In this document: one piece after another, positions 1 to 64,000 of the stretch
Layout: each line of letters begins with the position of its first letter
Numbering within the stretch: position 1 is the stretch's first letter
Origin: Planctomycetota bacterium
GTDB taxonomy: Bacteria > Planctomycetota > Phycisphaerae > Phycisphaerales > UBA1924
Direction of reading: 5' to 3'
Assembly (NCBI GenBank): GCA_014584315.1
Contig: JACTNA010000035.1
Span: forward strand, 62,001 to 126,000
DNA length: 64,000 bases
Translations under genes and position numbers: made by a program
The notes under the pieces: model-generated
The model's input: the letters and a program-made list of their open reading frames with translations, nothing else
Told to the model about the DNA's origin: nothing
Databases searched by the model: none

Positions 1-410
1 GTACGCCGAGACACGAACCGCCCCTCGCGCAGCATCCGCCCGATCTCCTCGTCCTGCGGCGTGACGCCCGCCTGCACGTCCACGGCGAAGAGCACCAGGT
101 CCGCGCTCGCCACCGCCTCACCGATCTGCCTCTCGATCTCCGGCGTCAGACGCGACAGGTCCTCGCCCACCTCGTCGTAGCGCGCCCCCTCGGCCGCGTA
201 CACGCCGTAGCCGCCCGTATCGACGAACTCGACCGCCCGCGCCGGCTCCGACCCGTCGGGCGAGGGCAGGTCCACCACCACGCTGACGCGGTCGCGCGTC
301 ACGCCCGGCGTCGGGTCCACGATCGACACCTTGGCCCCCGCGATCATGTTTAGCAGGGAACTCTTTCCGACGTTCGGGCGACCCACGATGGCGATCCGCG
401 GCACAGGCAT
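1..410 (-). CDS. der: Ribosome-assembly GTPase Der (EngA), N-terminal part, cut by window edge
   Basis: The 136 visible codons read leftwards from an ATG at 410; the C-terminal part lies outside the window. The P-loop GRPNVGKS is at residues 10-17, followed by a switch I region and the G3 motif DTGG, which matches the first of the two tandem GTPase domains of Der. The family is an essential GTPase that binds the 50S subunit and acts in its assembly. The start is supported by the immediate P-loop and by a -10-like TACGAT only 5 bp upstream, so the mRNA is probably leaderless. The second G domain and the KH-like domain cannot be checked here. Confidence 0.9.
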   Translation of the reverse strand, partial: MPVPRIAIVGRPNVGKSSLLNMIAGAKVSIVDPTPGVTRDRVSVVVDLPSPDGSEPARAVEFVDTGGYGVYAAEGARYDEVGEDLSRLTPEIERQIGEAVASADLVLFAVDVQAGVTPQDEEIGRMLREGRFVSRR

Positions 411-415
411 GACCA

Positions 416-421
416 ATCGTA
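416..421 (-). promoter_or_regulatory. -10 box of der (leaderless type)
   Basis: TACGAT on the minus strand ends 5 bp before the der ATG. Transcription would start at or within a few bases of the start codon. The same arrangement recurs at about a dozen genes in this window. Confidence 0.5.
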
Positions 422-494
422 GGGATGGTCTCCGCGCCCCACGCTCCCCACCCACCGACCGCGCAACATCGCCCTTCCGCTGTCCGTGCCCAAA

Positions 495-540
495 GCCCGC
501 AAGGCGGGCGCAGGTCATGTGCCACGGGCGCAGCCCGTGG
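495..540. repeat. Two adjacent short hairpins between der and the esterase gene
   Basis: GCCCGC-aag-GCGGGC (495-509) and CCACGGG-cgcag-CCCGTGG (522-540) are perfect inverted repeats in the 232-bp gap between the divergently transcribed der and the next gene. They resemble the palindromic elements seen elsewhere in the window in being extragenic and GC-rich, but their sequences differ. They are not at a gene end, so a terminator role is not obvious. Confidence 0.55.
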
Positions 541-642
541 ATGTCGGCGCCACAACACCCTCGAAGCCCCCGAATCGGGCGAAGGAACCCGCCCCCGCCA
601 ACGAATCCGGGCGGCGCGCATTCCGTATCATCATCCAAGCCG

Positions 643-1962
643 ATGCATCTCCATCGTCTCATCTCGCTCGCCGTCGCGCTCGTCGCGCCGGCCGCGCACG
701 CCCAACCCGACCTCCTCGCCGGGCAGACCGTCCCCATCCGCTCCATCGACCCGGGCGACGACGACTTCGCCGACCTCGAACCCCTCATCCCGCTCATCGG
801 CGACGCCCGCGTCGTGCAACTGGGCGAGCAGACCCACGGCGACGGGGCGGCCTTCCTCGCCAAGGCCCGGCTGGTCAGGTTCCTCCACGAGCGCATGGGC
901 TTCGACGTCATCGTCTGGGAGTCCGGGATGTTCGACTGCCGCGTCGTGGACGAGCGGCTCCGCGCCCGCGAGCCGACCATGGAGGCCCACGCGCACGGCG
1001 TCTTCGGCATCTGGCGGTTCAGCGCGCAGGTCCGCCCGCTGCTCGACTACATCGCGGAATCGCACACGACCGACCGCCCCATCGCCACCGCCGGCATGGA
1101 CACGCAGTTCACGTCCGACCACGGCACGGGCGAATGGGCGAAGCGCGTGCGCGCGCACTTCGACGATGCCGGCGCGCCGCTCTCACCGGATGCCGACGCC
1201 GCACTGCGCTTCTTCGCCGCCGGCTCGAACGCCGGCCGGGCGGTCATCGACGGCGAGATCGAGTCCGACACGAAGCGCGGCCTCGAGGCGCTCGCCATGG
1301 ACGCCGCCGCGTCGCGCCCGGCCCGCGTCGCCCGCCACGGCGAACTCGAGGCCGAATTCTTCGCCCGCGTCATCGACGACATGCGCGAGTGGGTGCGCTT
1401 CGCGGAATCGAACGTGCGCGGCGCACCGCTGAACAACATCCGCGACGCCCGCATGGGCGACAACCTCGCCTGGCTCGCCGACGAGTATTTCAGTGGCCGC
1501 AGGCTCATCGTCTGGGAGGCGACCATGCACGCCGTCCACCGCGCCTCTGAGATCGAGACGGGGCTTCCCTTCACCTACGACGGCATCGTCACCGCGGGCG
1601 AGCGGGCGCGAGAGACGCTCGGCGATGCTCTCTTCACCGTGGGCTTCACCGCCGCGCGCGGCCGCGCCGCACGGCTCGGCATGAACCCCGTGGCGCTCGA
1701 CCCCCCCGCCGAAGGCTCGCTCGAAGCCGCCGCCCTCGCCACGGGCCGCCGGTTCCTCTGGATCGACTTCCGCTCCGCGCCCGCGGGCCACCCGCTGCGC
1801 ACACGCCTGGTCGCCCGCCCGCTCGGCTACGCCCCCATGATCGCCGTCTGGCCCGACCAGATGGACGCCATGCTCTACACCGAAGAGATGTTCCCCAGCA
1901 CGACAGGCCCGATGCACGCCGCGACCGACCGCCTGCGCGACGACGCGTTCGACAACGACTGA
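643..1962 (+). CDS. Secreted erythromycin esterase family protein
   Basis: The 439-residue protein starts with a clear signal peptide (residues 1-20, cut after AHA). It carries the family motif GEQTHG at residues 61-66 with E62 and H65, followed by VIVWESGMFDC and later WEATMHAVH, which fit the metal-independent hydrolase core of erythromycin esterase (EreA/B-like) proteins. Known members hydrolyse the macrolide lactone, but most environmental members have unknown substrates, so macrolide resistance is not implied. The ATG at 643 was chosen because it opens directly into the signal peptide. An in-frame upstream extension runs back into the der promoter and is poor coding sequence. The gene appears monocistronic. 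Confidence 0.8.
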   Translation: MHLHRLISLAVALVAPAAHAQPDLLAGQTVPIRSIDPGDDDFADLEPLIPLIGDARVVQLGEQTHGDGAAFLAKARLVRFLHERMGFDVIVWESGMFDCRVVDERLRAREPTMEAHAHGVFGIWRFSAQVRPLLDYIAESHTTDRPIATAGMDTQFTSDHGTGEWAKRVRAHFDDAGAPLSPDADAALRFFAAGSNAGRAVIDGEIESDTKRGLEALAMDAAASRPARVARHGELEAEFFARVIDDMREWVRFAESNVRGAPLNNIRDARMGDNLAWLADEYFSGRRLIVWEATMHAVHRASEIETGLPFTYDGIVTAGERARETLGDALFTVGFTAARGRAARLGMNPVALDPPAEGSLEAAALATGRRFLWIDFRSAPAGHPLRTRLVARPLGYAPMIAVWPDQMDAMLYTEEMFPSTTGPMHAATDRLRDDAFDND

Positions 1963-2038
1963 CCGCCCGCGCCCCGACGACGGTTCTCGTTCGACGCCGC
2001 GCGTTCTCGGCGCGCGCAGCGGGCGGATCGACCACCTC

Positions 2039-2521
2039 CTACGCGCACACGCAGAACAGCGCGATCCGATGGCCGACTCGCGCCGTGCGCAGTTCGCACC
2101 GTCCCGCGCACCCCGCGTTCAGGCACGTCGCCGGGCCGTTCCGCGGCAGCCGCAGAATGCACGGGGGCAGCGTCAGCCGACCCCCTCCGCTCCCCCCTCC
2201 ACCGCCCGGTGTCGGGATCTTCTTCAACGTGCACCGGCACTCGTACGTGATGCCGCCGTTGGGGTCGGGACGCACGCGCACCGAACACTCCTCGCCCGGA
2301 CCGGGGTTGCACACGAACTGCGCCGTGCCGTTCCCGTTCGGGTCGGGCGTGAACTCCAGCCTCCCCCCGCGTCTCGGAATCCCCTTGGTCGGCTTCGCGT
2401 TCCGAACGACGCGCGTCCATTGGTCCTTCGTGAAATGGACCAGCAGGTCGCCCCGCGGGATCGACGCGCCCAACTCCGCGACGTTCCGAACCACCGGAGC
2501 CTTCGCCGCTCGCTTCGCCAT
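2039..2521 (-). CDS. Hypothetical protein with a cysteine-rich tail
   Basis: This 160-residue protein belongs to no family I recognise. It begins MAKRAAKAPVV with a basic N-terminus and has a middle part with two short beta-like segments (QFVCNPGPGEECSVRV and TYECRCTLKK). It ends in a cysteine-rich stretch, PPCILRLPRNGPATC...GCAGRCELRT...FCVCA. About ten cysteines suggest disulphides or metal binding, yet no signal peptide is visible. The start at 2521 is fixed by an AGGAGG ribosome-binding site 8 bp upstream on the minus strand; a longer in-frame start at 2557 lacks one. It is convergent with the esterase gene and divergent from miaA. Confidence 0.6.
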   Translation of the reverse strand: MAKRAAKAPVVRNVAELGASIPRGDLLVHFTKDQWTRVVRNAKPTKGIPRRGGRLEFTPDPNGNGTAQFVCNPGPGEECSVRVRPDPNGGITYECRCTLKKIPTPGGGGGSGGGRLTLPPCILRLPRNGPATCLNAGCAGRCELRTARVGHRIALFCVCA

Positions 2522-2683
2522 GTTCACACCTCCTGGGTTTGGCCCCCAATCTGCCACGCCATCGATGGCCTGTCAATCTTCGCCGAGCGATCCGACGGCC
2601 GTATCCCCGGCGCGTCGTCTTACTCTCGCGTAACTCAACGCCGCCGGGCGCCACGCCGGATCGATTGTCTCATACCCTCCCTC

Positions 2684-3622
2684 GTGCCCCCCGCCCGCTT
2701 CCCCGTCATCGTCGGTCCCACGGCCTCGGGCAAGTCCGCCCTCGCCGTCGAGGTCGCCCTCGCGCTCGAGGCCCGCGGACTCCCACGCGGCGAGGTTGTT
2801 TCCGCCGACGCCTTTCAGGTCTACCGCGGCATGGACATCGGCACCGCCAAGCCGACGCCGGACGAACGCCGCGGCGTCGCCCACCACCTCATCGACCTCG
2901 TCGAGCCGGACGATCCCGAGCCGTTCACGCTCCGCCGATGGCTCACGGTCGCCAACGAACTCATCGACGGCCTGCGTGCCCGCGGCATCACGCCGGTCGT
3001 CGTCGGGGGCACGCACCTCTATGTCAAAGCCCTGCTCGACGGGCTGTTCGAAGGCCCGGGCGAGGACGCCGGCCTCCGCGCCGAACTCCGGGCCATGGAC
3101 CCGGCGGCGCGCCGGCGCGAACTGGAGCGCACCGACCCCGCCGCGGCCGCCCGCATTCACCCGAACGACGAGCGCCGCACCATCCGCGCGCTCGAGGTCT
3201 ATCGCCTGACGGGCCGCCCGATCAGCGAGCATCAGTCGCAGTGGGACCGTGCGCCGCGCCCGGACGCCCTGCTCGTCGCCCTCGAATGGCCGACGGACCT
3301 GCTCAACCAGCGCATCAACGCCCGCGTCAGAGAGATGATGCGGCGCGGCCTGCTCGACGAAGTCCGCACGCTGGCCCCCCGCCTCGGCCCGCAGGCCCGC
3401 GAAGCCCTTGGGTACAAGCAACTCCTCGCCCACCTCGCAGGCGGGATGACGCTGGACGAGGCGGTCGAAGCGATCAAGATCGAAACCCGTCGATTCGCCA
3501 AGAACCAACGCACCTGGCTGCGTCGATTGCGGGAAACCCCTGGTTCGGCTTGGCTTGACGCCCACGCGCACACGCCCGCGAAGATCGCGCAAACCGTTGT
3601 CAAGACTATGCTTGCGCCGTAA
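2684..3622 (+). CDS. miaA: tRNA dimethylallyltransferase MiaA
   Basis: MiaA transfers a dimethylallyl group to N6 of A37 in tRNAs that read codons starting with U, the first step toward ms2i6A. The 312-residue product from the GTG at 2684 has the usual length. The P-loop GPTASGKS is at residues 11-18, followed by SADAFQVYRGMDIGTAKP (the DSxQxY-type region), then GGTHLY, and finally the C-terminal KNQRTWLRR motif. No ATG gives a sensible N-terminus; the GTG places the P-loop where the family expects it. It sits 201 bp before topA and may be transcribed separately. Confidence 0.9.
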   Translation: MPPARFPVIVGPTASGKSALAVEVALALEARGLPRGEVVSADAFQVYRGMDIGTAKPTPDERRGVAHHLIDLVEPDDPEPFTLRRWLTVANELIDGLRARGITPVVVGGTHLYVKALLDGLFEGPGEDAGLRAELRAMDPAARRRELERTDPAAAARIHPNDERRTIRALEVYRLTGRPISEHQSQWDRAPRPDALLVALEWPTDLLNQRINARVREMMRRGLLDEVRTLAPRLGPQAREALGYKQLLAHLAGGMTLDEAVEAIKIETRRFAKNQRTWLRRLRETPGSAWLDAHAHTPAKIAQTVVKTMLAP

Positions 3623-3823
3623 CAGCCTGCCCCTCGCGATTGCCCCGGTGCCCGGCACCTTTGCAGGCCCCGCGCCCGGGCGTCCGAACAGGAATCTGGG
3701 CGGGCCGCGGGCCGTCCACGCTTGACTCTGCCTCGGGGCTGCCATTCTCTCCCCCCCGAGCGGCCCATCGGTCCCCTGAGGGGAGGACTGAGCCTGGTCG
3801 ACGGGAACCACGCGGAAACCACG

Positions 3824-6565
3824 ATGGCAAAGCGAGCGGCGAGTTCGGGCGGGCGGTCGGGTGCGCGGAGCGGCGCGGGCGCGTCCGGGCGTCGCCGCGG
3901 CTCGGGGCTTGGCTACAAGGCCGGCGACGCCAAGGGCCGGCACGTCGTCATCGTCGAAAGCCCATCGAAGGCGAAGACGATCAACAAGTACCTCGGCCCG
4001 GACTACATCGTCCTCCCGAGCGTCGGGCATGTCCGCGACCTGCCGAGCAAGGCCCCCAAGGGCGACAAGAGTCCCGTCCCCGGCGTGGACCTGAAGAAGA
4101 AGTTCCGCCCGACCTACGAGGTGCTCTCCGGCAAGGAGGGCGTGATCCGCGACCTGAAGGCCGCCGCGAAGGATGCCCGCGCCTCCGGTTGCGACGTCTG
4201 GTTCGCGACCGACCTCGACCGCGAGGGCGAGGCGATCGCCTGGCACCTCGCCGAGGAGCTGGGCATCGACCCGGCGCAGGCCCGTCGCGTGATGTTCGCG
4301 GCGATCACGAAGGCCGAGATCGAACGCGCCTTCCAGCACCCGCACCCGATCGACGTGGACAAGGTGAACGCCCAGCAGGCGCGGCGCATCCTCGACCGCA
4401 TCGTCGGCTACCAGGTCTCGCCGCTGCTGTGGAAGAAAGTCGCCCGGGGCTTGAGCGCGGGGCGCGTGCAGAGCGTCGCCGTGCGCCTCATCGTCGAGCG
4501 CGAGCGGGAGATCAGGGCGTTCGTGCCCGAGGAGTACTGGCAGGTCGAGGGCGTGTTTGCGCTGAGTGAGGATGACGCGCGCCGCCTCGGCCCCGCGTGG
4601 CGCGCCCTGCTGGACGAGCGCGACGCCAAGGGCAACCCCCCCACGGTCAAGGCCCAGAACGCATGGCTCGCCGAGAGCCGTCTGATCCGGGCGGAACTGG
4701 TGGAGGTCGCGGGCGAGAAGTTCGATGTGCGCACCGGTGAAGCGGGCACGGACCTGACGCCCCGCGTGCGGGCCGTCCTCGAGGCCGCGGGTCTGCGGCA
4801 GATCGAGGTCTCGACCGACGAGGACGCCGAAGGGCGCGGGCCGGCGCGCTGGCGGCGCACGGTGCGCGGCACGGCGGACCCCTCGACGCCGTACTCGGTG
4901 GCGGGCGTCGAGACGAAGCGCACGAGCGTGCGCCCGCCCGCCCCGTTCATCACGAGCACGCTGCAGCAGGCGGCGTCGAGCCGGCTGGGGTTCGCGGCGA
5001 GCCGCACGATGCGGGCCGCACAGCAGTTGTACGAGGGCGTCGAGATCCCCGGCGAGGGGCCGGTGGGCCTCATCACCTACATGCGAACGGACTCGACGCA
5101 CCTGGCGGCCGAGGCGGTGGCCGGCGTGCGCGACTACATCTCGCGCACGTTCGGCGGCAGGTACCTGCCGGGCAAGGCGAACGTGTACACCTCGTCGAAC
5201 AAGGCGGCGCAGGAGGCGCACGAGGCGATCCGCCCCGCGTCGCTCGACTACCCGCCGGAGCGGGTGCGGCGCGCGCTCAAACCCGACCTCTTCCGCCTCT
5301 ATGAACTGATCTGGAACCGCTTCGTGGCCTGCCAGATGACGCCGGCGGAGTGGGACTCGACGAGCGTCTCGATCGTGGGTGGAAAGGACGCTTCGAAGCG
5401 ACTGACCTTCCGCGCGACGGGGCGCACGCTCGCGTTCGACGGATTCTACCGCGTGGCGGGGGTGCCGACGGGGAGCGACGAGGCGACGCTGCCGCGCCTG
5501 GCCGAGGGGACCGCGCTGCGTCCCGCGTCGATCGACGCGCTGCAGCGATTCACCAGCCCGCCGGCGCGTTACTCGGAGGCGTCGCTCATCAAGACGATGG
5601 AGGCCGAGGGCATCGGGCGTCCGAGCACCTACGCGGACATCATCGCCAAGATCCAGGACCGCAAGTACGTGGAACTTGTCGGGCGGGCGTTCCACGCGAC
5701 CGACCTGGGCGAGGTGGTGACCGACAAGCTGGTCGAGGCGTTCCCGACCATCATGGACGTCGGCTACACGCGCGAGATGGAGGCGGAACTCGACAAGGTC
5801 GAGGAAGAGCACCTCGACTGGGTGGAGATGCTCCAGCGTTTCTACGGCCCGTTCAGCGAGAGCCTGGAGCGCGCCCACGAGGAACTCTCGCACGCCAAGG
5901 CCGAGGTGCAGCCCGCGCCGCCGGAGTACCGCTGCGAGAAGTGCGGCGCTGGGCTTGTGTACCGATTCGGGCGCAACGGGCGGTTCCTGAGTTGCTCGCG
6001 CTACCCCGAGTGCGAGTACGCCGCGCCGGTGGACCGGCAGGGCCGCCCGCGGACGGCCGAGTACGTGAACGTGCGCTGCCCGAAGACCGGCCGCGCGATG
6101 GTGCGCAAGACGGGCCGGTTCGGGCCCTTCCTGGCGACGCCGCTGGAGAAGGGCGAGAGCCAGGACGTGGGGATGATCCTGAACATCGACAAGAAGGGCC
6201 ACGTGACCGCGCCCGCGCCGCCGCCGCTGCTCACCGACCTGCTCTGCGAGAAGTGCGAGTCGCCGCTGAACCTGCGCGGCGGCATCCGCGGGCCGTGGCT
6301 CGGGTGCTCGCGGTTCCCGAAGTGCCGCGGGCGCGGCAAGTGGGCGGCGTTGCCCGAGGCGCAGCGGGCCGCGCTGGAGAAGGCGCTGGCGGCGCACGAG
6401 AAGGCGCACCCCGTTCCGATCATCCGCACGCTCGACGGCCGCCCGCTGACCGACGAGAAGGGCAAGCCGCTCGCGGACGCGCCGACCGTGGACCAGTTGG
6501 TGCTGGAGGGGGGCGAGGACGAGGCGGAACGCCTGGCGGCGCCGGGACGGGCGGCGGTGGCGTAG
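3824..6565 (+). CDS. topA: DNA topoisomerase I (type IA)
   Basis: TopA relaxes negative supercoils by transient cleavage of one strand. In this 913-residue protein the TOPRIM domain opens with VIVESPSKAKT near residue 42 and has the metal-binding DLDREGE near residues 130-136. The active-site tyrosine is Y419 in ITYMRTDST. The C-terminal region has a complete four-cysteine ribbon starting at C704, a middle repeat that lost its cysteines, and a second complete ribbon starting at C808. A Lys/Arg/Ser/Gly-rich N-terminal extension of about 35 residues precedes TOPRIM. ATG 3824 was chosen because the upstream in-frame extension is not conserved-looking. Confidence 0.95.
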   Translation: MAKRAASSGGRSGARSGAGASGRRRGSGLGYKAGDAKGRHVVIVESPSKAKTINKYLGPDYIVLPSVGHVRDLPSKAPKGDKSPVPGVDLKKKFRPTYEVLSGKEGVIRDLKAAAKDARASGCDVWFATDLDREGEAIAWHLAEELGIDPAQARRVMFAAITKAEIERAFQHPHPIDVDKVNAQQARRILDRIVGYQVSPLLWKKVARGLSAGRVQSVAVRLIVEREREIRAFVPEEYWQVEGVFALSEDDARRLGPAWRALLDERDAKGNPPTVKAQNAWLAESRLIRAELVEVAGEKFDVRTGEAGTDLTPRVRAVLEAAGLRQIEVSTDEDAEGRGPARWRRTVRGTADPSTPYSVAGVETKRTSVRPPAPFITSTLQQAASSRLGFAASRTMRAAQQLYEGVEIPGEGPVGLITYMRTDSTHLAAEAVAGVRDYISRTFGGRYLPGKANVYTSSNKAAQEAHEAIRPASLDYPPERVRRALKPDLFRLYELIWNRFVACQMTPAEWDSTSVSIVGGKDASKRLTFRATGRTLAFDGFYRVAGVPTGSDEATLPRLAEGTALRPASIDALQRFTSPPARYSEASLIKTMEAEGIGRPSTYADIIAKIQDRKYVELVGRAFHATDLGEVVTDKLVEAFPTIMDVGYTREMEAELDKVEEEHLDWVEMLQRFYGPFSESLERAHEELSHAKAEVQPAPPEYRCEKCGAGLVYRFGRNGRFLSCSRYPECEYAAPVDRQGRPRTAEYVNVRCPKTGRAMVRKTGRFGPFLATPLEKGESQDVGMILNIDKKGHVTAPAPPPLLTDLLCEKCESPLNLRGGIRGPWLGCSRFPKCRGRGKWAALPEAQRAALEKALAAHEKAHPVPIIRTLDGRPLTDEKGKPLADAPTVDQLVLEGGEDEAERLAAPGRAAVA

Positions 6566-6611
6566 GGCGTGCCCGATCGACTCCGCCCGCCGCGGCACGC
6601 CCCTACCGATC

Positions 6612-6617
6612 TACAAT
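6612..6617 (+). promoter_or_regulatory. -10 box of the PIN gene
   Basis: TACAAT ends 9 bp before the ATG at 6627, leaving little or no 5' leader. No matching -35 is obvious. Confidence 0.5.
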
Positions 6618-6626
6618 CGAGCCGTC

Positions 6627-7106
6627 ATGCGGACGGCATACGTCGAAACGACGATCCCGAGTTTCTTCGCGGAAACCCGCGAGACAGCGGCCGCGACCGC
6701 CTGGCGCGACGCGACGCGCCAGTGGTGGCCGCTCGCGATGCGGCGCTACCGACTCGTCACATCCCGGTTTGTGCTTGACGAGTTGTACGAGGCGCCCGAG
6801 CCGAAGCGATCGTCGGGACTGCGACTTCTTCGCGATGTCGAGATTCTCGATGAGCCGGCCGAGTTGGCGGACGTCGTATCCTTCTACATCGACCATCGAC
6901 TCATGCCCGCCGACGCGACGGGGGACGCGGTGCATCTTGCGATCGCGTCGCTGGCCAGGGTCGATTTCCTGGTGACCTGGAACCTCCGCCATCTCGCAAA
7001 CGCCAACAAGTTCCGGCACGTCGAAGTTCTCAACGCGCGGCTCGGACTTCCCACGCCGCTCATGGTGACCCCCTACGCCCTGCTCGCGGAGGACCCCGAT
7101 GATTGA
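6627..7106 (+). CDS. PIN-domain protein, VapC-like toxin candidate
   Basis: The 159-residue protein starts YVETTIPSFF (residues 5-14), the typical beta1 region of PIN ribonucleases with the first acidic residue as E7 rather than the usual D. It continues with SRFVLDELYEA (second acidic site) and ATGDAVHLAIASL (third acidic site, D near 112). PIN toxins cleave RNA in a Mg-dependent way. The gene overlaps the following small gene by 8 bp, so translation is coupled and the pair behaves like a type II toxin-antitoxin module, although here the toxin-like gene comes first. Base composition is a little less GC-extreme than topA, consistent with mobility. Confidence 0.75.
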   Translation: MRTAYVETTIPSFFAETRETAAATAWRDATRQWWPLAMRRYRLVTSRFVLDELYEAPEPKRSSGLRLLRDVEILDEPAELADVVSFYIDHRLMPADATGDAVHLAIASLARVDFLVTWNLRHLANANKFRHVEVLNARLGLPTPLMVTPYALLAEDPDD

Positions 7107-7302
7107 AAGACCAGGCGCCACGCCCGAAGCCCCGTCTCGATGGAGTGACCCGACCGTCGAGGAGGTCCGTCGAATCCGATCCCGCCTCTGGCAACGGGCC
7201 GACTGCGACGTCCGGCGCTACATCGAGCAAACACGAGAGCGTGTACGCGCCGCGACGCGGGTCGAGCAGCGTCCCGAACCGAACTCCGGCCGGCCCGCAT
7301 AG
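7099..7302 (+). CDS. Small partner of the PIN protein, possible antitoxin
   Basis: This 67-residue protein contains DPTVEEVRRIRSRLWQRA followed by a helix ending in an EQTR segment. This resembles short proteins often encoded just after PIN genes, with the pattern DPIVEEVRxxR. It overlaps the PIN gene by 8 bp at its ATG. It has no recognisable DNA-binding fold, so whether it neutralises the toxin directly or represses the promoter is unknown. It could also be an accessory protein with no antitoxin role. Confidence 0.6.
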   Translation: MIERPGATPEAPSRWSDPTVEEVRRIRSRLWQRADCDVRRYIEQTRERVRAATRVEQRPEPNSGRPA

Positions 7303-7312
7303 CCGGTATCTC

Positions 7313-7528
7313 GTGGATTGCTCGTGCGGGACCCACGCCGTGCTCTCTCGCGCACCGCTCTCGGGACTCATGCAGGGTACTACCCGCCCGCAACACGCAC
7401 GGATTGCAGTGGTTGTGGGGCCGAGGGGATACACAGCCACACCGCCCGCGCCCGCCGAAAAGGGGCATCGGTACTTCCGCGCGTGCGAATCGTGCGGGAA
7501 GAGCGTGTGCATCTGGATCGAGCAGTGA
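7313..7528 (+). CDS. Possible small zinc-ribbon-like protein
   Basis: A 71-codon frame from a GTG at 7313 encodes DCSCG near the start and RACESCGKSVCIWIEQ at the end, so two cysteine pairs about 50 residues apart could bind one zinc. No ribosome-binding site is visible. Third codon positions are less GC-biased than in neighbours, and the frame continues upstream inside the preceding gene. It may be real, a remnant, or chance. It fills the otherwise empty 297-bp gap before the EF-hand gene. Confidence 0.25.
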   Translation: MDCSCGTHAVLSRAPLSGLMQGTTRPQHARIAVVVGPRGYTATPPAPAEKGHRYFRACESCGKSVCIWIEQ

Positions 7529-7599
7529 AACCGCGGCGGCCCCCGGAGGAAGAAGGTCTGGGGGTGTCGGGCCGCTGACGGGGCGACCGGAGGTGCATC

Positions 7600-8997
7600 A
7601 TGCGGGTCTTGGCCGTGGTCGGGGGGGTGTGCCTGGTGATCGCCGCCGGGGCCGTGTGGCTCGTCGCGTCGCGCGGCGGGGGCGGTTCGGGCGCGGACGC
7701 GACCGAGGGGGTCGCGGGCCGCGGGGCTGCCGCTGCGAGCGGGGGCGGAGTCGCCTCGGGCGATGACGCCGGCCGGGCCGCCGAACGCGAGCGCGTGCTC
7801 GCGGAGTTGCGGGCCGAGTTGAGCCGGGCCGCGCCGGTCGCGGGACGGACGGACGATCAGCGGCTGGCGGACGCGCAGGCCTGGGTGCGTGCGAACCGCC
7901 CGGCCGACCGGCCCTACAACGACCTCGAAGCGACCATGCTCGCCCTCATGGAGGCCGCGTTCGACGGCGAGGAGCGGTCGGCCGCGTGGCTGATGAACAC
8001 CTCGCTCATCGAGATCGAGATCGCGCGGGCGCTGGACGCGGACGCCGACGGCATGGTCTCCGACGAAGAGGTGCGGGCCTTCATCGAGAGCGGGCTGAGC
8101 ATGATGAACCCGATGGAGCACCCGTACCTCGCGGCGTTGTTCGACCAGGACGGCGACGGCGTGCTCAGCCCCGGCGAGTTCGAGGCCGTCGGCGCGGCGC
8201 GCGTGATGGAGGGCGCGCTCGCCGGCGCGATGCAGCGCGCCCAGATCGACGCCTGGGACACGGACAACGACGGCTTTGTGAGCGACGCCGAGCGCGAGGC
8301 CGGGCTGCGGGCCGCTGACGGGCGGATCAGGCTGCACCCGGACGGGCGCGTCGAGTTCGTGAGCGACCCGACGGGGGTGGACCCCGCCGAGCAGGCCGCC
8401 GTGCGGGCTGAACTCGCCGAGCGGTTCGGCGAGGACTACGTGAAGACGCTCGATACCCACTGGGAGATGATGCGCACCCAGGCGCTCGTGATGCCGCTGC
8501 TCGACGGCATGCGCGTGGACGACTTCAGCCGCGAGGAGTTGCAGGCCATCGTGATGCGCGACATGCCGCAGATGCCCGACTCGCGCGAGTTCTCGGCGGA
8601 CGGGAGCGGGAACCTGACGCAGGAGGAGTTCGCGGTCTACCAGGGCGCGTTGGAGGAATACAACGCCGCGCTCCGCGAGTGGAGCGCGAAACAGACGGCC
8701 CTCGCGCTGCGCGAGCAGTTCGAGCACGCTCGCCGCCGGGGCGACCTCGACGGCGACGGGCGCATCTCCCCCGACGAGTGGGAACGCCGCATCGACACGC
8801 TGCTCGACGCGCGGGAGGAACGGCTCATGCTCCGCGTGCTGGACCTCGACGCCAACGGGTGGGTGGGCGCGCACGAGATCGCCCGCTACCTCGACTGGTA
8901 CCGCGCCGGGAGCCTGCGGGCGGACGCCAACTTCGACGGCACGATCGACGCCCGCGACCTCGAGATGGTGACGCGGTACGTCCAGACGAGGAAGTAG
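7600..8997 (+). CDS. Membrane-anchored protein with multiple EF-hand calcium loops
   Basis: The 465-residue protein has an N-terminal membrane segment or uncleaved signal (residues 3-25) and a Gly/Ala-rich linker. It then carries about seven EF-hand-like loops: DADADGMVSDEE, DQDGDGVLSPGE, DTDNDGFVSDAE, a degenerate ADGSGNLTQEE, DLDGDGRISPDE, DLDANGWVGAHE and DANFDGTIDARD. Such proteins bind calcium outside the cytoplasm; the partner is unknown. The start is fixed by GGAGG 6 bp before ATG 7600. It is common in Planctomycetota to see EF-hand and dockerin-like loops in secreted proteins, and two dockerin-like proteins also occur in this window. Confidence 0.75.
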   Translation: MRVLAVVGGVCLVIAAGAVWLVASRGGGGSGADATEGVAGRGAAAASGGGVASGDDAGRAAERERVLAELRAELSRAAPVAGRTDDQRLADAQAWVRANRPADRPYNDLEATMLALMEAAFDGEERSAAWLMNTSLIEIEIARALDADADGMVSDEEVRAFIESGLSMMNPMEHPYLAALFDQDGDGVLSPGEFEAVGAARVMEGALAGAMQRAQIDAWDTDNDGFVSDAEREAGLRAADGRIRLHPDGRVEFVSDPTGVDPAEQAAVRAELAERFGEDYVKTLDTHWEMMRTQALVMPLLDGMRVDDFSREELQAIVMRDMPQMPDSREFSADGSGNLTQEEFAVYQGALEEYNAALREWSAKQTALALREQFEHARRRGDLDGDGRISPDEWERRIDTLLDAREERLMLRVLDLDANGWVGAHEIARYLDWYRAGSLRADANFDGTIDARDLEMVTRYVQTRK

Positions 8998-9075
8998 GCG
9001 TGCGAGGGGTGCGATGGCCCCGGAGGGATCGCCTTGTGGATCGCTCCCAAGTAGCCGATGGATTCTCGGCAGTAC

Positions 9076-9120
9076 ACCCGCCGGGCCTCTGCATTCGCAC
9101 GCTCACTTCGGCGGGTTTTT
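9076..9120 (+). terminator. Possible terminator after the EF-hand gene
   Basis: ACCCGCC (9076-9082) can pair with GGCGGGT (9110-9116), followed by TTTTT. The loop of 27 nt is long, so this is a moderate candidate only. Confidence 0.35.
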
Positions 9121-9161
9121 CGTTGTGACCTGCGCCGAGCGTCCCGCCGGAGTCAGGGCCG

Positions 9162-9167
9162 TACACT
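9162..9167 (+). promoter_or_regulatory. -10 box of the ABC-2 permease gene
   Basis: TACACT ends exactly 6 bp before ATG 9174, which would put the transcription start on or next to the A of the start codon. Confidence 0.5.
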
Positions 9168-9173
9168 CTGCCC

Positions 9174-11021
9174 ATGCCCGTCTTCCTCCGCTGGCTCCTG
9201 CGGCTCGGCCCGACGAACCCGATCGCGGTGCGCCTGGTGCAGAACGGCTCGCGCCGCACCCGCCACCTCTACATCCGGGCCGCGTACCTCGCCGTGCTGA
9301 TCGTCGTGCTGCTCTGGCTGCTGCTCGTCTCCGCCGGGGGCGGGAACCTCGACTACCGCGAACTGGCCCGCGCCGGGGCGATGAGTTTCACGTCGATCGC
9401 GTACCTCCAGATCGGCCTGATCTGCATCCTCGCGCCGGTCTTCATGGCCGGGGCGATCGCGCAGGAGTCCAACCCGCGCACGTGGGAGGTCATGCTCACC
9501 ACGCCGCTGAGCGCGACGCAGATCGTGCTCGGCAACCTGCTCGGGCGGCTCTTCTTCATCATCGCCCTGCTCATGGCGAGCCTGCCGCTCTTCGCCCTCG
9601 TGCAGTACTTCGGGGGCGTGCCGGGGCGGACGATCCTCGCCAGTTACCTGGTCGCGGCGTGCGCGGCCGTCCTCGTCGGCACCATCGCCATCGCGCTCTC
9701 GGTGAGCCGCCTCGTCGGGCGTCGGGCGGTCTTCGCGTTCTATGTTTCGGTCGTCTCCTACCTCGCCATCACCGCGGCGATCGACTCGTGGGTGCGGCTC
9801 TCCGGGGGCGGCGCGGGGGGGGGCAACGGCGTCACCTGGATGACGCCCATCAATCCGTTCCTCACCCTGCACGCGCTCCTGAACCCGACCGCCTACCCGC
9901 GTGCCGACGAGACCGGCCCGTGGGCGCTGCGGCACCCCGTCAACGCCTGGTGCTGGGGGAGCGTCCTCCTGAGCGTCGCCCTCGCCCTCGCCAGCACGCT
10001 CACCGTGCGCACCGGCGGCCTGCAGATGATCGCGGGACAGTCCGGCGGCGTGCCGTGGTACAGGCGCATGTTCGGCCTGGGCGCGAGCGGGGCGGAGCAC
10101 CGCCCGCCGCGCCATGTCTGGACGAACCCGATCGCCTGGCGCGAGGCCGCCGCACGCAACAGCACGCTCGGGCGCATCGTCGCGCGGTGGTCGTTCATCG
10201 CGGCGGGCGCGGCCTGGGGCATCGGGCTGGTGTGGATGTTCCACGCGGGGCGCTTCACCAACGCCGACTTCCGGCTCGCGCTCCTCTTCACCACTATCGG
10301 CGAGCTGGCGGTCGTCGCGCTGGTGGCCGTCAACATGTCCGCCACGTCCATCAGCCGTGAGCGAGAGGACGGCACGCTGGACCTGCTGCTGACGACGCCG
10401 ATCACGCCCGCGGAGTATCTCTCGGGCAAGCTGCGCGGCCTGATCGCCTACCTCCTGCCGCTCATGGCCGTCCCTCTTGGGACGCTCGCGCTCGCGGGGG
10501 TGTACGTGCTGACGGGCGGGCTGGGGCGCGCGGGGGGGGTGACGGAGACCGTGCAGCAGGCGGGCGGCGCGCCCGCCATCACCGCGCCGATCGTGCTTCC
10601 CGAGGCCGGGCTGGTCGCGTCGCTCGTGGTCGTGCCGTTCGTCGCCTTCTGCGCCATCGTCGGCATGCACTGGTCGCTCAAGAGCAAGGGCACGATATCG
10701 AGCGTCGTGGCGACCGTGGGCGTGGTCGGCGCGATCAGCGGCGTGATCGGGCTGTGCGGGTGGCGCGCGGGCGTGGACGCGAGCCTGATCGGCCCGATCA
10801 TGGCCGGGCTCAGCCCCGCCTCCGCCGTCTTCGCGCTCGTCGCGCCGATGGAGGCGATGGACTCGACCGTGCGAGGCTCGGGCGTGCAGGCCGCGCGGGT
10901 CATGCTCCTCGTCGGCAGCGTCTGCGCCGCCGGCCTCTACGCGGCGATCGTCTACGGCGTCCACTCCTACACGGTGAAGAACTTCGACTTCATCGTGCGA
11001 CGACTGGCGGGAGTGAAATGA
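9174..11021 (+). CDS. ABC-2 type transporter permease
   Basis: This 615-residue integral membrane protein has hydrophobic segments near residues 35-55, 75-98, 120-145, 160-190 and several more toward the end. The segment SREREDGTLDLLLTTPIT near the middle and the earlier QESNPRTWEVMLTTPLS are the hallmark cytoplasmic motif of ABC-2 permeases (ExGTLxLLLTTP), here present twice. It probably is a fused or duplicated half-permease. No ATP-binding subunit is adjacent, so its ATPase must lie elsewhere. It overlaps the next gene by 4 bp, suggesting translational coupling. The substrate is unknown. Confidence 0.75.
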   Translation: MPVFLRWLLRLGPTNPIAVRLVQNGSRRTRHLYIRAAYLAVLIVVLLWLLLVSAGGGNLDYRELARAGAMSFTSIAYLQIGLICILAPVFMAGAIAQESNPRTWEVMLTTPLSATQIVLGNLLGRLFFIIALLMASLPLFALVQYFGGVPGRTILASYLVAACAAVLVGTIAIALSVSRLVGRRAVFAFYVSVVSYLAITAAIDSWVRLSGGGAGGGNGVTWMTPINPFLTLHALLNPTAYPRADETGPWALRHPVNAWCWGSVLLSVALALASTLTVRTGGLQMIAGQSGGVPWYRRMFGLGASGAEHRPPRHVWTNPIAWREAAARNSTLGRIVARWSFIAAGAAWGIGLVWMFHAGRFTNADFRLALLFTTIGELAVVALVAVNMSATSISREREDGTLDLLLTTPITPAEYLSGKLRGLIAYLLPLMAVPLGTLALAGVYVLTGGLGRAGGVTETVQQAGGAPAITAPIVLPEAGLVASLVVVPFVAFCAIVGMHWSLKSKGTISSVVATVGVVGAISGVIGLCGWRAGVDASLIGPIMAGLSPASAVFALVAPMEAMDSTVRGSGVQAARVMLLVGSVCAAGLYAAIVYGVHSYTVKNFDFIVRRLAGVK

Positions 11022-11701
11022 TGGGAGATATAGGGTCCATCAACTCGCTGGCCTTTGCGCTCGTTGCACTCCTGCCGGGGTTCGTTTCGCTGCTCGCCTT
11101 CCGCGCGGTGGTTCCTCGTCAACCCGCTTCCGGAGCCGAACTGTCCCTACTGTCGCTCGCATTCGGGGTCGTGAACGCCTGTCTCCACGCTTGGTGGCTT
11201 CTCCCCCTCGTGCTCCAGCCGCCCGAAGCGATCGTGGAGCATGTCACGACTCATCGACTCGGCTTCTCACTTGCGACCGTCGCGTACAGCGTCGCCACAC
11301 CATTGCTGCTGGGTTACTTCGCGGGAATCATCCGTCAGCGGATCGCCATCCCCGGAGTCCGATCACCTGCGCCGACGGCCTGGGATTGGTGCTTCCAACG
11401 ACGACCCGCTGTTGTCGTGTACGCGACGCTCCGTGACGGAACGAGGGTAGCGGGCCTGTTCACGAGAGAATCGGACGGTTTCGCGTCCTCGTACCCTGAG
11501 CCGCAGACGATCTACTGCGGAAAGCAGTTCCCGCTCGGCCCGGATGGGGCGATCGTAGGGCCGCCGCCGGAGGAGTCGAAGGGGCTGATTATTCGTGCAG
11601 ATGAGTGCAAACTGATCGAGTTCCTCGACATCCCGACGGTTGATCGGTATAGTTTGTTCTCGGAGATCGGCAATGAAGCGAGCGAGTCAGACAACGCGTA
11701 G
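11018..11701 (+). CDS. DUF6338-like membrane protein
   Basis: The 227-residue protein begins with a membrane segment (LAFALVALLPGFVSLLAF), has two more near residues 40-60 and 80-100, and ends in a soluble domain. The pattern WDW-x-F, TLRDGTRVAGLFT, ASSYPEPQTIYCGK and a late GLIIRADECKLIEF matches what I recall of DUF6338, a family often found with mobile or defence-type genes. It overlaps the ABC-2 permease gene by 4 bp (ATGA), so the two are coupled. Codon third positions are noticeably less GC-rich than in the neighbours, hinting at later acquisition. No function is known. Confidence 0.6.
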   Translation: MMGDIGSINSLAFALVALLPGFVSLLAFRAVVPRQPASGAELSLLSLAFGVVNACLHAWWLLPLVLQPPEAIVEHVTTHRLGFSLATVAYSVATPLLLGYFAGIIRQRIAIPGVRSPAPTAWDWCFQRRPAVVVYATLRDGTRVAGLFTRESDGFASSYPEPQTIYCGKQFPLGPDGAIVGPPPEESKGLIIRADECKLIEFLDIPTVDRYSLFSEIGNEASESDNA

Positions 11702-11949
11702 GATGGCTTCAAAAGGGTACGTCGCCGGCTCGGGACGACAACCGACGTCGAGTCAAGCCGCTTACCCCGTGAAACCGCTCTCTCTTCCCCGCAGTCCCCA
11801 ATCCGCCACAGCCTCCCAACAAGCCCGAGGCGAACAGAAACGGTAAGGCATACCGATCTCAGAGCGCGGGACAACGTGTTCTATTGCCGCGCTCCGATGT
11901 GCCCTTGCCGCGCTTCAATCTGTGCGATGCGACTCGGGCCAGGGACCGG

Positions 11950-12495
11950 TCACGCCAGCAGCGTCTCGAGCAGCCTATCCGCGTCGTCATCGATGGTCGG
12001 CAGGCCCGCCGAGGACTCGCGGATGTAGCCGTCCCGCGTCGCGCGGTCGAGCCAGCGTCGCAGGTCGTCGTAGAAGCCCGCGACGTTCAGGACGCCCGTC
12101 GGCTTCGACCGCCCGTGCAGCCGCAACTGCGACCACGTCAGCACCTCGAACATCTCGTCCATCGTCCCCAGCCCGCCGGGCAGCACGAGGAACGCGTCGG
12201 CGAGGTCCGCCATCACGGTCTTGCGCTCCAGCATCGTCTCGACCACGCGCATTTCCGCGACGCCCGTGTGCGCCGCCTCCTTCTCCATCATCCAGTGCGG
12301 GATCACGCCGACGACCCGCCCGCCCCCCGCGAGCGCGCCGTCCGCCACCGCGCCCATCATCCCCTTGCCCCCCCCTCCGTACACCAGCGTGACCCCGCGC
12401 GACGCCAGCGCACGCCCCGTCGCCGCCGCGGCCCGCGCGTACTCGGGCCGATCGCCAAGCCCCGATCCGCAGAACACCGCCACCGCTCGCCCCAT
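11950..12495 (-). CDS. LOG family protein, cytokinin riboside monophosphate phosphoribohydrolase-like
   Basis: The 181-residue product has the two family signatures: GGGGKGMMG near residue 40 and PGGLGTMDEMFE near residue 105. LOG enzymes cleave the N-glycosidic bond of nucleoside 5'-monophosphates, releasing a base and ribose 5-phosphate. In bacteria the physiological substrate is often plain AMP or an isopentenyl derivative. The ATG at 12495 gives MGRAVAVFCGSG, the normal family start; a longer frame is Gly/Pro-rich and unconvincing. It lies 63 bp downstream of the MmgE/PrpD gene on the same strand and may share its transcript. Confidence 0.85.
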   Translation of the reverse strand: MGRAVAVFCGSGLGDRPEYARAAAATGRALASRGVTLVYGGGGKGMMGAVADGALAGGGRVVGVIPHWMMEKEAAHTGVAEMRVVETMLERKTVMADLADAFLVLPGGLGTMDEMFEVLTWSQLRLHGRSKPTGVLNVAGFYDDLRRWLDRATRDGYIRESSAGLPTIDDDADRLLETLLA

Positions 12496-12558
12496 GCCCG
12501 CGCTCCCGCTCGCCCCCCCGCCCGGCCTCAAGCCCCACGCCCCAAGCCCCAAGCCCTC

Positions 12559-14202
12559 TCAGAACGCCTCGAACCCCCCCCTCGACGCGTACTCGAAACT
12601 GTTGATCGCCTGCACCTGCTCGGCGGACTTCCCCGCCAGCGCCCCGAATCGCTCGATCAGCGGCCTCGGGCTGTCGGTCGCCAGCGACGCCAAGAGGCTG
12701 AACTTGTGCTCGAGCAGGCCGCGCAGGTCCGCGGTCGTGTTCCGCGCGTGCCCCGCCGGGTACATCACCAGCCCCGAGTCGTGCCGCTCCCCCGCGTCGT
12801 CCGTGATGACCACGCTGGTCGGGATGCCGTCCGGGTAGCGCCGGTCGTACTCCGGCCCGCCGTGCACGAAGTCGATCCGGGCCATGATCTCGCGCGTGCG
12901 CGGGTTGAAGACCGCGTCCTTCGAGTAGTCCAGCGGGCTGAGCATCAGGCCCTTCCAGTCGGTCGCCCGGCCCGCGGCCCGGTTCTCCAGCGCCTTGCGC
13001 AGCAGCGTGGCGATGATGTACGCCATCGAGTGGTCCGCGCTCTGGCGGGTCTTCGGGTCCTTCTTCGCCGGGTCGCCGATGATGCCGAACGCCGGCTCGT
13101 ACGCCACGATCCGCACCGATCGGATCGCCGACCCGTCCGCCCGATCGAGCAACCCGGGACGCTTGGCGATCAGGTCCACGACGGCCTGCACCGCGCCAGC
13201 CGACTGATGCTCGTAGAGCGCGAGCTTGAAGTGCATCCCAATGACCGCGAAGTCGCCCCCCGCGCGCGCGAGCACGAGTTCGAACGGCGAGGCGTCCCGC
13301 TTCTCGGTGTCGGGGGTCTCGACCGCGCCGACGCGCTGGAACATCTGCCCCGGCCCCTCGAAGAGCCGGAAGACGGCCTCGGGGTTGCGGAAGACGTCGC
13401 GCGGCCCCTGGAACCCGCCCATGCTCCGCTTCAGGCTCAGGATGGCCGCCTCTGTGCTGATCGCCGCGGACGCCCCCTTGCTGTCCGAGAGTTGCTTGCC
13501 GGCGCGGATCGCGCGGAAGGGCACGTAGTGCGCCACCACCATGCCGATCGCGCTCTCGATCTGCTCGGCCGTCGCGCCGACCATCGCGCCGAACACGCAC
13601 GCCGACGCGATCGCCCCGTGCAGCACGTGGTCGATCTTGCAGTCCTTGAGGCTGAAGACCTCGGCCAGCCTGCCGCGGATCTCGTCATGCAGGACCATCC
13701 CGCGCAGGGCCGTCGCCCCGTCCGCCCCGAGCATCTGGGCCGCGGCCAGGGGCACGGCGTAGAAGTCGTTGTGCCCGAACTCGCCGGCCGTGTGCCCGCG
13801 CCCGGGGTTGTAGCCGAAGTTGGTCCCGTTCGCGTCCCACTCGCGCACCGCGGCGCAGTTGGCGACGATCGCCTTCTCGCTCTTGACGCGCACCGGCGAG
13901 CCGAAGACGGTCGCCCCGTGCCGCGTGCACCGGCCGAGCGGCCTGCCCGTGTGCCCCTCGGGCACCGCGTACTCGAACGCCTCGCGCCGCAGCACGTTGG
14001 GCGCGTTGCACCCCATCGCCAACGCACTGACGCCGCACAGGCACGCGTCGGTGAAGAAGAGGTTGGTGCGTTCCAGCACGCCCGCGTCAGGCTCGCCGCG
14101 CACGCCCGGCCCGCCCCACATGAAGTCGATCGCGTACCGCGCCAGCCCGAGGGCCTGGTTGGTGTCGGCGGGAAGAACAACACACGGCTGCTCGGCGGGC
14201 AT
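12559..14202 (-). CDS. MmgE/PrpD family protein (2-methylcitrate dehydratase-like)
   Basis: This 547-residue protein belongs to the MmgE/PrpD family, whose best-known members dehydrate 2-methylcitrate in propionate catabolism. Recognisable parts are DAxLCGVSALAMG near the N-terminus, the central HGAIASACVFGAMVGATAEQ, and the late FVHGGPEYDRRYPDGIPTS that matches the C-terminal MmgE region. It is longer than the usual 450-490 residues. No prpB or prpC lies nearby, so the substrate is uncertain. A GGAG sequence about 10 bp before ATG 14202 supports the start. It is divergent from the CRISPR effector gene, 87 bp away. Confidence 0.8.
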   Translation of the reverse strand: MPAEQPCVVLPADTNQALGLARYAIDFMWGGPGVRGEPDAGVLERTNLFFTDACLCGVSALAMGCNAPNVLRREAFEYAVPEGHTGRPLGRCTRHGATVFGSPVRVKSEKAIVANCAAVREWDANGTNFGYNPGRGHTAGEFGHNDFYAVPLAAAQMLGADGATALRGMVLHDEIRGRLAEVFSLKDCKIDHVLHGAIASACVFGAMVGATAEQIESAIGMVVAHYVPFRAIRAGKQLSDSKGASAAISTEAAILSLKRSMGGFQGPRDVFRNPEAVFRLFEGPGQMFQRVGAVETPDTEKRDASPFELVLARAGGDFAVIGMHFKLALYEHQSAGAVQAVVDLIAKRPGLLDRADGSAIRSVRIVAYEPAFGIIGDPAKKDPKTRQSADHSMAYIIATLLRKALENRAAGRATDWKGLMLSPLDYSKDAVFNPRTREIMARIDFVHGGPEYDRRYPDGIPTSVVITDDAGERHDSGLVMYPAGHARNTTADLRGLLEHKFSLLASLATDSPRPLIERFGALAGKSAEQVQAINSFEYASRGGFEAF

Positions 14203-14277
14203 GGTCACGGGTCTCCGATAGCGGGCGTGCGAAAGGGCGGAAGGATAGGGCGGGGGGATGGGGGCGGGCGTCGTCGT

Positions 14278-14283
14278 TAGAAT
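14278..14283 (+). promoter_or_regulatory. -10 box of the type V effector gene
   Basis: TAGAAT ends 6 bp before ATG 14290, so the effector mRNA is probably leaderless like many others here. No ribosome-binding site precedes the ATG. No good -35 is visible. Confidence 0.5.
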
Positions 14284-14289
14284 GGCGGC

Positions 14290-16734
14290 ATGACCGCGGC
14301 GGCCACCGACACGCCCATTCGTACTCGCTACAAGGAGTCTCGGACGCTTGTACGCCGGCTCTGCCGTCTGCCCCACGAGGGCCGCGAGGACTACAGGCGC
14401 AAGGTCTCCCTGCTGCGCGAGCACTTCGAGCGGTTCAACGCCGACACCGCGGGACTCTGCCAGTGGCTGATGGGCCTGCGCAAGCGCGCGGGAGACGAGG
14501 CCCATCCGGAGACGTTCGGCACGCTCGGGGACTTCCTGCTCGAACCCGCGTTGCTCGGTGTCGAGGCGGACGAAACCGAGCGCGACCGCTGGCGTCTTGC
14601 CGTCTTCGACCACGTCGCCGGCTTCCGGTCCGTCGAGACCATCGCAGGTCGCCCCATCCCCGACGGCCTGCGCCGGGCGATGGACGACGCCGCGGCGCAC
14701 GCCCCGCGCCGCGACCCTCTCAACCTCGCCGCGGCCAGGCTCTTCGATCGACTCGCCGCGCTCGACCGCGCCCACCGCCTCGTGCTCCTCAAGTCCGCCG
14801 CCGAGTGGGTCGTCGCACGCTACAAGCGCGGCGTCGAGAACTGGATCCGCCAGCGGGCCGCGTGGGAGCAGGAGCGCGACGAGTGGGAACGCGCCCACCC
14901 CGAACTCACGCCGGAGGCCCGCGAGCGGTTCACGGACGTCTACCGCACGCTCCTCGACCCGGAGCGCGACGACAGACCCGGCATCCGGCGCAAGGCCCCG
15001 CGCATCTGCTCATGGGAGCGCCTGCGACAGAACATCGACGACTGCTGGTACGGCCAGAAGGGGCACGGCCCGCTCTGCTGGAAGTACGGGGAGTTCGTGA
15101 GGGCACGGAAGGAGGCGAACCCCAAGTTCAATGACAAGCGATTCTGGGAGGACGCCGATCGGCTCGTCCGCTACTGCGCAGAGAAGTGCGTGAAGCCGCA
15201 CAATGTCTTTCTCAGCCCGAGCATGCCGCGCATTCTGTTCAAGGACGTGCCGGAACGCGAGGGACCTCAGGCGATGACGCGCCTCAAAACGAACTGGAAC
15301 GCCTACCTCAAGCACATGGAACTCAACCCGGAGACCGTCGTCCGGCACGGGCGCCTCCCCCACTGCCCGAAGATCGGCGGCAAGGTCTTCGAGAAGTCCG
15401 ACTGCGTCTGGAACCCCCACACCGAGTTGTGCCAGCGATACCGGCGCACGGCCTCGCAACTCCCGGATGCCCTCCTCGCCCTCGAAGAGCAGTACCGCGA
15501 GTGGCGCAGGCTCTACCTCGCCGGCCCGCGCAAGCCGACCTTCGTCTACCCCTCCGCCCGAGACCTGCCCATGCCCAAGGTCTTCGGCGAGGGCTTCCAC
15601 CAGATCGACCTCGACCGCGCCGTCGTCCGCCTCCGCCTGGAAGGCTCGCCGCAGGGCGAGTGGGTCGAGTTCGGGTTCACCCCCTGGCCGCGAGGGTACC
15701 GCCCGTCCAAACGCGAAGTCGCCATCACCAGCGTCCACGTCCACTTCGTCGGCGCTCGCCCGCGCGTCGGCTTCCGCTTCGACGCGCCCCACAAGCCCGC
15801 CCGCTTCGCCTGCTCGCAGGACGAACTCCAACTCCTGCGCAGCCGCGAGTTCCCACGCCGGGCGCAGGACCAGCGGTTCATCGACGCCGCCCGACGCCGC
15901 CTGCTCGAATCCTTCAACGGCGACCCGGAGCGCGACCTGCGACTCCTCGCCGTCGATCTCGGCGAGAAGGGCGCACACGCCGCCGTCTACCGCGGACGCA
16001 CCCACGAGCGTGATATCGCCCTGAAGATCGTCAAGATCAACGCCCTCTACGACTCCGTGCCCGACAGGCTCGTCCCGTGCGACAAAGATCCGAAACGCAA
16101 GCAGCGACCCGCGAAGACCGAGTTCGACCGAACGCACGACCCTCGCGGCCTGCGCAAGGAGCACCTCGCCCGACACCTCGAACGCCTCGCCGAGGGCGCG
16201 ATCGAGATCGCCGAGCACAGGCAGCGCGAGGGCGAGCCGGCCCCGAAGCCCGCCGCCCACGACCAGCGCGGCCTCCAGCGCCACGCCGCCTGGATGATCC
16301 GCGACTGGGCCAGGCTCAACGCCGCCCAGGTCATCGCCGCAGCCGAGGAGCACCGCTGCGACCTCATCGTCTTCGAGAGTCTGCGGGGCACCCGCCCCCC
16401 CGCCTACGACAAACTCGGCGACGACGCCGAACGCAAGAAGCGGTCCGCCGCCATGCACGCCTACGGCCGGGTCCGCGCCAAGGTCACCGAGAAAGCCGTC
16501 GAGCGCGGCATGCGCGTCGTCACCGCCCCCTACCACGACTCCTCGCACGTTTGCTCGGCCTGCGGCGCGCCGCAGGAGAACCGCGGCCTGTTCAACAAGA
16601 ACAAGGGCAAGCGGAAGTTCGTCTGCGAAAAGTGCACGCGGGAGATGAACAGCGACGCCAACGCCGCCCGCGTCCTCGCCCGCGTCTTCTGGGGCGAGAT
16701 CACGCTCCCCGCCCCCAAGCCGGGCGTGGGCTGA
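14290..16734 (+). CDS. Compact type V CRISPR effector (Cas12-like, RuvC nuclease), subtype unassigned
   Basis: The 814-residue protein has a TnpB-like C-terminal nuclease. RuvC-I is LLAVDLGEKGAH with D556, and RuvC-II is DLIVFESLRG with E696. A four-cysteine ribbon follows (C755, C758, C779, C782), and RuvC-III is MNSDANAARVL with D789. All three catalytic acidic residues are present, so it should be an active nuclease. Residues 1-550 lack a motif I know and presumably hold the REC and WED domains; the region 430-500 is beta-rich. It is followed by a tracrRNA-like gene and a CRISPR array, with no cas1, cas2 or cas4. Size and dual-RNA layout recall Cas12l, Cas12b, Cas12e or Cas12f, but I cannot place it by reading. 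A stray TnpB is unlikely given the array and large N-terminus. Confidence 0.88.
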   Translation: MTAAATDTPIRTRYKESRTLVRRLCRLPHEGREDYRRKVSLLREHFERFNADTAGLCQWLMGLRKRAGDEAHPETFGTLGDFLLEPALLGVEADETERDRWRLAVFDHVAGFRSVETIAGRPIPDGLRRAMDDAAAHAPRRDPLNLAAARLFDRLAALDRAHRLVLLKSAAEWVVARYKRGVENWIRQRAAWEQERDEWERAHPELTPEARERFTDVYRTLLDPERDDRPGIRRKAPRICSWERLRQNIDDCWYGQKGHGPLCWKYGEFVRARKEANPKFNDKRFWEDADRLVRYCAEKCVKPHNVFLSPSMPRILFKDVPEREGPQAMTRLKTNWNAYLKHMELNPETVVRHGRLPHCPKIGGKVFEKSDCVWNPHTELCQRYRRTASQLPDALLALEEQYREWRRLYLAGPRKPTFVYPSARDLPMPKVFGEGFHQIDLDRAVVRLRLEGSPQGEWVEFGFTPWPRGYRPSKREVAITSVHVHFVGARPRVGFRFDAPHKPARFACSQDELQLLRSREFPRRAQDQRFIDAARRRLLESFNGDPERDLRLLAVDLGEKGAHAAVYRGRTHERDIALKIVKINALYDSVPDRLVPCDKDPKRKQRPAKTEFDRTHDPRGLRKEHLARHLERLAEGAIEIAEHRQREGEPAPKPAAHDQRGLQRHAAWMIRDWARLNAAQVIAAAEEHRCDLIVFESLRGTRPPAYDKLGDDAERKKRSAAMHAYGRVRAKVTEKAVERGMRVVTAPYHDSSHVCSACGAPQENRGLFNKNKGKRKFVCEKCTREMNSDANAARVLARVFWGEITLPAPKPGVG

Positions 16735-16757
16735 CCCCGCCCAGGCCCGACGCGGGG
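16735..16757 (+). terminator. Hairpin directly after the effector stop codon
   Basis: CCCCGC (16735-16740) pairs with GCGGGG (16752-16757), loop 11 nt, followed by GTTG rather than a T-run. It may end or protect the effector mRNA. It overlaps the upstream edge of the tracrRNA promoter. Confidence 0.35.
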
Positions 16758-16758
16758 G

Positions 16759-16787
16759 TTGCTCCGCGCCCGGAACGTCGGTATCAT
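16759..16787 (+). promoter_or_regulatory. Promoter of the tracrRNA-like gene
   Basis: TTGCTC (16759-16764) and TATCAT (16782-16787) are separated by 17 bp. They match sigma70 consensus at 4/6 and 5/6 positions. The predicted start is about 16794. This is the best classical -35/-10 pair I see in the window and it precedes no protein gene. Confidence 0.6.
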
Positions 16788-16793
16788 CCGGTC

Positions 16794-16912
16794 GCTTCGA
16801 GTCATATGCCCGGAATACGCCCGGCGGACCGTTGGACCAACGGGATGGACCCCAGGCACGAAGCAAAAGTCTCGATGCTGCGGTCAGATGCACGGCCGTC
16901 TTCCAGGTTTTT
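16794..16912 (+). ncRNA. Candidate tracrRNA with anti-repeat
   Basis: Positions 16871-16893 match the reverse complement of the CRISPR repeat (repeat bases 2-24) at 19 of 23 positions. Two of the four differences become G-U pairs, so 21 of 23 bases can pair with a crRNA transcribed on the plus strand. Upstream is a tight hairpin, CCGTTG-gac-CAACGG (16829-16843). Downstream is TTTTT at 16908-16912 as a likely 3' end. Hairpins first, anti-repeat near the 3' end and a short T-run is the layout I know from type V tracrRNAs such as that of Cas12b. Exact ends are inferred, giving a length of about 119 nt. Confidence 0.65.
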
Positions 16913-16964
16913 GGAGGGCGATTCGGGCGCAAAGTCTTGTGGAGCAACGACTTACGCTCGGTCC

Positions 16965-17527
16965 GGTGCGCCTGGCCGCAGAATCGAGGCTCCCGACACC
17001 TTCTCTTTGGGGACCGTGACCATCGCCGGGGTGCGCCTGGCCGCAGAATCGAGGCTCCCGACACCAGCAGCGCCCGCGTCGCGTCGTCGATCGCGGGTGC
17101 GCCTGGCCGCAGAATCGAGGCTCCCGACACCACATTGTTTGACAGGCCTCCGGTGAGAGTTGGTGCGCCTGGCCGCAGAATCGAGGCTCCCGACACCAGG
17201 GCGACGCCGGCGACACGCGAGCCCTGCGGTGCGCCTGGCCGCAGAATCGAGGCTCCCGACACCAGCTCCTTTGCGTTGTTCCCGCGGGCGGCGGGTGCGC
17301 CTGGCCGCAGAATCGAGGCTCCCGACACCCCTCCGGGGAGAGTTTGATCCCTAAGGATCGGTGCGCCTGGCCGCAGAATCGAGGCTCCCGACACCCTGCC
17401 GGTCTACTGGGCCTGCATCCGCAACGGTGCGCCTGGCCGCAGAATCGAGGCTCCCGACACCTAGCACCAGCACTTGCCGCCGGACTGACCGGGTGCGCCT
17501 GACCGCAGAATCGAGGCTCCCGACGCT
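16965..17527 (+). CRISPR. CRISPR array: nine 36-bp repeats, eight spacers
   Basis: Repeats start at 16965, 17030, 17096, 17162, 17228, 17294, 17360, 17426 and 17492. The first eight are identical (GGTGCGCC...CCGACACC). The ninth differs at base 11 (G to A) and in its last bases (GACGCT for GACACC). Spacers are 30 nt except the first (29 nt), and all are different. The degenerate repeat lies at the far end from the effector, so the leader is on the effector side and transcription runs on the plus strand. The repeat 5' half can pair with the anti-repeat at 16871-16893. No adaptation genes are in the window. Confidence 0.97.
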
Positions 17528-17575
17528 GGGCTGGGAGTGTGATGCGAACGGTGGAGTGGTGCGCGTGGGCGCGGG

Positions 17576-18009
17576 GTCAAACGGATCGTGGGGCGTCCTC
17601 GCGCATCGGGTGCCCCGCTGCGCCGCGGCGGCTGCGGCTCGTGCGTCTCTCCTGCCGCTCGTGCGCGTCCCACAGCTCGCATGACGGCCTTCTCATCCGG
17701 TGCCCGGGCACCGTCCCCCAGCCCGAAGGGCTGCTCGTTCGTAGCCGGGGGTGGAGGAGGCTTTGCGACGACACCCCCGGGACACGCGGCCCACCCTTCC
17801 CCTTCCCTCTTGGTTCCGCAGCCCGAAGGGCTGCTCGTGCCGCGCACACGCCGGAGCCACGATGACTCGTTCGGAGTCCGATGGCTGGTGTGCCCAGGTC
17901 CGGGGGTCTCGCTCGAAGACTCGCACGACCCCCGGCTACTGACGGCACAGCCCTTCGGGCTGGAGCAATGGCGCAGCCCATCGGGCTGAAGTCAAACGGA
18001 TCGTGGGGC
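17576..18009. repeat. Composite structured repeat, copy A, flanked by a 19-bp direct repeat
   Basis: This 434-bp stretch fills the gap between the array and the CPBP gene. It contains CAGCCCGAAGGGCTG palindromes at 17719, 17819 and (as CAGCCCTTCGGGCTG) 17948, a variant at 17974, and long hairpins with arms CCGGGGGTG/CACCCCCGG (17745-17780) and CCGGGGGTC/GACCCCCGG (17900-17935). A small hairpin, GACTC-GTTCG-GAGTC, lies at 17864-17878. An inverted homologous copy lies at 57161-57600. The 19-mer GTCAAACGGATCGTGGGGC occurs at both ends (17576-17594 and 17991-18009). It codes for no convincing protein. Confidence 0.8.
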
Positions 18010-18014
18010 CCCCT

Positions 18015-18647
18015 TCACCCCCCCCGCCCGCTGTAGAAGTGCTCGCCCAGGCCGATCGTGAAGATCAGGCACCCGTAGAGCGCGTGCTCGACCGACACGG
18101 CCAGGGCCGAGCGTGTGCGGGCGTAGGTCGCCGCGAAGAGGAGGCCGCCGGCGAGGGTCATCGCCACCGCGATCCAGTTGTGGAAGACGACGTGGACAAG
18201 GCCGAACGCGAGTGCGCTGGCGGCGACCATCGTGCTCGGGCGGGGGAACAGCGCGGCGTAGCGGTGGAAGAAGAAGACGCGGAAGATCACCTCCTGCGGG
18301 TAGACGCTCACGAGCGGGTAGAGCAGCATGATCGTCGCCCACAGTTCCGGGCGACGCCGCGGGAGCGAGAACAGCGACTCGGCGTCGAAGACCGCGACCG
18401 CCAGCCCGATCGCCGCGCCCAGCGGCACGAAAGCCGCCGCGACGCGCCCGCCCGCCCGGAGCGCGCCCCGCGCGTTCCACAACCGCCGCCGGTCGAACGA
18501 CGCATCGCGCAGCAGCAGCCACAGGCACGCCGCCGCCCACGCCCAGAGCGCGGGGAAGAGCCACCCCGGCCCCGGGTCGAGCGCGGCGTAGAGCGTCGGC
18601 CCGGCGACGAACATGGCGAGCAGTTCAGCGGCGCGGGCCTTGGGCAT
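18015..18647 (-). CDS. CPBP family intramembrane metalloprotease
   Basis: The 210-residue protein has about six hydrophobic segments and the three CPBP motifs: QEVIFRVFFF near residue 117 (the usual EExxxR with Q replacing the first E), FGLVHVVFHN near residue 148, and SVEHALYG near residue 188. The family comprises CAAX-processing or bacteriocin-protection-type membrane proteases. The change of the first glutamate might affect activity, though the second glutamate and both histidine motifs are intact. It starts 9 bp after the mscS-like gene on the same strand, so both probably form one operon. Confidence 0.8.
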   Translation of the reverse strand: MPKARAAELLAMFVAGPTLYAALDPGPGWLFPALWAWAAACLWLLLRDASFDRRRLWNARGALRAGGRVAAAFVPLGAAIGLAVAVFDAESLFSLPRRRPELWATIMLLYPLVSVYPQEVIFRVFFFHRYAALFPRPSTMVAASALAFGLVHVVFHNWIAVAMTLAGGLLFAATYARTRSALAVSVEHALYGCLIFTIGLGEHFYSGRGG

Positions 18648-18656
18648 GGGCGAGGC

Positions 18657-19802
18657 TCACGCTGCGCCGGCAGCGGCGGCCGCCGACGCGCCCGGCTCGC
18701 CGCTGATCTCGGTGCGCACTCGCGGCAGGCAGTGCGGGAACTCGCGCCGGATGAAGTCGATGAGCCGCTCGCGGACCTCGCAGCGCAGGTCCCACGCCTT
18801 GGAGGCGTCGCCCGCGCTCACGAGCGCCCGCAGTTCCAGCGTGCGGTCCTTCGCGTCGGTGACCTGGAGTTTGGCCAGCCGCCCGTCCCAGAGCGGGGAC
18901 TCGCGGGCGATGCGTTCGAGTTCCTCGCGCACGCGCTGCACGGGCACCGAGTAGTCGGCGTGGACGAACGCGGTGCCCAGGACCTGCGAGGTGCGCCGGG
19001 TCCAGTTCTGGAACGGCTGCTCGATGATGCGCGAGAGCGGGACGATCAGCCGCCGCTCGTCCCAGATGCGCACGACGACGTAGGTCGTGGTGACCTCCTC
19101 GATGCGCCCCCACTCGCCGTCGATGACGACGACATCGTCGAGGTGGATCGGCCCGGTCAGGGCGATCTGGAGGCCCGCGATGAAGTTGCCCAGCACCCGC
19201 TGCGCCGCCAGACCGATCACGAGGCCGGCGATCCCCGCCGACGCCAGCAGGCTCGCGCCGAGTTGGCGCACGCTCGGGAAGGTCATCAGGATCGCGGAGG
19301 CCCCGACGATCACGACCACGAATGACAGGATGCGCGCGATCACGCGCAACTGCGTGTGCACGCGCCTCGCCTCGAGGTTGTCGGGCACGTCCACCCGGTG
19401 CTTGCGCATGACGGCGACCGCGATCGCGCCGATCAGCCGCACCGTCGCCCACGTCGCCGCCACGATCGTCAGCACCGCGAGCATGCGGCGCAGCGCCTCG
19501 TCCGGGCCTTCGGGCAGGGGCAGTCCCGGGCGCACGGCGAGCACGCCCAGCAGCGGCAGCAGGAGCAGCATCGGCGCGCGCATCCGCCGAACCACCGCCT
19601 CATCGCCCTCGAACTTCGTGCGCGCCGCCCAGCGCGCCGCGATCCAGAAGCCGACCGTGTGCACCAGCAGCGCGACGCCGACGGCGATCCCGAGCGTGAC
19701 CGACGCCTGCGCCCACCCGGGCCACCCTTCGGTCATGGCCTCGGCGAGGTCCGTGAGTTCCGCGAGCGCCGACGCGCCCGCCCCGTTCCCCTGGGCTGTC
19801 AT
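18657..19802 (-). CDS. Mechanosensitive ion channel of the MscS family
   Basis: MscS channels open on membrane tension and release solutes on osmotic downshock. The 381-residue protein has hydrophobic helices near residues 33-55, 68-90, 92-115 and 150-175. The pore-lining TM3-like stretch is LGASLLASAGIAGLVIGLAA near residues 182-201. The conserved beta domain follows (HLDDVVVIDGEWGRIEEVT) with the C-terminal alpha/beta part after it. The MscS signature of small residues in TM3 followed by QRVLGNFIAG is clear. A TACGAT -10 box 5 bp before ATG 19802 suggests a leaderless transcript. Confidence 0.88.
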   Translation of the reverse strand: MTAQGNGAGASALAELTDLAEAMTEGWPGWAQASVTLGIAVGVALLVHTVGFWIAARWAARTKFEGDEAVVRRMRAPMLLLLPLLGVLAVRPGLPLPEGPDEALRRMLAVLTIVAATWATVRLIGAIAVAVMRKHRVDVPDNLEARRVHTQLRVIARILSFVVVIVGASAILMTFPSVRQLGASLLASAGIAGLVIGLAAQRVLGNFIAGLQIALTGPIHLDDVVVIDGEWGRIEEVTTTYVVVRIWDERRLIVPLSRIIEQPFQNWTRRTSQVLGTAFVHADYSVPVQRVREELERIARESPLWDGRLAKLQVTDAKDRTLELRALVSAGDASKAWDLRCEVRERLIDFIRREFPHCLPRVRTEISGEPGASAAAAAGAA

Positions 19803-19807
19803 GCCGG

Positions 19808-19813
19808 ATCGTA
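19808..19813 (-). promoter_or_regulatory. -10 box of the mscS-like gene
   Basis: TACGAT on the minus strand ends 5 bp before the ATG at 19802. A second TACGAT, on the plus strand at 19867-19872, serves the divergent thiolase gene. Confidence 0.5.
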
Positions 19814-19866
19814 CCCTCCGGCCCGCAGCGGGCCATCCGACAACTCCCGAACATCCGCTCGCGGCC

Positions 19867-19872
19867 TACGAT
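19867..19872 (+). promoter_or_regulatory. -10 box upstream of the thiolase gene
   Basis: TACGAT lies 7 bp before an in-frame ATG at 19880 and 82 bp before the preferred start at 19955. Transcription would start near 19880, giving either a leaderless longer protein or a leader of about 75 nt. Confidence 0.45.
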
Positions 19873-19954
19873 CGGGCGGATGCGGCGCGCGACGCACGCT
19901 GACGCGCTCGCCCGCGCCGTGTCGAACGACGAACAGCACGATGGAGTGACCGCC

Positions 19955-21145
19955 ATGCCCGCGCAGCCCGTGATCGTCGCCGCCCGCCGCACCCCCGTCG
20001 GCAAGTTCTTCGGCTCGCTCGCCCGGATTCCCTCCCCGCAACTCGGCTCCTTCGCGATCCGCGCCGTGCTCGACGACGCCCCGGCCGCGCGCGGCGCCAT
20101 CGACGAGTGCATCTTCGGCTGCGTGCTCCAGGCGGGGCTCGGCCAGAACCCGGCCCGCCAGGCGGGCCTGAAGGCGGGCCTCCCCGCGACGCTCTCCGCC
20201 AAGACCATCAACAAGGTCTGCGGCTCCGGACTCGAAGCGGTGATGCTCGCCGCGCAGGCCATCCGCGCGGGCGACGCCCAGTGCGTCATCGCCGGCGGGT
20301 TCGAGAACATGACCGCCGCCCCCCACTTCGCCTATGTCCGCGAGGGCGTGAAGTTCGGCGAGGCGAAGTTCCAGGACCACATGCAGCACGACGGCCTGTG
20401 CTGCGCCTTCGAGTGCTGGGGCATGACCAACGCCGCCGACCACACCGCCCGCAAGCACGGGCTGGCCCGGGAGGACCTCGACCGCTTCAGCGCGCAATCG
20501 CACCAGCGCGCCGCCAAGGCGACGAAAGAGGGCTGGTTCAAGGCCGAGATCGCCGCCCTCACCGGCGAGCAACTCGGCAACAAGAAGAACCCCGGCCCCG
20601 AGGGCGGCCTCGCGCAGGACGAGGGCATCCGCCCCGAAACCACCGCCGACGCCCTCGCCAAACTCCGCACCGTCCCCGGCCACGAGTTCATCACCGCCGG
20701 CAACGCGAGCCAGATCTCCGACGGGGCGGCCGCCGTGCTCGTGATGAGCGCGACCCGCGCCGAGGAACTCGGCCTCAAGCCCCTCGCGCGAATCGTCGCC
20801 TACCACACGCACGGCGTCGAGCCGCGCGAAATCTTCGACGCGCCGGTCGGCGGCATCCGCGGCGTCCTCACCAAGGCCGGCTGGTCGCTCGCCGACGCCG
20901 ACCTCTTCGAGATCAACGAGGCCTTCTCCGCCCAGGTCCTCGCCAACGCCAAGGAACTCGGCATCCCCGAGGACAAACTGAACGTCTGCGGCGGCGGCAT
21001 CGCCCTCGGGCACCCCATCGGCGCGTCCGGCGCCCGCGTCCTCACGACGCTCGTGCACCAGTTGCGGCGGACCGGCGGGCGGCGCGGCGTCGTCGCCCTC
21101 TGCCTCGGCGGCGGGAACGCGGTCGCCATGGCGATCGAGGTGTAA
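19955..21145 (+). CDS. Acetyl-CoA C-acetyltransferase (thiolase)
   Basis: Thiolases condense two acyl-CoA molecules or cleave 3-ketoacyl-CoA. The 396-residue protein has the nucleophile C89 in NKVCGSGLEA, the H353 motif GHPIGASGAR and the second cysteine C383 in ALCLGGGNA. The NEAFSAQ motif is also present, so all catalytic elements are there. ATG 19955 has a GGAG 8-11 bp upstream and gives the standard family start PVIVAARRTPVG. The alternative ATG at 19880 adds 25 unconserved residues. It is convergent with the symporter gene, leaving only 6 bp between stops. It could serve biosynthesis or fatty acid degradation; no partner gene is adjacent. Confidence 0.9.
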   Translation: MPAQPVIVAARRTPVGKFFGSLARIPSPQLGSFAIRAVLDDAPAARGAIDECIFGCVLQAGLGQNPARQAGLKAGLPATLSAKTINKVCGSGLEAVMLAAQAIRAGDAQCVIAGGFENMTAAPHFAYVREGVKFGEAKFQDHMQHDGLCCAFECWGMTNAADHTARKHGLAREDLDRFSAQSHQRAAKATKEGWFKAEIAALTGEQLGNKKNPGPEGGLAQDEGIRPETTADALAKLRTVPGHEFITAGNASQISDGAAAVLVMSATRAEELGLKPLARIVAYHTHGVEPREIFDAPVGGIRGVLTKAGWSLADADLFEINEAFSAQVLANAKELGIPEDKLNVCGGGIALGHPIGASGARVLTTLVHQLRRTGGRRGVVALCLGGGNAVAMAIEV

Positions 21146-21151
21146 CGCCCG

Positions 21152-22705
21152 TTACTCGCCCGCGCCGGCGGCGCGTCGGCGCTCCACTTCTTCCGCGCTC
21201 GCCAGTTCGTTCTCGGTCGCCGCCACCAGCGTCGCCACCATGCAGTCGCCCGTCACGTTCACCGTGGTCCGGCACATGTCCAGGATGCGGTCCACGCCGA
21301 GGATGATGGCGATGCCGGTCGTCATCACCTCGGGCGGCATGCGCACCGCCTGCAGCACGATCACGAGCATGACGATGCCCACGCCCGGCACGCCCGCCGT
21401 GCCGATCGACGCCAGCGTCGCCGTCAGCACGATCATCAGTTGCGCCCCGAGGTCAAGCGGGATGCCGAACATCTGCGCGATGAACACGGTCGCCACGCCC
21501 TGATAGAGCGCGGTCCCGTCCATGTTGATCGTGGCGCCGAGGGGCAGGACGAAACTCGTCACGTCCTCCGAGACGCCGAGGCGGTCGCGGGCGCACTCCA
21601 TCGTGACCGGCAGCGTCGCCGAACTGCTCGAACTGGAGAAGGCGAGGAGTTGGGCCGGCGCGATGCCGCGGAAGAACCGGCGGTAGCCCATGCGCCCGCG
21701 CGCCAGCGTGAGCAGGATCGACGGGTACACCACGAACGCCATGATCGCGAGGCCCGCGATCACCACGCCGCTGTACGCCAGCAGCGCCCGGAGCACGTCC
21801 AGCCCGAGGTCCGCCAGCACCCGCGCGATGAGCGCGAACACCGCGTACGGCGCGGCCAGCATGATCCAATGCACGATCTTGATGATGACGTCGGTCAGCA
21901 CGTCGAAGACGGCGATGACGGGTCCGGCCTTGTCCCGAGGGATGAACGTCAGCCCGATCCCGATCATCAGCGCGAAGAAGACCACCTGCAGCATCTCGCC
22001 CTTCGCGAGCGCTTCGAAGGGGTTCGTCGGCACGATGTTCAGGATCACCTGCCAGGCGCTCGGCGCGGCCGCGGCCTCGGCGACCTTCGCCGCCGCCTCC
22101 TCGCCCCCCGCCACCGCAAGCCGCTCGCGCGTCTCGACGGGCACGAAGCGGCTGCTGCCGGGCTGGATGACATTGGCGATCGCCAGCCCGATGGTGATGG
22201 CCAGCGCAGTGGTGCAGAGGTAGATGACCAGCGTCTTGACGCCGATGCGCCCCAGTTTCTTCAGGTCGTGCAGGCTGCTCACGCCCACGATCAGCGAGAA
22301 GAGCACGATCGGCACGGCGATGAAGCGCAGCGACCGGATGAACAGGTCGCCCACGAACGAGTTCAGCGTGCGCACGAACAGCGCCGCCCGCGCGCCGAGC
22401 GTCGGGCGTTGGTTCGCCGGGCGCATCTCCAGCCCGAAGCGCTCGACCTGCGCGTTCGTCAGTTGGTACGGGTACAGCCCGGCGAGCGAGCCGTCCGCCG
22501 GGTCAAGATCGGCGACGCGCGCTACCCCCGCCGGCAGCACGGGAACCTCCGCCGCCTTGCGGGCCACGTACGCCTTCGGGTGGTCCACGCCCAGCGACTC
22601 CCACGTCCCGGGCGTCCAGGCGGCGTTCACGCCCAGGCCCACGATCAGCCCGAGCAAGAGTCCGAGCAGGATCTGCCAGTGAAGGGCGAGTCTTCGGCGG
22701 GGCAT
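21152..22705 (-). CDS. Dicarboxylate/amino acid:cation symporter (DAACS family)
   Basis: This 517-residue sodium- or proton-coupled symporter takes up glutamate, aspartate or C4-dicarboxylates. It shows the serine-rich re-entrant loop FSSSSSSATLPVT, the cation and substrate site NMDGTALYQGVATVFIAQ, and the downstream STAGVPG-like motif (here IGTAGVPGVG). About eight hydrophobic segments are spread as in GltP/DctA. An insertion of about 90 residues after the first membrane helix makes it longer than the usual 420-450. The start is supported by a TACCGT -10-like box 6 bp before the ATG. It is divergent from the ABC exporter gene, 55 bp apart. Confidence 0.9.
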   Translation of the reverse strand: MPRRRLALHWQILLGLLLGLIVGLGVNAAWTPGTWESLGVDHPKAYVARKAAEVPVLPAGVARVADLDPADGSLAGLYPYQLTNAQVERFGLEMRPANQRPTLGARAALFVRTLNSFVGDLFIRSLRFIAVPIVLFSLIVGVSSLHDLKKLGRIGVKTLVIYLCTTALAITIGLAIANVIQPGSSRFVPVETRERLAVAGGEEAAAKVAEAAAAPSAWQVILNIVPTNPFEALAKGEMLQVVFFALMIGIGLTFIPRDKAGPVIAVFDVLTDVIIKIVHWIMLAAPYAVFALIARVLADLGLDVLRALLAYSGVVIAGLAIMAFVVYPSILLTLARGRMGYRRFFRGIAPAQLLAFSSSSSSATLPVTMECARDRLGVSEDVTSFVLPLGATINMDGTALYQGVATVFIAQMFGIPLDLGAQLMIVLTATLASIGTAGVPGVGIVMLVIVLQAVRMPPEVMTTGIAIILGVDRILDMCRTTVNVTGDCMVATLVAATENELASAEEVERRRAAGAGE

Positions 22706-22711
22706 GTCGGC

Positions 22712-22717
22712 ACGGTA
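22712..22717 (-). promoter_or_regulatory. -10 box of the symporter gene
   Basis: TACCGT on the minus strand ends 6 bp before ATG 22705. It shares a 55-bp divergent promoter region with the ABC exporter. Confidence 0.4.
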
Positions 22718-22748
22718 CCGCGAACGCCTGATCGACGCAACGGGCCGC

Positions 22749-22754
22749 TACGAT
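22749..22754 (+). promoter_or_regulatory. -10 box of the ABC exporter gene
   Basis: TACGAT ends 6 bp before ATG 22761, in the leaderless arrangement. Confidence 0.5.
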
Positions 22755-22760
22755 CGGCGG

Positions 22761-24746
22761 ATGATCGGCACCGGGCGAAGCAGCCGCGCATGGTTCGAGG
22801 AGTACCGGCGCAAGCGGAAGAGCGCGGACGAGGGTGAGCGGGTCATCGGCGCGGAGGACGGGGCGAAGCAGGGGCGGACGCGCTCGCGGTCGTTCTGGTC
22901 CCTGCTCGCGGCGTTCTGGCGGCTCGCCGACGCCGCACGCCCGATCTTCGCCCTCGCCCTGGCGACGCGCACGCTCGGCACGCTCATCGCGCTGCTGCCG
23001 CCCGTGCTCCTCAAGGTGCTCTTCGACAGCGTCCTCGGGACCGACCCGCTGCCCGCGTGGCTGCCCCTGCCCGACGACCGCGTCGCGCTGCTCTGGTTCG
23101 TCGCGGGCGGGCTGGCCCTGCTGCCCTTCACGGCGACCATCGTCGGCCTGTGGGGGCGGTGGAAACTGACCAAGGCGACGCGCATCATGCACGCCGCCGT
23201 GCGACGCCGCGTCTTCGAGCACGCCGCGCGCCTGCCGTTGCACCGCGTGCAGCGCCTCAAGTCCGGGGGCGTGACCGCGCTGCTGCGCGAGGACGCCGGC
23301 ACCGTCTCCGACCTCACCTTCAACCTCGTCTACAACCCCTGGGGCGCGGTCGTGCAACTCACGGGCACGCTCATCATCCTTGCGATCGTCGACTGGCGGA
23401 TGCTCGCGGGCGGCCTGCTCGTGCTGCCGATCGTGTGGGTCACGCACCGCGCGTGGATCGCGCGCATCCGCCCCGTGCAGCGCGACATCAAGGCCGTCAA
23501 GCAGCAGACCGACGCCCACGCCACCGAGGCCTTCGCCGGCATGCGCATCGTCCGCGCCTTCTCCCGCGAGACGGGCGAGACCCTCCGCTTCACACGCCGC
23601 AACCACTTCGCCGCCCGCCAGGAGATCCTCGCCTGGTGGTGGTCGCGGGGCATCGAGGCGGCGTGGGACTTCCTCATCCCCGTCGCCACCGCCTGCGTCG
23701 TCCTCTACGGCGGGTACGCCGTGCTTGGCGAGCGCCTGCGCACCGGCGACCTCGTGATGTTCGTCGCCTACGTCACCATGCTCCTCGGCCCGATCGCCAT
23801 GCTGACCACCAGCGCGACGAGCGTGCAGACCCAACTCGCCGCCCTCGACCGCGTGCTCGACCTCCTGGGCGAGAAGCCCGAGTTCGCCGGCGAGCAACCC
23901 GAGCGAACGGCCGACCGCGCCTCGGCCGCCGGACGCATCACGCTGGAGCACGTCTGGTTCGCCTACCCGCGCGGGCGGGGCGCCAAGGAGCAGAGCGAGC
24001 ACGAGCGGTGGGTGCTCGAGGACGTGTCGCTCGACGTGCCGCCGGGCAGCGTCGTCGCCCTCGTCGGCCCGAGCGGCGCGGGCAAGACCACGCTCTGCAA
24101 CCTCGTCGCGCGGTTCTACGACCCGCAGCGCGGGCGCGTCCTCCTTGACGGCATCGACCTGCGCACCATCGAGCCGACGAGTTTCCGTCGGCTCCTCGGC
24201 ATCGTCGAGCAGGACGTCTTCCTCTTCGACGGCACCGTCGCCGAGAACATCGCCTACGCACGCCGCGGCGCGACGCGGGCGCACATCGCCGACGCCGCCC
24301 GCATCGCCCACGCCCACGAGTTCGTCGAGCGCCTCGAGCGCGGGTACGACACCGTGATCGGCGAGCGGGGCGTGCGCCTCAGCGGCGGGCAGAAGCAGCG
24401 CATCGCCATCGCCCGCGCCGTCCTCGCCGATCCCGTCGTCCTCATCCTCGACGAAGCCACCAGCAACCTCGACGCCGAGAGCGAGGCCCTCATCCGCGAC
24501 AGCCTCGCCTCGCTCATGCGAGGGCGCACCACCTTCGTCATCGCCCACCGCCTCAGCACCGTCCGCGACGCCGACCGCATCGTCGTCATCGACGGCGGGC
24601 GGATCGTCGAGGAGGGCACGCACGACACGCTCCTCGCCCTGGGCGGCCGATACGCAGGATTCCTCGCCCGACAACTCGAGCACGCCCCATCCTCCCCAGT
24701 CCCCCGCGATCAGGACGCGAGCCTGCCGCACGAACCGCGATCGTGA
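22761..24746 (+). CDS. ABC exporter, fused permease and ATPase (MsbA-like)
   Basis: The 661-residue half-transporter has a membrane domain (about residues 60-370, six helices) and a C-terminal ATPase. Walker A is GPSGAGKT at 436-443, the signature LSGGQKQR begins at 540, Walker B LILDEATS has D564 and E565, and the switch histidine is in IAHRLST. The type is that of lipid A flippase MsbA and multidrug exporters, so the substrate cannot be read off. ATG 22761 was preferred to an upstream frame because of the -10 box just before it. The coding end carries a partial copy of the stop-codon repeat described at 24751. Confidence 0.88.
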   Translation: MIGTGRSSRAWFEEYRRKRKSADEGERVIGAEDGAKQGRTRSRSFWSLLAAFWRLADAARPIFALALATRTLGTLIALLPPVLLKVLFDSVLGTDPLPAWLPLPDDRVALLWFVAGGLALLPFTATIVGLWGRWKLTKATRIMHAAVRRRVFEHAARLPLHRVQRLKSGGVTALLREDAGTVSDLTFNLVYNPWGAVVQLTGTLIILAIVDWRMLAGGLLVLPIVWVTHRAWIARIRPVQRDIKAVKQQTDAHATEAFAGMRIVRAFSRETGETLRFTRRNHFAARQEILAWWWSRGIEAAWDFLIPVATACVVLYGGYAVLGERLRTGDLVMFVAYVTMLLGPIAMLTTSATSVQTQLAALDRVLDLLGEKPEFAGEQPERTADRASAAGRITLEHVWFAYPRGRGAKEQSEHERWVLEDVSLDVPPGSVVALVGPSGAGKTTLCNLVARFYDPQRGRVLLDGIDLRTIEPTSFRRLLGIVEQDVFLFDGTVAENIAYARRGATRAHIADAARIAHAHEFVERLERGYDTVIGERGVRLSGGQKQRIAIARAVLADPVVLILDEATSNLDAESEALIRDSLASLMRGRTTFVIAHRLSTVRDADRIVVIDGGRIVEEGTHDTLLALGGRYAGFLARQLEHAPSSPVPRDQDASLPHEPRS

Positions 24747-24777
24747 TCGACGAGCCGCAACCGCGAGGGAGCGGTTC
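24730..24777 (+). repeat. Stop-codon-associated palindromic repeat, copy 1
   Basis: CGAGCCGCAACCGCGAGGGAG and the following GCGGTTC lie at 24751-24777. A truncated version, ACGAACCGCGATCGTGA, at 24730-24746 overlaps the stop codon of the exporter gene. Arms CCGC and GCGG can pair. Two better copies lie at 33163 and 36285, each spanning a stop codon. Confidence 0.65.
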
Positions 24778-24898
24778 GGTACTTGCCCGGTACACACACG
24801 CACCCGCAACCCCGCGTGAGCCGCGACTTCCCGCATCGCTCTTGCTTCATGCCCCTCGATCTGGGATGCTGGAGCAAGGGCGAACCCCGGGAGGCGCT

Positions 24899-26071
24899 AT
24901 GGCCGCGCGCACCACAGGACTGATGCTCGCCGTCGCGGGCGCGCTGGCGTCGCACGCTGTGGCGCAGCCGGTCTTCAGCGTCGGGCGTGACGGCCCGTCC
25001 GCGCTGCCCTCGGACCTCCTCTTCGAGTCCTTCGGCGGCGTCCCCGTGCAGGTGGGCGGCGGCGTGGGCATGGGCATGGGCCGGCCCGGCGACGACCTCA
25101 ACGGGGTCTCGATGAACGCGGCGAACCTGCGGGCCGCCAAGAAGTTCATCATCTGCTTCTCCGTCGATCCGCTCTCGGTCGGCGTGTCGCGCCTCCGCAT
25201 CCCCTCCTTCAACGTCTTCGACCAGGCGAACAAGAACCAGGCCGCCGGCGACGTCTTCCTCTCGACCGAGGCCTTCGAGCAGGGCGTCGGCATCCTGCCC
25301 CCCCCCTTTAGCATGAACCTCTTCAACAACGTCCTTCGCACCAACCAGTCGCCGGTCTATCCGACCGTCTTCGGCCTCCTGCCGGTCGCCTCGCCCACGG
25401 ACCACGTCCCGCCCGACGCCCTCGACGACGTCAACGCCGCCATGACCGGCCTCCCCGTCCCCGGCACGCCGACCTACTTCACCCTCGCCGACGGCAGCCC
25501 CTCGCTCGCCTTCCTCCCCGGCACGGGCAGCGCGGCCGACGTGTACGTCGACTTCGACGTCACCATCGGCGGGGGCGAGAACCTCTACGCCCAGTTCGTC
25601 CAACTCGGCCTCCAGTTCGGCGACGACATCGACGGCCTGATCGTCTTCGACGAGAACATGAACGCCTTCTTCGACCACGGCGACGAGGTCTACTTCACGC
25701 TCGCGCCCGGCTCTCCGACGCTCGCCCTCCTGGGCCTCTCCCCGGCGGACGTGCTCGTCTGCGACACCCCCGGGAACGCCGCCCTCTTCGCCCAGCACGG
25801 CGACCTGGGACTCCTGCCGACCGACAACATGGATTCGCTCAACGCCATCGCGCTCGAAGGCGACTCGGCCGAGCAGACCATCCGATCGCTGGTCCCCCCC
25901 CTCTGCCCCGCCGATTTCAACGGCGACACGGTCGTCAACACCCTCGACGTCCTCGCCTTCCTCAACGCCTACACCGCCGGCGACCTTTCCGCCGACTTCA
26001 ACGGCGATACCGTCCTCAACACCCTCGACGTCCTCGCCTTCCTCAACGCCTACACCGCGGGCTGCGACTGA
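24899..26071 (+). CDS. Secreted protein with C-terminal dockerin-like calcium repeats
   Basis: The 390-residue protein has a signal peptide (residues 1-23, ending SHAVAQ) and a large domain of unknown fold. It ends in two near-identical repeats DFNGDTVVNTLDVLAFLN and DFNGDTVLNTLDVLAFLN, each followed by AYTAG. These are dockerin type I-like EF-hand loops common at the ends of planctomycete secreted proteins, presumably for anchoring. A related pair ends the M14 peptidase at 59328. GGGAGG about 5 bp before ATG 24899 fixes the start. The main domain resembles other Phycisphaerae proteins I cannot name, so no enzymatic role is claimed. Confidence 0.7.
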   Translation: MAARTTGLMLAVAGALASHAVAQPVFSVGRDGPSALPSDLLFESFGGVPVQVGGGVGMGMGRPGDDLNGVSMNAANLRAAKKFIICFSVDPLSVGVSRLRIPSFNVFDQANKNQAAGDVFLSTEAFEQGVGILPPPFSMNLFNNVLRTNQSPVYPTVFGLLPVASPTDHVPPDALDDVNAAMTGLPVPGTPTYFTLADGSPSLAFLPGTGSAADVYVDFDVTIGGGENLYAQFVQLGLQFGDDIDGLIVFDENMNAFFDHGDEVYFTLAPGSPTLALLGLSPADVLVCDTPGNAALFAQHGDLGLLPTDNMDSLNAIALEGDSAEQTIRSLVPPLCPADFNGDTVVNTLDVLAFLNAYTAGDLSADFNGDTVLNTLDVLAFLNAYTAGCD

Positions 26072-26086
26072 ACCCGGCGGCCACGA

Positions 26087-26707
26087 ATGCCCGACAGCGA
26101 CCCATCCCTCGTCCAACGCGCCTGCTCGGGTGACGCCGATGCGCTCACCGAACTCCTGCGCCGCAACGGGCCGGAACTGCGGCGTCGCGTCGAGTCCCGC
26201 ATCGGGCGACAGTGGAACGGCGTCATCGAGGCCGACGACGTCCTCCAGGTCACCTACATGGAGGCCTTCTCTCGCATCACCCGCTTCGCGCCCGAGGGCG
26301 AGGGGGCCTTCCTCGCCTGGATGACCCGCATCGCGGAGAACAACGTCCGCGACGCCGTGCGCGGCCTCGAGCGCGCCAAGCGACCCGACCCCAAGCGCCG
26401 CGTCCAAGGCCCCGTCAACGAGGACTCCTACGTCGGCCTCGTCGAGGTGCTCGGCATGACCACCACCACGCCCAGCCGCCAGGCCGCCCGGCGCGAGGCC
26501 GTCGAGATCCTCGAACGCACGCTCGCCAAACTCCCGACCGACTACGCGAAGGTCGTTCGGCTCTACGACCTCGAGTGCCGACCGATCGCGGAGGTCGCCC
26601 GCGAACTCGGCCGCTCCGAGGGCGCGGTCTACATGCTCCGCGCCCGGGCACACGAATGGTTGCGCGAGACCATGGGCACCGAGTCGCAGTTCTTCAGCGT
26701 CTCGTAG
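26087..26707 (+). CDS. ECF-type RNA polymerase sigma factor
   Basis: The 206-residue protein has region 2 (residues 10-90, with the -10-recognition core IEADDVLQVTYMEAF) and region 4 (residues 145-200, LAKLPTDYAKVVRLYDLECRPIAEVARELG with a helix-turn-helix). A roughly 50-residue spacer lies between them. No anti-sigma factor lies next to it. The nearest signalling gene is the Ser/Thr kinase at 27748, and ECF factors associated with such kinases are known in Planctomycetota, so kinase control is plausible but unproven. It starts 15 bp after the dockerin gene and may be cotranscribed with it. Confidence 0.85.
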   Translation: MPDSDPSLVQRACSGDADALTELLRRNGPELRRRVESRIGRQWNGVIEADDVLQVTYMEAFSRITRFAPEGEGAFLAWMTRIAENNVRDAVRGLERAKRPDPKRRVQGPVNEDSYVGLVEVLGMTTTTPSRQAARREAVEILERTLAKLPTDYAKVVRLYDLECRPIAEVARELGRSEGAVYMLRARAHEWLRETMGTESQFFSVS

Positions 26708-26821
26708 GCGACCCGATCCGAGCGCAGTCTCCCTCTGGCGCGCCGACCCGCGCCCCGGAGTCGGCGCCGCGCCGGGCGCGGGCCGCCGCTCGGCGGGCCC
26801 GGCTCCCGCCTTCGCCCGTTG

Positions 26822-26827
26822 TATACT
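26822..26827 (+). promoter_or_regulatory. -10 box of the methyltransferase gene
   Basis: TATACT ends 9 bp before ATG 26837, leaving only a few bases of leader. Confidence 0.5.
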
Positions 26828-26836
26828 GCCGTGTGC

Positions 26837-27553
26837 ATGCTGGTGCCCCGTGTGCCGCTGTTCGCGTTGGCCGCCGGATGCGCGGCCGTGTTCGGGTGTT
26901 CAGGCCCGCGTGCGAACGATGTGACGCCTGAAGTCGCGATCTCCGCGCCACCGCCGGGAGACCGATGGGAGTTCAATCGCCGACGCTACAACCGGCTGTA
27001 CGCCGATCCGGATCAGACCGTGGTTGAGGACGAGCCGAGCGGGTTCCTGCTGGAGTGCCTCGATCGCCTCGCGGAGAGCGGACTCCGGAACGGCGCCATC
27101 GCGATCGACGTAGGCGCGGGGAGCGGACGGAACTCGCTCGTGCTCGCCGCGGCGGGGTACCGAGTGATCGCGATCGACATCGCCGAGACGGGCCTGGATC
27201 GCCTGCGCGAGCGGGCGCGGACCCGCGGGCTGCCGGTCGAGACGGTCCACGCGGATGTCTACTCGGCGCCGCTGCCGCGGGACGCGTTCGACCTCATAGC
27301 GCTGATCTACTTCGCCCCGCGCCCGGTCCTGTTCGACGCGCTCAACGCGGCGACACGCCCCGGCGGCGCGATCGTCGTGGAGGGCTTCGAGCACGCGTGC
27401 CAGCCGGACGGCGTTCCCATTCCGGAACGGTTCGTGGGCTGGTCTGTCCTGCGGTACGAAGTCACCGATGAGAGGCCGGACTGGCGGTGGCGGCAGGACC
27501 AAGGCTCGGCGCGGATCGTCCGCTTCCTGGCGATCAAGCCCGAAGGCGGTTGA
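26837..27553 (+). CDS. Class I SAM-dependent methyltransferase with a lipoprotein-like N-terminus
   Basis: The 238-residue protein carries the SAM motif I, AIDVGAGSGRNSLVLAAAGY, near residues 86-105, then VIAIDIAETGL and the motif IV region FDLIALIYF, all typical of small-molecule methyltransferases. Unusually, residues 1-24 (LVPRVPLFALAAGCAAVFGCSG) look like a signal peptide with a lipobox-like cysteine. A SAM enzyme outside the cytoplasm would lack cofactor, so either the segment only anchors it to the inner face or the true start is downstream. It lies between an ECF sigma factor and a Ser/Thr kinase on the same strand. Confidence 0.7.
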   Translation: MLVPRVPLFALAAGCAAVFGCSGPRANDVTPEVAISAPPPGDRWEFNRRRYNRLYADPDQTVVEDEPSGFLLECLDRLAESGLRNGAIAIDVGAGSGRNSLVLAAAGYRVIAIDIAETGLDRLRERARTRGLPVETVHADVYSAPLPRDAFDLIALIYFAPRPVLFDALNAATRPGGAIVVEGFEHACQPDGVPIPERFVGWSVLRYEVTDERPDWRWRQDQGSARIVRFLAIKPEGG

Positions 27554-27673
27554 GCGCGGCAGACGGTCCTGCGTCGAGCCTCCGCACCGCGCCCACCCCG
27601 AGGAACACAACGGCGGCACCCGCGAGCGCACTCATCCGGCTGTCACAGCACAACCGGTCAACGCCGGACATGC

Positions 27674-27679
27674 TAGATT
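27674..27679 (+). promoter_or_regulatory. -10 box of the Ser/Thr kinase gene
   Basis: TAGATT would start transcription near 27686, giving a leader of about 62 nt that contains GGAGG 7 bp before the GTG start at 27748. Confidence 0.45.
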
Positions 27680-27747
27680 GGCGTGAGCCTCGCCCCGCGG
27701 CGTCGCTCTCCACCCGGCCGCCCCTGCCGCGGCCCGGAGGCCGTGCC

Positions 27748-30051
27748 GTGCCTGAACGCCCCAACGAACCCGGGCCAGACGACGCCGCCCCGCCCCCTTC
27801 GGGCGGCTCCGGCTCCGACGACGCCCTCATCGCCGCCGCCCGCGCCGCGGCCGAGGCCCGTTCGGACGGCCTGCCCCCCGACCCCGACCTCCCCCCGCCG
27901 GACTTCTTCCCCGGCTACATCGTCGTCCGCGAGATCCACCGGGGCGGGCAGGGTGTGGTCTACCAGGCCATCCACAAGGGCACCAAGCGCAAGGTCGCCA
28001 TCAAGGTGCTGCTGGAGGGCGCGCTCGCCGGCCCGCGCGAGCGCACCCGCTTCGAGCGCGAGGTCGATATCCTCGCCCAACTCGACCACCCCAACATCGT
28101 CGCCGTGCACGACTCGGGCCTCGCCGAGGGCCGCTTCTACTACGTGATGGACTACGTCTCCGGCCAGACGCTCGACGTCTACCTCTCGCAGCACGACCTG
28201 AGTTTGCCGGAAGTCCTCGCGATGTTCGTGAAGATCTGCGAGGCGGTGAACGCCGCCCACCTCAAGGGCGTCATCCACCGAGACCTCAAGCCCGCCAACG
28301 TGCGCGTCGACGCCAAGGGCGAGCCGCACGTCGTGGACTTCGGCCTCGCCAAGGTGGCGACGGGCGACATGAGCGACGAGGCCCAGCCCCGACTGATGAC
28401 CATGACCGGCCAGTTCATCGGCTCGCTCCCGTGGGCCAGCCCCGAGCAGGCCCAGGGCGTCCCCTCCATGATCGACGTGCGCACCGACGTCTACTCGCTC
28501 GGCGTCGTGCTCTACCAGGCCCTCACCGGCCGCTTCCCCTACCAGGTCATCGGCGCGATGCGCGACGTGCTCGACAACATCCTCCGCGCCGAGCCGGCAC
28601 GCCCCAGCACCATCCGTCGGCAGATCAACGACGAGGTCGAGACCATCGTCCTCAAGTGCCTCAGCAAGCAGCGCGAACGCCGCTACCAGAACGCCGGCGA
28701 ACTCGCTCGCGACCTCGAACGCTACCTCCGCGGCGAGCCGATCGAGGCCAAGCGCGACAGCGGGTGGTACGTCCTCTCGAAGATGGCCCGCCGCCACCGC
28801 GGGCCGTTCGCGGCGGCGGCGATCCTGCTCGTGCTGCTCGTCGGCTTTTCGATCGCCATGACCGCGCTCTACCAGCGTGCCCGGACCGCCGAACGGCTCG
28901 CCGAGGACCGCCTCGACCAGGCCCATGCCCAGTCCGAGACGCGCCGCCGGGTCGTCGATGCGCTGGAAGGGTGGCTTGCCGCCGCCGACCCCACCCGAGG
29001 CGAGGACCGCGGGATCACCGTCGCCGAAGTCCTCGACCACGCCGCGGCGACCATCGGCGCGGACCTCGCGGGCCAGCCGCAGGTCGAGGTCGCGCTGCGG
29101 AACATCCTCGGGCGCACCTTCTACGGCCTCGGGCACGTCGAGTCGGCCAGGGCGCAGTTCGAGGCCGCGCTCGCCCTGGCGCGACGCGCGCTCCCCGAGG
29201 ACGACGACGATCACCTCTTCGCGCTGGCGAACCTGCCGGTCGCGCTCTACGCGCTGGACGAGAACGATCGCGCCGCCGCGCTCTTCGACGAGGCGCTCGC
29301 CAGGCTGCGCGCCGTGCGCGGGCCGGCCCACGACGAGACGCTCACCACCGCCCACAACCTCGCCAAACTGCACTTCGAGGACGGGCGGGTCGAGGACGCC
29401 GAGCGCCTCTGGCGCGAGACCATCGCCGCGCTGGACGCCGCGCCATCCCCCCCCCCGGACCTCGACGCCATCGTCCGCGCCACCTACGCCACGCTGCTCG
29501 AGGCGACCGGCCGCGCCGACGAGGCCGAGCCGATGCTCCGCGGCGCGGTCGAGGCCCTCGCGCTCGCGGGCGGCCCGGACCACCCGGACACGGCCCGCGC
29601 CCGCGTGCGGCTCGGCTCGCTCCTGCGCCGCCTGGATCGCGCGGACGACGCCGAGCGCGAGTTCCACGCCGCCGCCGCGTCCATGCTCGTCTCGCTCGGC
29701 CCCTCGCACCCCGACACGCTGGCGACGCGCGCCCAACTCGCCGCGCTCCTCGAAGCCACGGGCCGAGCCGGCGACGCGGAGCGGGAACTCGCCGCGATCC
29801 TTGCCGACGGCGCGGAGACGCTGCCCCCGCTCAGCCGCGCGTGGTTCGGCGTGCTGCACGGCCGCACGCTCACCGCCCTCGCCCGCTTCGACGAGGCCGA
29901 GGCCGCCCTGCTCCCGGGACACGCGACCCTGGAAGCCTCCCTCGGCCCCGACCACCCGCGCACCCTCGACACCGTGCGCGCGATCGTCACGCTCTACGAG
30001 TCACAGGGCCTCGAAGCCAAGGCCGCCCCGTGGCGCAATCGGCTCCCGTGA
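27748..30051 (+). CDS. Transmembrane Ser/Thr protein kinase with C-terminal TPR domain
   Basis: The 767-residue protein has a cytoplasmic kinase domain: glycine loop GGQGVVY, catalytic K86 in VAIKVL, HRDLKPAN with D179 and DFG with D197. A Pro-rich N-terminal tail precedes it. One membrane helix lies near residues 353-373, and a C-terminal part is rich in A-x-R-x-L-E-A repeats typical of TPRs. The GTG start follows GGAGG by 7 bp. Genes of this layout are very numerous in Planctomycetota and often sit near ECF sigma factors, as here (26087). A run of ten C (29447-29456) lies within the TPR part and could be slippage-prone. Confidence 0.87.
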   Translation: MPERPNEPGPDDAAPPPSGGSGSDDALIAAARAAAEARSDGLPPDPDLPPPDFFPGYIVVREIHRGGQGVVYQAIHKGTKRKVAIKVLLEGALAGPRERTRFEREVDILAQLDHPNIVAVHDSGLAEGRFYYVMDYVSGQTLDVYLSQHDLSLPEVLAMFVKICEAVNAAHLKGVIHRDLKPANVRVDAKGEPHVVDFGLAKVATGDMSDEAQPRLMTMTGQFIGSLPWASPEQAQGVPSMIDVRTDVYSLGVVLYQALTGRFPYQVIGAMRDVLDNILRAEPARPSTIRRQINDEVETIVLKCLSKQRERRYQNAGELARDLERYLRGEPIEAKRDSGWYVLSKMARRHRGPFAAAAILLVLLVGFSIAMTALYQRARTAERLAEDRLDQAHAQSETRRRVVDALEGWLAAADPTRGEDRGITVAEVLDHAAATIGADLAGQPQVEVALRNILGRTFYGLGHVESARAQFEAALALARRALPEDDDDHLFALANLPVALYALDENDRAAALFDEALARLRAVRGPAHDETLTTAHNLAKLHFEDGRVEDAERLWRETIAALDAAPSPPPDLDAIVRATYATLLEATGRADEAEPMLRGAVEALALAGGPDHPDTARARVRLGSLLRRLDRADDAEREFHAAAASMLVSLGPSHPDTLATRAQLAALLEATGRAGDAERELAAILADGAETLPPLSRAWFGVLHGRTLTALARFDEAEAALLPGHATLEASLGPDHPRTLDTVRAIVTLYESQGLEAKAAPWRNRLP

Positions 30052-30124
30052 CCCACCGCGCTGGAGCGGTGCGCGGAACCTGCCCTCAGCGCGTCGCAGG
30101 ACTTACTCTCCCACCGCCGACCCT

Positions 30125-30643
30125 TCACCCCTGCGCCGCCGCCGCCTTCCTCATCAACCCCGCGATCTTTTTCTCCTCCACGGCCGTCAACGCCCTCAGC
30201 CCGAAGCCGGTCGGCCACATCCCCCCTTCTGCGCTGTCGTCGAGGCGCGCCGAGTCGGTGAAGGCGAACGATGCGTACCTCGTCTTGAACTTCGCCGCGG
30301 CCTGGAAGAAGCAGACGACCTTGCCGCCCTCGTTCGCGTACGCCGGCATCCCGTACCACAGCCGCGGCACGAGGGCGGGCGCGTTCGTCCGGACGATCGC
30401 GTGCAGCCGCTCGCCCAGTGCGCGGTCCGGCTCCGGCAGCCCGGCGATCGCCGCGAGCACGGCACGCTCGCCGTCCTCCCGGCTCCTGCCCGCGCGCGCC
30501 TCGGCCTTCACCTCCCGGGCGCGCTCCCGCATCGCGGCCCGCTCCTCGGCCGAGAACCCCCCGGACGCCTTGCCGGCCCCTCGCGTCGCCCCCCGCCTCG
30601 CGGGGCCGACCTTCTTCGATGCACCGGGCGTGCGCTTCGCCAT
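30125..30643 (-). CDS. DUF1801 family protein
   Basis: The 172-residue protein has a basic, Lys/Arg/Gly-rich N-terminal tail of about 70 residues and a C-terminal DUF1801 (YdhG-like) domain. The domain carries the pattern [37 protein letters not shown] and a late [12 protein letters not shown]. Bacillus relatives were linked to iron handling, but for most the role is unknown. The protein is convergent with the kinase gene and lies 134 bp from the tRNA gene. The basic tail suggests binding to nucleic acid or another acidic partner. Confidence 0.75.
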
Positions 30644-30776
30644 GTGTTCGCTCCGGCCTCCGAGCCGCGGGCTTCAGCCCGCGCCGAGACGTGGTACCGA
30701 ACCCCGCGCCCCCGCACGCCCCGCCAACGACAAAGCCCCCCGGCCTGTCCGCCGAAGGGCCGCTTCGCTCCACGAA

Positions 30777-30847
30777 CTGGGGATGGAGGATTCGAACCTC
30801 CACTAACTGATCCAGAGTCAGTCGTGCTACCGTTACACCAATCCCCA
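30777..30847 (-). tRNA. tRNA-Gln (anticodon CUG)
   Basis: On the minus strand the acceptor stem TGGGGAT pairs with ATCCCCA. The anticodon stem ACTGA/TCAGT holds the loop CTCTGGA with anticodon CTG, which reads CAG. The T arm is GGAGG-TTCGAAT-CCTCC. The discriminator base is G and CCA is not encoded. It stands alone, 61 bp after a small protein gene on the same strand. Confidence 0.93.
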
Positions 30848-30907
30848 ATCGGCCTCCGCCGTTGGGGCAATCGTACCCCTTGGGTCCGGGTGGGCAAGCC
30901 GGGCCGA

Positions 30908-31246
30908 TCAGGCGGTCCGGCGAGGCTGCTCGTGGTGGTCGTGGGCCGCCGCGTTCAACGGACGGATCGGGCGGGCCTTGCCGTACTTCGCCCGACTGGG
31001 CGAGATAGGCTCCTCTTCGCGCTGGCCGCCGATCTGTCGGGCGTCGCCCGGGCTTGGGCCGTTCGTCGGCGCGTGCCCGTTGGCGTGGGGCGTCCGGGCC
31101 GCATGCCCGTTCGAGGCGGCATCGTGCGTCGGCGGGACGGCGTCCGGGCCGTCGTCGCCCAATCGGCGGCGGCGGGCCTCCGAGATCGACTCGTCGAGCC
31201 GACCCAGGATCGAGCGGACCTCGTCAAAGGCGTTCCTGCCGCGCAT
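30908..31246 (-). CDS. Hypothetical small charged protein
   Basis: The 112-residue product is hydrophilic. An N-terminal helix, FDEVRSILGRLDESISEARRRRLG, is followed by a long disordered stretch rich in His, Asn, Pro and Gly. I recognise no family. A GGGAGG sequence 7 bp before ATG 31246 supports translation. It is divergent from the ABC ATPase gene and is followed by tRNA-Gln on the same strand. The helix plus disordered tail could be a scaffold or a DNA-binding tail. Confidence 0.6.
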   Translation of the reverse strand: MRGRNAFDEVRSILGRLDESISEARRRRLGDDGPDAVPPTHDAASNGHAARTPHANGHAPTNGPSPGDARQIGGQREEEPISPSRAKYGKARPIRPLNAAAHDHHEQPRRTA

Positions 31247-31399
31247 AGGCCGACCTCCCTGCTCCGTGCTGCGGTGCTATCGGCCCGCCCGGCACGGCTC
31301 TTGCCCGCCCGTGCGGCCGAGGCCCCGATCGGGCGCCAAGGCGTGCGGGCTGTGCCGACTGGCGAACCCTCGCCGGTGGCACCGACGCCCCGCCACCCG

Positions 31400-31405
31400 T
31401 AGTCT
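31400..31405 (+). promoter_or_regulatory. -10 box of the ABC ATPase gene
   Basis: TAGTCT gives a leader of about 35 nt before ATG 31445. No ribosome-binding site is evident. Confidence 0.3.
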
Positions 31406-31444
31406 CCCCCCCGGGGCACCGGCCCCAACGGAGCACCCGCACGC

Positions 31445-32566
31445 ATGGCGAGCGTCTCGCTGGAGAGCGTCCGCAAGGTCTACGACGGCGGCGTCGAGGC
31501 GGTCCGCGACCTGACCCTCCATGTCCGCGACGGCGAGTTTGTCGTCCTCGTCGGGCCGTCCGGGTGCGGCAAGAGCACCACCCTGCGCATGATCGCCGGC
31601 CTGGAAGAGGCGGACGCCGGCACCATCCGGATCGGCACGCGCATCGTCAACGCCGTCCACCCCAAGGACCGCGACGTCGCCATGGTCTTCCAGAACTACG
31701 CCCTCTACCCGCACATGACCGTGCGCGAGAACATGAGTTTCGCGCTGCGGCTGCGCGGCACGCCGAAGGCCGAGGTCGAGCGGCGTGTCCGCGAGGCGGC
31801 CCGGATGCTGGACATCGAGGGCCTGCTCGACCGGCGACCGCGGCAACTCTCCGGGGGGCAGCGCCAGCGCGTCGCGGTCGGGCGGGCGATCGTGCGCGAG
31901 CCGCAGGCGTTCCTGTTCGACGAGCCGCTCTCGAACCTCGACGCGCGTCTGCGCCTCTCGACCCGGGCCGAACTCAAGGCCCTGCACCTGCGGCTGCGGA
32001 CCACCACCGTCTACGTCACCCACGACCAGGAGGAGGCCATGACCCTCGGCGACCGCGTCGTGGTCATGCACGCGGGCGTGATCCGCCAGACCGGCACGCC
32101 CTTCGAGGTCTACAGCGAGCCCGCCGACCGGTTCGTCGCCGGATTCGTGGGCACGCCGGGCATGAACTTCCTCGACGGTCGCTTCGAGGCCGCCGAGGGG
32201 GGGGTGTGGTTCACGTCGCGCGGCGGGGCACGCCTGCGCTGCGCCGACGCCCACGCCGACCGGCTGGCACGCCACGCGCCGCGCCACGCCGTGCTCGGCG
32301 TGCGCCCGCAGGCGATCTCGCTCGGCGCGGGCGGGCCGGGCGCGACGCTCGCCGCCCGCGTGCGCCTCGTCGAACTGCTGGGCGACGTGATGGACGTGGT
32401 GTGCGACATGGACTCGGGCGAGGCGGTCGTCGCGCGCGTGACCGCGCGGCCGGGGCTTGCGCCCGGAGATCGGGCCGAACTCGCGGTCGAGATGGAGCGC
32501 GCCCACGCCTTCGAGCCGGGCGAACTCGGGCGCAGCCTGCTGCACGGCGGGAACGGAGCGGCGTGA
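31445..32566 (+). CDS. ABC transporter ATP-binding protein, UgpC/MalK-like
   Basis: The 373-residue ATPase has Walker [10 protein letters not shown] at residues 37-45, [12 protein letters not shown], the signature [10 protein letters not shown], Walker [13 protein letters not shown] and a switch histidine in [14 protein letters not shown]-terminal TOBE-type regulatory domain of about 130 residues follows. The motifs are those of carbohydrate or glycerol-phosphate importer ATPases (MalK, UgpC, MsmK). No permease or solute-binding gene is adjacent, so it may energise several importers. It overlaps the next gene by 1 bp (TGATG). Confidence 0.85.
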
Positions 32567-33180
32567 TGGCGAAACGGAAGGCGAAGGCGACCGTGAAGAA
32601 GGCCGGCACGAAGCGGAAGGCGATCGCCGCCCCACGCGAGACGGATGCGCCCGAGGCGCGCACGCTCGCCGACGTCGCGCAGGCGCGGGAACTCTTCTGG
32701 CAGAACGTCATGCGCGAGATGCTCACCTCGCTCGCCATGGCGTCGGCGATGCGTCCCGCGCCGTCGCACACGCCGACCGCGCCCGACGGCGAGGACGAGG
32801 GCGACATGCTCGACGGCCGCCTCGCCGTCATCACGGCCCAGGGCCAGCGGATCCCCATCGCCGCCGTCATCCCGCTGCTCGCGTGCAGCATCGGTTCGTC
32901 GCAGCGCGACCGCCTGCTCTCCACCGACCTCCAGTGCAGCGTCTACCAGATCGCCACGCCCGCCGGCGAGGTCTACACCCTGCCCCTGCACGAGATCCGC
33001 GGCTTCCACGCCCTGAGCGAGGACCTCATGCAGCAACTCGAGCAGGCGGCGGTGGACCAAGGGACCGGCGACAAGCCCGCGATGCCCTTCGGGTTCGAGG
33101 CGTTCACGTCGGTCGCGCGGTCGCGCCAGCGCGCCGAGGCGGAACAACGAGCGAGTCGGAGCAACGAGCCGCGACCGTAA
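32566..33180 (+). CDS. Hypothetical protein coupled to the ABC ATPase
   Basis: The 204-residue product starts [19 protein letters not shown], a lysine-rich tail. A helical segment with QARELFWQNVMREMLTSLAMA follows, then a beta-rich domain (LAVITAQGQRIPIAAVIPLLACSI and later QIATPAGEVYTLPLHEI). I recognise no family. Its ATG overlaps the ATPase stop codon, so the two are translationally coupled. The C-terminus SNEPRP is encoded by a copy of the dispersed stop-codon repeat and may be dispensable. Confidence 0.65.
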   Translation: MAKRKAKATVKKAGTKRKAIAAPRETDAPEARTLADVAQARELFWQNVMREMLTSLAMASAMRPAPSHTPTAPDGEDEGDMLDGRLAVITAQGQRIPIAAVIPLLACSIGSSQRDRLLSTDLQCSVYQIATPAGEVYTLPLHEIRGFHALSEDLMQQLEQAAVDQGTGDKPAMPFGFEAFTSVARSRQRAEAEQRASRSNEPRP

Positions 33181-33191
33181 GGGAGCGGTTC
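33163..33191 (+). repeat. Stop-codon-associated palindromic repeat, copy 2
   Basis: The motif AACGAGCCGCGACCGTAAG with GGAGCGGTTC following spans the TAA stop codon (33178-33180). CCGC and GCGG can form hairpin arms. The same sequence with TGA occurs at 36285. Confidence 0.75.
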
Positions 33192-33242
33192 TTCCGCAAC
33201 GAGCCGGGTCAAGGCCCGTTGGGAGGGGATTCCCCGCGTGAA

Positions 33243-33248
33243 TAGACT
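33243..33248 (+). promoter_or_regulatory. -10 box of the glycosyltransferase gene
   Basis: TAGACT gives a leader of about 28 nt holding GGGAGG 4 bp before ATG 33283. Confidence 0.4.
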
Positions 33249-33282
33249 TCCCCGGCCGGGCAGGAGGCCCGAGGGAGGTCCG

Positions 33283-34050
33283 ATGCGAACGCTCGTCGCC
33301 ATCCCCGTCTACAACGAGGAGCGGTACGTCTGCTCCGTCATCCGCCGCGTCGTCGAGCACGGGCACGACGTCCTTGTGATCGACGACGGCTCGACCGATT
33401 CCACGGCGCGGCGCCTCGAATGCATGCCCGTCCGCGTCGTCCGCCACGCGACGAATCTCGGCTACGGCCGCTCGCTGCGCGACGCCTTCGACGACGCGAT
33501 CGCCCGCCGTTACGACTGGATCGTCACGATGGACTGCGACGAGCAGCACGAGCCGGACGCGATCCCGCTCTTCGTCGAGGCCGCCCGCGAGGACACGCAC
33601 GACGTCATCAGCGGCTCGCGCTACCTCGTCCCCGCGCCCGAGGACGACGCCCCCCCCCGAGACCGCCGCGCCATCAACGCCGAGATCACCCGCGAGATCA
33701 ACCGCCGGCTCGGCGGCGTCTTCCGCGAGGCCGGCGGCGAGGAGATCACCGACTCGTTCTGCGGGTTCAAGGCGATGCGCGTCGAGTCGCTCCGGCGCCT
33801 GCGCCTCACCGAGAGCGGCTACGCCTTCCCCATGCAGTTCTGGGTGCAGGCCGCCGCCGCCCGCCTGCGCGTGCGCGAACTCGCGGTGCGGCTGATCTAC
33901 AACGATCCCTCCCGCACCTTCGGCGGGCAACTCGATGACTCCGCCGTCCGCCTCGCCCATTACCGCCGGGTCCTGCACTGCGAACTGGAGCGCTGCGCCG
34001 ACCGGCTCCCGCCCGCGGCGCTGTGCGGCGTCGAGGCGGGGTGCGCGTGA
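33283..34050 (+). CDS. Family 2 glycosyltransferase (DPM1/DPG synthase type)
   Basis: The 255-residue enzyme begins LVAIPVYNEERYV, continues with VLVIDDGSTDST (metal/nucleotide-binding acidic residues), then WIVTMDCDEQHEPD (the DxD-like site) and ISGSRYL. This is the arrangement of GT2 polyprenyl-phosphate glycosyltransferases. It has no C-terminal membrane helices, so it probably works with a separate membrane partner. Its GTGA end overlaps the next gene by 4 bp, linking it to the BshC-like protein. The sugar donor and acceptor are unknown. Confidence 0.83.
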   Translation: MRTLVAIPVYNEERYVCSVIRRVVEHGHDVLVIDDGSTDSTARRLECMPVRVVRHATNLGYGRSLRDAFDDAIARRYDWIVTMDCDEQHEPDAIPLFVEAAREDTHDVISGSRYLVPAPEDDAPPRDRRAINAEITREINRRLGGVFREAGGEEITDSFCGFKAMRVESLRRLRLTESGYAFPMQFWVQAAAARLRVRELAVRLIYNDPSRTFGGQLDDSAVRLAHYRRVLHCELERCADRLPPAALCGVEAGCA

Positions 34051-35399
34051 CCACCGCGCCCGCCGCGCCCGCGCTCCAACTCGAACCCGACCCGCGCGAC
34101 TGGCCCGCCCTCGCCGCCGCCCACGCCCGCGAGCGCGACGCCGCCATGCCGGTCGTGATGTCCGGCCACCAGGCCGAGGTCTGGCACGCCGGCATTCTTG
34201 CCAAATGGTTCGCGTGCGCCGCCGCCGCCCGGGCGGCGGGGGCGGACGCGCTCTGGCTCGTCGTCGATCAGGACGATGGCGAGCCGACGCGCCTGCGCTT
34301 CCCCGCCCGCGACGGGAACGCCCGCACCGCGCCGAGCGAGATTGACCTTCGCGCGATGGCCGAAGTCGCCCCCGGCGTGCCGACCGGCATGAGACCGTCG
34401 GCCGACATCGACGCCGCCCGGGCCGCGGACGCGCCGGCCGCGACGCCCGCCGTCGCCGACGGGCTGCGCCGGGCGGCCGGAGCAATGGCTCGCCACGCGA
34501 ACGCCCCGTCGCTCGCCCGCCAGATCGACGCGTGCGTGCGCGACCTGATCGGCGGCGAGAACCCCCCCCGAGCGATCTTCGCCACCGATCTCGCCGCGAC
34601 GGACGCCTTCGCCGAGTTGATCGACGCCATCAAGGCGGACCCGGCCGCCTGTGCGCGGACCTACAACGAGGCCGCCGTCCATCGCCCGGACGCGGGCGTT
34701 CGCGCGCTCGAGCGCGTCGGCGGGCGCGTCGAACTCCCGCTCTGGCGCCTCTCCCGCGCCCGCCCGCGCCGCCCCGTCTTCAGCGACGAACTCGCGGACG
34801 CCGACCCGCGCACGCTCGCACCGCGTGGGCTGCTGATGACGGGCCTCGTCCGCCGGCGCCTCTGCGACCTGTTCATCCACGGCACGGGGGGGGGCGCGAC
34901 CGCCTCGCGGGAAGGATACGACCGAGTGACCGAGGCGTGGTTCGCGGCGTGGCTCGGCGAGACTCGCCTGGCGCCCGCCGTGCTGGCGACGGCAACGCTG
35001 CGCCTGCCCTTGGGCGAGCACGAACGCCCCACCCGGGCCGACGCCGCCGCGGCGCGGGCACGGGCGCACCGTGCGCGCCACGACCCCACCCTCGTCGGCG
35101 ACGAAGCGACCGCCCGCGCCAAGCAGGCGATCCTCGACCGCGTGCGCGCGACCAAGGACGCCGGCGGCGACGCGGCCCCCCACTTCGCCGAGATGCAGTC
35201 GCTGCTGGAGCGATACCGAGCCGAGCGGGCCGACGACCTGCGCCGCCTCGACGACGAGGCCGATCGGCTGGCGGAACTCGCCGCGCTCCCCGACGCGGCC
35301 GACGACCGCACCTGGCCGTTCGTGCTGCACGACCCGGGCGTTCTCGCCGACCTTCGCCGCGCGATCGACGCACGCTTCGCCGCCCCCGCCGCCGGATAG
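34047..35399 (+). CDS. BshC-like protein of unknown function
   Basis: The 450-residue product opens with PVVMSGHQAEVWHAGILAKW (near residues 33-52) and soon WLVVDQDDGEPTRL. The order resembles the GQQ...GPL...K and EDHD motifs of bacillithiol-biosynthesis enzyme BshC, but conservation is weak and the middle differs. The second half is a long charged helix region (AEMQSLLERYRAERADDLRRLDDE) followed by a short C-terminal tail, which also fits the BshC coiled-coil. GTG 34047 overlaps the glycosyltransferase stop. A run of nine G lies at 34886-34894. I regard the BshC relation as a distant possibility only. Confidence 0.5.
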   Translation: MTTAPAAPALQLEPDPRDWPALAAAHARERDAAMPVVMSGHQAEVWHAGILAKWFACAAAARAAGADALWLVVDQDDGEPTRLRFPARDGNARTAPSEIDLRAMAEVAPGVPTGMRPSADIDAARAADAPAATPAVADGLRRAAGAMARHANAPSLARQIDACVRDLIGGENPPRAIFATDLAATDAFAELIDAIKADPAACARTYNEAAVHRPDAGVRALERVGGRVELPLWRLSRARPRRPVFSDELADADPRTLAPRGLLMTGLVRRRLCDLFIHGTGGGATASREGYDRVTEAWFAAWLGETRLAPAVLATATLRLPLGEHERPTRADAAAARARAHRARHDPTLVGDEATARAKQAILDRVRATKDAGGDAAPHFAEMQSLLERYRAERADDLRRLDDEADRLAELAALPDAADDRTWPFVLHDPGVLADLRRAIDARFAAPAAG

Positions 35400-35402
35400 G
35401 CT
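35397..35402 (+). promoter_or_regulatory. -10 box of the BtuF-like gene, overlapping the previous stop codon
   Basis: TAGGCT begins with the TAG stop codon of the upstream gene and ends 6 bp before ATG 35409. Confidence 0.4.
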
Positions 35403-35408
35403 GTGGCG

Positions 35409-36302
35409 ATGCGGACGCTCCCCGCGATGCTCTCGCTCCTGGCGGCCGCGCTGCTCGCGGCGTGCGCCGAGCGCGCGCCGCAGCCCGCCCCGCCCGCACA
35501 GGCGTCGGGCGCTCCACGGATCGTCGCCCTCTCGCCCGCCGTCGCCGTCACGCTCCGCGACCTGGGCCTCGCCGACCGCATCGTCGGCCGACACGCGTGG
35601 GACCTCGTCCTCGACCGCTCGCTGCCGGTCTGCGGCGATCAGTCCGGCATCAACTACGAATCGCTGCTCGCCGCTCGCCCCACGCACGTCATCCTCGAAT
35701 GGGGGGCGCGCGACCTGCCCGCCAGGCTCGTCGACCTGGCCGACGCCAACGGCTGGTCGGTCCGCACCGTGCGGCTCCTCTCGCTCGCCGACATCCGCGC
35801 ATTCGCGGCCGACGCCGCCGACGAGTTCGCGCCGGGCGACCCGCGCGCCGCCGAGGTCGTGTCGTCGCTCGACCGCATCGCGGACGGCGTTGATCGGATC
35901 GGCGCGGGCCGCGTGCTGCTGCTGCTGTCGGCGTCGCCCTCCGCCGCGCTCGGACCCGGTTCCTACCACCACGAAATCCTCGTGCTGCTGGGCGGAGCGC
36001 CCGCGCTCGCACAAGGCCAGCCCTACATATCGCTCAATGCCGAGGACGTGCTCCGCCTCGCGCCGGACGGCATCGTCCTCATCGCGCCCCGCTCGCCGGG
36101 CGCGCCCGACGCGGGCGAGCCGACGTGGGACGAGATCGCGGCCCGGCTCGGGCGGCTGGCGGAGTTGCCCATCCCCGCGGTCGAGCGTCGGCGCGTGGCC
36201 GTCATCGACGACCCGCTCGCGCTCATCCCGAGCACCGCCGCCGTCGCGTTCGCCGAGCGCCTCCGCGCCATCCTCGACGCCTGGAACGAGCCGCGACCGT
36301 GA
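35409..36302 (+). CDS. BtuF/FhuD-like substrate-binding lipoprotein
   Basis: The lipoprotein signal LLAAALLAAC is near residues 11-20 and puts the cysteine on the outer face of the membrane. The mature part follows the type III periplasmic-binding pattern: PRIVALSPAVAVTLRDLGLADRIVG, then a helical linker, then a C-terminal lobe with RLAPDGIVLI and the final DDPLALIPSTAAVAFAERL. Such proteins bind cobalamin, haem or siderophores. No permease or ATPase gene is adjacent. Its last codons, NEPRP, come from a copy of the stop-codon repeat. A GTG two codons upstream of the ATG is an alternative start. Confidence 0.75.
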   Translation: MRTLPAMLSLLAAALLAACAERAPQPAPPAQASGAPRIVALSPAVAVTLRDLGLADRIVGRHAWDLVLDRSLPVCGDQSGINYESLLAARPTHVILEWGARDLPARLVDLADANGWSVRTVRLLSLADIRAFAADAADEFAPGDPRAAEVVSSLDRIADGVDRIGAGRVLLLLSASPSAALGPGSYHHEILVLLGGAPALAQGQPYISLNAEDVLRLAPDGIVLIAPRSPGAPDAGEPTWDEIAARLGRLAELPIPAVERRRVAVIDDPLALIPSTAAVAFAERLRAILDAWNEPRP

Positions 36303-36313
36303 GGGAGCGGTTC
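36285..36313 (+). repeat. Stop-codon-associated palindromic repeat, copy 3
   Basis: AACGAGCCGCGACCGTGAG followed by GGAGCGGTTC spans the TGA stop (36300-36302) of the BtuF-like gene. It differs from copy 2 at one base of the stop codon and in the 3' flank. Confidence 0.75.
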
Positions 36314-36323
36314 CGGCCCTGGC

Positions 36324-36329
36324 TACCAT
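36324..36329 (+). promoter_or_regulatory. -10 box of argS
   Basis: TACCAT ends 8 bp before ATG 36338. Confidence 0.45.
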
Positions 36330-36337
36330 CCCACCCC

Positions 36338-38221
36338 ATGCCCGACGCCCGCGACGATGCAACGCTCGACACCTTCGACCCCGTCGAGGTTCTGGCCGAT
36401 CGCTTCCGCGCCGCGATCCTGGGTGCGCTGCCGGGCACGGACCCCGATGTGGACCCGATGATCGCGCCGAGCAAGCGTGCCGAACTCGGTGACTTCCAGT
36501 GCAACGCCGCGATGCCGCTGGCGAAGGCCGCGGGGCGACCGCCGCGCGAGATCGCCGCTGCCATCGTGCGCCACGCCGACCTGGGCGGCCTGGCCGAGCC
36601 GCTCACCGAGCGCGACGTGGCCGGGCCTGGGTTCATCAACGTCCGTCTGCGTCCCGCCGCGATCGCCTCGCTCCTGGCGCGCCTGGACACGCCGGACCTC
36701 GGCATCCCCCCAACGGCGACGCCGCGGACGGTCGTGGTGGACCTCTGCGGCGTGAACCTCGCCAAGCAGATGCACGTCGGGCATCTCCGCTCGACCGTGA
36801 TCGGCGATGCGCTGGCCCGCGCCTTCGAGCGGCTGGGCGAGCGCGTGATCCGGCAGAACCACGTCGGCGACTGGGGCCTGCCCATCGCCATGGTGACCGA
36901 CCGCCTGCGCCGCGAGGCCGAGGGCGGCCGCATCGACCTCGACCGCGTGACGCTCGACGATCTCGACCGGCTCTACCGCGACGCGCAGCGCGAGTGCGCG
37001 GGCCAGGCCAGGGCGATCGAGATCGTCCAGCGCTACCGCATGGGGCCGAAGGCGGAGGCGGAACTCCGGGCCGAGCACGAGGAGGCGGAGGAGCGGCTCG
37101 CCGCGGCGAAACGCACGCTCGTCGCGCTCCAGAGCCGCGATCCCGCCACGGTCGCGGTCTGGCGGCGGATCTACGACGTGACCATGCGCGCCTGCCTCGA
37201 CACCTGCGAGCGGCTGCACACGCGCATCACCGCGGGCGACAGCGCGGGCGAGAGCAGTTACGCCGAGGAACTCGGCCCGCTGGTGGACGACCTCGTCAAC
37301 CGCGCCGTCGCGGTCGAGTCGGACGGCGCGCTCGTCGTGCGGCTCGAGCACGAGGGGATCGCCGAGCCGTGCATCGTCCGCAAGCGCGACGGGGGGTACC
37401 TCTACGCGACCACGGACCTGGCGGGCATCCGCCGGCGCGTGCACGGGCTTGGCGCGGACCGCGTCGTCTACGCCGTCGATGCGCGCCAATCGCTCCACTT
37501 CCGGCAGGTCTTCGCCGCCGCGCGCAAAGCGTCGTACGCGACCCGGCCCGGCGCGAGCGGGCCGGCGCTTCTCGAGCACGCTCCCTTCGGCATGGTGCTG
37601 GGCGAGGACAACCGGCCCTTCAAGACCCGCACCGGCGAGAACGTCAAACTCAGCGACCTGCTCGACGAGGCCGAGGCCCGCGCCGAACGCACCGTCGCCG
37701 AGAAGAACCCGGACCTCGGGCACGACGAGCGCCGGGCCATCGCGCACGCGGTCGCCATCGCCGCGCTCAAGTACACGGACCTCTCGACGGAGCGCATCAA
37801 GGACTACGTCTTCTCCTTCGATCGGATGCTGGCCTTCGAGGGCAACACCGGGCCGTACCTCCTCTACGCGCTCGTGCGCATCCGCAGCATCTTCCGCAAG
37901 GCGGCGGAACGCGGCATCGCGCTCGACCACCGCGACGCGCCCTTCGCCGCCGAGCATCCGGCCGAGAAGGCCCTCGCGCTCACGCTGCTGCGATACCCCC
38001 GCACCGTGCACGCCGTGGGCGATGCCCTCGAACCCCACCGGCTCTGCGCATTCCTCTACGACCTCGCCGGCGCGTTCAGCGCGTTCTTCGACGCCTGCCC
38101 CGTCCTCGCCGCGGACGACGACGCCACACGCCGATCACGCCTGCGCCTGTGCGACCTCACGGCCCGCGTCCTCGCCGACGGCCTCGATGTGCTCGGCATC
38201 CCGGCGGTGGAAAGAATGTAG
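36338..38221 (+). CDS. argS: Arginyl-tRNA synthetase
   Basis: ArgRS charges tRNA-Arg and, as a class I synthetase, uses ATP and arginine with tRNA present. The 627-residue protein has the HIGH-type motif HVGH at 146-149 (LAKQMHVGHLRST), the FKTRTGENVKLSDLL stretch that replaces KMSKS in many ArgRS, and the C-terminal DALR anticodon-binding domain ending LCDLTARVLADGLDVLGI. The N-terminal additional domain (residues 1-110) is also present. The family usually has 550-590 residues; the excess is an insertion of about 60 charged residues near residues 230-270. It is followed by a convergent porin gene. Confidence 0.93.
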   Translation: MPDARDDATLDTFDPVEVLADRFRAAILGALPGTDPDVDPMIAPSKRAELGDFQCNAAMPLAKAAGRPPREIAAAIVRHADLGGLAEPLTERDVAGPGFINVRLRPAAIASLLARLDTPDLGIPPTATPRTVVVDLCGVNLAKQMHVGHLRSTVIGDALARAFERLGERVIRQNHVGDWGLPIAMVTDRLRREAEGGRIDLDRVTLDDLDRLYRDAQRECAGQARAIEIVQRYRMGPKAEAELRAEHEEAEERLAAAKRTLVALQSRDPATVAVWRRIYDVTMRACLDTCERLHTRITAGDSAGESSYAEELGPLVDDLVNRAVAVESDGALVVRLEHEGIAEPCIVRKRDGGYLYATTDLAGIRRRVHGLGADRVVYAVDARQSLHFRQVFAAARKASYATRPGASGPALLEHAPFGMVLGEDNRPFKTRTGENVKLSDLLDEAEARAERTVAEKNPDLGHDERRAIAHAVAIAALKYTDLSTERIKDYVFSFDRMLAFEGNTGPYLLYALVRIRSIFRKAAERGIALDHRDAPFAAEHPAEKALALTLLRYPRTVHAVGDALEPHRLCAFLYDLAGAFSAFFDACPVLAADDDATRRSRLRLCDLTARVLADGLDVLGIPAVERM

Positions 38222-38262
38222 CGCGGTCTGCAGCCGTTTCGCGCCCTTCGCGCCCTTCGCGT

Positions 38263-39507
38263 TCAGAACAGCAGTTGCATCTGAACCCGCACGGCCACCT
38301 GCCCCGACTCCGACGACGGCAGCATGCCCAGGCCGGACTGCGACGAGACGATGGACGAACTCCCCGCCTGGTCGTCGAGGTACACCTGCACGTCCACCGT
38401 CAGTTTCGCGGCGTGGCTCGCCTCGATGAAGTAGTGGTTCAGGCCCGCCGTCAGCGTGTGGAAGTTGTCGCTTTCGCTCCCGCGGTCGTCGTCCGGGAAG
38501 ACGGCGTCCCAGCGTGCGAAGCCCTCGGTCCGCTCGGTGAAGAAGTACCCGCCCTGCACGACGCCGCCGAAGTCGTCGAAGTCCTCCGACCCGTCGGTGT
38601 CGGTGTGTCGCCCCACGAAGGCGGCGAAGGCGTTCCAGCCCCCCCCCTCGGCCGACAGGTCCAGGGTGTACGAGATCACGTCGGACTCGGCGACCGCCGC
38701 GGGAACGCCGCCCGAGAACGCGGCCGTGTCCCCCATGTGCTGCCAGTGGATCGCCCCCCCCACCATCCAGCCCGCGGGCGCATCGCGGAACGACGTGAAA
38801 TCGTCGTAGGACTTCCACGGCGCCTCGCCGACGCGCCGCTCGACGCGCCCGGTGAGCGCGGCGTCCGCCTCGACCGGGCTGAAGAACGCGGTGTTGCGCG
38901 ACCCGAACCCGTCCGAGACGGCGGCGAGAACACGCCACCACTCGGACTCGCGCGCGAACTCCACCGCCTGCGAGAAGTCCTGGTTGAAGACCTCGTTCGA
39001 CACCGAACGGTCCGCCGCGAGCTGCGCCGACGACGAGACGTTCTCCTCACGCAGGAACGGCAGCTTGAACTGCCCGGCGCGCACGGACCAGCCCTCGCCG
39101 AGTTTGTAGCGCAGCCACGACTCCTCGACCCTGAACGTGCCGTCGCCGGTCCGGTCGAACGCGGCGACGATGCGGAACGACAGGTCCTTCGAGAGCGTCG
39201 TGCCGGAGAAGTTGATCTTGGTGCGCCGAGTCTCGAACCCGCCCGCGAAGTCGTGGTCGTCCGCCACGCCGTCGGCGTCGCGGAAGTTGGCGATGTAGCG
39301 GAACTGCACCTGCCCCCCGACGCGCAGCCGGAACGCCGCGTCCTCCGCATCGACGATCTCGAACGGCCCGCCCGCCGACGCCGCCGAACCCGCCGAGAAC
39401 GACGCGGGCGCACGGTCGAGTTCCACCACGCCCGCGCCGCCGCTCGAGGCGATGGCCGACGAACCCACGAACGCGACCGCGAGGGGAACGATCGATCGGG
39501 CGACCAT
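38263..39507 (-). CDS. Phosphate-selective porin-like outer-membrane protein, copy 1
   Basis: The 414-residue protein has a signal peptide (residues 1-21) and an OprP/OprO-type barrel: RLRVGGQVQFRYIANF, KINFSGTTLSKDLSFRI, WSVRAGQFKLPFLREENVSS, then alternating strands ending with VAVRVQMQLLF, where the terminal phenylalanine is typical of outer-membrane barrels. The barrel passes phosphate or other anions in characterised members. The start at 39507 is preferred because GGAG lies 7 bp upstream; an ATG at 39513 is too close. A near-twin gene is directly upstream. Confidence 0.85.
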   Translation of the reverse strand: MVARSIVPLAVAFVGSSAIASSGGAGVVELDRAPASFSAGSAASAGGPFEIVDAEDAAFRLRVGGQVQFRYIANFRDADGVADDHDFAGGFETRRTKINFSGTTLSKDLSFRIVAAFDRTGDGTFRVEESWLRYKLGEGWSVRAGQFKLPFLREENVSSSAQLAADRSVSNEVFNQDFSQAVEFARESEWWRVLAAVSDGFGSRNTAFFSPVEADAALTGRVERRVGEAPWKSYDDFTSFRDAPAGWMVGGAIHWQHMGDTAAFSGGVPAAVAESDVISYTLDLSAEGGGWNAFAAFVGRHTDTDGSEDFDDFGGVVQGGYFFTERTEGFARWDAVFPDDDRGSESDNFHTLTAGLNHYFIEASHAAKLTVDVQVYLDDQAGSSSIVSSQSGLGMLPSSESGQVAVRVQMQLLF

Positions 39508-39539
39508 GTTCATGCTCCATGCGTGTTGCGCGAAGACAC

Positions 39540-39545
39540 ACTATA
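39540..39545 (-). promoter_or_regulatory. -10 box of porin copy 1
   Basis: TATAGT on the minus strand would start transcription near 39533, leaving a short leader with the GGAG site. Confidence 0.4.
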
Positions 39546-39605
39546 CGACCGCACGCGCGGAAGACCACGGCTGTGGATAAGTCGCGGTTGCTCCCTGGAA
39601 TCAGT

Positions 39606-39643
39606 CAAAGAAACACCGGCCGCCCCTTTCGGGACGGCCGGTC
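39606..39643 (-). terminator. Terminator of porin copy 2
   Basis: ACCGGCCG (39616-39623) pairs with CGGCCGGT (39636-39643), with inner C/G pairs. On the minus strand it is followed by GTTTCTTTG. It lies 34 bp after the stop codon of the second porin and before the promoter of the first, so the two porin genes are separate transcripts. Confidence 0.75.
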
Positions 39644-39676
39644 GATCACAGTGCGATGCTGTCCGTCAGCAGCGGA

Positions 39677-40981
39677 TCAGAAGACCAGCTGCATCTGGAA
39701 GCGGAGGGCGACCTGCCCGTCCTCGGAGTCGGGGAGGAGGGTGGTGTAGGCGTTGGGAGCGGTCATGGCGACGGGGGCGTTCTCGTCGACCTCGTTGAGG
39801 AAGAGCTGGATGTCGGCCGTGAACTTCGCGGCGTGGCTGCCCTCGACGAAGTAGTAGTTGGCGCCGAAGGTCAGGGTGTGGAAGTCCTCGTCGAGGCCCG
39901 GGCCGTACCCGTCCTCGTCGGGGAACACGGCGTCCCAGCGGCCGAACAGCTCGAACTGCTCGGTCATGAACCAGCCGGCCTGGACGACGAAGCCGAAGTC
40001 ATCCCAGCTGTCGGAGCCGTCGACGTCGTTGTGCTGCCCGATGAAGGCCGCGAAGGCGTTCCACCCGTCACCCTCGATGGAGAGATCGACGGTGTAGAGG
40101 ATCAGGTCCATCTCGGTGACCGCGGCGGGCGCGCCGCCGGCGAAGGCAGCCGTGTCGCCGTAGTGCGACCAGTGGATGCCGGCGCCGAGCATGCCGGCGT
40201 ACTCCTCGGTGCTGCCGCGGAAGCTGGTGAAGTCGTCGAACTGCTCCCAGTCGCCCGCCCACTTGATCTCGAGGCGGCCGGTCAGGCCGATGTCGGACTC
40301 GGCCGGGCTGAAGAACGAGGTGCTGCCGGCGCTCGGGCCGTCGTTGGCCGAGACCACGATGCCCCACGACTCGTCACGGTAGTGCACCGCGACGCCCTGG
40401 GTGTAGCCCGGGCCGAAGACGGAGTGCGTCACCGAACGGTCGGCGGCCAGCTGGTAGGTGTCGGAGACGTTCCACTCGCGGAGCACGGGCACCTTGTACT
40501 GGCCCCACTTCAGCCCGACGCCGTTGTCGAACTGGTAGTTGCCCCACGCCTCGAGCAGGTTGAACGAGCCGCCGTCCTCGCCCGTCTCGCCGTTGCCGAA
40601 GTCGCCGCGGATGTAGAAGGTGGTCTCGGGGTTGATCACGTTGCCCGAGAAGACCAGGTTGGCGCGAACGAGATCGAACCCGTTGGCGAAGTCCTCGTCA
40701 TCCGAGCCGACGGCGTCGTCGTCGCGGAAGTTCAGGACGTAGCGGAACTGCGTGTAGCCGCCGATGTTCAGGCGGTAGTTGCCCGTCCCGTCGCCGATGT
40801 GGAACTGACCGTCGTGCCCGCCGCCGCCGTGCTGGAGGAGGCTGGTCCGGCTGCTCGCGTCCGCGAGCATCTCGGCCTGGTACGCCCGGTCCTGATCGGC
40901 GGTCTGAGCCGACGCAACGCCGAACGCGTTCAGGCTCAGAGCCGCACCCGCGAGCAAAGCAAGCTTCTTCGACTGACTCAT
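39677..40981 (-). CDS. Phosphate-selective porin-like outer-membrane protein, copy 2
   Basis: The 434-residue protein begins MSQSKKLALLAGAALSLNA with a signal peptide ending FGVASAQ. It then follows the same barrel pattern as copy 1 (LNIGGYTQFRYVLNFRDDD, VGLKWGQYKVPVLREWNVSD, LAADRSVTHSVF) and ends ALRFQMQLVF. The two are clear tandem paralogues. AAGGAG lies 6 bp before ATG 40981. Codon choice is more uniform than in neighbours (fewer rare third bases), suggesting strong expression. A good terminator follows. Its neighbour is a PhoB/PhoR-like system, which fits phosphate-starvation control, but no clear Pho box is visible. Confidence 0.87.
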   Translation of the reverse strand: MSQSKKLALLAGAALSLNAFGVASAQTADQDRAYQAEMLADASSRTSLLQHGGGGHDGQFHIGDGTGNYRLNIGGYTQFRYVLNFRDDDAVGSDDEDFANGFDLVRANLVFSGNVINPETTFYIRGDFGNGETGEDGGSFNLLEAWGNYQFDNGVGLKWGQYKVPVLREWNVSDTYQLAADRSVTHSVFGPGYTQGVAVHYRDESWGIVVSANDGPSAGSTSFFSPAESDIGLTGRLEIKWAGDWEQFDDFTSFRGSTEEYAGMLGAGIHWSHYGDTAAFAGGAPAAVTEMDLILYTVDLSIEGDGWNAFAAFIGQHNDVDGSDSWDDFGFVVQAGWFMTEQFELFGRWDAVFPDEDGYGPGLDEDFHTLTFGANYYFVEGSHAAKFTADIQLFLNEVDENAPVAMTAPNAYTTLLPDSEDGQVALRFQMQLVF

Positions 40982-41502
40982 CTGAGACTCCTTGCAAGGG
41001 GTTTGGAACGCGTCGTGTGCCAGCGTCCCGTAACCGAAAACTCTGACCTTCGTTCTCACCGGCCCACGAGGCCGGATTCGTTATCCGTCGCACACGCCCG
41101 CACGGGCGTTCGTGCCGTCTTCATGCAGAGTGAGTGCTTACTCCCACGCTCAAGAGATCCATTCAACCCTTCCACCCGAAGTCCCGAAAGACTTCCCCGA
41201 CCCTCGTGGCGTGCCGCGCGGGCAGTTCCGCACGGGACGCTAGTATTCACTCGCAACCGCCGGAAGTCTACCCGGCCTGATTAGCGATTGCAAACTCCTC
41301 TCGCTCTTCGTCCACCCGACCCCCCATCCAACACCTTTTTCCGGCCCCTCCCCTGCCTTTCAGCGGGTGGCTTCGGCCCGATCTTCGCGCAAACACAACC
41401 CTTCCGGGCAGGCGGGCACGACCCGCCGACGCTACATTTCCGGAGCCGTCCCTCCCGTCCGGCCGACGCGATCAAACACCTAAGTCGTTGTCGGGCAGAT
41501 AC
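40982..41502. other. 521-bp divergent intergenic region between porin 2 and the response regulator
   Basis: The region is less GC-rich than the coding parts and has short inverted repeats such as GCCCGCACGGGC and GGCCCACGAGGCC, but no convincing open frame. It must hold promoters for both the porin and the phoB-like gene. I looked for repeated CTGTCAT-type Pho boxes on both strands and saw none, so direct control by the adjacent regulator is not shown. Confidence 0.5.
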
Positions 41503-42243
41503 ATGCAGCCACACTGGCACATCCTGATCGTCGAGGACGAGCGCGACCTGGCCGAGTTATTGGCCCTCAACCTCCGCAAGGCCGGTTATGAGACCACCAC
41601 CGTCCACGACGGGCGGCAGGCCCTCAAGGCCATGGCGGAGCGCAAACCCGACCTCGTCCTCCTCGACCTCATGCTCCCAGAACTCTCAGGCACCGAGGTC
41701 GCCGGGAGGGTCCGCACCAACGCCGCCACCGCCGATGTCCCCATCATCATGCTGACGGCCAAGGGCGAGGAGGTCGACCAACTGGTCGGCCTGGCCGTCG
41801 GGGCGGACGACTACGTCACCAAGCCCTTCTCGACCAAGGTCCTCCTGGCCCGCATCGAGGCCGTCCTGCGCCGGGCCTCGGCCACCCCCCCCGCGCCGAA
41901 CGTCCTCCGGGCCGGCCCCCTCGAGATCGACGCCGACGCCCACCGTGTCTCCTGCCGCGGTCAGCCGATCCGACTCACGGTGACGGAGTTCCGCCTGCTC
42001 AGCACGCTGGTGCAGTCCGCGGGTCGCGTGGTGTCGCGTGCCGGGCTGATCCGCCGCGCCATCGGGCCGGGCATCACCGTCACCCCCCGCACGATCGACG
42101 TCCACATCACCGCCCTGCGCAAGAAACTGGGCGACGATGGCGCGATGATCGAGACCGTGCGCGGCGTCGGCTACCGTTTCTCCACCGAGCCGGAGCGCGC
42201 GGAGCCTTCCGCGGCCGGCCCGGCAGCGGAACGGACGGGCTGA
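41503..42243 (+). CDS. Response regulator, PhoB/OmpR type
   Basis: The 246-residue protein has a receiver domain (phospho-acceptor D55 in LVLLDLMLP, acidic pocket ED at 11-12, conserved K in YVTKPFS). It also has a winged-helix output domain (residues 135-230, LTVTEFRLLSTLV and PRTIDVHITALRKKLGD). This is the PhoB/OmpR class that binds direct repeats in promoters. It is followed 4 bp later by its kinase. ATG 41503 gives the normal receiver start; an in-frame upstream TTG is less likely. Confidence 0.9.
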   Translation: MQPHWHILIVEDERDLAELLALNLRKAGYETTTVHDGRQALKAMAERKPDLVLLDLMLPELSGTEVAGRVRTNAATADVPIIMLTAKGEEVDQLVGLAVGADDYVTKPFSTKVLLARIEAVLRRASATPPAPNVLRAGPLEIDADAHRVSCRGQPIRLTVTEFRLLSTLVQSAGRVVSRAGLIRRAIGPGITVTPRTIDVHITALRKKLGDDGAMIETVRGVGYRFSTEPERAEPSAAGPAAERTG

Positions 42244-42247
42244 CCGC

Positions 42248-43639
42248 ATGACCACCGAACGCCCGACGCGAAGGCTCGTGTGGGCCTGGCTCGGCGTCGC
42301 GCTGGCGCTGCTCGCGGCGGCCTGGGTCGCCGTGCCGATGGGCGCACCGTCCGCGCTCGTCGCCGCGCTCGCCTCGCTCGCCGCGCTGACCGCCGCCGTC
42401 ACCGCCGCCTGGGGCCTGCACGCCTCGGCCGCCGAACGCGCCGCGCGCGAGGCCCGCGCGCGTGCCGACGAGACGAGCCAGCGCCAGGCCCGGACGCGCT
42501 CGGACGCGCTCCGCGCGCTCCTCGACGCCGTGGACGAGCCGATCGTCGGCGTGGACGGCGCGGGGACGGTCGTCATCGCCAACCGCGCCGCGGTCTCGCT
42601 GCTGGCGACCGGATCGCGACCGCTCGAGGGCCGACCCGTCGAGGACCTGCTCCCCCAGCCCGAACTCGTGTCGCTGGTCGCGAACGCGGCGTCGGGGCGC
42701 GCGGGGCGCGACACGGTGCGCATCGCCGACGGCGACAGCGTGCGCATCTTCGAGGCCTTCGCGGCCCCCGCGCGATTCGGGCCTGAGCCGGACCGCGCGA
42801 CCGGCGCGGCGCTCGCCCTGCGCGACGTGACCGAGCACGCCGCGACCGTGCAACTCAAGACCGACTTTGTCGCCAACGCCTCGCACGAACTCCGCACGCC
42901 GCTGGCCTCGATCCGCACCGCGCTGGACACGCTGCGCGAGTTCGGCGACGAGGACCCGTCGATCCGCGAGCGCATGGTGCACCTCGCCGCGTCCAACGCC
43001 GCCCGCCTCGAGGAACTCGTCGCGGACCTGCTCGACCTCTCCCGACTCGAGTCCCCGGAGGCCCGCGCCGCGATCGAACGCTGCGCGGCCTCCGAGATCG
43101 TCCGCGCCCTGCGCGCCGATTTCGAGCCGGCCTGCGCGCGACGCAACCTGGCCCTCTCGTTCGAGGTCGATCCCGCCCTCGAAGCCCTGGACACCGACCC
43201 GCGCCTGCTCACCCTCATCCTCCGCAACCTCATCGACAACGCGGTCAAGTTCGCCCACGAGGGCACGACCGTCCGCGTCGTCGCCGGCTTCGCGCCCGAC
43301 GGCGGCGCGCGACGGACCGCACGCTTCGAGGTCATCGACCGCGGCATCGGCATCCCGCTCGCCCAGCAGCAGCGCGTCTTCGAACGCTTCTACCAGGTCG
43401 ACGCCGCCCGCTCGGGCCGGCGGGAGCGCCGCGGCACGGGCCTCGGCCTCGCCATCGTCAAGCACGCCGTCCGCGCCCTCGGCGGCTCCGTCTCGCTCCG
43501 CTCCGTCTGGGGGCAGGGCACCACGGTCACCGTCGACCTGCCCGGGGCCGCGCCGAACAGCGAGCCGCCCTCCCCCCCCCCAACGCCCGCACGCGACCCG
43601 TCCGTTACCACTCGCGCGGACGCGCCACCTCGCCCCTGA
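42248..43639 (+). CDS. Sensor histidine kinase, PhoR-like
   Basis: The 463-residue kinase has two membrane helices near residues 12-30 and 36-55 with almost no periplasmic loop, a PAS domain (about 85-190), HisKA with H213 in NASHELRTPLAS, and a HATPase domain (LRNLIDNAVKFA, GIGIPLAQQQ, GTGLGLAIVKH). The lack of a periplasmic sensor plus PAS matches PhoR, which senses through the Pst system. The C-terminus ends in a Pro-rich tail with nine C in a row (43572-43580). The tail overlaps the convergent lipoprotein gene by 35 bp. Confidence 0.88.
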   Translation: MTTERPTRRLVWAWLGVALALLAAAWVAVPMGAPSALVAALASLAALTAAVTAAWGLHASAAERAAREARARADETSQRQARTRSDALRALLDAVDEPIVGVDGAGTVVIANRAAVSLLATGSRPLEGRPVEDLLPQPELVSLVANAASGRAGRDTVRIADGDSVRIFEAFAAPARFGPEPDRATGAALALRDVTEHAATVQLKTDFVANASHELRTPLASIRTALDTLREFGDEDPSIRERMVHLAASNAARLEELVADLLDLSRLESPEARAAIERCAASEIVRALRADFEPACARRNLALSFEVDPALEALDTDPRLLTLILRNLIDNAVKFAHEGTTVRVVAGFAPDGGARRTARFEVIDRGIGIPLAQQQRVFERFYQVDAARSGRRERRGTGLGLAIVKHAVRALGGSVSLRSVWGQGTTVTVDLPGAAPNSEPPSPPPTPARDPSVTTRADAPPRP

Positions 43640-44036
43640 GCCGCTCGATGCGCCGAGCCACGTCACGCTCGACGGCCCGCGCCCGCGCCTCGCCCGTCGC
43701 CGGGTCCAGCCGGCACGAGATCGTGATCTCGACCTGCCCCTCGCCCGGGTCGCCGACACGCTCGACCGTCAGCGTGCCGCGCTCGTCACGCACGCCGTGC
43801 ACCACGTAGACCAGCCGCGCCGAGTCGAGCCGACCCTCGCGCCGGGCGAACGTCAGTTCGTGCCGGCTCAGACCGACCCGGACCGCCGCTTCGACGTCGT
43901 CCCAGTCCCCCACCACGACGGCCGGCCCCTCGGGCGCATCCCCGAGCCGCGCCGGCCTCCCGCCCGAGGCCGCGCAACCGCCAACCTTGACAAAGACCAA
44001 CCCCAGACAGGCCGCCACCGCGCAGGCCCGCACCAT
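43605..44036 (-). CDS. Putative lipoprotein of unknown function
   Basis: The 143-residue protein starts with a lipoprotein-like signal (ACLGLVFVKVGGCAAS, cysteine near residue 21). After cleavage it has two alpha/beta segments, DVEAAVRVGLSRHELTFARREG and TVERVGDPGEGQVEITISCRLDP, ending in a helical tail. This looks like a small conserved outer-membrane or periplasmic domain, but no family is certain. It is convergent with the histidine kinase gene and divergent from phoH, 100 bp apart. Confidence 0.6.
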   Translation of the reverse strand: MVRACAVAACLGLVFVKVGGCAASGGRPARLGDAPEGPAVVVGDWDDVEAAVRVGLSRHELTFARREGRLDSARLVYVVHGVRDERGTLTVERVGDPGEGQVEITISCRLDPATGEARARAVERDVARRIERLRGEVARPREW

Positions 44037-44095
44037 CCTTCCGTAGGTCCACTCCCCCCGGCCCGCCGGCGGCCGTCCGGCCCCGCCGCTCCGCG

Positions 44096-44101
44096 TAGAC
44101 T
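44096..44101 (+). promoter_or_regulatory. -10 box of phoH
   Basis: TAGACT gives a leader of about 29 nt with AGGAG before the TTG start at 44137. Confidence 0.4.
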
Positions 44102-44136
44102 TCCCGGTCCCCGGTCTTCTCAGGAGCAACTCTCGA

Positions 44137-45189
44137 TTGGACGCCACGGTTCGTGTCCCCGAAGGGGTTGAAAGGCTCGCCGTCGTCGGCTCGGGCGAGC
44201 GAAACCTCAAGATGATCCGCGAGGCTCTCGGCGTCAACGTCGCCGCCCGCAACGACCTCATCCGGGTCAGCGGCGAGCCGGGCGCGGTCGGTGTCGCGCG
44301 CAATGTACTCGAACGCCTCTGCGAGGGCGCGGCTCGCTCGGGCGGCGCGACCGTCCGCTCGCGCCAGGACGTCCTCGGCCTCATCGCCGACGAGAGCGCA
44401 CGCATGGCCGCCGACGGCGCGACACGGGCCAACGGCCCCATCGCCGGCATCCGCGACTGGGACGGGCGGCTCGAGGTCTACGCCGCCGGCAGGCCCGTCC
44501 GGCCCAAGACCGCCAACCAGCAGGCCTACATCGACTGCATCCGCGACCACGACCTCGTCATCGCCATCGGACCCGCGGGCACGGGCAAGACCTACCTCGC
44601 CGTCGCCGCCGCGGTCCACCTGCTCAAGTCCGGACGCATCAGCAAGATCATCCTCGCGCGCCCGGCCGTCGAGGCGGGCGAGAAACTCGGCTTCCTGCCC
44701 GGGGGCCTCGAGGCCAAGGTCAACCCCTTCCTCCGCCCCCTCTTCGACGCCCTCCACGACATGATGGATTTCCCCACCATCCGACGCTTCATGGACAATG
44801 ACGTGATCGAGGTGGTGCCGCTCGCCTACATGCGCGGCCGCACGCTCAACAACGCCGTCATCATCTGCGACGAGGCCCAGAACACCACCCGCGGCCAGAT
44901 GAAGATGTTCCTCACCCGCATGGGCCACGGCTCGAAGATGATCGTCACCGGCGACGTCACCCAGATCGACCTGCCCGAGCCGACCGACAGCGGACTCATC
45001 GACGCCGCCCGAAGGCTGCGCCGCGTCCAGGGCGTCGGGGTCGTCGGGCTGGACGGCTCTGACGTCGTGCGGCACACCCTCGTCCAGCGCGTCATCGAGG
45101 CCTACGGCGAGGAGGACCACACCGACCGCCACCGCGCCGTGCTGGAGCAGGCCCTCGGTCGGGACGATGTACCCTTGCAGGGCGGCTGA
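44137..45189 (+). CDS. PhoH family ATPase
   Basis: The 350-residue protein has an N-terminal KH-like part and a C-terminal ATPase with Walker A GPAGTGKT at 145-152, Walker [11 protein letters not shown] and the sensor [13 protein letters not shown]. PhoH proteins are thought to act on RNA, often with YbeY. The TTG start follows AGGAG by 10 bp and no better codon exists. It is followed 18 bp later by pgpH. The phoH-pgpH order is common; ybeY is not adjacent. Confidence 0.87.
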
Positions 45190-45207
45190 CCCGGCCAGGC
45201 CCCCACC

Positions 45208-47559
45208 ATGCCCAAGGACACCCCCAAGACGGGATCTCGCCCCCCGGCCACCCGCCGCGGCGGTCGCGTCCGGTCCGGGCTGCGGCGCCGGGGCGAGGCC
45301 ACGTTCGTCGAGCGCCTCGCGGATCTCTACCGGTCGCCCGTCGCGGGCTGGGGCGTCATCATCGCGCTCGTCGCGGCCACGCTCGCGGCGGGCATCGCGA
45401 TCTGGACGCGCGAGCAGCCGCTCGTCAGCGTCGGGCGCGTCATGAACGAAACGCGCCTGGTGCGGGTCCCCTTCACGCTGGTGGACACGCTCGAGACGGA
45501 GAAGAAGCGCGAGAGCGTGCGCCTGTCCGTGCCGGGCGTGTACGTCGCCGACCTGCCGGTGCTGGCGGAGTTGCGCTCGTCGCTGGAGAACCTGCCGCGC
45601 ACGCTCGCGTCGGTGTCGTCGCTCGCCGACGTCGAGACGGGCATCCGCGAGCGGTTCCGCCTCACCGAGGAGGGGCTGGCGGCGGTGCAGGCCGAGGCGG
45701 TCGCGGGCGAGCCTTCACCCGACTACCTCGACCGCGTGCACGCCTTCATGGCGATCCTCGAGCGCACGCCGCTGCTCGGGCGCGACGAGTGGCAGCGCTG
45801 GTCGCAGAGCATCACGCGCCGGATGGAGGTGCGGCTCGGGCCGGGCGGGCGCGTCGAGCACGAGGCCGACCGCGCCGTCAACATCGACGACGCGGAGATG
45901 CTGCGCACCGCGATCGACGAGGCGGCGCGCCTCGCCGGGTTCGCACGCCCGATGCGCCAGGTGATCGTCGGTCGCCTGTCGTCGTCGCCCCGGGCGACCT
46001 TCCGCTACGACGCCGCCGCGACCGAGGCCAAGCGCAACGCCGCCGCCGAGGCGGTCGAGCCGATCGTCAACGAGTGGCCCGTCGGCGCGGTGATCTACAG
46101 CCGCGGGTACGCGCTCACCCCCGCGCAGTACGAGGTCGCGCGGGCGGAACTGGCCCACTTCGCCGCCGAGGCCCCGACCTGGCGCATCGCGCTGCGGCGT
46201 GCCAGCATCGCGGGCGCGGTCCTCGCGGTCGCCGCCGGCGTCGCCTTCTACGCCGCCCTCTTCAGCCCGCGGATGCGCCGCAACGTCTCGCGCATCGCGT
46301 GGATCGCGTGTCTGCTGGTCGGAGCGCAGGCGATCGCCTGCCTCGCCACCGTGACCGAGCCGTGGATGCTGTTCTTCACCGGCGTCGCCCCCACCGTCTT
46401 CGTCGCCGCCATCGTCGTCATCGCCTACGACCAGCGCGTCGCGCTCGCCGTCGGGTGCCTGCACGGCATCCTCGTCTGCGTCGCGCTCGACCAGTCCATC
46501 GGCATGTTCGCGGTCATCGTCACCGGCGTCGCCGTCGCCGTCTGGCGGCTGCGCGAAATCCGCCAGCGCAACGCGCTCGTGAAGATGGGCGCGTTCACGG
46601 CCGCCGGCCTCGCGGCGGCGACGCTCCTCGCGGGCCTGGCCGACCGCCCCATCGTCGCCGATTCGCTCCGCGAATCCCTGGGCGACGCCGCCCTCGCCGG
46701 CGTCGGCGGGCTGGTCGTGGGCGGCGTGGTGCTCTTCCTGTTGCCGGTGATCGAGCGGGCTTTCGACATCACGACGGGCATGACCCTCATCGAACTGCGC
46801 GACCCCAAGCAGCCTCTCCTGCGCGAACTCCAGCAGCGCGCCCCGGGCACCTACAACCACTCCCTCAACGTCGCCAGCATCGCCGAGGCCGCCGCGGACG
46901 CCGTCGGCGCGGACCCGCTGCGGACCTACGTCGGCGCGCTCTACCACGACGTCGGCAAAATGAACAAGCCCGAGTACTTCGTCGAGAACCAGTCGGGCGG
47001 CATCAACAAGCACGACAAACTCAGCCCCGCCATGAGCCTGCTCGTCATCGTCGGGCACGTCAAGGACGGCGTGGAACTCGCGCGAGAGTACGCCCTGCCA
47101 CGCTCGCTCTTCCCCTTCATCGAGCAGCACCACGGCACCACGCTCGTCGAGTTCTTCTACCACCGGGCCCGCAAGCAGGCCGAGGAGCAGGCCGGCGGCG
47201 CGGACGACAAGGACATGCCCAGCGAGATCGAGTACCGCTACCCCGGCCCCAAGCCGCAGTCCAAGGAGACCGCCATCCTCATGCTCGCCGACGCCGTCGA
47301 GAGCGCGACCCGCACGCTCAGCGAGCCGACCCCCAGCCGCATCGACGCCCTCGTGCGCTCACTGGCCAACAAGCGGCTCATGGACGGCCAGTTCGACGAG
47401 TGCGACCTCACGCTCCGCGAACTCTCCGCCATCGTCGAGTCGATCTCGAAGACCGTCGCGTCCATCTACCACGGCCGCATCGCCTACCCCGCGGGCGGCA
47501 AGCCCCAGCCCAAGACCGCCGCCCCCAAGCCCGAACCCGAAGCCCAGGCCCGCGCCTGA
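45208..47559 (+). CDS. 7TM-HD phosphohydrolase, PgpH-like (c-di-AMP phosphodiesterase type)
   Basis: The 783-residue protein has one N-terminal helix (residues 45-67), an extracytoplasmic domain of about 250 residues, a block of about seven helices (residues 330-520) and a cytoplasmic HD domain. The HD motif is H580-D581 in LYHDVGK, preceded by TYNHSLNVASIAE, which is the YqfF/PgpH pattern that hydrolyses c-di-AMP in Firmicutes. In Planctomycetota the substrate is untested. It forms a probable operon with phoH. Its C-terminal tail is Pro/Lys/Ala-rich. Confidence 0.87.
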   Translation: MPKDTPKTGSRPPATRRGGRVRSGLRRRGEATFVERLADLYRSPVAGWGVIIALVAATLAAGIAIWTREQPLVSVGRVMNETRLVRVPFTLVDTLETEKKRESVRLSVPGVYVADLPVLAELRSSLENLPRTLASVSSLADVETGIRERFRLTEEGLAAVQAEAVAGEPSPDYLDRVHAFMAILERTPLLGRDEWQRWSQSITRRMEVRLGPGGRVEHEADRAVNIDDAEMLRTAIDEAARLAGFARPMRQVIVGRLSSSPRATFRYDAAATEAKRNAAAEAVEPIVNEWPVGAVIYSRGYALTPAQYEVARAELAHFAAEAPTWRIALRRASIAGAVLAVAAGVAFYAALFSPRMRRNVSRIAWIACLLVGAQAIACLATVTEPWMLFFTGVAPTVFVAAIVVIAYDQRVALAVGCLHGILVCVALDQSIGMFAVIVTGVAVAVWRLREIRQRNALVKMGAFTAAGLAAATLLAGLADRPIVADSLRESLGDAALAGVGGLVVGGVVLFLLPVIERAFDITTGMTLIELRDPKQPLLRELQQRAPGTYNHSLNVASIAEAAADAVGADPLRTYVGALYHDVGKMNKPEYFVENQSGGINKHDKLSPAMSLLVIVGHVKDGVELAREYALPRSLFPFIEQHHGTTLVEFFYHRARKQAEEQAGGADDKDMPSEIEYRYPGPKPQSKETAILMLADAVESATRTLSEPTPSRIDALVRSLANKRLMDGQFDECDLTLRELSAIVESISKTVASIYHGRIAYPAGGKPQPKTAAPKPEPEAQARA

Positions 47560-47566
47560 CCCCCCC

Positions 47567-47647
47567 ACTTGCCACTTGCCATTTGCCATTTGCTATTTGC
47601 CATTTGCTATTTGGCCCTTTGGCCATTTGGCCCTTTGGCTATTTGCT
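47567..47647. repeat. Tandem heptamer repeat between pgpH and parB
   Basis: The stretch is built from CCATTTG and CTATTTG units with spacers TGC, TGG or TTTGG. It separates the convergent pgpH and parB genes and includes the parB stop codon. It is AT-rich compared with everything around it. The unit count is about 8-10 with imperfect copies. Confidence 0.7.
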
Positions 47648-48559
47648 CACGCCCATCCTCGCCATCAGCCCGTCGAAGTGGTCGAGGTCGTAGAACTCGA
47701 CGACGATCCGTCCCTTGGTCCCGCTCGCGCCCGTGACGATCGTCACCTTCGTACCCAGGCGCTGCGCGAGCCGGCGCTCCAGGTCGGCGACGACGGCCTC
47801 GCGCGTCCCCCCCCCGTGCGGCCCCCGCCCCCCCCCCACCGCCGGCGCGCGCCGCGCCTCGCGCTCCAGCCGACGCACCGTCCACGACTCGCGCGCCGCC
47901 CGCTCGGCCAGCGCGCCCCGACGCGATGGGTCGCCGACCGCCAGCAGCGCCTTGCCGTGCCCCGCCGTCAGCGCACCCGTCGCGATCAGTTCCTGCGACC
48001 GGGCATCCAGTTCCGTCAGACGGACCAGGTTCGCCACGCTCGACCGTTCCAGCCCGACCCGGTCGGCGATCTCCCCGTGGGTGAGGCCGAACCGATCCGC
48101 CAGGCCGCGCAACGCACGGGCACGCTCGATCGCGTTCAGGTCCTCGCGCTGCACGTTCTCGACCACCGCCCACTCGGCCGCGGACTCGTCGTCCAGGTCG
48201 CGCACCAGCGCGGGCACCGCCGTCAGCCCCGCAAGCCGCGCCGCGCGCCACCGGCGCTCGCCCGCGACCAGTTCGTACCGCCGAGTCCCCCCCCCTTCCG
48301 CCGCGAGCGGGCGGACGATGATCGGCTGCATCACGCCCGATCGACGGATCGACTCCGCCAGGCCCGCCAGCCCCGAGTCCTCGAACCGCTCCCGCGGCTG
48401 GAAGGGACTGGGCGATACCGCGTCCACGGGCACGGAAAGGACGCCCCGATCTGCCGTAACATCTTGTGTTGCAGTCACTTGCGTCTCGATGCGGACCGGC
48501 GCAGGGGCTTCAAGCAGGCTGCTCAGTCCCCGTCCCAACCGTCGCGGTTTCGTGCTCAT
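47639..48559 (-). CDS. parB: Chromosome-partitioning protein ParB
   Basis: ParB binds parS, spreads along DNA using CTP and loads condensin. The 306-residue protein starts KPRRLGRGLSSLL, has the CTP-binding/ParB core GERRWRAARLAGL and ENVQREDLNAIERARALR, a helix-turn-helix (GEIADRVGLERSSVANLVRL) and a C-terminal dimerisation tail. No parA lies in the window; the Mrp ATPase at 52629 is not a ParA. Two parS sites lie in the two genes just upstream, on the other side of its promoter. A CATAAT -10 box 7 bp before the ATG suggests a leaderless mRNA. Confidence 0.93.
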   Translation of the reverse strand: MSTKPRRLGRGLSSLLEAPAPVRIETQVTATQDVTADRGVLSVPVDAVSPSPFQPRERFEDSGLAGLAESIRRSGVMQPIIVRPLAAEGGGTRRYELVAGERRWRAARLAGLTAVPALVRDLDDESAAEWAVVENVQREDLNAIERARALRGLADRFGLTHGEIADRVGLERSSVANLVRLTELDARSQELIATGALTAGHGKALLAVGDPSRRGALAERAARESWTVRRLEREARRAPAVGGGRGPHGGGTREAVVADLERRLAQRLGTKVTIVTGASGTKGRIVVEFYDLDHFDGLMARMGVSK

Positions 48560-48566
48560 GGTCGGC

Positions 48567-48572
48567 ATTATG
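48567..48572 (-). promoter_or_regulatory. -10 box of parB
   Basis: CATAAT on the minus strand ends 7 bp before ATG 48559. The divergent NUDIX gene starts 88 bp away. Confidence 0.45.
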
Positions 48573-48647
48573 CCACGCCCGGGCCGGGCACGCACGTCGC
48601 CCCTGCATCCGGGACGCGATTCGGGTACAACTCCGACCGAGCGACCC

Positions 48648-49091
48648 ATGTCCGATGTCCCCCGCCACATCGAGATCATCGCCCGCGGCCTGGCCCTTCG
48701 GGGGCAGCACCTCCTCGTCTGCGCAAACCGCAAGCACGGCTACCTGTACCTGCCGGGCGGGCACGTCGAGCCGGGCGAATCGTCGCCGGCCGCATTGGTT
48801 CGGGAGTTCAGGGAGGAGACGGGCCTGACGGTCGAGGCCGGCCGCATGATGCTGCTCAGCGAGAACGCCTTCACGCAGGGGGATCGCCTCCGGCACGAGA
48901 TCAACCTCGTGTTCCACGTGGAACACCCCCCCACCTGGCCCGACGAAGTGCCGAGCCTCGAGCCGGATATCGAGTTCCGCTGGCTCGACCTCGCCGCCGT
49001 GGTCGACGCCGACCTCCGCCCCGCCACGATCAAGGCGTGGATCGTCGCCGGCTGCCAGGCGGGCGGCTGGGTCTGGCACCGCGACGCCTGA
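48648..49091 (+). CDS. NUDIX hydrolase
   Basis: The 147-residue enzyme has the NUDIX box GHVEPGESSPAALVREFREE near residues 37-56, with glutamates in the metal-binding positions. NUDIX enzymes hydrolyse nucleoside diphosphates linked to another moiety; the substrate is not readable. It includes the peptide VFHVEHPP, which is encoded by a parS site (48910-48925), so the DNA element and the protein constrain each other. A TACAAC sequence near 48626 is a possible -10. It is divergent from parB. Confidence 0.85.
   Translation: MSDVPRHIEIIARGLALRGQHLLVCANRKHGYLYLPGGHVEPGESSPAALVREFREETGLTVEAGRMMLLSENAFTQGDRLRHEINLVFHVEHPPTWPDEVPSLEPDIEFRWLDLAAVVDADLRPATIKAWIVAGCQAGGWVWHRDA
48910..48925. other. 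parS site 1 inside the NUDIX gene
   Basis: TGTTCCACGTGGAACA is a perfect 16-bp palindrome identical to the parS consensus type known in Pseudomonas and close to the general TGTTTCACGTGAAACA. It is extended to 18 bp (48909-48926). It lies 350 bp from the parB start. Confidence 0.9.
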
Positions 49092-49160
49092 GCCGGCCCA
49101 AGTGACCCTCGGATCGGACCGATAGCCCCACTGCGGCCGGGCTGAGGCCGCGCGCACGCC

Positions 49161-49973
49161 ATGCACCCGACCGAGCCATCCACCCCGACCGACCCGCAGG
49201 CGCAGATCGACCGACTGCAAGCGGAGATCGACCGGCTCCGGGTCCAACTCGCGGAGTCGCACCGCCTGTCCATGCTCGGCATCGCGGCCGGGATGATCGC
49301 CCACGAGATCAACAACATCCTGACACCCGTGCTCGGCTACGCCCGGGCCGCCTTGGCCAGACCGGACGACGCCGCGCTGTGCCGCAAGGCGCTGGAACGA
49401 TCGGCGTCGGCCGCCGATCGTGCCGGTCGAATCGCCGAGTCCGTCCTGACTCTGGCCCGAGGCGGCGGTGCGGGGCCGGACGAGTGCGAGGTTGCTCCGT
49501 GCGTCTCGGGCGCGCTCGACGCCATCGGGGCCGACCTTGGCGAAGAGGGCATCCGCGTCCGCGTGGACACCCCGGTCGGCTCGCGGGTGGCGATTTCGCC
49601 GGTTGCGCTCGAGCAGGTGCTGCTGAATCTGTTTCTGAACGCCCGTCAGGCGATGAACCCGGGCGGCGGGCAACTGACGATCACAGTGGGGGGGTGTTCC
49701 ACGTGGAACACCCGCACCACGATCGAGATCAGCGATACGGGCAAGGGTATTCCCTCAGTTCTCCGCGATCGAATCTTCGAGCCGTTCGTCTCATCGGGCG
49801 GCACCGGCCTCGGGTTGGCCGTCTGCCGCGCCTTGGTCGAGGCTGCGGGAGGCACCATCCGCGCCCGGCCGCGCGAAGGGGGGGGGACGACGGTCGTGGT
49901 CGAACTCCCCGCGGCCGGAGAGCCGGAGGGCCAGAGGGCCACGCTGGCGCACAAGCGAACAACCGCGGCCTAG
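49161..49973 (+). CDS. Soluble sensor histidine kinase, NtrB-like core
   Basis: The 270-residue kinase has a short coiled-coil N-terminus (residues 14-33), HisKA with H48 in IAHEINNILTP, and a HATPase with LLNLFLNARQAMNPGG, DTGKGIPS and GGTGLGLAVCRALVE. It lacks any membrane helix or sensor domain, so input must come from a partner. A parS site falls inside the ATPase domain and encodes CSTWNT. It ends in a 4-bp overlap with the TetR gene on the other strand. A run of nine G (49878-49886) lies near the end. No response regulator is adjacent. Confidence 0.83.
   Translation: MHPTEPSTPTDPQAQIDRLQAEIDRLRVQLAESHRLSMLGIAAGMIAHEINNILTPVLGYARAALARPDDAALCRKALERSASAADRAGRIAESVLTLARGGGAGPDECEVAPCVSGALDAIGADLGEEGIRVRVDTPVGSRVAISPVALEQVLLNLFLNARQAMNPGGGQLTITVGGCSTWNTRTTIEISDTGKGIPSVLRDRIFEPFVSSGGTGLGLAVCRALVEAAGGTIRARPREGGGTTVVVELPAAGEPEGQRATLAHKRTTAA
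49695..49710. other. parS site 2 inside the histidine kinase gene
   Basis: TGTTCCACGTGGAACA occurs again, 785 bp from the first site, extended to 18 bp (49694-49711). It is read in a different frame (CSTWNT) from site 1 (VFHVEH), so the repetition is due to the DNA, not to a shared peptide. Confidence 0.9.
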
Positions 49974-50545
49974 GCGGCGATCTCGCCTGCGAACGCCGCT
50001 CGCACGACGGCCTCCGCCGCACGCCGGGCCGTGCTTGCCGCGTCCGCCTCGCGGGCGGCGTTGGCCCGGGCGATCGCGCCATCGACCAGCACCGCAAGTT
50101 CACCGGCGAGAGTGGGGGGGTCGGGCGCGTTAGCGGCCCGAGCCAGCGACGCGAGGTACTGACGCAGCCAGGCCTTGTGCTCCGCGACCGCAAGCCGGAT
50201 GGGCGACCCCGCCTCCGGGAACTCGGCCGCGGCGTTCAGAAAGATGCACCCGCGGAAGTCCTCCCGCTCGAACCACCGGGCCAGGACATCGAACACGGCG
50301 AGCAGCCTCGCCCGCGGCTCCGACGCCCGGGCCTCGACCAGGGCGGTGAAGGTGGCTCGGAACCGCTGGTCACGCCGCCGAAGAGCCGCCAGCACCAGAC
50401 CCTCCTTCGACTTGAAGTGCTTGTAGAGCGACATCTTGGCCACCCCCGCCTCGGCCAGCAGCAGGTCGATGCCGACGGCGTTGAAACCCTTGGCCTCGAA
50501 GATCGTGGACGAGCGCTCGAGGAGCCGGTCTGCGACGGTGGTCAT
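49970..50545 (-). CDS. TetR/AcrR family transcriptional regulator
   Basis: The 191-residue protein has the TetR helix-turn-helix (FNAVGIDLLLAEAGVAKMSLYKHFKSKEGL, residues 21-50) and an all-helical ligand domain with YxxF-type ends. TetR regulators usually repress a nearby transporter or enzyme gene. The closest divergent target would be itself, since a palindrome lies 94 bp upstream (50639-50652). The ATG 50545 gives the normal family start; a longer frame is not conserved. It overlaps the convergent histidine kinase gene by 4 bp. Confidence 0.87.
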   Translation of the reverse strand: MTTVADRLLERSSTIFEAKGFNAVGIDLLLAEAGVAKMSLYKHFKSKEGLVLAALRRRDQRFRATFTALVEARASEPRARLLAVFDVLARWFEREDFRGCIFLNAAAEFPEAGSPIRLAVAEHKAWLRQYLASLARAANAPDPPTLAGELAVLVDGAIARANAAREADAASTARRAAEAVVRAAFAGEIAA

Positions 50546-50638
50546 GGACGGAAGGATCGGTCTGATGGGGGCAGAATCTTCTGTTTCTCCACGTCTTACG
50601 CACAATGCACGCTCACCCGCTACGCCAGAGGAGCGCAT

Positions 50639-50652
50639 AGACAGGTCTGTCT
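50639..50652. promoter_or_regulatory. Candidate TetR operator
   Basis: AGACAG-GT-CTGTCT is a perfect inverted repeat located 94 bp upstream of the TetR gene. Its size and symmetry fit the 14-20-bp operators of TetR-family repressors. No other gene starts between it and the DUF5615 stop, so autoregulation is the simplest reading. Confidence 0.55.
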
Positions 50653-50728
50653 TTGCCAACAACGGGACGCGCTCCGGCAGAACGTGCATGACAGGAGGCA
50701 CGACCCCGTTGGCTTCACGGCAAGCGCG

Positions 50729-51100
50729 TCAATCACGTCCGGTGCGACTCGGCAAGGCACTCAGACGAACCATCCCCGGCTTCACAACGGCGAAATACCC
50801 GCTCCAATCTGCTCGAGAATCGATCGCGCTCGCGACGGCGTCCGCTGCCGACTGGGGGGTCGGAGTCGGAATCCGGAAGAGAATGACGCCGCACGAAGCA
50901 TCGCGCCCTTCTCTGAACGTCAGTTCGCCGAAGTCCTTATCGAACGTGATCAGCAGGCGGCCATCCTGCCTCGCTCGTGACAGCAGGACGGCGCCAGGCT
51001 GGCCTGCCATGCTCTCCTTCGCCCACAGAACGTCGTGACCCCGCTCGCGGAGAGCCCGCACGACACTCGACGGCATGTTTTCGTTCGCGAGAAGCCGCAT
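50729..51100 (-). CDS. DUF5615 PIN-like protein, toxin candidate
   Basis: The 123-residue protein begins MRLLANENMPSSVVRALRERGHDV, the typical start of DUF5615, and continues with LLITFDKDFGEL and VILFRIPTP. The fold is PIN-related with acidic residues (N7/E8, D and D in the TFDKDFG motif). It is 6 bp downstream of a DUF433 gene, the common antitoxin-like partner, so the two form a probable toxin-antitoxin module. Codon use is less GC-extreme than in parB or argS. The toxin activity itself is inferred. Confidence 0.82.
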   Translation of the reverse strand: MRLLANENMPSSVVRALRERGHDVLWAKESMAGQPGAVLLSRARQDGRLLITFDKDFGELTFREGRDASCGVILFRIPTPTPQSAADAVASAIDSRADWSGYFAVVKPGMVRLSALPSRTGRD

Positions 51101-51106
51101 GGCCGT

Positions 51107-51337
51107 TCACGCGGGCATGGGATAGATGCGCTCGGCGGCAAGCCGCTCGGTGGCGTACGCGAGGCAGGCCAAGACGTCCTCGCGCGTGAGTCCGGGGTAG
51201 TTCTCGAGCACCCGCGACTCCGTCCAGCCCTGTGCGAGCAGCGAGACAACGAACTCGACGGCGATGCGCGTCCCGCGCACGACGGGTTTGCCGGTCAGCA
51301 CGGCCGGGTCGAGCGTGATGCGCTCCTGCCATTTCAT
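51107..51337 (-). CDS. DUF433 protein, antitoxin candidate
   Basis: The 76-residue protein follows the DUF433 pattern: ITLDPAVLTGKPVVRGTRIAVEFVV, then LAQGWTESRVLENYPGLTREDVLACLAYA. It contains a helix-turn-helix-like core, so it could bind DNA. It is the first gene of the two-gene module. A TACAAT -10 (51381-51386) lies inside a perfect palindrome 43 bp upstream (51380-51394), a plausible autorepression site. Confidence 0.83.
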   Translation of the reverse strand: MKWQERITLDPAVLTGKPVVRGTRIAVEFVVSLLAQGWTESRVLENYPGLTREDVLACLAYATERLAAERIYPMPA

Positions 51338-51379
51338 GGTTTGATTCCCGGTGGCGCGCGCTCTCCGAGCGACCGTGCT

Positions 51380-51394
51380 GATTGTACCACAATC
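51380..51394 (-). promoter_or_regulatory. Promoter with overlapping palindrome for the DUF433/DUF5615 pair
   Basis: GATTGT-acc-ACAATC is a perfect 6-3-6 palindrome. On the minus strand it includes a TACAAT -10 box (51381-51386). A repressor bound there would block RNA polymerase. Confidence 0.6.
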
Positions 51395-51431
51395 GCCGAG
51401 ATCCCACGCGGATGCCTTCGGCGGCGGGCGA

Positions 51432-52514
51432 TCAGGTCACCCGCCTCAGTTTCGTCACCCGCCCGACCTCGACCCACTCGACGACGAAGATGTTGCCCTC
51501 GTGGTCGAAGATCGCGCCGTGGGGGGCGATGAAGCGGCCGGGGATGAACTCGTCGCGGGGCTTGTCGCGCAGGGCGGTGCTGCCGCCGTCGCCCAGGTGG
51601 ACGATGAGGCGGTTGTCGCGGTCGAAGATGCTGACGCGGGCCTCGAGGTCGGGGATGAGCAGGTCCGTGCCGCGGGTGTGGAAGTGGCAGGGGAGCCGGA
51701 GTTCGTCGGTGACGAGGCCGAGGACGCGCCCGTCGAGGTCGAAGCGGTGGAGGCGTCGGTTGGAGCGGTCGGCGACGAGCAGTTCAGGGCGCGGGGCGCG
51801 GGTATCGACGATGAGTCCGTGCGGGCATGAGAGTTGGCCGCGCTGGTTGCCGGGGCCGCCGAAGGAGCGGATGTACCGGGCGTCGCGGCTGTAGTGGTGG
51901 ATCCAGGACTTGCCGTAGCCGTCGGCGACGTAGACGTCGCCGTTGGGCGCGGTGGCGACGTTGGTGGGGTGGTACTCGGCGGGGCTGTCGTAGAGGCCGG
52001 AGGCCTCCGGGACGCCGAGCCGCCAGACTTCCTCGCCCCGGAGGTCCGTCTTCACGACGACGCCGCGCGCGAAGTCGCACAGGTACAGGAACTCCCCGTC
52101 GCTCTCGCGCGCCAGGTGCAGCCCGTGCGCGCCGCCGCGGAACTCCGCGCCCCAACTCTCGACGAACCGGCCGTCGGGGTCGAAGACGCACACGGCGTCG
52201 GGGGACGAACTCGACGCGTGGACGGTGTGCTTGATGTAGATGCGTCCGTGGGAGTCCTCGCAGACGCCGTGCGTGTTGCCGAAGGCGACGTGCGCGGGGA
52301 CCCTCGCCCAGTCGTGGATGCACTCGTAGGTGTGCTCGCCCCCGCCCAGGATCACGGGCTGAAGGCCGGATCTGTCGCGCGTGCGCACGAACGGGAACGC
52401 GAGCGCGGACGCCGCGGCCGGCAGGGCCAACGTTCCCACGCCCGCGGCGGCCGCCGATCGCAGGAACGTGCGCCGCGTGCAGTCGGAGGGAAGGGCGCGC
52501 GTGGCTTGACTCAT
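51432..52514 (-). CDS. Tat-exported NHL/6-bladed propeller protein
   Basis: The 360-residue protein has a twin-arginine signal, CTRRTFLRSAAAAGVGTLAL (residues 12-31). It then has repeated blades of the type GRIYIKHTVHA, GDVYVADGYGKSWIHHY and GNIFVVEWVEV, each preceded by an NHL-like G-x-x-x-x-P-x-G pattern (for example HPTNVATAPNGDVYVAD). NHL propellers bind ligands or polymers outside the cell; no catalytic residues can be named. The Tat signal suggests folding in the cytoplasm, perhaps with a cofactor. No operon partner is obvious. Confidence 0.75.
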   Translation of the reverse strand: MSQATRALPSDCTRRTFLRSAAAAGVGTLALPAAASALAFPFVRTRDRSGLQPVILGGGEHTYECIHDWARVPAHVAFGNTHGVCEDSHGRIYIKHTVHASSSSPDAVCVFDPDGRFVESWGAEFRGGAHGLHLARESDGEFLYLCDFARGVVVKTDLRGEEVWRLGVPEASGLYDSPAEYHPTNVATAPNGDVYVADGYGKSWIHHYSRDARYIRSFGGPGNQRGQLSCPHGLIVDTRAPRPELLVADRSNRRLHRFDLDGRVLGLVTDELRLPCHFHTRGTDLLIPDLEARVSIFDRDNRLIVHLGDGGSTALRDKPRDEFIPGRFIAPHGAIFDHEGNIFVVEWVEVGRVTKLRRVT

Positions 52515-52628
52515 GGGGGATGCTCCGTTCGGCGCGGAGGGGCCGAGGGCGCATCTTCCCGGGGAACCGCGTCGTCCGCAACCGGCCCGCGCATGACGGG
52601 CTGCGCGAGCGGGCTTCCGGCCCTCGCC

Positions 52629-53495
52629 TCAACTCACCCGCAGTTCCGGCCCCCGCGTGCGCATGGCCGCCAGGGCGACCTGGGCTTCGAGGTTGTGGGC
52701 GAGCGTGTGGAGCGCGTCCGGCAGGACGGGGCCGCCGGCGGCGTCGGGGTCGAAGTTCTTGAGCGGCTCGCCGGTGTCACTGTTGGCGCGCAGGGCCATG
52801 TTGATCGGGACCGCGCCGAGGAACGGCAGCCCGAGCCGCTGGGCCATCATCTCGGCCCCCCCCCGGCCGAAGATGTCGTATTCCTTCCCGTCGTCGCCGA
52901 TGAACCAGGACATGTTCTCGACGACGCCGAGCACCGGGATGCCGAGTTGCTGGAACATCCGCGCCGCGCGCACGGCGTCGTCCTGCGCGACCTTCTGCGG
53001 CGTGCAGACCACCACCGCCCCCGTCAGCCGCAGCGTCTGGGCGAGCGTCAGGCTCACGTCCCCGGTCCCCGGCGGCAGGTCGATGACGAGGTAGTCCAGT
53101 TCGCCCCACTCGGTGCGCTCGACCAGTTGCTTGAACGCCCCGTGCGCCATCGGCCCGCGCCAGATCAGCGGCTTCTCCGTCTCGACCAGTTTGCCGATCG
53201 TGATCGCCTTGATCCCGTGCACCGCGTGCGGGGACAGTTTCCCCGCGACGACCGCCTGCTCCAGCGCGTGCAGGCCGAGCATGGTCGGCAGCGACGGGCC
53301 GTAGATGTCCCCGTCCAGCAATCCGACCGCGTGCCCGCGACGCGCCAGCGCGACCGCGAGATTCACGGCGATCGTGGACTTCCCGACCCCCCCCTTGCCC
53401 GCGCCGACCGCGATCGCGTGGCGCACGCCCGGCAGGGCGGGAGCGACCGACTGCGGGGCGGGCGGCGTGGGCTGGGCGGGCGGCGGCTGGGTCAT
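52629..53495 (-). CDS. Mrp/NBP35 family iron-sulphur cluster carrier ATPase
   Basis: The 288-residue ATPase has the deviant Walker A GKGGVGKS at 33-40, LLDGDIYGPSLPTM (switch I), and LVIDLPPGTGDVSL. In the place where Mrp proteins usually carry CxxC (after ENMS) the sequence reads NMSWFIGDDGKEYDIFG, so the cysteines are missing, which is also seen in a subset of bacterial Mrps. Its N-terminus is Pro-rich, without the DUF59 domain of longer Mrps. A run of nine C (52856-52864 on the plus strand) lies within. It is not a ParA for the nearby parB. Confidence 0.85.
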   Translation of the reverse strand: MTQPPPAQPTPPAPQSVAPALPGVRHAIAVGAGKGGVGKSTIAVNLAVALARRGHAVGLLDGDIYGPSLPTMLGLHALEQAVVAGKLSPHAVHGIKAITIGKLVETEKPLIWRGPMAHGAFKQLVERTEWGELDYLVIDLPPGTGDVSLTLAQTLRLTGAVVVCTPQKVAQDDAVRAARMFQQLGIPVLGVVENMSWFIGDDGKEYDIFGRGGAEMMAQRLGLPFLGAVPINMALRANSDTGEPLKNFDPDAAGGPVLPDALHTLAHNLEAQVALAAMRTRGPELRVS

Positions 53496-53635
53496 CTGGT
53501 CGGGCCTTGCGGGTCGGGCGGGGTATGGTGGGAGGGTCGCTGCGCCGAAACCATAGAGGACGCATCGCCGGCAATCCGAGGATGGAAGGGGCGTTCTGCG
53601 AGGGGCCGGAACCGGCTCGTGAAGGAGCGTGGATC

Positions 53636-54793
53636 ATGATGCGGCAGACTCTTGTGGCGGCGTGCGTGGCGGCGTTCAGTGGGCTTGCGATGGGCCAGGG
53701 GGAACAACCGGGCCGGCGCGAGCCGCCGCTCCGCGGGCCGCAGGTGATCGACCGGATGCCGCCCGGCTCGCAGTCGAGATTCGGCGGTGAAGAGGGCGGT
53801 CAAGCCCGCATGGAGCAGGCACGCATCCCGCACGACCTCTTCCTGCGGTCGGTCTTCTCGCTGGACGCACCGGAGACGCCGGAGCATCTGCGATTGACCG
53901 AGGGGCAGAGGCTGCGCATCCAGGAGTTGCAGGAGGGGTTCCGGCGCGACATGCGGGCGCACCTCGAGAAGCACGCGGGCGAGTTCCGCGGGCAGCTGCG
54001 GCAGGACAGGCCCATCGACAGGCCCGCGCAGCCCGACGCCAGACCCGACGGGCCTCGCCAGGGCAGGCCGGATGCGCGGCCCGCGCCCGACGCGCGACCC
54101 GACGCGCGACCCGATGCGCGCCCCGGTGCGCGTCCGGGCGATGCGCCGGATCAACGCCCGGATGCCAGGCCGATTCAGCGTCGGCAGGGCGAACCCGGCG
54201 TGCGCCCCGACCGAAGGCCCGATGGGCAGCCCGCGCCGGAGGCCAGGCCCGCGCCGCAGCGCGCGGAGCCGGGCGCGGTGCGTGCGCCGGTGGATGAGGC
54301 GGAGCGGCGTGCCCGGGCGCAGCGGATCGCCGAGATCCGGCGCGCCGGCCCGCAGATCGCCGACGTCGAGGCGAAGATCTGGAACCTGCTCACGGAGCAG
54401 CAGCAGGCGCACGTCGGCGCGCGGCTCGACGAGGTTCGGCGCGAGATCGACGCGCGGCGCGACGAGGCCTACCGCGAGATGATGACGGACCGGCTCCGCG
54501 CCGAGCGTGAGGCTCGCGGGGTTCAGGGCGGGCCTGCCAGAGAGGGCGATCCGGCCCGCCGCCGGGCCGTGCTCGAAGCCATCGAACGGGGCGAGATCCC
54601 GGCCGAACTGCTCGAACGGCTGCCCGAGCGGGCGCGTGAGCGGCTGCGGGCCATGTCGCCCGAAGACCGGCGACGGGCGATCGAGCGCCTGATGGAGCGT
54701 CGGTTCGGCGGGGACCGCCCCGGCGAGCCTGCCCCGGGCCAGCGACGCCCACCGCCCCCGATGGACTCGGTGGATGTTCCCGAGCCGCGGTAG
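53636..54793 (+). CDS. Secreted Arg/Asp/Pro-rich repeat protein
   Basis: The 385-residue protein has a signal peptide (MMRQTLVAACVAAFSGLAMG, residues 1-20). A low-complexity stretch of R-P-D-A repeats (about residues 125-200) separates two helical charged domains; the last part (residues 215-380) is rich in ERARERL-type helices. AAGGAG lies 8-9 bp before the ATG. No family is certain; it resembles LTXXQ/CpxP-like or heavy-metal-sensor periplasmic proteins only in being helical and charged. A terminator follows at 54832. Confidence 0.65.
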   Translation: MMRQTLVAACVAAFSGLAMGQGEQPGRREPPLRGPQVIDRMPPGSQSRFGGEEGGQARMEQARIPHDLFLRSVFSLDAPETPEHLRLTEGQRLRIQELQEGFRRDMRAHLEKHAGEFRGQLRQDRPIDRPAQPDARPDGPRQGRPDARPAPDARPDARPDARPGARPGDAPDQRPDARPIQRRQGEPGVRPDRRPDGQPAPEARPAPQRAEPGAVRAPVDEAERRARAQRIAEIRRAGPQIADVEAKIWNLLTEQQQAHVGARLDEVRREIDARRDEAYREMMTDRLRAEREARGVQGGPAREGDPARRRAVLEAIERGEIPAELLERLPERARERLRAMSPEDRRRAIERLMERRFGGDRPGEPAPGQRRPPPPMDSVDVPEPR

Positions 54794-54831
54794 GCCCGCG
54801 GGGCCGTGCCGAACGATGGGATGAAGCCCTA

Positions 54832-54853
54832 GAGCCTGCCCCCGGCGGGCTTT
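54832..54853 (+). terminator. Terminator of the R/D/P-rich protein gene
   Basis: AGCCTGCC (54832-54839) pairs with GGCGGGCT (54843-54850) with one G-U pair and a CCC loop, followed by TTA. It is 39 bp after the stop codon. Confidence 0.6.
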
Positions 54854-55166
54854 ATGGCATTCCGGGGGTCCGAAAATCGCGCAAACCTTGCGGGCCGACG
54901 GTGCGTATGACACCTGTGGACAACCTGTCGGCAACGGGCTGCCGGGCGGGGTCGGCGGTACTCCTAGAGGTTGGGATTGTCAAGCCCGGGCTGTGAAAAC
55001 TGGTGCGAAGTTTGATGGGATTTGGAACAGTTCGCCCGATATCGCACTAGACTCCATTGATCTCTCTCTCCTCCAGCGGGGCGCTGTCTTACGATGGCGC
55101 CCTGCTTTCTGCGCCGACCCCGCCGGTTCGGGCTGATCGAGGCAGGCCCCCCCCGACGCCCCCCCC
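54854..55166. other. Intergenic region before the epimerase gene
   Basis: The part 54960-55075 is clearly AT-richer than the genome around it and contains no convincing frame. TAGACT near 55049 could be a -10 box for the epimerase gene with a leader of about 110 nt. I see no riboswitch-like fold. Confidence 0.4.
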
Positions 55167-56135
55167 ATGACGACCACACCCGCCACCATCGCCGTCACCG
55201 GCGCCGCAGGATTCATCGGCTCGCACCTCGCGGGCGCGCTCCTGGCCCGGGGCCACCGCGTCGTCGGCATCGACAACTTCGACCCCTTCTACGACCGCTC
55301 GCTCAAGGAGGAGAACGTGCGCGGGCTGGCCTCGGGGGGGGGCTTCACGCTCGCCGAGGGCGACATCTGCGACTCCGCGTGGCTCTCGCGGCTGCTCGCG
55401 CGCGAGCGGCCCGAGGGCGTCGTCCACCTCGCGGCGAAGGCGGGCGTGCGGCCCAGCGTCGAGGACCCCGTCGGCTACGCCCGCGCGAACGTCCTGGGCA
55501 CCGCGAGCGTGCTCGAAGCCGCGCGCGCCGCGGGCGTCTCGCGCCTGGTCGTCGCGTCGTCCTCGTCGGTCTACGGCAACAACCCCAAGACCCCCTTCGC
55601 CGAGGACGACGCCGTCGACGCCCCCATCAGCCCCTACGCCGCCACCAAACGCGCCTGCGAACTGCAGTGCTTCACCCACCACCACCTCACCGGCACGCCC
55701 ACCTGCTGCCTTCGCTTCTTCACGGTCTACGGCCCGCGCCAGCGTCCCGACCTCGCCATCGGCTCGTTCATGCGCCGCCTCGCCGCGGGCGAGACGCTTT
55801 CCGTCTACGGCGACGGCTCCACCAGCCGCGACTACACCTACATCGACGACATCGTCGCCGGCGTCATCAGCGCGTACGAGCGCATCCCGCGCTTCGGGTA
55901 CCGCGTCTGGAACCTCGGCAGCGACCACCCCGTGCGGCTCGACGAACTCATCGCGGCCATCGGTGGCGTGGTCGGCGTCGAGCCGCGGATCACGCACACC
56001 CCCCCCCTCGCGGGCGATGTCGAGCGCACCTGGGCCGACCTCACCCGCGCCCGGGCCGAACTGGACTACGCCCCCCGGACCCCGCTCGAGGAGGGCCTGC
56101 GCCGGCAATGGGCCTGGATCGCGGGCGAGGGCTGA
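55167..56135 (+). CDS. NAD-dependent epimerase, UDP-glucuronate 4-epimerase-like
   Basis: The 322-residue enzyme is an extended short-chain dehydrogenase: GAAGFIGS at 12-19 binds NAD, VVASSSSVYG holds the catalytic serine, and Y157-AAT-K161 is the YxxxK pair. IDNFDPFYD near residue 35 is the marker seen in UDP-glucuronate epimerases. The product would be UDP-galacturonate for surface polysaccharide. It stands alone on its strand; a secreted protein gene follows 79 bp later. Confidence 0.87.
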   Translation: MTTTPATIAVTGAAGFIGSHLAGALLARGHRVVGIDNFDPFYDRSLKEENVRGLASGGGFTLAEGDICDSAWLSRLLARERPEGVVHLAAKAGVRPSVEDPVGYARANVLGTASVLEAARAAGVSRLVVASSSSVYGNNPKTPFAEDDAVDAPISPYAATKRACELQCFTHHHLTGTPTCCLRFFTVYGPRQRPDLAIGSFMRRLAAGETLSVYGDGSTSRDYTYIDDIVAGVISAYERIPRFGYRVWNLGSDHPVRLDELIAAIGGVVGVEPRITHTPPLAGDVERTWADLTRARAELDYAPRTPLEEGLRRQWAWIAGEG

Positions 56136-56214
56136 CCGCCGCAGCGCGAAATCGCGGGCCGGGTCTTCGCCAACAACCCTTCAGGCGGTACGCTGGCGGG
56201 GAAGGAGGCCGATG

Positions 56215-57042
56215 ATGCGGCGAGCGAACCGGAAATCGGCGCGTGCGTTGGGCGTCGCGGGCGTTGTGGCGATGGCGGTGGGGGGGGTATCGGCCCAGGA
56301 CGCCCCACTCGCCGGGCCTGCCCTCGCCGGGGGCGAACGCGAGGCGTCGCTCGTGCGCGTGGACTACGAGGGCCGCGTGCGCCGGTTGGAGGTTCCTCCC
56401 GAGGAAGCCGCGCTCGAGTTGCTCGAACTGGACGCGGAGACGCTCGCCGCGGCCCGGCGCGTGGTCTCGGAGCGGGCGGCGGTCATGGACCGCATCGTGC
56501 TCGAGAACCTCGAGTTGTTCCCGCAGTTCGCCGCGGCCGAGCAGGCGGGCGATCGGCTCGGCCAGGTGCGGTTGTTCCTGGAGTTCGTGCGCGTCACCGA
56601 GCCGCTGCGCCGGCGGGGTTCGCTGGGCGAGGAGTTGCGGGCCGTGCTGCCCGAGCGCGCGCGCGCCCGCTTCGACGCGCTGGTGAGCGACTACTGGCGA
56701 GCGGCGGCGGGCGAGCGGGTCGCGCGCGCCAAGGCCGAGGGCGCGACCGTCCGCGCCGGCGACGCGATGCGCCAGGAACGATTCGACGCCTTCGGGCGCG
56801 AACTCGAACGCTCCTACGCCCGGCTGTCCGCCAGCGAGTCGTTCTTCGTCGAGTACCTGCTCCGGGGCCTGGGCCTCAGCGAGCACCAGGAGAAGCGCGT
56901 CCGCGCCATCATCGGCGAGTACGACGCCCGCGCCATGCGCGGGGCGACCGAGGCCGAGAAGGCCGAGGCCTTCATCGGCGTCATCGCCCTGCTCAACGAG
57001 CGGCAGCGCGAGGCCTTCCTCGAGCGGCTCAGGGGGTTCTGA
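56215..57042 (+). CDS. Secreted hypothetical protein
   Basis: The 275-residue product has a signal peptide (residues 1-27, ending GGVSAQ) and a helical body with many charged residues (ELDAETLAAARRVVSERAAV, SESFFVEYLLRGLGL, IIGEYDARAMRGATEAEKAE). No family is known to me; the end resembles LTxxQ-type periplasmic proteins. GGAGG lies 6 bp before the chosen ATG; one ATG further upstream is only 3 bp from it. A large repeat cluster follows. Confidence 0.65.
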   Translation: MRRANRKSARALGVAGVVAMAVGGVSAQDAPLAGPALAGGEREASLVRVDYEGRVRRLEVPPEEAALELLELDAETLAAARRVVSERAAVMDRIVLENLELFPQFAAAEQAGDRLGQVRLFLEFVRVTEPLRRRGSLGEELRAVLPERARARFDALVSDYWRAAAGERVARAKAEGATVRAGDAMRQERFDAFGRELERSYARLSASESFFVEYLLRGLGLSEHQEKRVRAIIGEYDARAMRGATEAEKAEAFIGVIALLNERQREAFLERLRGF

Positions 57043-57160
57043 CCGCGCACCCGGCGCACTCCATCGAACGCTCGTTCGTTGAGGATGAAGTGGATAGGTG
57101 AGCCGCCAAGGGGCGGCGGGACACCCGGGGCGCGGGGACGTCACACGATCCGCATGACTT

Positions 57161-57600
57161 CAGCCCGAAGCGATGCGCCGTGACTCCAGCCCGAAGGGCT
57201 GTGCCGTCCCTTCAGCCCGAAGGGCTGCGTTGTGTCTTCAGCCCGAAGGGCTGTGTCGTCAGTAGCCGGGGGTCGAGCGAGTCTTCGAGCGAGACCCCCG
57301 GATCGTCGGCGCACCAGGCATCGGACCCCGACGGGGTCATCGTGGTCAACACGCGCGCGCCACGAGCAGCCCTTCGGGCTGCCGAGCCAAACGGAAAGAG
57401 ATGTGGGGGCCGCGCGTTCCGGGGGTGTCGTCGAAGAGCCTCCTCCACCCCCGGCTACGAACGAGCAGCCCTTCGGGCTGGGGAACTGTCGCGGTGCGCC
57501 GGATCAGGAAGCTGACATACGGGCTGTGGGACGTGCTTTCGCGATGGTAGAGGCGGAAGAAACGGAGCCGCCACGGAGTGGCGGGGTACCCGATCGTCCT
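57161..57600. repeat. Composite structured repeat, copy B, inverted relative to copy A
   Basis: This copy has CAGCCCGAAGGGCTG at 57187, 57213 and 57239, and CAGCCCTTCGGGCTG at 57367 and 57466. Long hairpin arms are CCGGGGGTC/GACCCCCGG (57266-57301) and CCGGGGGTG/CACCCCCGG (57419-57454). GACCC-CGACG-GGGTC (57324-57338) replaces GACTC-GTTCG-GAGTC of copy A with compensatory stem changes. Read in reverse, the order and spacers match 17595-17990, including a homologous end (CGTCCCACAG...). It lies between a secreted protein gene and the M20 gene. Confidence 0.8.
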
Positions 57601-57601
57601 C

Positions 57602-58807
57602 TCACTCCGCCAGCGCGAGCCGGCACATCATCTCGACGCCGGTGGCGATCGCGTCGTCGTTGAAGTCGAACTCCGGCTGGTGCAGCAGGGGCACGGCCGC
57701 CGGGTCCGCGCCGGGCGCCAGCAGCCCGAGCATGTAGAAGCACGCGGGCACGTGGCGCCCGTAGTAACTGAAGTCCTCGCCGCCCATGACCGGCTCGGGG
57801 GCGACGGCGACGCGCTCCGCCCCCAGCCCGTCGCGGGCGACGGCGAAGAACCGCTCCGTCAGGGCGGCGTCGTTCACTGTCGCGGGGTACCCGTCCTGCC
57901 AGTCGATCTCGGCCCTGCACCCGAACGCCGCCGCCGTCGCCTCGGCGAGGGTGAAGAACCGCTCGCGTGCCATGCGTCGGGTCTCGGCCCGGAGCGTGCG
58001 CACCGTGCCGACCAGTTCGACCTCGGGCGGGATGACGTTGTTCGCGCTCCCGCCGGCGATCTTCCCGACCGTGCAGACGACCGAGTCCAGCGGGCTTGTG
58101 CTGCGCGAAGCGATGCTCTGGAGCGCGGTCACGACGTGAGCGGCGGCCACGACCGGATCGCGGGCGAGGTGCGGGAACGCCGCGTGCCCGCCCACGCCGC
58201 GCACCTTCACCACGAAGTCGTCCGTCGCCGCCAGCAGCGGGCCGGGGCGCGTCGCCACGACGCCGAGGGGCAGTTGCGGCCAGCCGTGCAGCCCGAAGAC
58301 GGAGCCGACGCGGGGGCCGACGCCCCCCCCCTCGTCGCCCAGCAGCGCGCCCTCGTCGCACATCCGCTCGCCGCCGGCCCCCCCCTCCTCCGCGGGCTGG
58401 AAGAGCAGCGTCACCGGGTTCGGGCGGCGCGGCACGCGGCTCAGCGCACGAGCGACGCCGATCAGGATGGTCGTGTGCCCGTCGTGCCCGCAGGCGTGCA
58501 TCACGCCCGGGCGGCACGAGGCGTACGGGCGCCCCGACGCCTCGACGATCGGCAGCGCGTCCATGTCCGCCCGCAGCGCGACCGCGGGGCGGTCGGTGCG
58601 CTCCGTCGCCGGGAGGTGCGCCACCACGCCCGTTCGCGCCACGCCGGCCCTGAACGCGACGCCCGCGGCCTTCAGTTCGCGCTGCACCACGCCGCTCGTG
58701 CGCTCCTCCTCGTACCCGAGTTCCGGGTGCCGGTGCAGGTCGTGGCGGATCGCCACCAGTTCGGGCAGGTCGGCCCGCACGATGTCGCGCAGCGGAGCGT
58801 CGCTCAT
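57602..58807 (-). CDS. M20 family amidohydrolase (hippurate hydrolase type)
   Basis: The 401-residue enzyme has the metal ligands in HACGHDGH (H104, C106, H108) and ADMDALP upstream, a catalytic glutamate in FQPAEEGG, the dimerisation lid domain (ACFxV replaced by DDFVVKVRGVGGHAAFPH), and GGEDFSYY near the end. This is the amidohydrolase/IAA-amino-acid hydrolase group that cleaves N-acyl amino acids or similar amides. ATG 58807 is preceded at 6 bp by TACGAT. A TTG two codons earlier is an alternative start. A run of nine C lies at 58323-58331. The copy B repeat lies directly at its 3' end. Confidence 0.88.
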   Translation of the reverse strand: MSDAPLRDIVRADLPELVAIRHDLHRHPELGYEEERTSGVVQRELKAAGVAFRAGVARTGVVAHLPATERTDRPAVALRADMDALPIVEASGRPYASCRPGVMHACGHDGHTTILIGVARALSRVPRRPNPVTLLFQPAEEGGAGGERMCDEGALLGDEGGGVGPRVGSVFGLHGWPQLPLGVVATRPGPLLAATDDFVVKVRGVGGHAAFPHLARDPVVAAAHVVTALQSIASRSTSPLDSVVCTVGKIAGGSANNVIPPEVELVGTVRTLRAETRRMARERFFTLAEATAAAFGCRAEIDWQDGYPATVNDAALTERFFAVARDGLGAERVAVAPEPVMGGEDFSYYGRHVPACFYMLGLLAPGADPAAVPLLHQPEFDFNDDAIATGVEMMCRLALAE

Positions 58808-58813
58808 GGCCAA

Positions 58814-58819
58814 ATCGTA
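58814..58819 (-). promoter_or_regulatory. -10 box of the M20 amidohydrolase gene
   Basis: TACGAT on the minus strand ends 6 bp before ATG 58807. Confidence 0.45.
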
Positions 58820-58837
58820 GGCCAGAGGCCCCTCCGC

Positions 58838-59263
58838 TCAGAGCGGCCACTCACGCAGGATGCGCGCCGTCTCGTCGCGGTGGTCCGTCTCGTCGCGGAC
58901 CATGTCCTCGAGCGTGACCTGCAGGCCCTTGTCCCCGGCCTGCTCCGCCTGCCGCGCCCGCTCGGTGTAGCGGCGCACCGCGTCGCGCTCGGCCTCGAGC
59001 ACCGCTTCGAGCATCGCGCGGTTGCCCTCCGGCGCGGGCACCGGCACCGCCGCCGTCGTCGGCACGCCACCGAGCGCGACGATCTTGTTCGCGAGCGTCT
59101 GCGCGTGCGCCGTCTCGTCCGGCACCTCGGCCATGAAGAACTTGCTCAGTTCGGGGCGGTAGGGGCCGCTCACCCGCGCGGCGTACGTCAGGTACTGGAT
59201 CACGGCGGCGTACTCGTGGGCCAGGTCCTCGTTCAACAGGCCGATCAACATTCCCTTGTCCAC
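58838..59263 (-). CDS. Ferritin-like domain protein
   Basis: The 141-residue four-helix protein carries LAHEYAAVIQYLTYA, PDETAHAQTLANKIV, AERDAVRRYTERA and RDETDHRDETARIL. The glutamates and histidines sit at the spacing of a di-iron ferritin-like site (bacterioferritin/Dps group). It may store iron or protect against peroxide. GTG 59263 follows GGGAGG by 7 bp; an ATG four codons later is possible. It is 30 bp upstream of the M20 gene on the same strand. Confidence 0.82.
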   Translation of the reverse strand: MDKGMLIGLLNEDLAHEYAAVIQYLTYAARVSGPYRPELSKFFMAEVPDETAHAQTLANKIVALGGVPTTAAVPVPAPEGNRAMLEAVLEAERDAVRRYTERARQAEQAGDKGLQVTLEDMVRDETDHRDETARILREWPL

Positions 59264-59327
59264 GGCGCACCCTCCCTTCGTTCGTGCTCGAAGGGAGTCT
59301 ACGCGCGCGGCCCGCGCCCGCCCCGCG

Positions 59328-61622
59328 TCAGCCGAGCGTCCAGTCGTTCAGGAACGCGAGGAAGTCCAGCGTGTCGATCTTCGTGTCGCCGTTCCAGTCC
59401 GCCTTCGGGTTGCCCGCCACCCAGTCGTTGAGGAACGCGAGGAAGTCCAGCGTGTCCACGACCGTGTCGCCGTTGTAGTCGCCGGGGCGACGCGGGCAAC
59501 TCGACAGCACGCGGAAGTCGTCGATGCACGCCTCGACCAGCGACTGCGGGTCGTAGTCCGACGCCACGAACCGGAGGCGCACCTGCGCCGTCGGCTCGAC
59601 CACGCCGCTCAGCGCGTGCTGCACGAAGTACCACCCGCCCTCGACCTCCGCGCCCGCCGGCCCGACGGTCTCCAGGTTCGTCCACGTCGCGCCCCCGTCG
59701 TCGGAGGCGTCCACGACGAACACGTCCGAGTACGGCCCGTTGCCCGCGTGGTTCGAGTACCACCGCCAGTACGAGACGACCGGGTCCGTCGCGTCCGACA
59801 GGTCGAACACCGGGCTGAGCAGCGTCGTCTTGCCCTCGTCCACGTCCCACGATCCCGCGCCAGTACCGGCCCGCCCGTCGGTCACGAAGCAGTTCTGCCC
59901 GACGACGACCCACCCCGGCTGCACGACCTGCCCGCCGCTCGTGGTCTGCTGCGGCGCCATGCGCCCCCAGATGCCGCGCGGCGCATCGTCGCCCGGCGCG
60001 CCCACCGTCCATCCCCGGTCGGCGTCGAAGTCGTCCGCGAAGAGCACCTGCTGCGCCTCGACCGAGAACGGATCGCTCGCGCCGCCGGACGGGTACGTCA
60101 GCGTCGACCCGTCCGCCAGTTCCGCGGTGAAGTAGAACTCGACGGTCCGCCCGCACGCGACGGCCGGGAGCGTCGCCTCGTACGCCTTGCCGCCCGTCGG
60201 CGTCAGCGCGGCCTGCGTGAAGCCGCCGGACGCGATCCGGGTCCACACCGACTCCGACCCCGCCTCGACGACCCCGCCGCCCGGATCGATGCGCACCGCG
60301 AGCGTGGTCGGCTCGTCTGCCTCGACGAACGACGGCACGCCGCCGGGGAGCGAGATCGAGGCGGGCAGGTCCCGGATCGACTCGGCGAGCGTCAGGATCG
60401 CGGCGAAGTTCTCCTGCCCCGTCGGGATGATCTCCTCGGGCGGGAGCAGGAAGCCGGGGTTGCTCGACGCGGGCCGCAACTCGATCGTGAACCCGTACAT
60501 CCCCGCCGTGTAGGTCCAGTCCGACATGATCCCCGACGCGGCGTACAACTCGATCGCGTGCTGCGGCACGTAGGTCTTGTTGTGGACGGCCTTGATCGCC
60601 GCCGCCATGCTCGCGCCCATCTGCACGAACCGCGAGTTGTCCGGCTCGGGGGGCGTCGCGGTCGTGAACCCCCACGGGTAGAGGATCAGCTGCGAGAAAC
60701 TGTGGAAGTCGATGTGCGCGCGCCCGTGCGGCTGCGCGAGGATGAAGTCGCGCACCACCTGGGTCTCCGGCTCGGAGAACGGCGCGGTGCCGCGGTAGGT
60801 CTCGCTCGACCCGCTGCCGCTCGACCCTTCGCCGCCCCAGTTGATGTCCCAGTTGCGGTTGAGGTCGACGCCCCAGGTGCCGCCGCTGTTCTGCCGGCGG
60901 TTTTTGCGCCACATCCGGTCGGTCGCCCACGAGTACTCGTACCCGTCCGGGTTCACGATCGGCACGATCAGGAACTCGAAGCGGTCCATGAGGTCCGTCA
61001 CGCGCTGGTCCACGCCGTACTGCCGCAGCAACTGGTCCGCGATGAACGTCACCGTCATCGGGCTGACCCACTCGCGTGCGTGCTGGCACCCGTTGAAGAT
61101 CAGTTGCGGCTTGGGGGACTGCCCGCCGGCGCCCGTCACCCGCAGCGCGACGATCGGCCGGTTCTGGAGCGACTGCCCGATCGTGCTCAGCGACGCCATC
61201 GCCGGGAACTCCGCGGCAAGTCCGTTCAAGTACGCCAGGTACTCCGCGTTCGTCCGGTAGTTCTCGAACCAGGTCAGGTCGCGCAGCGTGCGGCGACGCT
61301 CGATCTCCGCCCGCTCGGCGTCGATCAACGCCTGCACGTCCTCGACCAGCACGACCGGTTCGAGGCCAAGCCCGCGCAACGCCTCGAGCGCGTCGGGTGT
61401 CACCATCACGTCGATCGGGCCAAGCCCCACGCGCTCCGACCAGATCGTCGTCGCCAGGTTGACCGTCGCGGTCAGTTGGCGCGCCGTGCGCGGCTCGACC
61501 CGCACCACCTTCTGCCCGTCGTAGCGGACCGGTTCGACCGGCACGCCTCCGTCCTGCGCGCGCGCCGCGAAGGGAACCAGCAGCGCGACAAGAAGAGCGA
61601 CGATCATCGAGCGGAACAGCAT
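59328..61622 (-). CDS. Secreted M14 family zinc carboxypeptidase with dockerin-like tail
   Basis: The 764-residue protein has a signal peptide (residues 1-22) and a propeptide-like region. The M14 domain has zinc ligands H181 and E184 in CQHAREW, then GVDLNRNW, HIDFHSFSQ (third ligand) and FTIELRP with the catalytic glutamate. After about residue 430 come beta-rich domains. The end has two repeats, GDYNGDTVVDTLDFLAFLN and ADWNGDTKIDTLDFLAFLN, the dockerin-like calcium loops also seen in the protein at 24899. GAGGAG lies 7 bp before ATG 61622. It likely degrades proteins outside the cell. Confidence 0.9.
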   Translation of the reverse strand: MLFRSMIVALLVALLVPFAARAQDGGVPVEPVRYDGQKVVRVEPRTARQLTATVNLATTIWSERVGLGPIDVMVTPDALEALRGLGLEPVVLVEDVQALIDAERAEIERRRTLRDLTWFENYRTNAEYLAYLNGLAAEFPAMASLSTIGQSLQNRPIVALRVTGAGGQSPKPQLIFNGCQHAREWVSPMTVTFIADQLLRQYGVDQRVTDLMDRFEFLIVPIVNPDGYEYSWATDRMWRKNRRQNSGGTWGVDLNRNWDINWGGEGSSGSGSSETYRGTAPFSEPETQVVRDFILAQPHGRAHIDFHSFSQLILYPWGFTTATPPEPDNSRFVQMGASMAAAIKAVHNKTYVPQHAIELYAASGIMSDWTYTAGMYGFTIELRPASSNPGFLLPPEEIIPTGQENFAAILTLAESIRDLPASISLPGGVPSFVEADEPTTLAVRIDPGGGVVEAGSESVWTRIASGGFTQAALTPTGGKAYEATLPAVACGRTVEFYFTAELADGSTLTYPSGGASDPFSVEAQQVLFADDFDADRGWTVGAPGDDAPRGIWGRMAPQQTTSGGQVVQPGWVVVGQNCFVTDGRAGTGAGSWDVDEGKTTLLSPVFDLSDATDPVVSYWRWYSNHAGNGPYSDVFVVDASDDGGATWTNLETVGPAGAEVEGGWYFVQHALSGVVEPTAQVRLRFVASDYDPQSLVEACIDDFRVLSSCPRRPGDYNGDTVVDTLDFLAFLNDWVAGNPKADWNGDTKIDTLDFLAFLNDWTLG

Positions 61623-61794
61623 GGCACGTCTCCTCGGGGCCGGTGAGCACCGGCCAGGCCCATGGCAACAACCCGGCAGCGATCCCCCCGCCCGAAGATA
61701 CCGCCAACTTCCGCTTCGACCAAGCGTCTCGCGGGTTCCATTCTCGCGGCGAGGTCCGATGATCCGAGGGCTTTCCCGCCCGGGAACGCCGATG

Positions 61795-61824
61795 AAAAAC
61801 GCCCGGCGGTCGTGCCGCCGGGCG
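61795..61824 (-). terminator. Terminator of the PEP-CTERM protein gene
   Basis: CGCCCGGCGG (61800-61809) pairs perfectly with CCGCCGGGCG (61815-61824) with a 5-nt loop. On the minus strand it is followed by TTTTT. It is 33 bp after the stop codon. Confidence 0.9.
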
Positions 61825-61856
61825 AAAGAGGAACGCCGGATGTCGGGTGCGGTCGC

Positions 61857-62918
61857 TCAGCGCCGCCGGCGCATGGCGACGAGCGAGCCGAGGCCGAGCA
61901 GGGCGAGCGAGCCGGGCGCGGGGACGAGGTAGAAGTTGCGAGCCTCGAAGTTCGAGGCGATGAGGGAGAGGCCGGAGCCGTCGAGGTTGACGCTGTAGAG
62001 TTCGTCGCTGTTGGAGGTCGAGAAGTAGAGTTTGTTCGCCAGCGGGTGGTAGATGACGTCGAGCATGCCGCTGCCCTGGCCGATGCTGACGACGGAGGAG
62101 ATGCTGGAGAAGTTGCCGCCGCCGTCGAGGTCGATGCGGTACAGCGTGTCGGTGCTCAGGTCGGTGATGTAGAGTTCGCCGGAGGGGCCTGCGGCGACGC
62201 CTCGCACGAAGGTGAGCGGGGTGCCGATCGACGTGTTGCTGAGGTCGACGAGCAGCGACACGGTGCCGTTGAGGGAACCGTCGACGTTGACGCGCCAGAG
62301 GGTGCTGCCCTTATTGATGTCGCCCGACCCGCCGTCGTAGGCCCCGCCGTTGAGCGACGTGGCGATGTAGTCGCCCGCGCCCGACGGGTCAACGATCATG
62401 CGCGCGCCCTGCCGGTAGGCGGGGGGCGGATCGTTCGTGGGAGGCTGTTCGAAGACCTGCGTCACGCTGCCGTTGCCGAGGTCGTACCCGAGGATGCCGT
62501 CGAACGCCGGCTGCGTCAGGTCATTCTCGGGCGGGTTGTTGATCGCCAGCAGGTTGTTCGAGGGCGCGTGGTAGCGCAGCCCGATCGGGTTCTGCAGCGG
62601 GTCGTTCTGCGCGAAGACGCTGCTCACGGGCGCGCCGCCCAGCAGCCCCTTGATCTTGAAGATCGTCGCCGTGCTCGGGTCCTGCACGGGCAGCGGGCCG
62701 TTGGCGACGTAGAACGCCCCCCCAGGACCGCGCTCGATGCCGGCCAGCCGGACGTCCGGGTCCCCGTACGTGATCAGCGGCGTGATCACGTTCGAGTAGA
62801 TGTTGAGCTTGTACACCGTCTGCGTGTTGTGCTCGGTGATCAGGATGTTCTGACCCGACGCCGCGCCAGTCACGCCGCCCGCGAGCGCAGCCAGAACCGC
62901 GATCCGCATCGTCTTCAT
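61857..62918 (-). CDS. Secreted beta-propeller protein with PEP-CTERM-like sorting signal
   Basis: The 353-residue protein has a signal peptide (residues 1-22, ending ASGQ) and a repeated beta-rich body (for example LYRIDLDGGGNFSSI and LYSVNLDGSGLSLI) like an NHL or LVIVD propeller. The tail VPAPGSLALLGLGSLVAMRRRR has a P-[AE]-P motif, a hydrophobic stretch and a basic end, the PEP-CTERM layout recognised by exosortase. GGGAG lies 8 bp before ATG 62918. A strong terminator follows. Confidence 0.8.
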   Translation of the reverse strand: MKTMRIAVLAALAGGVTGAASGQNILITEHNTQTVYKLNIYSNVITPLITYGDPDVRLAGIERGPGGAFYVANGPLPVQDPSTATIFKIKGLLGGAPVSSVFAQNDPLQNPIGLRYHAPSNNLLAINNPPENDLTQPAFDGILGYDLGNGSVTQVFEQPPTNDPPPAYRQGARMIVDPSGAGDYIATSLNGGAYDGGSGDINKGSTLWRVNVDGSLNGTVSLLVDLSNTSIGTPLTFVRGVAAGPSGELYITDLSTDTLYRIDLDGGGNFSSISSVVSIGQGSGMLDVIYHPLANKLYFSTSNSDELYSVNLDGSGLSLIASNFEARNFYLVPAPGSLALLGLGSLVAMRRRR

Positions 62919-63258
62919 CGTTGAGTCTCCCTCTTGCCTGTGAAATGCACAAACCTTGGTGCGGAGGCCCCGTCCATCAGGCGCCCCCGTGGTTATCCCA
63001 TGATATGTCCATCAGGCCGTCACGCGAAGCAGAATCCCCCGATTCCTCCAGAGTCTCCAGACCAAGGTTCGTGTGACTTTTCGACCGGGTTGCACGGATC
63101 GACGACGTGGGATCCGATCGAGAGGGTGCAATACCTGCGCGAAGGGCCGTCCCGTGGGTCCAAGCCCGCTTCTTCCGTTCTCAGAGCGACCAGTCTCGCT
63201 CGCGTGGGTGACCGGATCACGCCCCTGGCCACAACTTCCGCCATCCGCCTTCGCCGCG

Positions 63259-63275
63259 GTTCGGGTCACCCGAAC
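63259..63275. promoter_or_regulatory. Palindrome upstream of the MFS gene
   Basis: GTTCGGGT-c-ACCCGAAC is a perfect 17-bp inverted repeat 44 bp before the MFS start. It fits an operator for a repressor of the transporter. The rest of the 62919-63319 gap is non-coding by eye. Confidence 0.5.
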
Positions 63276-63319
63276 GGGGCGGCATCTCGCGTGTCTCGCC
63301 GCTCCTACAACTCCCCTTC

Positions 63320-64000
63320 GTGGACCGACCTCGCTTCGAGACCTCGACGGAGCACTCCACGTCGCTGGCCATCGTCGGCGTCCCGCGCCTCCGCGCCGGC
63401 GTCGCCATCGGCGCGCACACCGCCGTTGACTTCTACTCCTTCCTCCCCATCGGCCTCCTCCCGCTCTTCCGGGCGCGCCTCGACGCCACGCCCGCGCAGG
63501 TCGCTCTCCTGCTCGCCGTCGGCTCGGTGACCAGCGGCCTCGTGCAGCCCGCCGCCGCCTTCGTCAGCGACCGTCTCAACACGCGCTCGATCGGCACGCT
63601 CGGCCTGCTCGTCGCCGCCGTCGCTATCTGCGCCATGCCCTTCGCGCCGTCGTTCGCCGTGCTGCTCGCGCTCTACAGCGCGGGGGCGGCCGGCGTGGGT
63701 GCGTTCCACCCGCCCGCGGTCGCCGCCGTCGGTCAACTCGCGGGCCGGCGGCGCTCGCTCGCGGTTTCGGTCTTCTTCCTCGCGGGCATGGTCGGCGGGA
63801 TTCTCGGCAACGTGCTCCCGCCGCAGCACGCCGCTCGCTTCGGCGTCGAGTCGCTCGCGTGGCTCGCCATCCCCGGCGTCGCCGTGGCCGCCGCGCTCGC
63901 CTGGGCGATCCACGCCGTCCCGCACCGTCGCCACGACGCGCACGAGTCGCACCGCGGGCTGCGCCGCGCCGACCGGCGTCGGCGCTGGGCCGCGGTCTGG
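63320..64000 (+). CDS. MFS transporter, Fsr-like, 3' part cut by window edge
   Basis: The 227 visible codons run from a GTG at 63320 to the edge with no stop. The protein has hydrophobic helices such as IGAHTAVDFYSFLPIGLLPLF, ALLLAVGSVTSGLVQPAAAF, TLGLLVAAVAICAMPFAP and SVFFLAGMVGGILGNVLP. GVGAFHPPAVAAVGQLAG is close to the motif of fosmidomycin-resistance (Fsr) type MFS exporters. TACAAC lies 8 bp before the GTG, in the leaderless arrangement. An operator-like palindrome lies 44 bp upstream. The substrate is unknown. Confidence 0.8.
   Translation, partial: MDRPRFETSTEHSTSLAIVGVPRLRAGVAIGAHTAVDFYSFLPIGLLPLFRARLDATPAQVALLLAVGSVTSGLVQPAAAFVSDRLNTRSIGTLGLLVAAVAICAMPFAPSFAVLLALYSAGAAGVGAFHPPAVAAVGQLAGRRRSLAVSVFFLAGMVGGILGNVLPPQHAARFGVESLAWLAIPGVAVAAALAWAIHAVPHRRHDAHESHRGLRRADRRRRWAAVW

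What the first reader, a model, noticed from the sequence alone, without database searches (positions are those of the whole stretch)
14290..17527. Stand-alone compact type V CRISPR locus with an unassigned Cas12-like effector
Seen: an 814-residue protein with D556, E696 and D789 in RuvC motifs and a CxxC...CxxC ribbon, followed 230 bp later by a nine-repeat array. Known: Cas12 effectors share this nuclease half, while their N-terminal halves are subtype-specific. Inferred: the N-terminal 550 residues match nothing I recognise, so the protein may belong to a rare or new subtype. Size, tracrRNA and a GC-rich host make Cas12l the closest guess from memory. The RuvC spacing (140 and 93 residues) is compact, near TnpB-like proteins.
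Basis: partly seen in the sequence, partly recalled or inferred. Interest (0 to 1): 0.95.

Follow-up and report, generated by a model that had tools for sequence, protein, structure and literature searches.

The report
A known-type RNA-cutting CRISPR system (Cas12g)
This is a complete CRISPR locus of an already described kind, type V-G, whose protein Cas12g uses a guide RNA to find and cut RNA; it is not a new CRISPR subtype, although finding it at one fixed chromosomal site in two related species is useful.

Summary
The 814-residue protein (window 14290-16734, +) is Cas12g, the type V-G effector. It matches the PADLOC Cas12g profile end to end (1018.9 bits; best other type 55.7) and solved Cas12g chains over residues 9-809 (E 8e-189; 48% identity). 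The "unrecognised" N-terminal half is covered. The catalytic triad and all 12 zinc ligands of Cas12g1 are kept, and the predicted fold matches the four Cas12g entries first. A 26-nt anti-repeat at 16868-16893 marks a tracrRNA between gene and array; in 9 of 10 Cas12g loci the anti-repeat pairs best with its own repeat (0 of 200,000 permutations as good). The array has nine 36-nt repeats and eight 29-30-nt spacers, the layout reported in PMC10707612. Most likely mechanism: guide-directed RNA cleavage with collateral RNase and ssDNase activity, inferred from Cas12g1. Extras: a same-genus genome holds an 80% identical orthologue at the same site with different spacers; the site is empty in some family members; the only cas1 detected lies in a distant type II locus. 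Verdict: new member of a known kind.

The parts
14290..16734 (+). cas12g, 814 aa; RuvC triad D556/E696/D789; zinc ligands C240, C252, H259, C263, C359, C372, H377, C381, C755, C758, C779, C782
16759..16787 (+). possible promoter of the tracrRNA, TTGCTC - 17 nt - TATCAT (8 of 12 consensus bases; below the scanner's threshold)
   Evidence: read from the sequence; the promoter scan found none
16794..16896 (+). predicted tracrRNA (ends approximate): block aligned across 9 loci, then the anti-repeat
   Evidence: position agrees with the Cas12g locus of PMC10707612
16868..16893 (+). anti-repeat, 21 of 26 bases complementary to the repeat (G-U pairs not counted)
   Evidence: swap tests
16894..16964 (+). 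presumed leader of the array
   Evidence: position only; the degenerate repeat lies at the other end
16965..17527 (+). CRISPR array: nine 36-nt repeats GGTGCGCCTGGCCGCAGAATCGAGGCTCCCGACACC (last one degenerate), eight spacers of 29-30 nt

Best explanation
A chromosomal type V-G CRISPR-Cas locus. Shown here by sequence: a full-length Cas12g with an intact active site and zinc fingers, a tracrRNA anti-repeat matched to its own repeat, and an array of 36-nt repeats and 29-30-nt spacers. Inferred from published work on Cas12g1: crRNA and tracrRNA pair (maturation probably by host RNase III, whose gene is present); the guide-loaded Cas12g binds complementary RNA without a PAM, the lid over RuvC opens, and it cuts the target RNA and, once activated, other RNA and single-stranded DNA. 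This probably defends against phages or mobile elements through their transcripts. If spacers are still acquired, Cas1-Cas2 must act in trans, since the only cas1 detected in the genome belongs to a type II locus on another contig.
For: PADLOC Cas12g 1018.9 and 938.9 bits, best other type 55.7; solved Cas12g E 8e-189 over 9-809; triad, 12 of 12 zinc ligands and lid R, P, P, Y kept (against residues listed in PMC10511118); fold search: the four Cas12g entries first at 1e-44 to 5e-40, fifth row 7e-10, Z 23-28 against 15.8 for the best other row; anti-repeat and swap tests; same layout in 8 of 8 loci of the profile scan and in G397; RNase III in 2 of 2 genomes searched. Published behaviour: RNA-guided RNase, PAM-free, tracrRNA-dependent, collateral RNase and ssDNase (Introduction of PMC10511118; Results of PMC10707612).
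Against: No activity was tested. Three of four Nuc-domain lysines and two lid residues important in Cas12g1 (E666, N667) align to other residues (the Nuc alignment is uncertain there). No spacer target was found. The promoter scan found no site. Model confidence is moderate (pLDDT 77.2, pTM 0.54).
Confidence: 0.95

Rival explanations
1. A new or rare type V subtype (or Cas12l), probably with DNA as its target.
For: It is compact, needs a tracrRNA, and lies in a GC-rich genome; NCBIfam and Pfam give it no Cas12g name, only C-terminal Cas12f/TnpB-like hits.
Against: End-to-end match to Cas12g by profile, by pairwise search and by fold. In the tree Cas12g1 stands outside one Planctomycetota clade, but four other loci branch off as well, so no separate deep branch of its own is supported (midpoint root, fork support 78/94).
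Confidence: 0.02
2. A decaying or non-adapting V-G locus: the effector is intact but the array no longer gains spacers and protection is residual.
For: No cas1 match in the genome apart from the type II locus; cas1 found in 4 of 10 genomes with a Cas12g locus and not in the same-genus genome G397, 98% complete. A relative, L025, has an in-frame stop. Only eight spacers.
Against: Open frame with all catalytic and zinc residues; eight identical internal repeats; orthologue 80% identical and open with no near-identical spacer in common, so spacers changed after the split or were lost and regained.
Confidence: 0.15

Closest known systems
Cas12g1, hot-spring metagenome (PDB 6xmf, 6xmg, 8i16, 8i3q)
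   Same: Full-length homology, triad, three zinc fingers, fold, tracrRNA use
   Different: 48.4% identity over 737 aligned residues; 814 against 767 aa; some lid and Nuc residues differ
Cas12g locus of the Karmadon thermal spring (PMC10707612)
   Same: cas12g, tracrRNA region, then an array of 36-nt repeats and 30-nt spacers just downstream
   Different: 768 aa, ten repeats, probable Terriglobia host; sequence not compared here
Cas12g loci found here: G397 and L024-L031
   Same: Gene, tracrRNA region and array in the same order; window, G397 and L024-L027 form one clade, support 100/100
   Different: 80% identity for G397, 56-61% for L024-L027, 45-52% for L028-L031; repeats differ

Membership tests
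Type V-G / Cas12g | Full-length match to the Cas12g family, far above other Cas12 types | tested here: met
   1018.9 bits against 55.7 for the best other type; E 8e-189 to the solved protein
Type V-G / Cas12g | RuvC D/E/D triad | tested here: met
   D556, E696, D789 align to D513, E655, D745 (of these numbers only D513 was seen in a paper passage)
Type V-G / Cas12g | Two zinc fingers in Helical 1 and one in Nuc | tested here: met
   12 of 12 ligands listed in PMC10511118 kept
Type V-G / Cas12g | tracrRNA with an anti-repeat between gene and array | tested here: met
   by sequence only, no transcript data
Type V-G / Cas12g | Array just downstream of the gene, 36-nt repeats and about 30-nt spacers | tested here: met
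Type V-G / Cas12g | PAM-free RNA-guided RNase with collateral RNase and ssDNase | not testable with these tools
   needs an assay; reported for Cas12g1 and the Karmadon enzyme
   no Cas12l profile or sequence was used; no listed hit bears that name; the assignment to Cas12g makes it unnecessary
TnpB / Cas12f | Match above the family's curated cut-off over the whole protein | tested here: not met
   Cas12f2 48.8 against 450 bits, guided_TnpB 36.9 against 100, residues 670-800 only; only Pfam's TNB domain passes, 725-795

The most novel reading that the evidence does not exclude
In this genus an RNA-cutting V-G system has been kept at one chromosomal site while its spacers turned over, and in this genome its spacers are supplied by the Cas1-Cas2 of an unrelated type II locus elsewhere (same 36 + 30 geometry, unlike repeat): in-trans adaptation of an RNA-targeting class 2 system.
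Probability: 0.2. Interest if true: 0.45.

Novelty: new member of a known kind. Interest (0 to 1): 0.2.

Why it matters
The two Cas12g enzymes whose papers I looked at come from hot-spring metagenomes. Here ten loci, eight of them in Planctomycetota, give matched effector, tracrRNA and repeat sets for comparing guide recognition, and one orthologous pair at a fixed site in which spacer turnover can be studied. It offers another enzyme of a known RNA-cutting kind, not a new kind of immunity.

Tried and rejected
New subtype or Cas12l: rejected.

TnpB/Cas12f kinship from the compact RuvC: only the C-terminal part matches, below the NCBIfam cut-offs.

Protospacers: the whole array against phages (best E 0.6) and plasmids (best listed E 0.1, 15 of 94 records shown) gave only weak, short matches. 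Against the own genome, spacer 2 was compared with five of the matching places: best 5 mismatches of 30. Six of eight spacers were scanned as exact 20-22-mers in viral contigs: 5 of 6 gave nothing, spacer 1 one contig, but that match ends after 21 nt (7 of 29 mismatches), so it is not called a target. Arrays of three other loci (G397, L024, L031) against phages: two weak hits and none, best E 0.6.

Spacer 6 contains a 13-mer like the 16S rRNA 5' primer site (recalled); probably chance, not tested.

Cas12g in viral contigs or plasmids: none found. The phage collection was not searched with the protein.

The type II repeat is not similar to the V-G repeat (707 and 549 of 1000 shuffles as good).

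A first single-sequence scan of genome contigs found no relative; the profile scan found eight. A Cas1 of G449 lies on a 22-kb contig (C16), not on the 89.8-kb scaffold of that genome's cas12g, so it is not beside it.

Five large ORFs elsewhere in the window gave no PADLOC match; some of these long frames may not be genes.

Full report
Observation. The ORF at 14290-16734 (+) encodes 814 residues with D556, E696, D789 and CxxC pairs at 755/758 and 779/782. The array begins 230 nt after its stop codon: nine 36-nt repeats at 16965-17527, the last degenerate, with eight spacers, one of 29 and seven of 30 nt. The repeat core is found nowhere else in the assembly at up to 3 mismatches. The window is G000:C3:62001-126000 of a 3.33-Mb assembly in 36 contigs, 97% complete.

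Identity of the effector. PADLOC's two Cas12g profiles match at 1018.9 bits (residues 11-808) and 938.9 bits; the best other type, Cas12b, scores 55.7. phmmer against solved structures gives the Cas12g chains (6xmf/6xmg, 8i16, 8i3q) at E 8e-189 to 1e-187 from residue 9 to 809-810; the next chain, named a transposase, has E 2e-4 over residues 723-797. NCBIfam and Pfam show only C-terminal Cas12f/TnpB-like hits and no Cas12g-named match. Mapped on Cas12g1, the triad and all 12 ligands of the three zinc fingers listed in PMC10511118 (passages) are kept, as are lid residues R661, P662, P663 and Y665; E666 and N667 are D and K, and three of the four Nuc lysines tested there align to other residues. 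AlphaFold2 on the window protein and seven natural homologues gives pLDDT 77.2 and pTM 0.54. Foldseek's first four rows are the four Cas12g entries (1e-44 to 5e-40; fifth row 7e-10), and VIA-align gives them Z 23-28 (rmsd 7-9, 573-612 residues aligned) against 15.8 for the best other row.

Guide RNA. A 26-nt segment at 16868-16893 is complementary to the repeat at 21 of 26 bases. Gaps between gene and array from 9 loci (for L029 only the last 223 nt) align, with a shared block upstream of the anti-repeat. With the whole gap as target, own repeats bind best in 5 of 9 rows (the others rank 2, 2, 4 and 6; for L024 and L025 the best duplex lies outside the anti-repeat), and 1 of 200,000 permutations of partners is as good. 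With 32-nt windows placed at the aligned anti-repeat in 10 loci, own repeats are best in 9 of 10 rows and 0 of 200,000 permutations are as good; without G397, 2 of 200,000, not far from the 0.6 expected from drawing the true order itself. The exception, G397, pairs better with two other repeats (-36.8 and -33.2 against -32.3 kcal/mol). By column, own is best in 7 of 10. The windows were placed by hand from the alignment. In L028 identity alone showed no anti-repeat (score 14 against 20 for the opposite-strand control; L025 tied at 22), though the duplex test favours its own repeat. Strand and position agree with PMC10707612, which reports a tracrRNA between cas12g and the array (Results section). 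The promoter scan found no site; by eye there is TTGCTC-17-TATCAT at 16759-16787.

Relatives. A profile scan of GTDB contigs gave 8 loci: Planctomycetota L024, L025, L026 and L031, Phycisphaerales L027, Ca. Brocadiia L028 (the last two are Planctomycetota too by the labels), Hydrogenedentota L029 and Nitrospinota L030. L028 is the contig of G031, and the G208 stretch lies inside L031. Since G031 and G208 share the window's phylum, the host is a member of Planctomycetota. All 8 have an array downstream of the gene. In the phylum sample 3 of 392 genomes, the own one included, have Cas12g (G397 was not in that sample); in the genus 2 of 3, the third being 89% complete. In an 11-row tree the window, G397 and L024-L027 form one clade (100/100) with Cas12g1 outside it (midpoint root, deep forks weak).

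Genomic site. The neighbours are a MmgE/PrpD gene (12559-14202, -) and a CPBP/Rce1-like protease gene (18015-18647, -). G397, same genus, carries a Cas12g 80% identical between the same two genes, with nine clear repeats and a degenerate tenth. Of six other family stretches fetched, none holds Cas12g: in G394 and G413 the two genes lie about 90 and 160 nt apart, in G396, G447 and G431 1.4, 2.1 and 3.2 kb apart, and in G405 the protease gene was not found. So the locus was probably gained at this site before the two species split, or lost in the others. The two arrays share no near-identical spacer. The one resemblance is between leader-distal spacers, 19 of 30 identical, reached by 5 of 5000 shuffles, perhaps an old shared end.

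Adaptation. cas1 was found once in the genome, on contig C9, between genes for Cas9 and Cas2 that match type II models, followed by an array with 36-nt repeats and spacers of 29 and 30 nt that is cut by the contig end. cas2 was not searched for genome-wide. Of 10 genomes with a Cas12g locus, cas1 was found in 4, and not in G397 (98% complete). So supply in trans is possible here but not general at present. G000 and G397 both have RNase III, which fits the report that Cas12g does not process its own pre-crRNA in vitro (Introduction of PMC10511118).

Mechanism. Shown: anatomy, homology, conserved active site and guide pairing. Inferred from Cas12g1: RNA-guided, PAM-free RNA cleavage with collateral RNase and ssDNase. 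Unknown: the targets; PMC10707612 also could not establish the origin of its spacers.

Literature. I ran searches for 'Cas12g' (56 papers, 30 listed), 'Cas12g' with 'Planctomycet' (4 papers) and V-G/adaptation terms (40 papers, 15 listed). PMC10707612 (outline and Results read) already names Planctomycetota among the nearest homologues, so even this host group is not new for Cas12g. PMC12669027 was seen in passages only. The original 2019 description of type V-G is recalled, not read.

Verdict. An ordinary but complete member of type V-G. Its interest lies in the orthologous pair at one site and the set of matched tracrRNA-repeat pairs, not in novelty of kind.

Noticed in passing
L013 (G000:C9:95000-104683): 3981-8018, 8061-9080, 9071-9400, array from 9450 to the contig end: Type II CRISPR locus in the same genome: Cas9 (1345 aa), Cas1, Cas2 and an array of at least four 36-nt repeats with 29-30-nt spacers, cut by the contig end.
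   Followed up: partly
window about 17574-18014; also window about 57144-57594 and loci L091-L098: Dispersed repeat of about 400 nt with palindromes AGCCCGAAGGGCT between the V-G array and the protease gene; pieces of it match at 76-91% in 9 of 9 further places examined, in L097 only over 33-35 nt. The 14-mer occurs 34 times in the genome, reversed-pattern control 0. An 18-nt direct repeat flanks the window copy (17576-17593 and 17991-18008). G397 has only 161 nt in place of window 17525-18014, so this looks like an inserted element.
   Followed up: partly
L025 10154-10156: The PLA2 Cas12g homologue has an in-frame stop codon near its N terminus: a pseudogene or a sequencing error.
   Followed up: no
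L024 12181-12576: The fourth and fifth spacers of the BroJett003 Cas12g array recur as the eighth and ninth: a duplication inside the array or an assembly artefact.
   Followed up: no
window 17462-17491 and L073 (reverse strand): The leader-distal spacer of the window and the eighth spacer of G397 are 19 of 30 identical (5 of 5000 shuffles reach this), and both terminal repeats share GCCTGACCGCA: the distal ends may be homologous, drifting remnants.
   Followed up: partly

Follow-up and report, generated by a model that had tools for sequence, protein, structure and literature searches.

RESULTS

The effector gene and the array

The window, a 64,000-nt stretch of a planctomycete genome, contains a gene for an 814-aa protein (14290–16734) and, beyond a gap of 230 bp that follows the stop at 16734, a CRISPR array whose first repeat begins at 16965 (16965–17526); these, and all of the window features described below, lie on the forward strand. 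The array comprises nine repeats of 36 nt, the last of them degenerate, and eight spacers of 29–30 nt. Bar the terminal one, the repeats are identical, and their sequence does not occur elsewhere in the 3.3 Mb genome.

In an HMM search, the 814-aa product matches the PADLOC Cas12g profile PDLC01702 with an E-value of 0 and 1019 bits over its full length (residues 11–808 on profile positions 3–753/754), whereas the runner-up family, Cas12b, reaches 56 bits. It also matches three solved Cas12g sequences (6xmf, 8i16 and 8i3q; E about 1e-188), and in a four-way alignment it shares 44–48% identity with the others, 47% in the case of Cas12g1. The RuvC catalytic residues Asp556, Glu696 and Asp789 are invariant in this alignment, the first of these aligning with Asp513 of Cas12g1, which is replaced by alanine in inactive solved mutants. 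Moreover, all 12 cysteine and histidine ligands of zinc in Cas12g1 are invariant: the HCCC finger corresponds to His259, Cys263, Cys359 and Cys372, the CCHC finger to Cys240, Cys252, His377 and Cys381, and the CCCC finger to Cys755, Cys758, Cys779 and Cys782. Judged by this homology, the effector is a full-length Cas12g, of subtype V-G, with its catalytic and zinc-finger residues intact. An earlier, sequence-only reading of the window had proposed a tracrRNA between effector and array, which is supported, but had left the effector unnamed.

None of the six neighbouring genes tested is a cas gene, cas1 and cas2 included; they encode metabolic or membrane proteins. The host genome does encode RNase III, and its sole Cas1 match adjoins a Cas9-like gene on another contig, next to an array with a different repeat. 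This second CRISPR locus (G000 contig C9, L026:2981-8684), which is cut by the contig end, consists of the Cas9-like gene (1345 aa), cas1 and the array; its repeat, containing AGTGTAATCGATCCCAGCCCGCGAGCAACCCGCAAC, is unrelated to that of the window. As the only Cas1 match sits at this separate locus, it is possible that spacers are supplied in trans by its Cas1. The spacers gave no convincing target, either in phages (best E-value 0.5) or in the host's own genome, where there were GC-rich partial matches only.

Fourteen loci for comparison

A scan of a genome collection, combined with alignment, yielded ten cas12g loci, and whole-genome searches added more, including one from the same genus with 80% protein identity; no Cas12g was found in plasmids and viral contigs. 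The comparative set comprises 14 distinct loci with gene, gap and array, and the repeats of these have diverged strongly. At one planctomycete MAG locus, L007:4154 (also L040), a TGA replaces a conserved tryptophan (Trp59 in the window protein); this cas12g is either interrupted or misassembled, while the locus retains the promoter, the tracr body and the array.

The main anti-repeat

Within the gap, positions 16868–16893 form an ungapped duplex with bases 2–27 of the repeat, in which 24 of 26 positions are paired. The earlier observation that 16871–16893 equals the reverse complement of repeat bases 2–24 at 19 of 23 positions, with two further G-U pairs, was confirmed. The anti-repeat scores 53. 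Markov shuffling of the gap, repeated 1000 times, gave at most 51, and no other 230-nt stretch of the window, out of 1090 compared on both strands, exceeded 43.

The stronger evidence comes from the related loci. The pairing test used only the 34 nt that follow stem P1 (see below), a limit chosen independently of the repeat sequence. In the first 10 loci, the anti-repeat found its best partner in its own repeat in every case (0/20000 permutations as good); in all 14, the own repeat ranks first in 12, and the summed pairing energy is −459 kcal/mol, against −285 ± 21 kcal/mol when repeats are permuted (0/50000 as good). The exceptions are L041, with its own repeat at rank 2, and the same-genus locus (rank 3), for whose anti-repeat two foreign repeats are slightly better partners. 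Between the latter and the window, the tracr body is identical at 67 of 71 positions and the anti-repeat at 18 of 26: at repeat position 23 both sides have changed, from A-U to C-G; at positions 6, 11, 12 and 22 the change is one-sided and pairing is kept; a pair is gained at position 18, and pairs are lost at 8, 14 and 16. The sequence-only reading had proposed looking for repeats and anti-repeats that drift apart without compensation, and the 14 loci give the opposite result.

The degenerate terminal repeat of the array (17491–17526) carries the change G11A, so that its duplex with the anti-repeat has an A-U in place of a G-U pair; the pairing energy is −43.0 kcal/mol with this repeat versus −42.4 kcal/mol with the others.

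Architecture of the RNA

Upstream of the anti-repeat lies a body of three stems, an architecture conserved in the 14 loci; counted from the first base of P1 to the last of the anti-repeat, the putative tracrRNA measures 100 nt (16794–16893). P1, which closes the body, pairs GCUUCG (16794–16799) with CGAAGC (16859–16864). Its sequence differs between loci with pairing maintained; since its boundaries were chosen by eye for complementarity, P1 pairing alone is no independent test. Inside P1 lie P2, between 16808–16813 and 16852–16857, and P3, between CCCG (16820–16823) and CGGG (16841–16844). In nine relatives, 81% of P2 and P3 cells are paired, compared with 72 ± 2% in shuffles (0/500), and the covariation score was equalled in 2/500 shuffles; the P3 helix by itself has 88.9% of cells paired in relatives. 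When the P2 and P3 registers are slid, pairing drops to 32–57%. The tight hairpin that the sequence-only reading had placed at 16829–16843 can be drawn (CCGUU/AACGG), but we reject it as a conserved helix: 53% of its cells are paired in relatives versus 50% in shuffles, and it is a different helix that is conserved. Folding of the single tracr sequence is no better than that of shuffles (z = −0.21), and the case for a tracrRNA is, therefore, one of comparison between loci, not of single-sequence stability.

A covariance model (R1) was built without the window sequence and was limited to the P2/P3 core, because P1 was misaligned when MAFFT was applied to the entire tracr. It matches the window at 16808–16857 with an E-value of 3.3e-12, the only strong match in the 3.3 Mb genome (the next has 0.058). 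Across 392 genomes of the phylum, only three score below 1e-5, namely, the three that carry cas12g, two of which, though not that of the window, had supplied sequences to the model. Three further matches, weak ones (E about 0.008) in genomes with no Cas12g match, were taken as chance. A search of 16600–17700 against Rfam returned nothing above threshold.

The tracrRNAs at L010:6542-6635 and L011:5394-5492 are distinguished from those of the other loci by an additional small hairpin, located after the second anti-repeat and before P2. Additionally, the distance from the end of P1 to the array is very nearly 100 nt in most loci (16865–16964 being the intervening stretch in the window), and the sequence in between is poorly conserved. 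A hairpin in the leader, just before the array, was considered as a conserved element, and was not significant in most loci.

A probable second anti-repeat

The sequence-only reading had missed a probable second anti-repeat (AR2) near the 5' end of the RNA: GUC at 16801–16803, which is complementary to GAC at repeat bases 31–33. It matches the trinucleotide 5'-GUC-3' near the 5' end of the Cas12g1 tracrRNA, G(-100)U(-99)C(-98), which forms the second repeat:anti-repeat duplex there and whose mutation abolishes activity. AGUC follows the 5' strand of P1 in exactly the 12 of 14 loci that have GAC near the 3' end of the repeat, and the two without GAC also lack AGUC; at L011, which is one of the two, GUGGA faces UCCAC in its place. 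The pairing is short, and 951/20000 permutations of the duplex did as well by energy and 78/20000 by pair score; given this weak permutation support, pairing of AR2 with the 3' end of the repeat is suggestive.

Promoter and 3' end

The proposed promoter, TTGCTC (−35, 16759–16764) and TATCAT (−10, 16782–16787) separated by 17 nt, is present, and its position is conserved: in 14/14 loci a −35/−10 pair with a spacing of 16–18 nt precedes the tracrRNA at the same relative position, the −10 element ending 5–9 nt before P1 (6 nt in the window). Across the set, 136 of 168 positions match the promoter consensus, whereas random positions give 65 ± 4 (maximum 80 in 3000 trials). The promoter of the window is the weakest match of the 14, at 8/12; the −35 elements of the other loci are TTGACA-like. 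In five loci (L007, L009, L010, L011 and L014), the TGA stop of cas12g lies inside the −35 box of the tracrRNA (TTGACA or TTGATA); with the promoter directly after the stop, and in these relatives overlapping it, cas12g and the tracrRNA appear tightly coupled.

Downstream, the run TTTTT noted earlier is found at 16908–16912, and most relatives have a T-run at a similar offset, some 43 nt beyond P1. No strong GC hairpin precedes it, and it does not amount to a canonical terminator; it is a possible 3' end, to which the tracrRNA may extend.

DISCUSSION

We conclude, with high confidence, that the gap between effector and array contains the gene for the tracrRNA of a Cas12g (type V-G) CRISPR system. 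By definition, a tracrRNA is transcribed and pairs with the crRNA; for this locus, comparison with the related loci supports both the pairing and the promoter. The guide of Cas12g is a crRNA:tracrRNA pair, and the tracrRNA of Cas12g1 is a 94-nt RNA with two stems and two anti-repeats (PMC10511118); at a second Cas12g locus the tracrRNA lies between gene and array, and its tracr part contributes 91 nt to an sgRNA (PMC10707612). The placement of the tracrRNA between effector and array is a known property of V-G systems (PMC10707612, PMC10511118), and the suggestion of the sequence-only reading that the locus uses a dual-RNA guide is well supported.

In the likely route, a σ70-like promoter just after cas12g would produce, independently of the gene, an RNA starting near 16794, which would fold into the P1–P2–P3 body. 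Its 3' anti-repeat would pair with the 5' two-thirds of each repeat in the pre-crRNA, and the 5' GUC with the 3' end of the repeat, adjacent to the spacer. Type V systems that rely on a tracrRNA are generally expected to be processed by RNase III. Cas12g1 is unable to process its own pre-crRNA in vitro (PMC10511118). By analogy with Cas12g1, the duplex would probably be processed by the host RNase III and loaded into Cas12g, which would then cut complementary RNA, with no need of a PAM, and display collateral RNase and ssDNase activity.

Could the complementarity be without tracrRNA function, either arising by chance or left behind by an inverted, repeat-like element that has decayed? Complementarity arises easily in GC-rich DNA such as this gap, and one of the 1000 shuffles did come close to the observed score. 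Chance or decay would not, however, be expected to yield own-repeat pairing in 14 diverged loci, compensating changes in repeat and anti-repeat, a fixed spacing of the promoter, conservation of the body and a match to a model trained without the window, and we regard this explanation as extremely improbable. Equally improbable is that the RNA mainly regulates cas12g or the array and is not part of a guide complex. Some long forms of tracrRNA do act as regulators, and the position of the promoter, directly after the cas12g stop or overlapping it, would suit such a role; published V-G biochemistry, however, has the tracrRNA within the guide complex, and AR2, which Cas12g1 needs for cleavage, is conserved here.

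Somewhat less improbable, but still unlikely, is that the RNA is or was a tracrRNA at a locus now decaying and without function. The lack of cas1 and cas2 among the tested neighbours, the small array with its uninformative spacer matches, and the premature stop in the cas12g of L007 would all fit; against this, the window cas12g is full length with its catalytic and zinc residues intact, the repeats other than the terminal one are identical, and the guide-RNA pairing is strong. A functional V-G tracrRNA gene remains our preferred reading. A more specific version of it, in which a planctomycetotal branch of V-G has built the tracrRNA promoter into the end of cas12g, so coupling their expression, and draws spacers in trans from a cas9-cas1 locus, is speculative and rather improbable.

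Few members of the Cas12g family, compact nucleases that target RNA, have been characterized. The window locus and its relatives provide complete sets of effector, tracrRNA and repeat that could be reconstituted directly; comparison of the loci supports the main repeat:anti-repeat duplex and the promoter and, less strongly, the second duplex. The general picture of how type V systems function is unchanged by the locus.

The sequence-only reading had drawn its comparison with Cas12b, Cas12e, Cas12f, Cas12c and Cas12l, dual-guide systems whose tracrRNAs likewise have a 3' anti-repeat; these are different effector families, and the Cas12g HMMs score far above those of Cas12b or Cas12f. The closer comparison is with Cas12g1 (PDB codes: 6XMF, 6XMG, 8I16 and 8I3Q; PMC10511118), which is a full-length homologue of 767 aa, against 814 aa here, and shares with the window locus the catalytic and three zinc-finger motifs and a tracrRNA with stems and two anti-repeats, the second being GUC. 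Cas12g1 comes from a hot-spring metagenome contig, whereas the window locus belongs to a planctomycete genome and is known from sequence. Such a host is unsurprising, since the nearest Cas12g homologues have already been placed in Terriglobia, Planctomycetota and candidate divisions (PMC10707612). The Cas12g locus from the Karmadon hot springs (Terriglobia; PMC10707612) also has its tracrRNA between cas12g and the array, with 36-nt repeats (10 of them, one a variant) and spacers of about 30 bp; it differs in host and sequence, and RNA cleavage was assayed there, whereas our locus has been read as DNA. Overall, the window locus is best regarded as a well-supported further example of the known V-G system, and not as a new kind.
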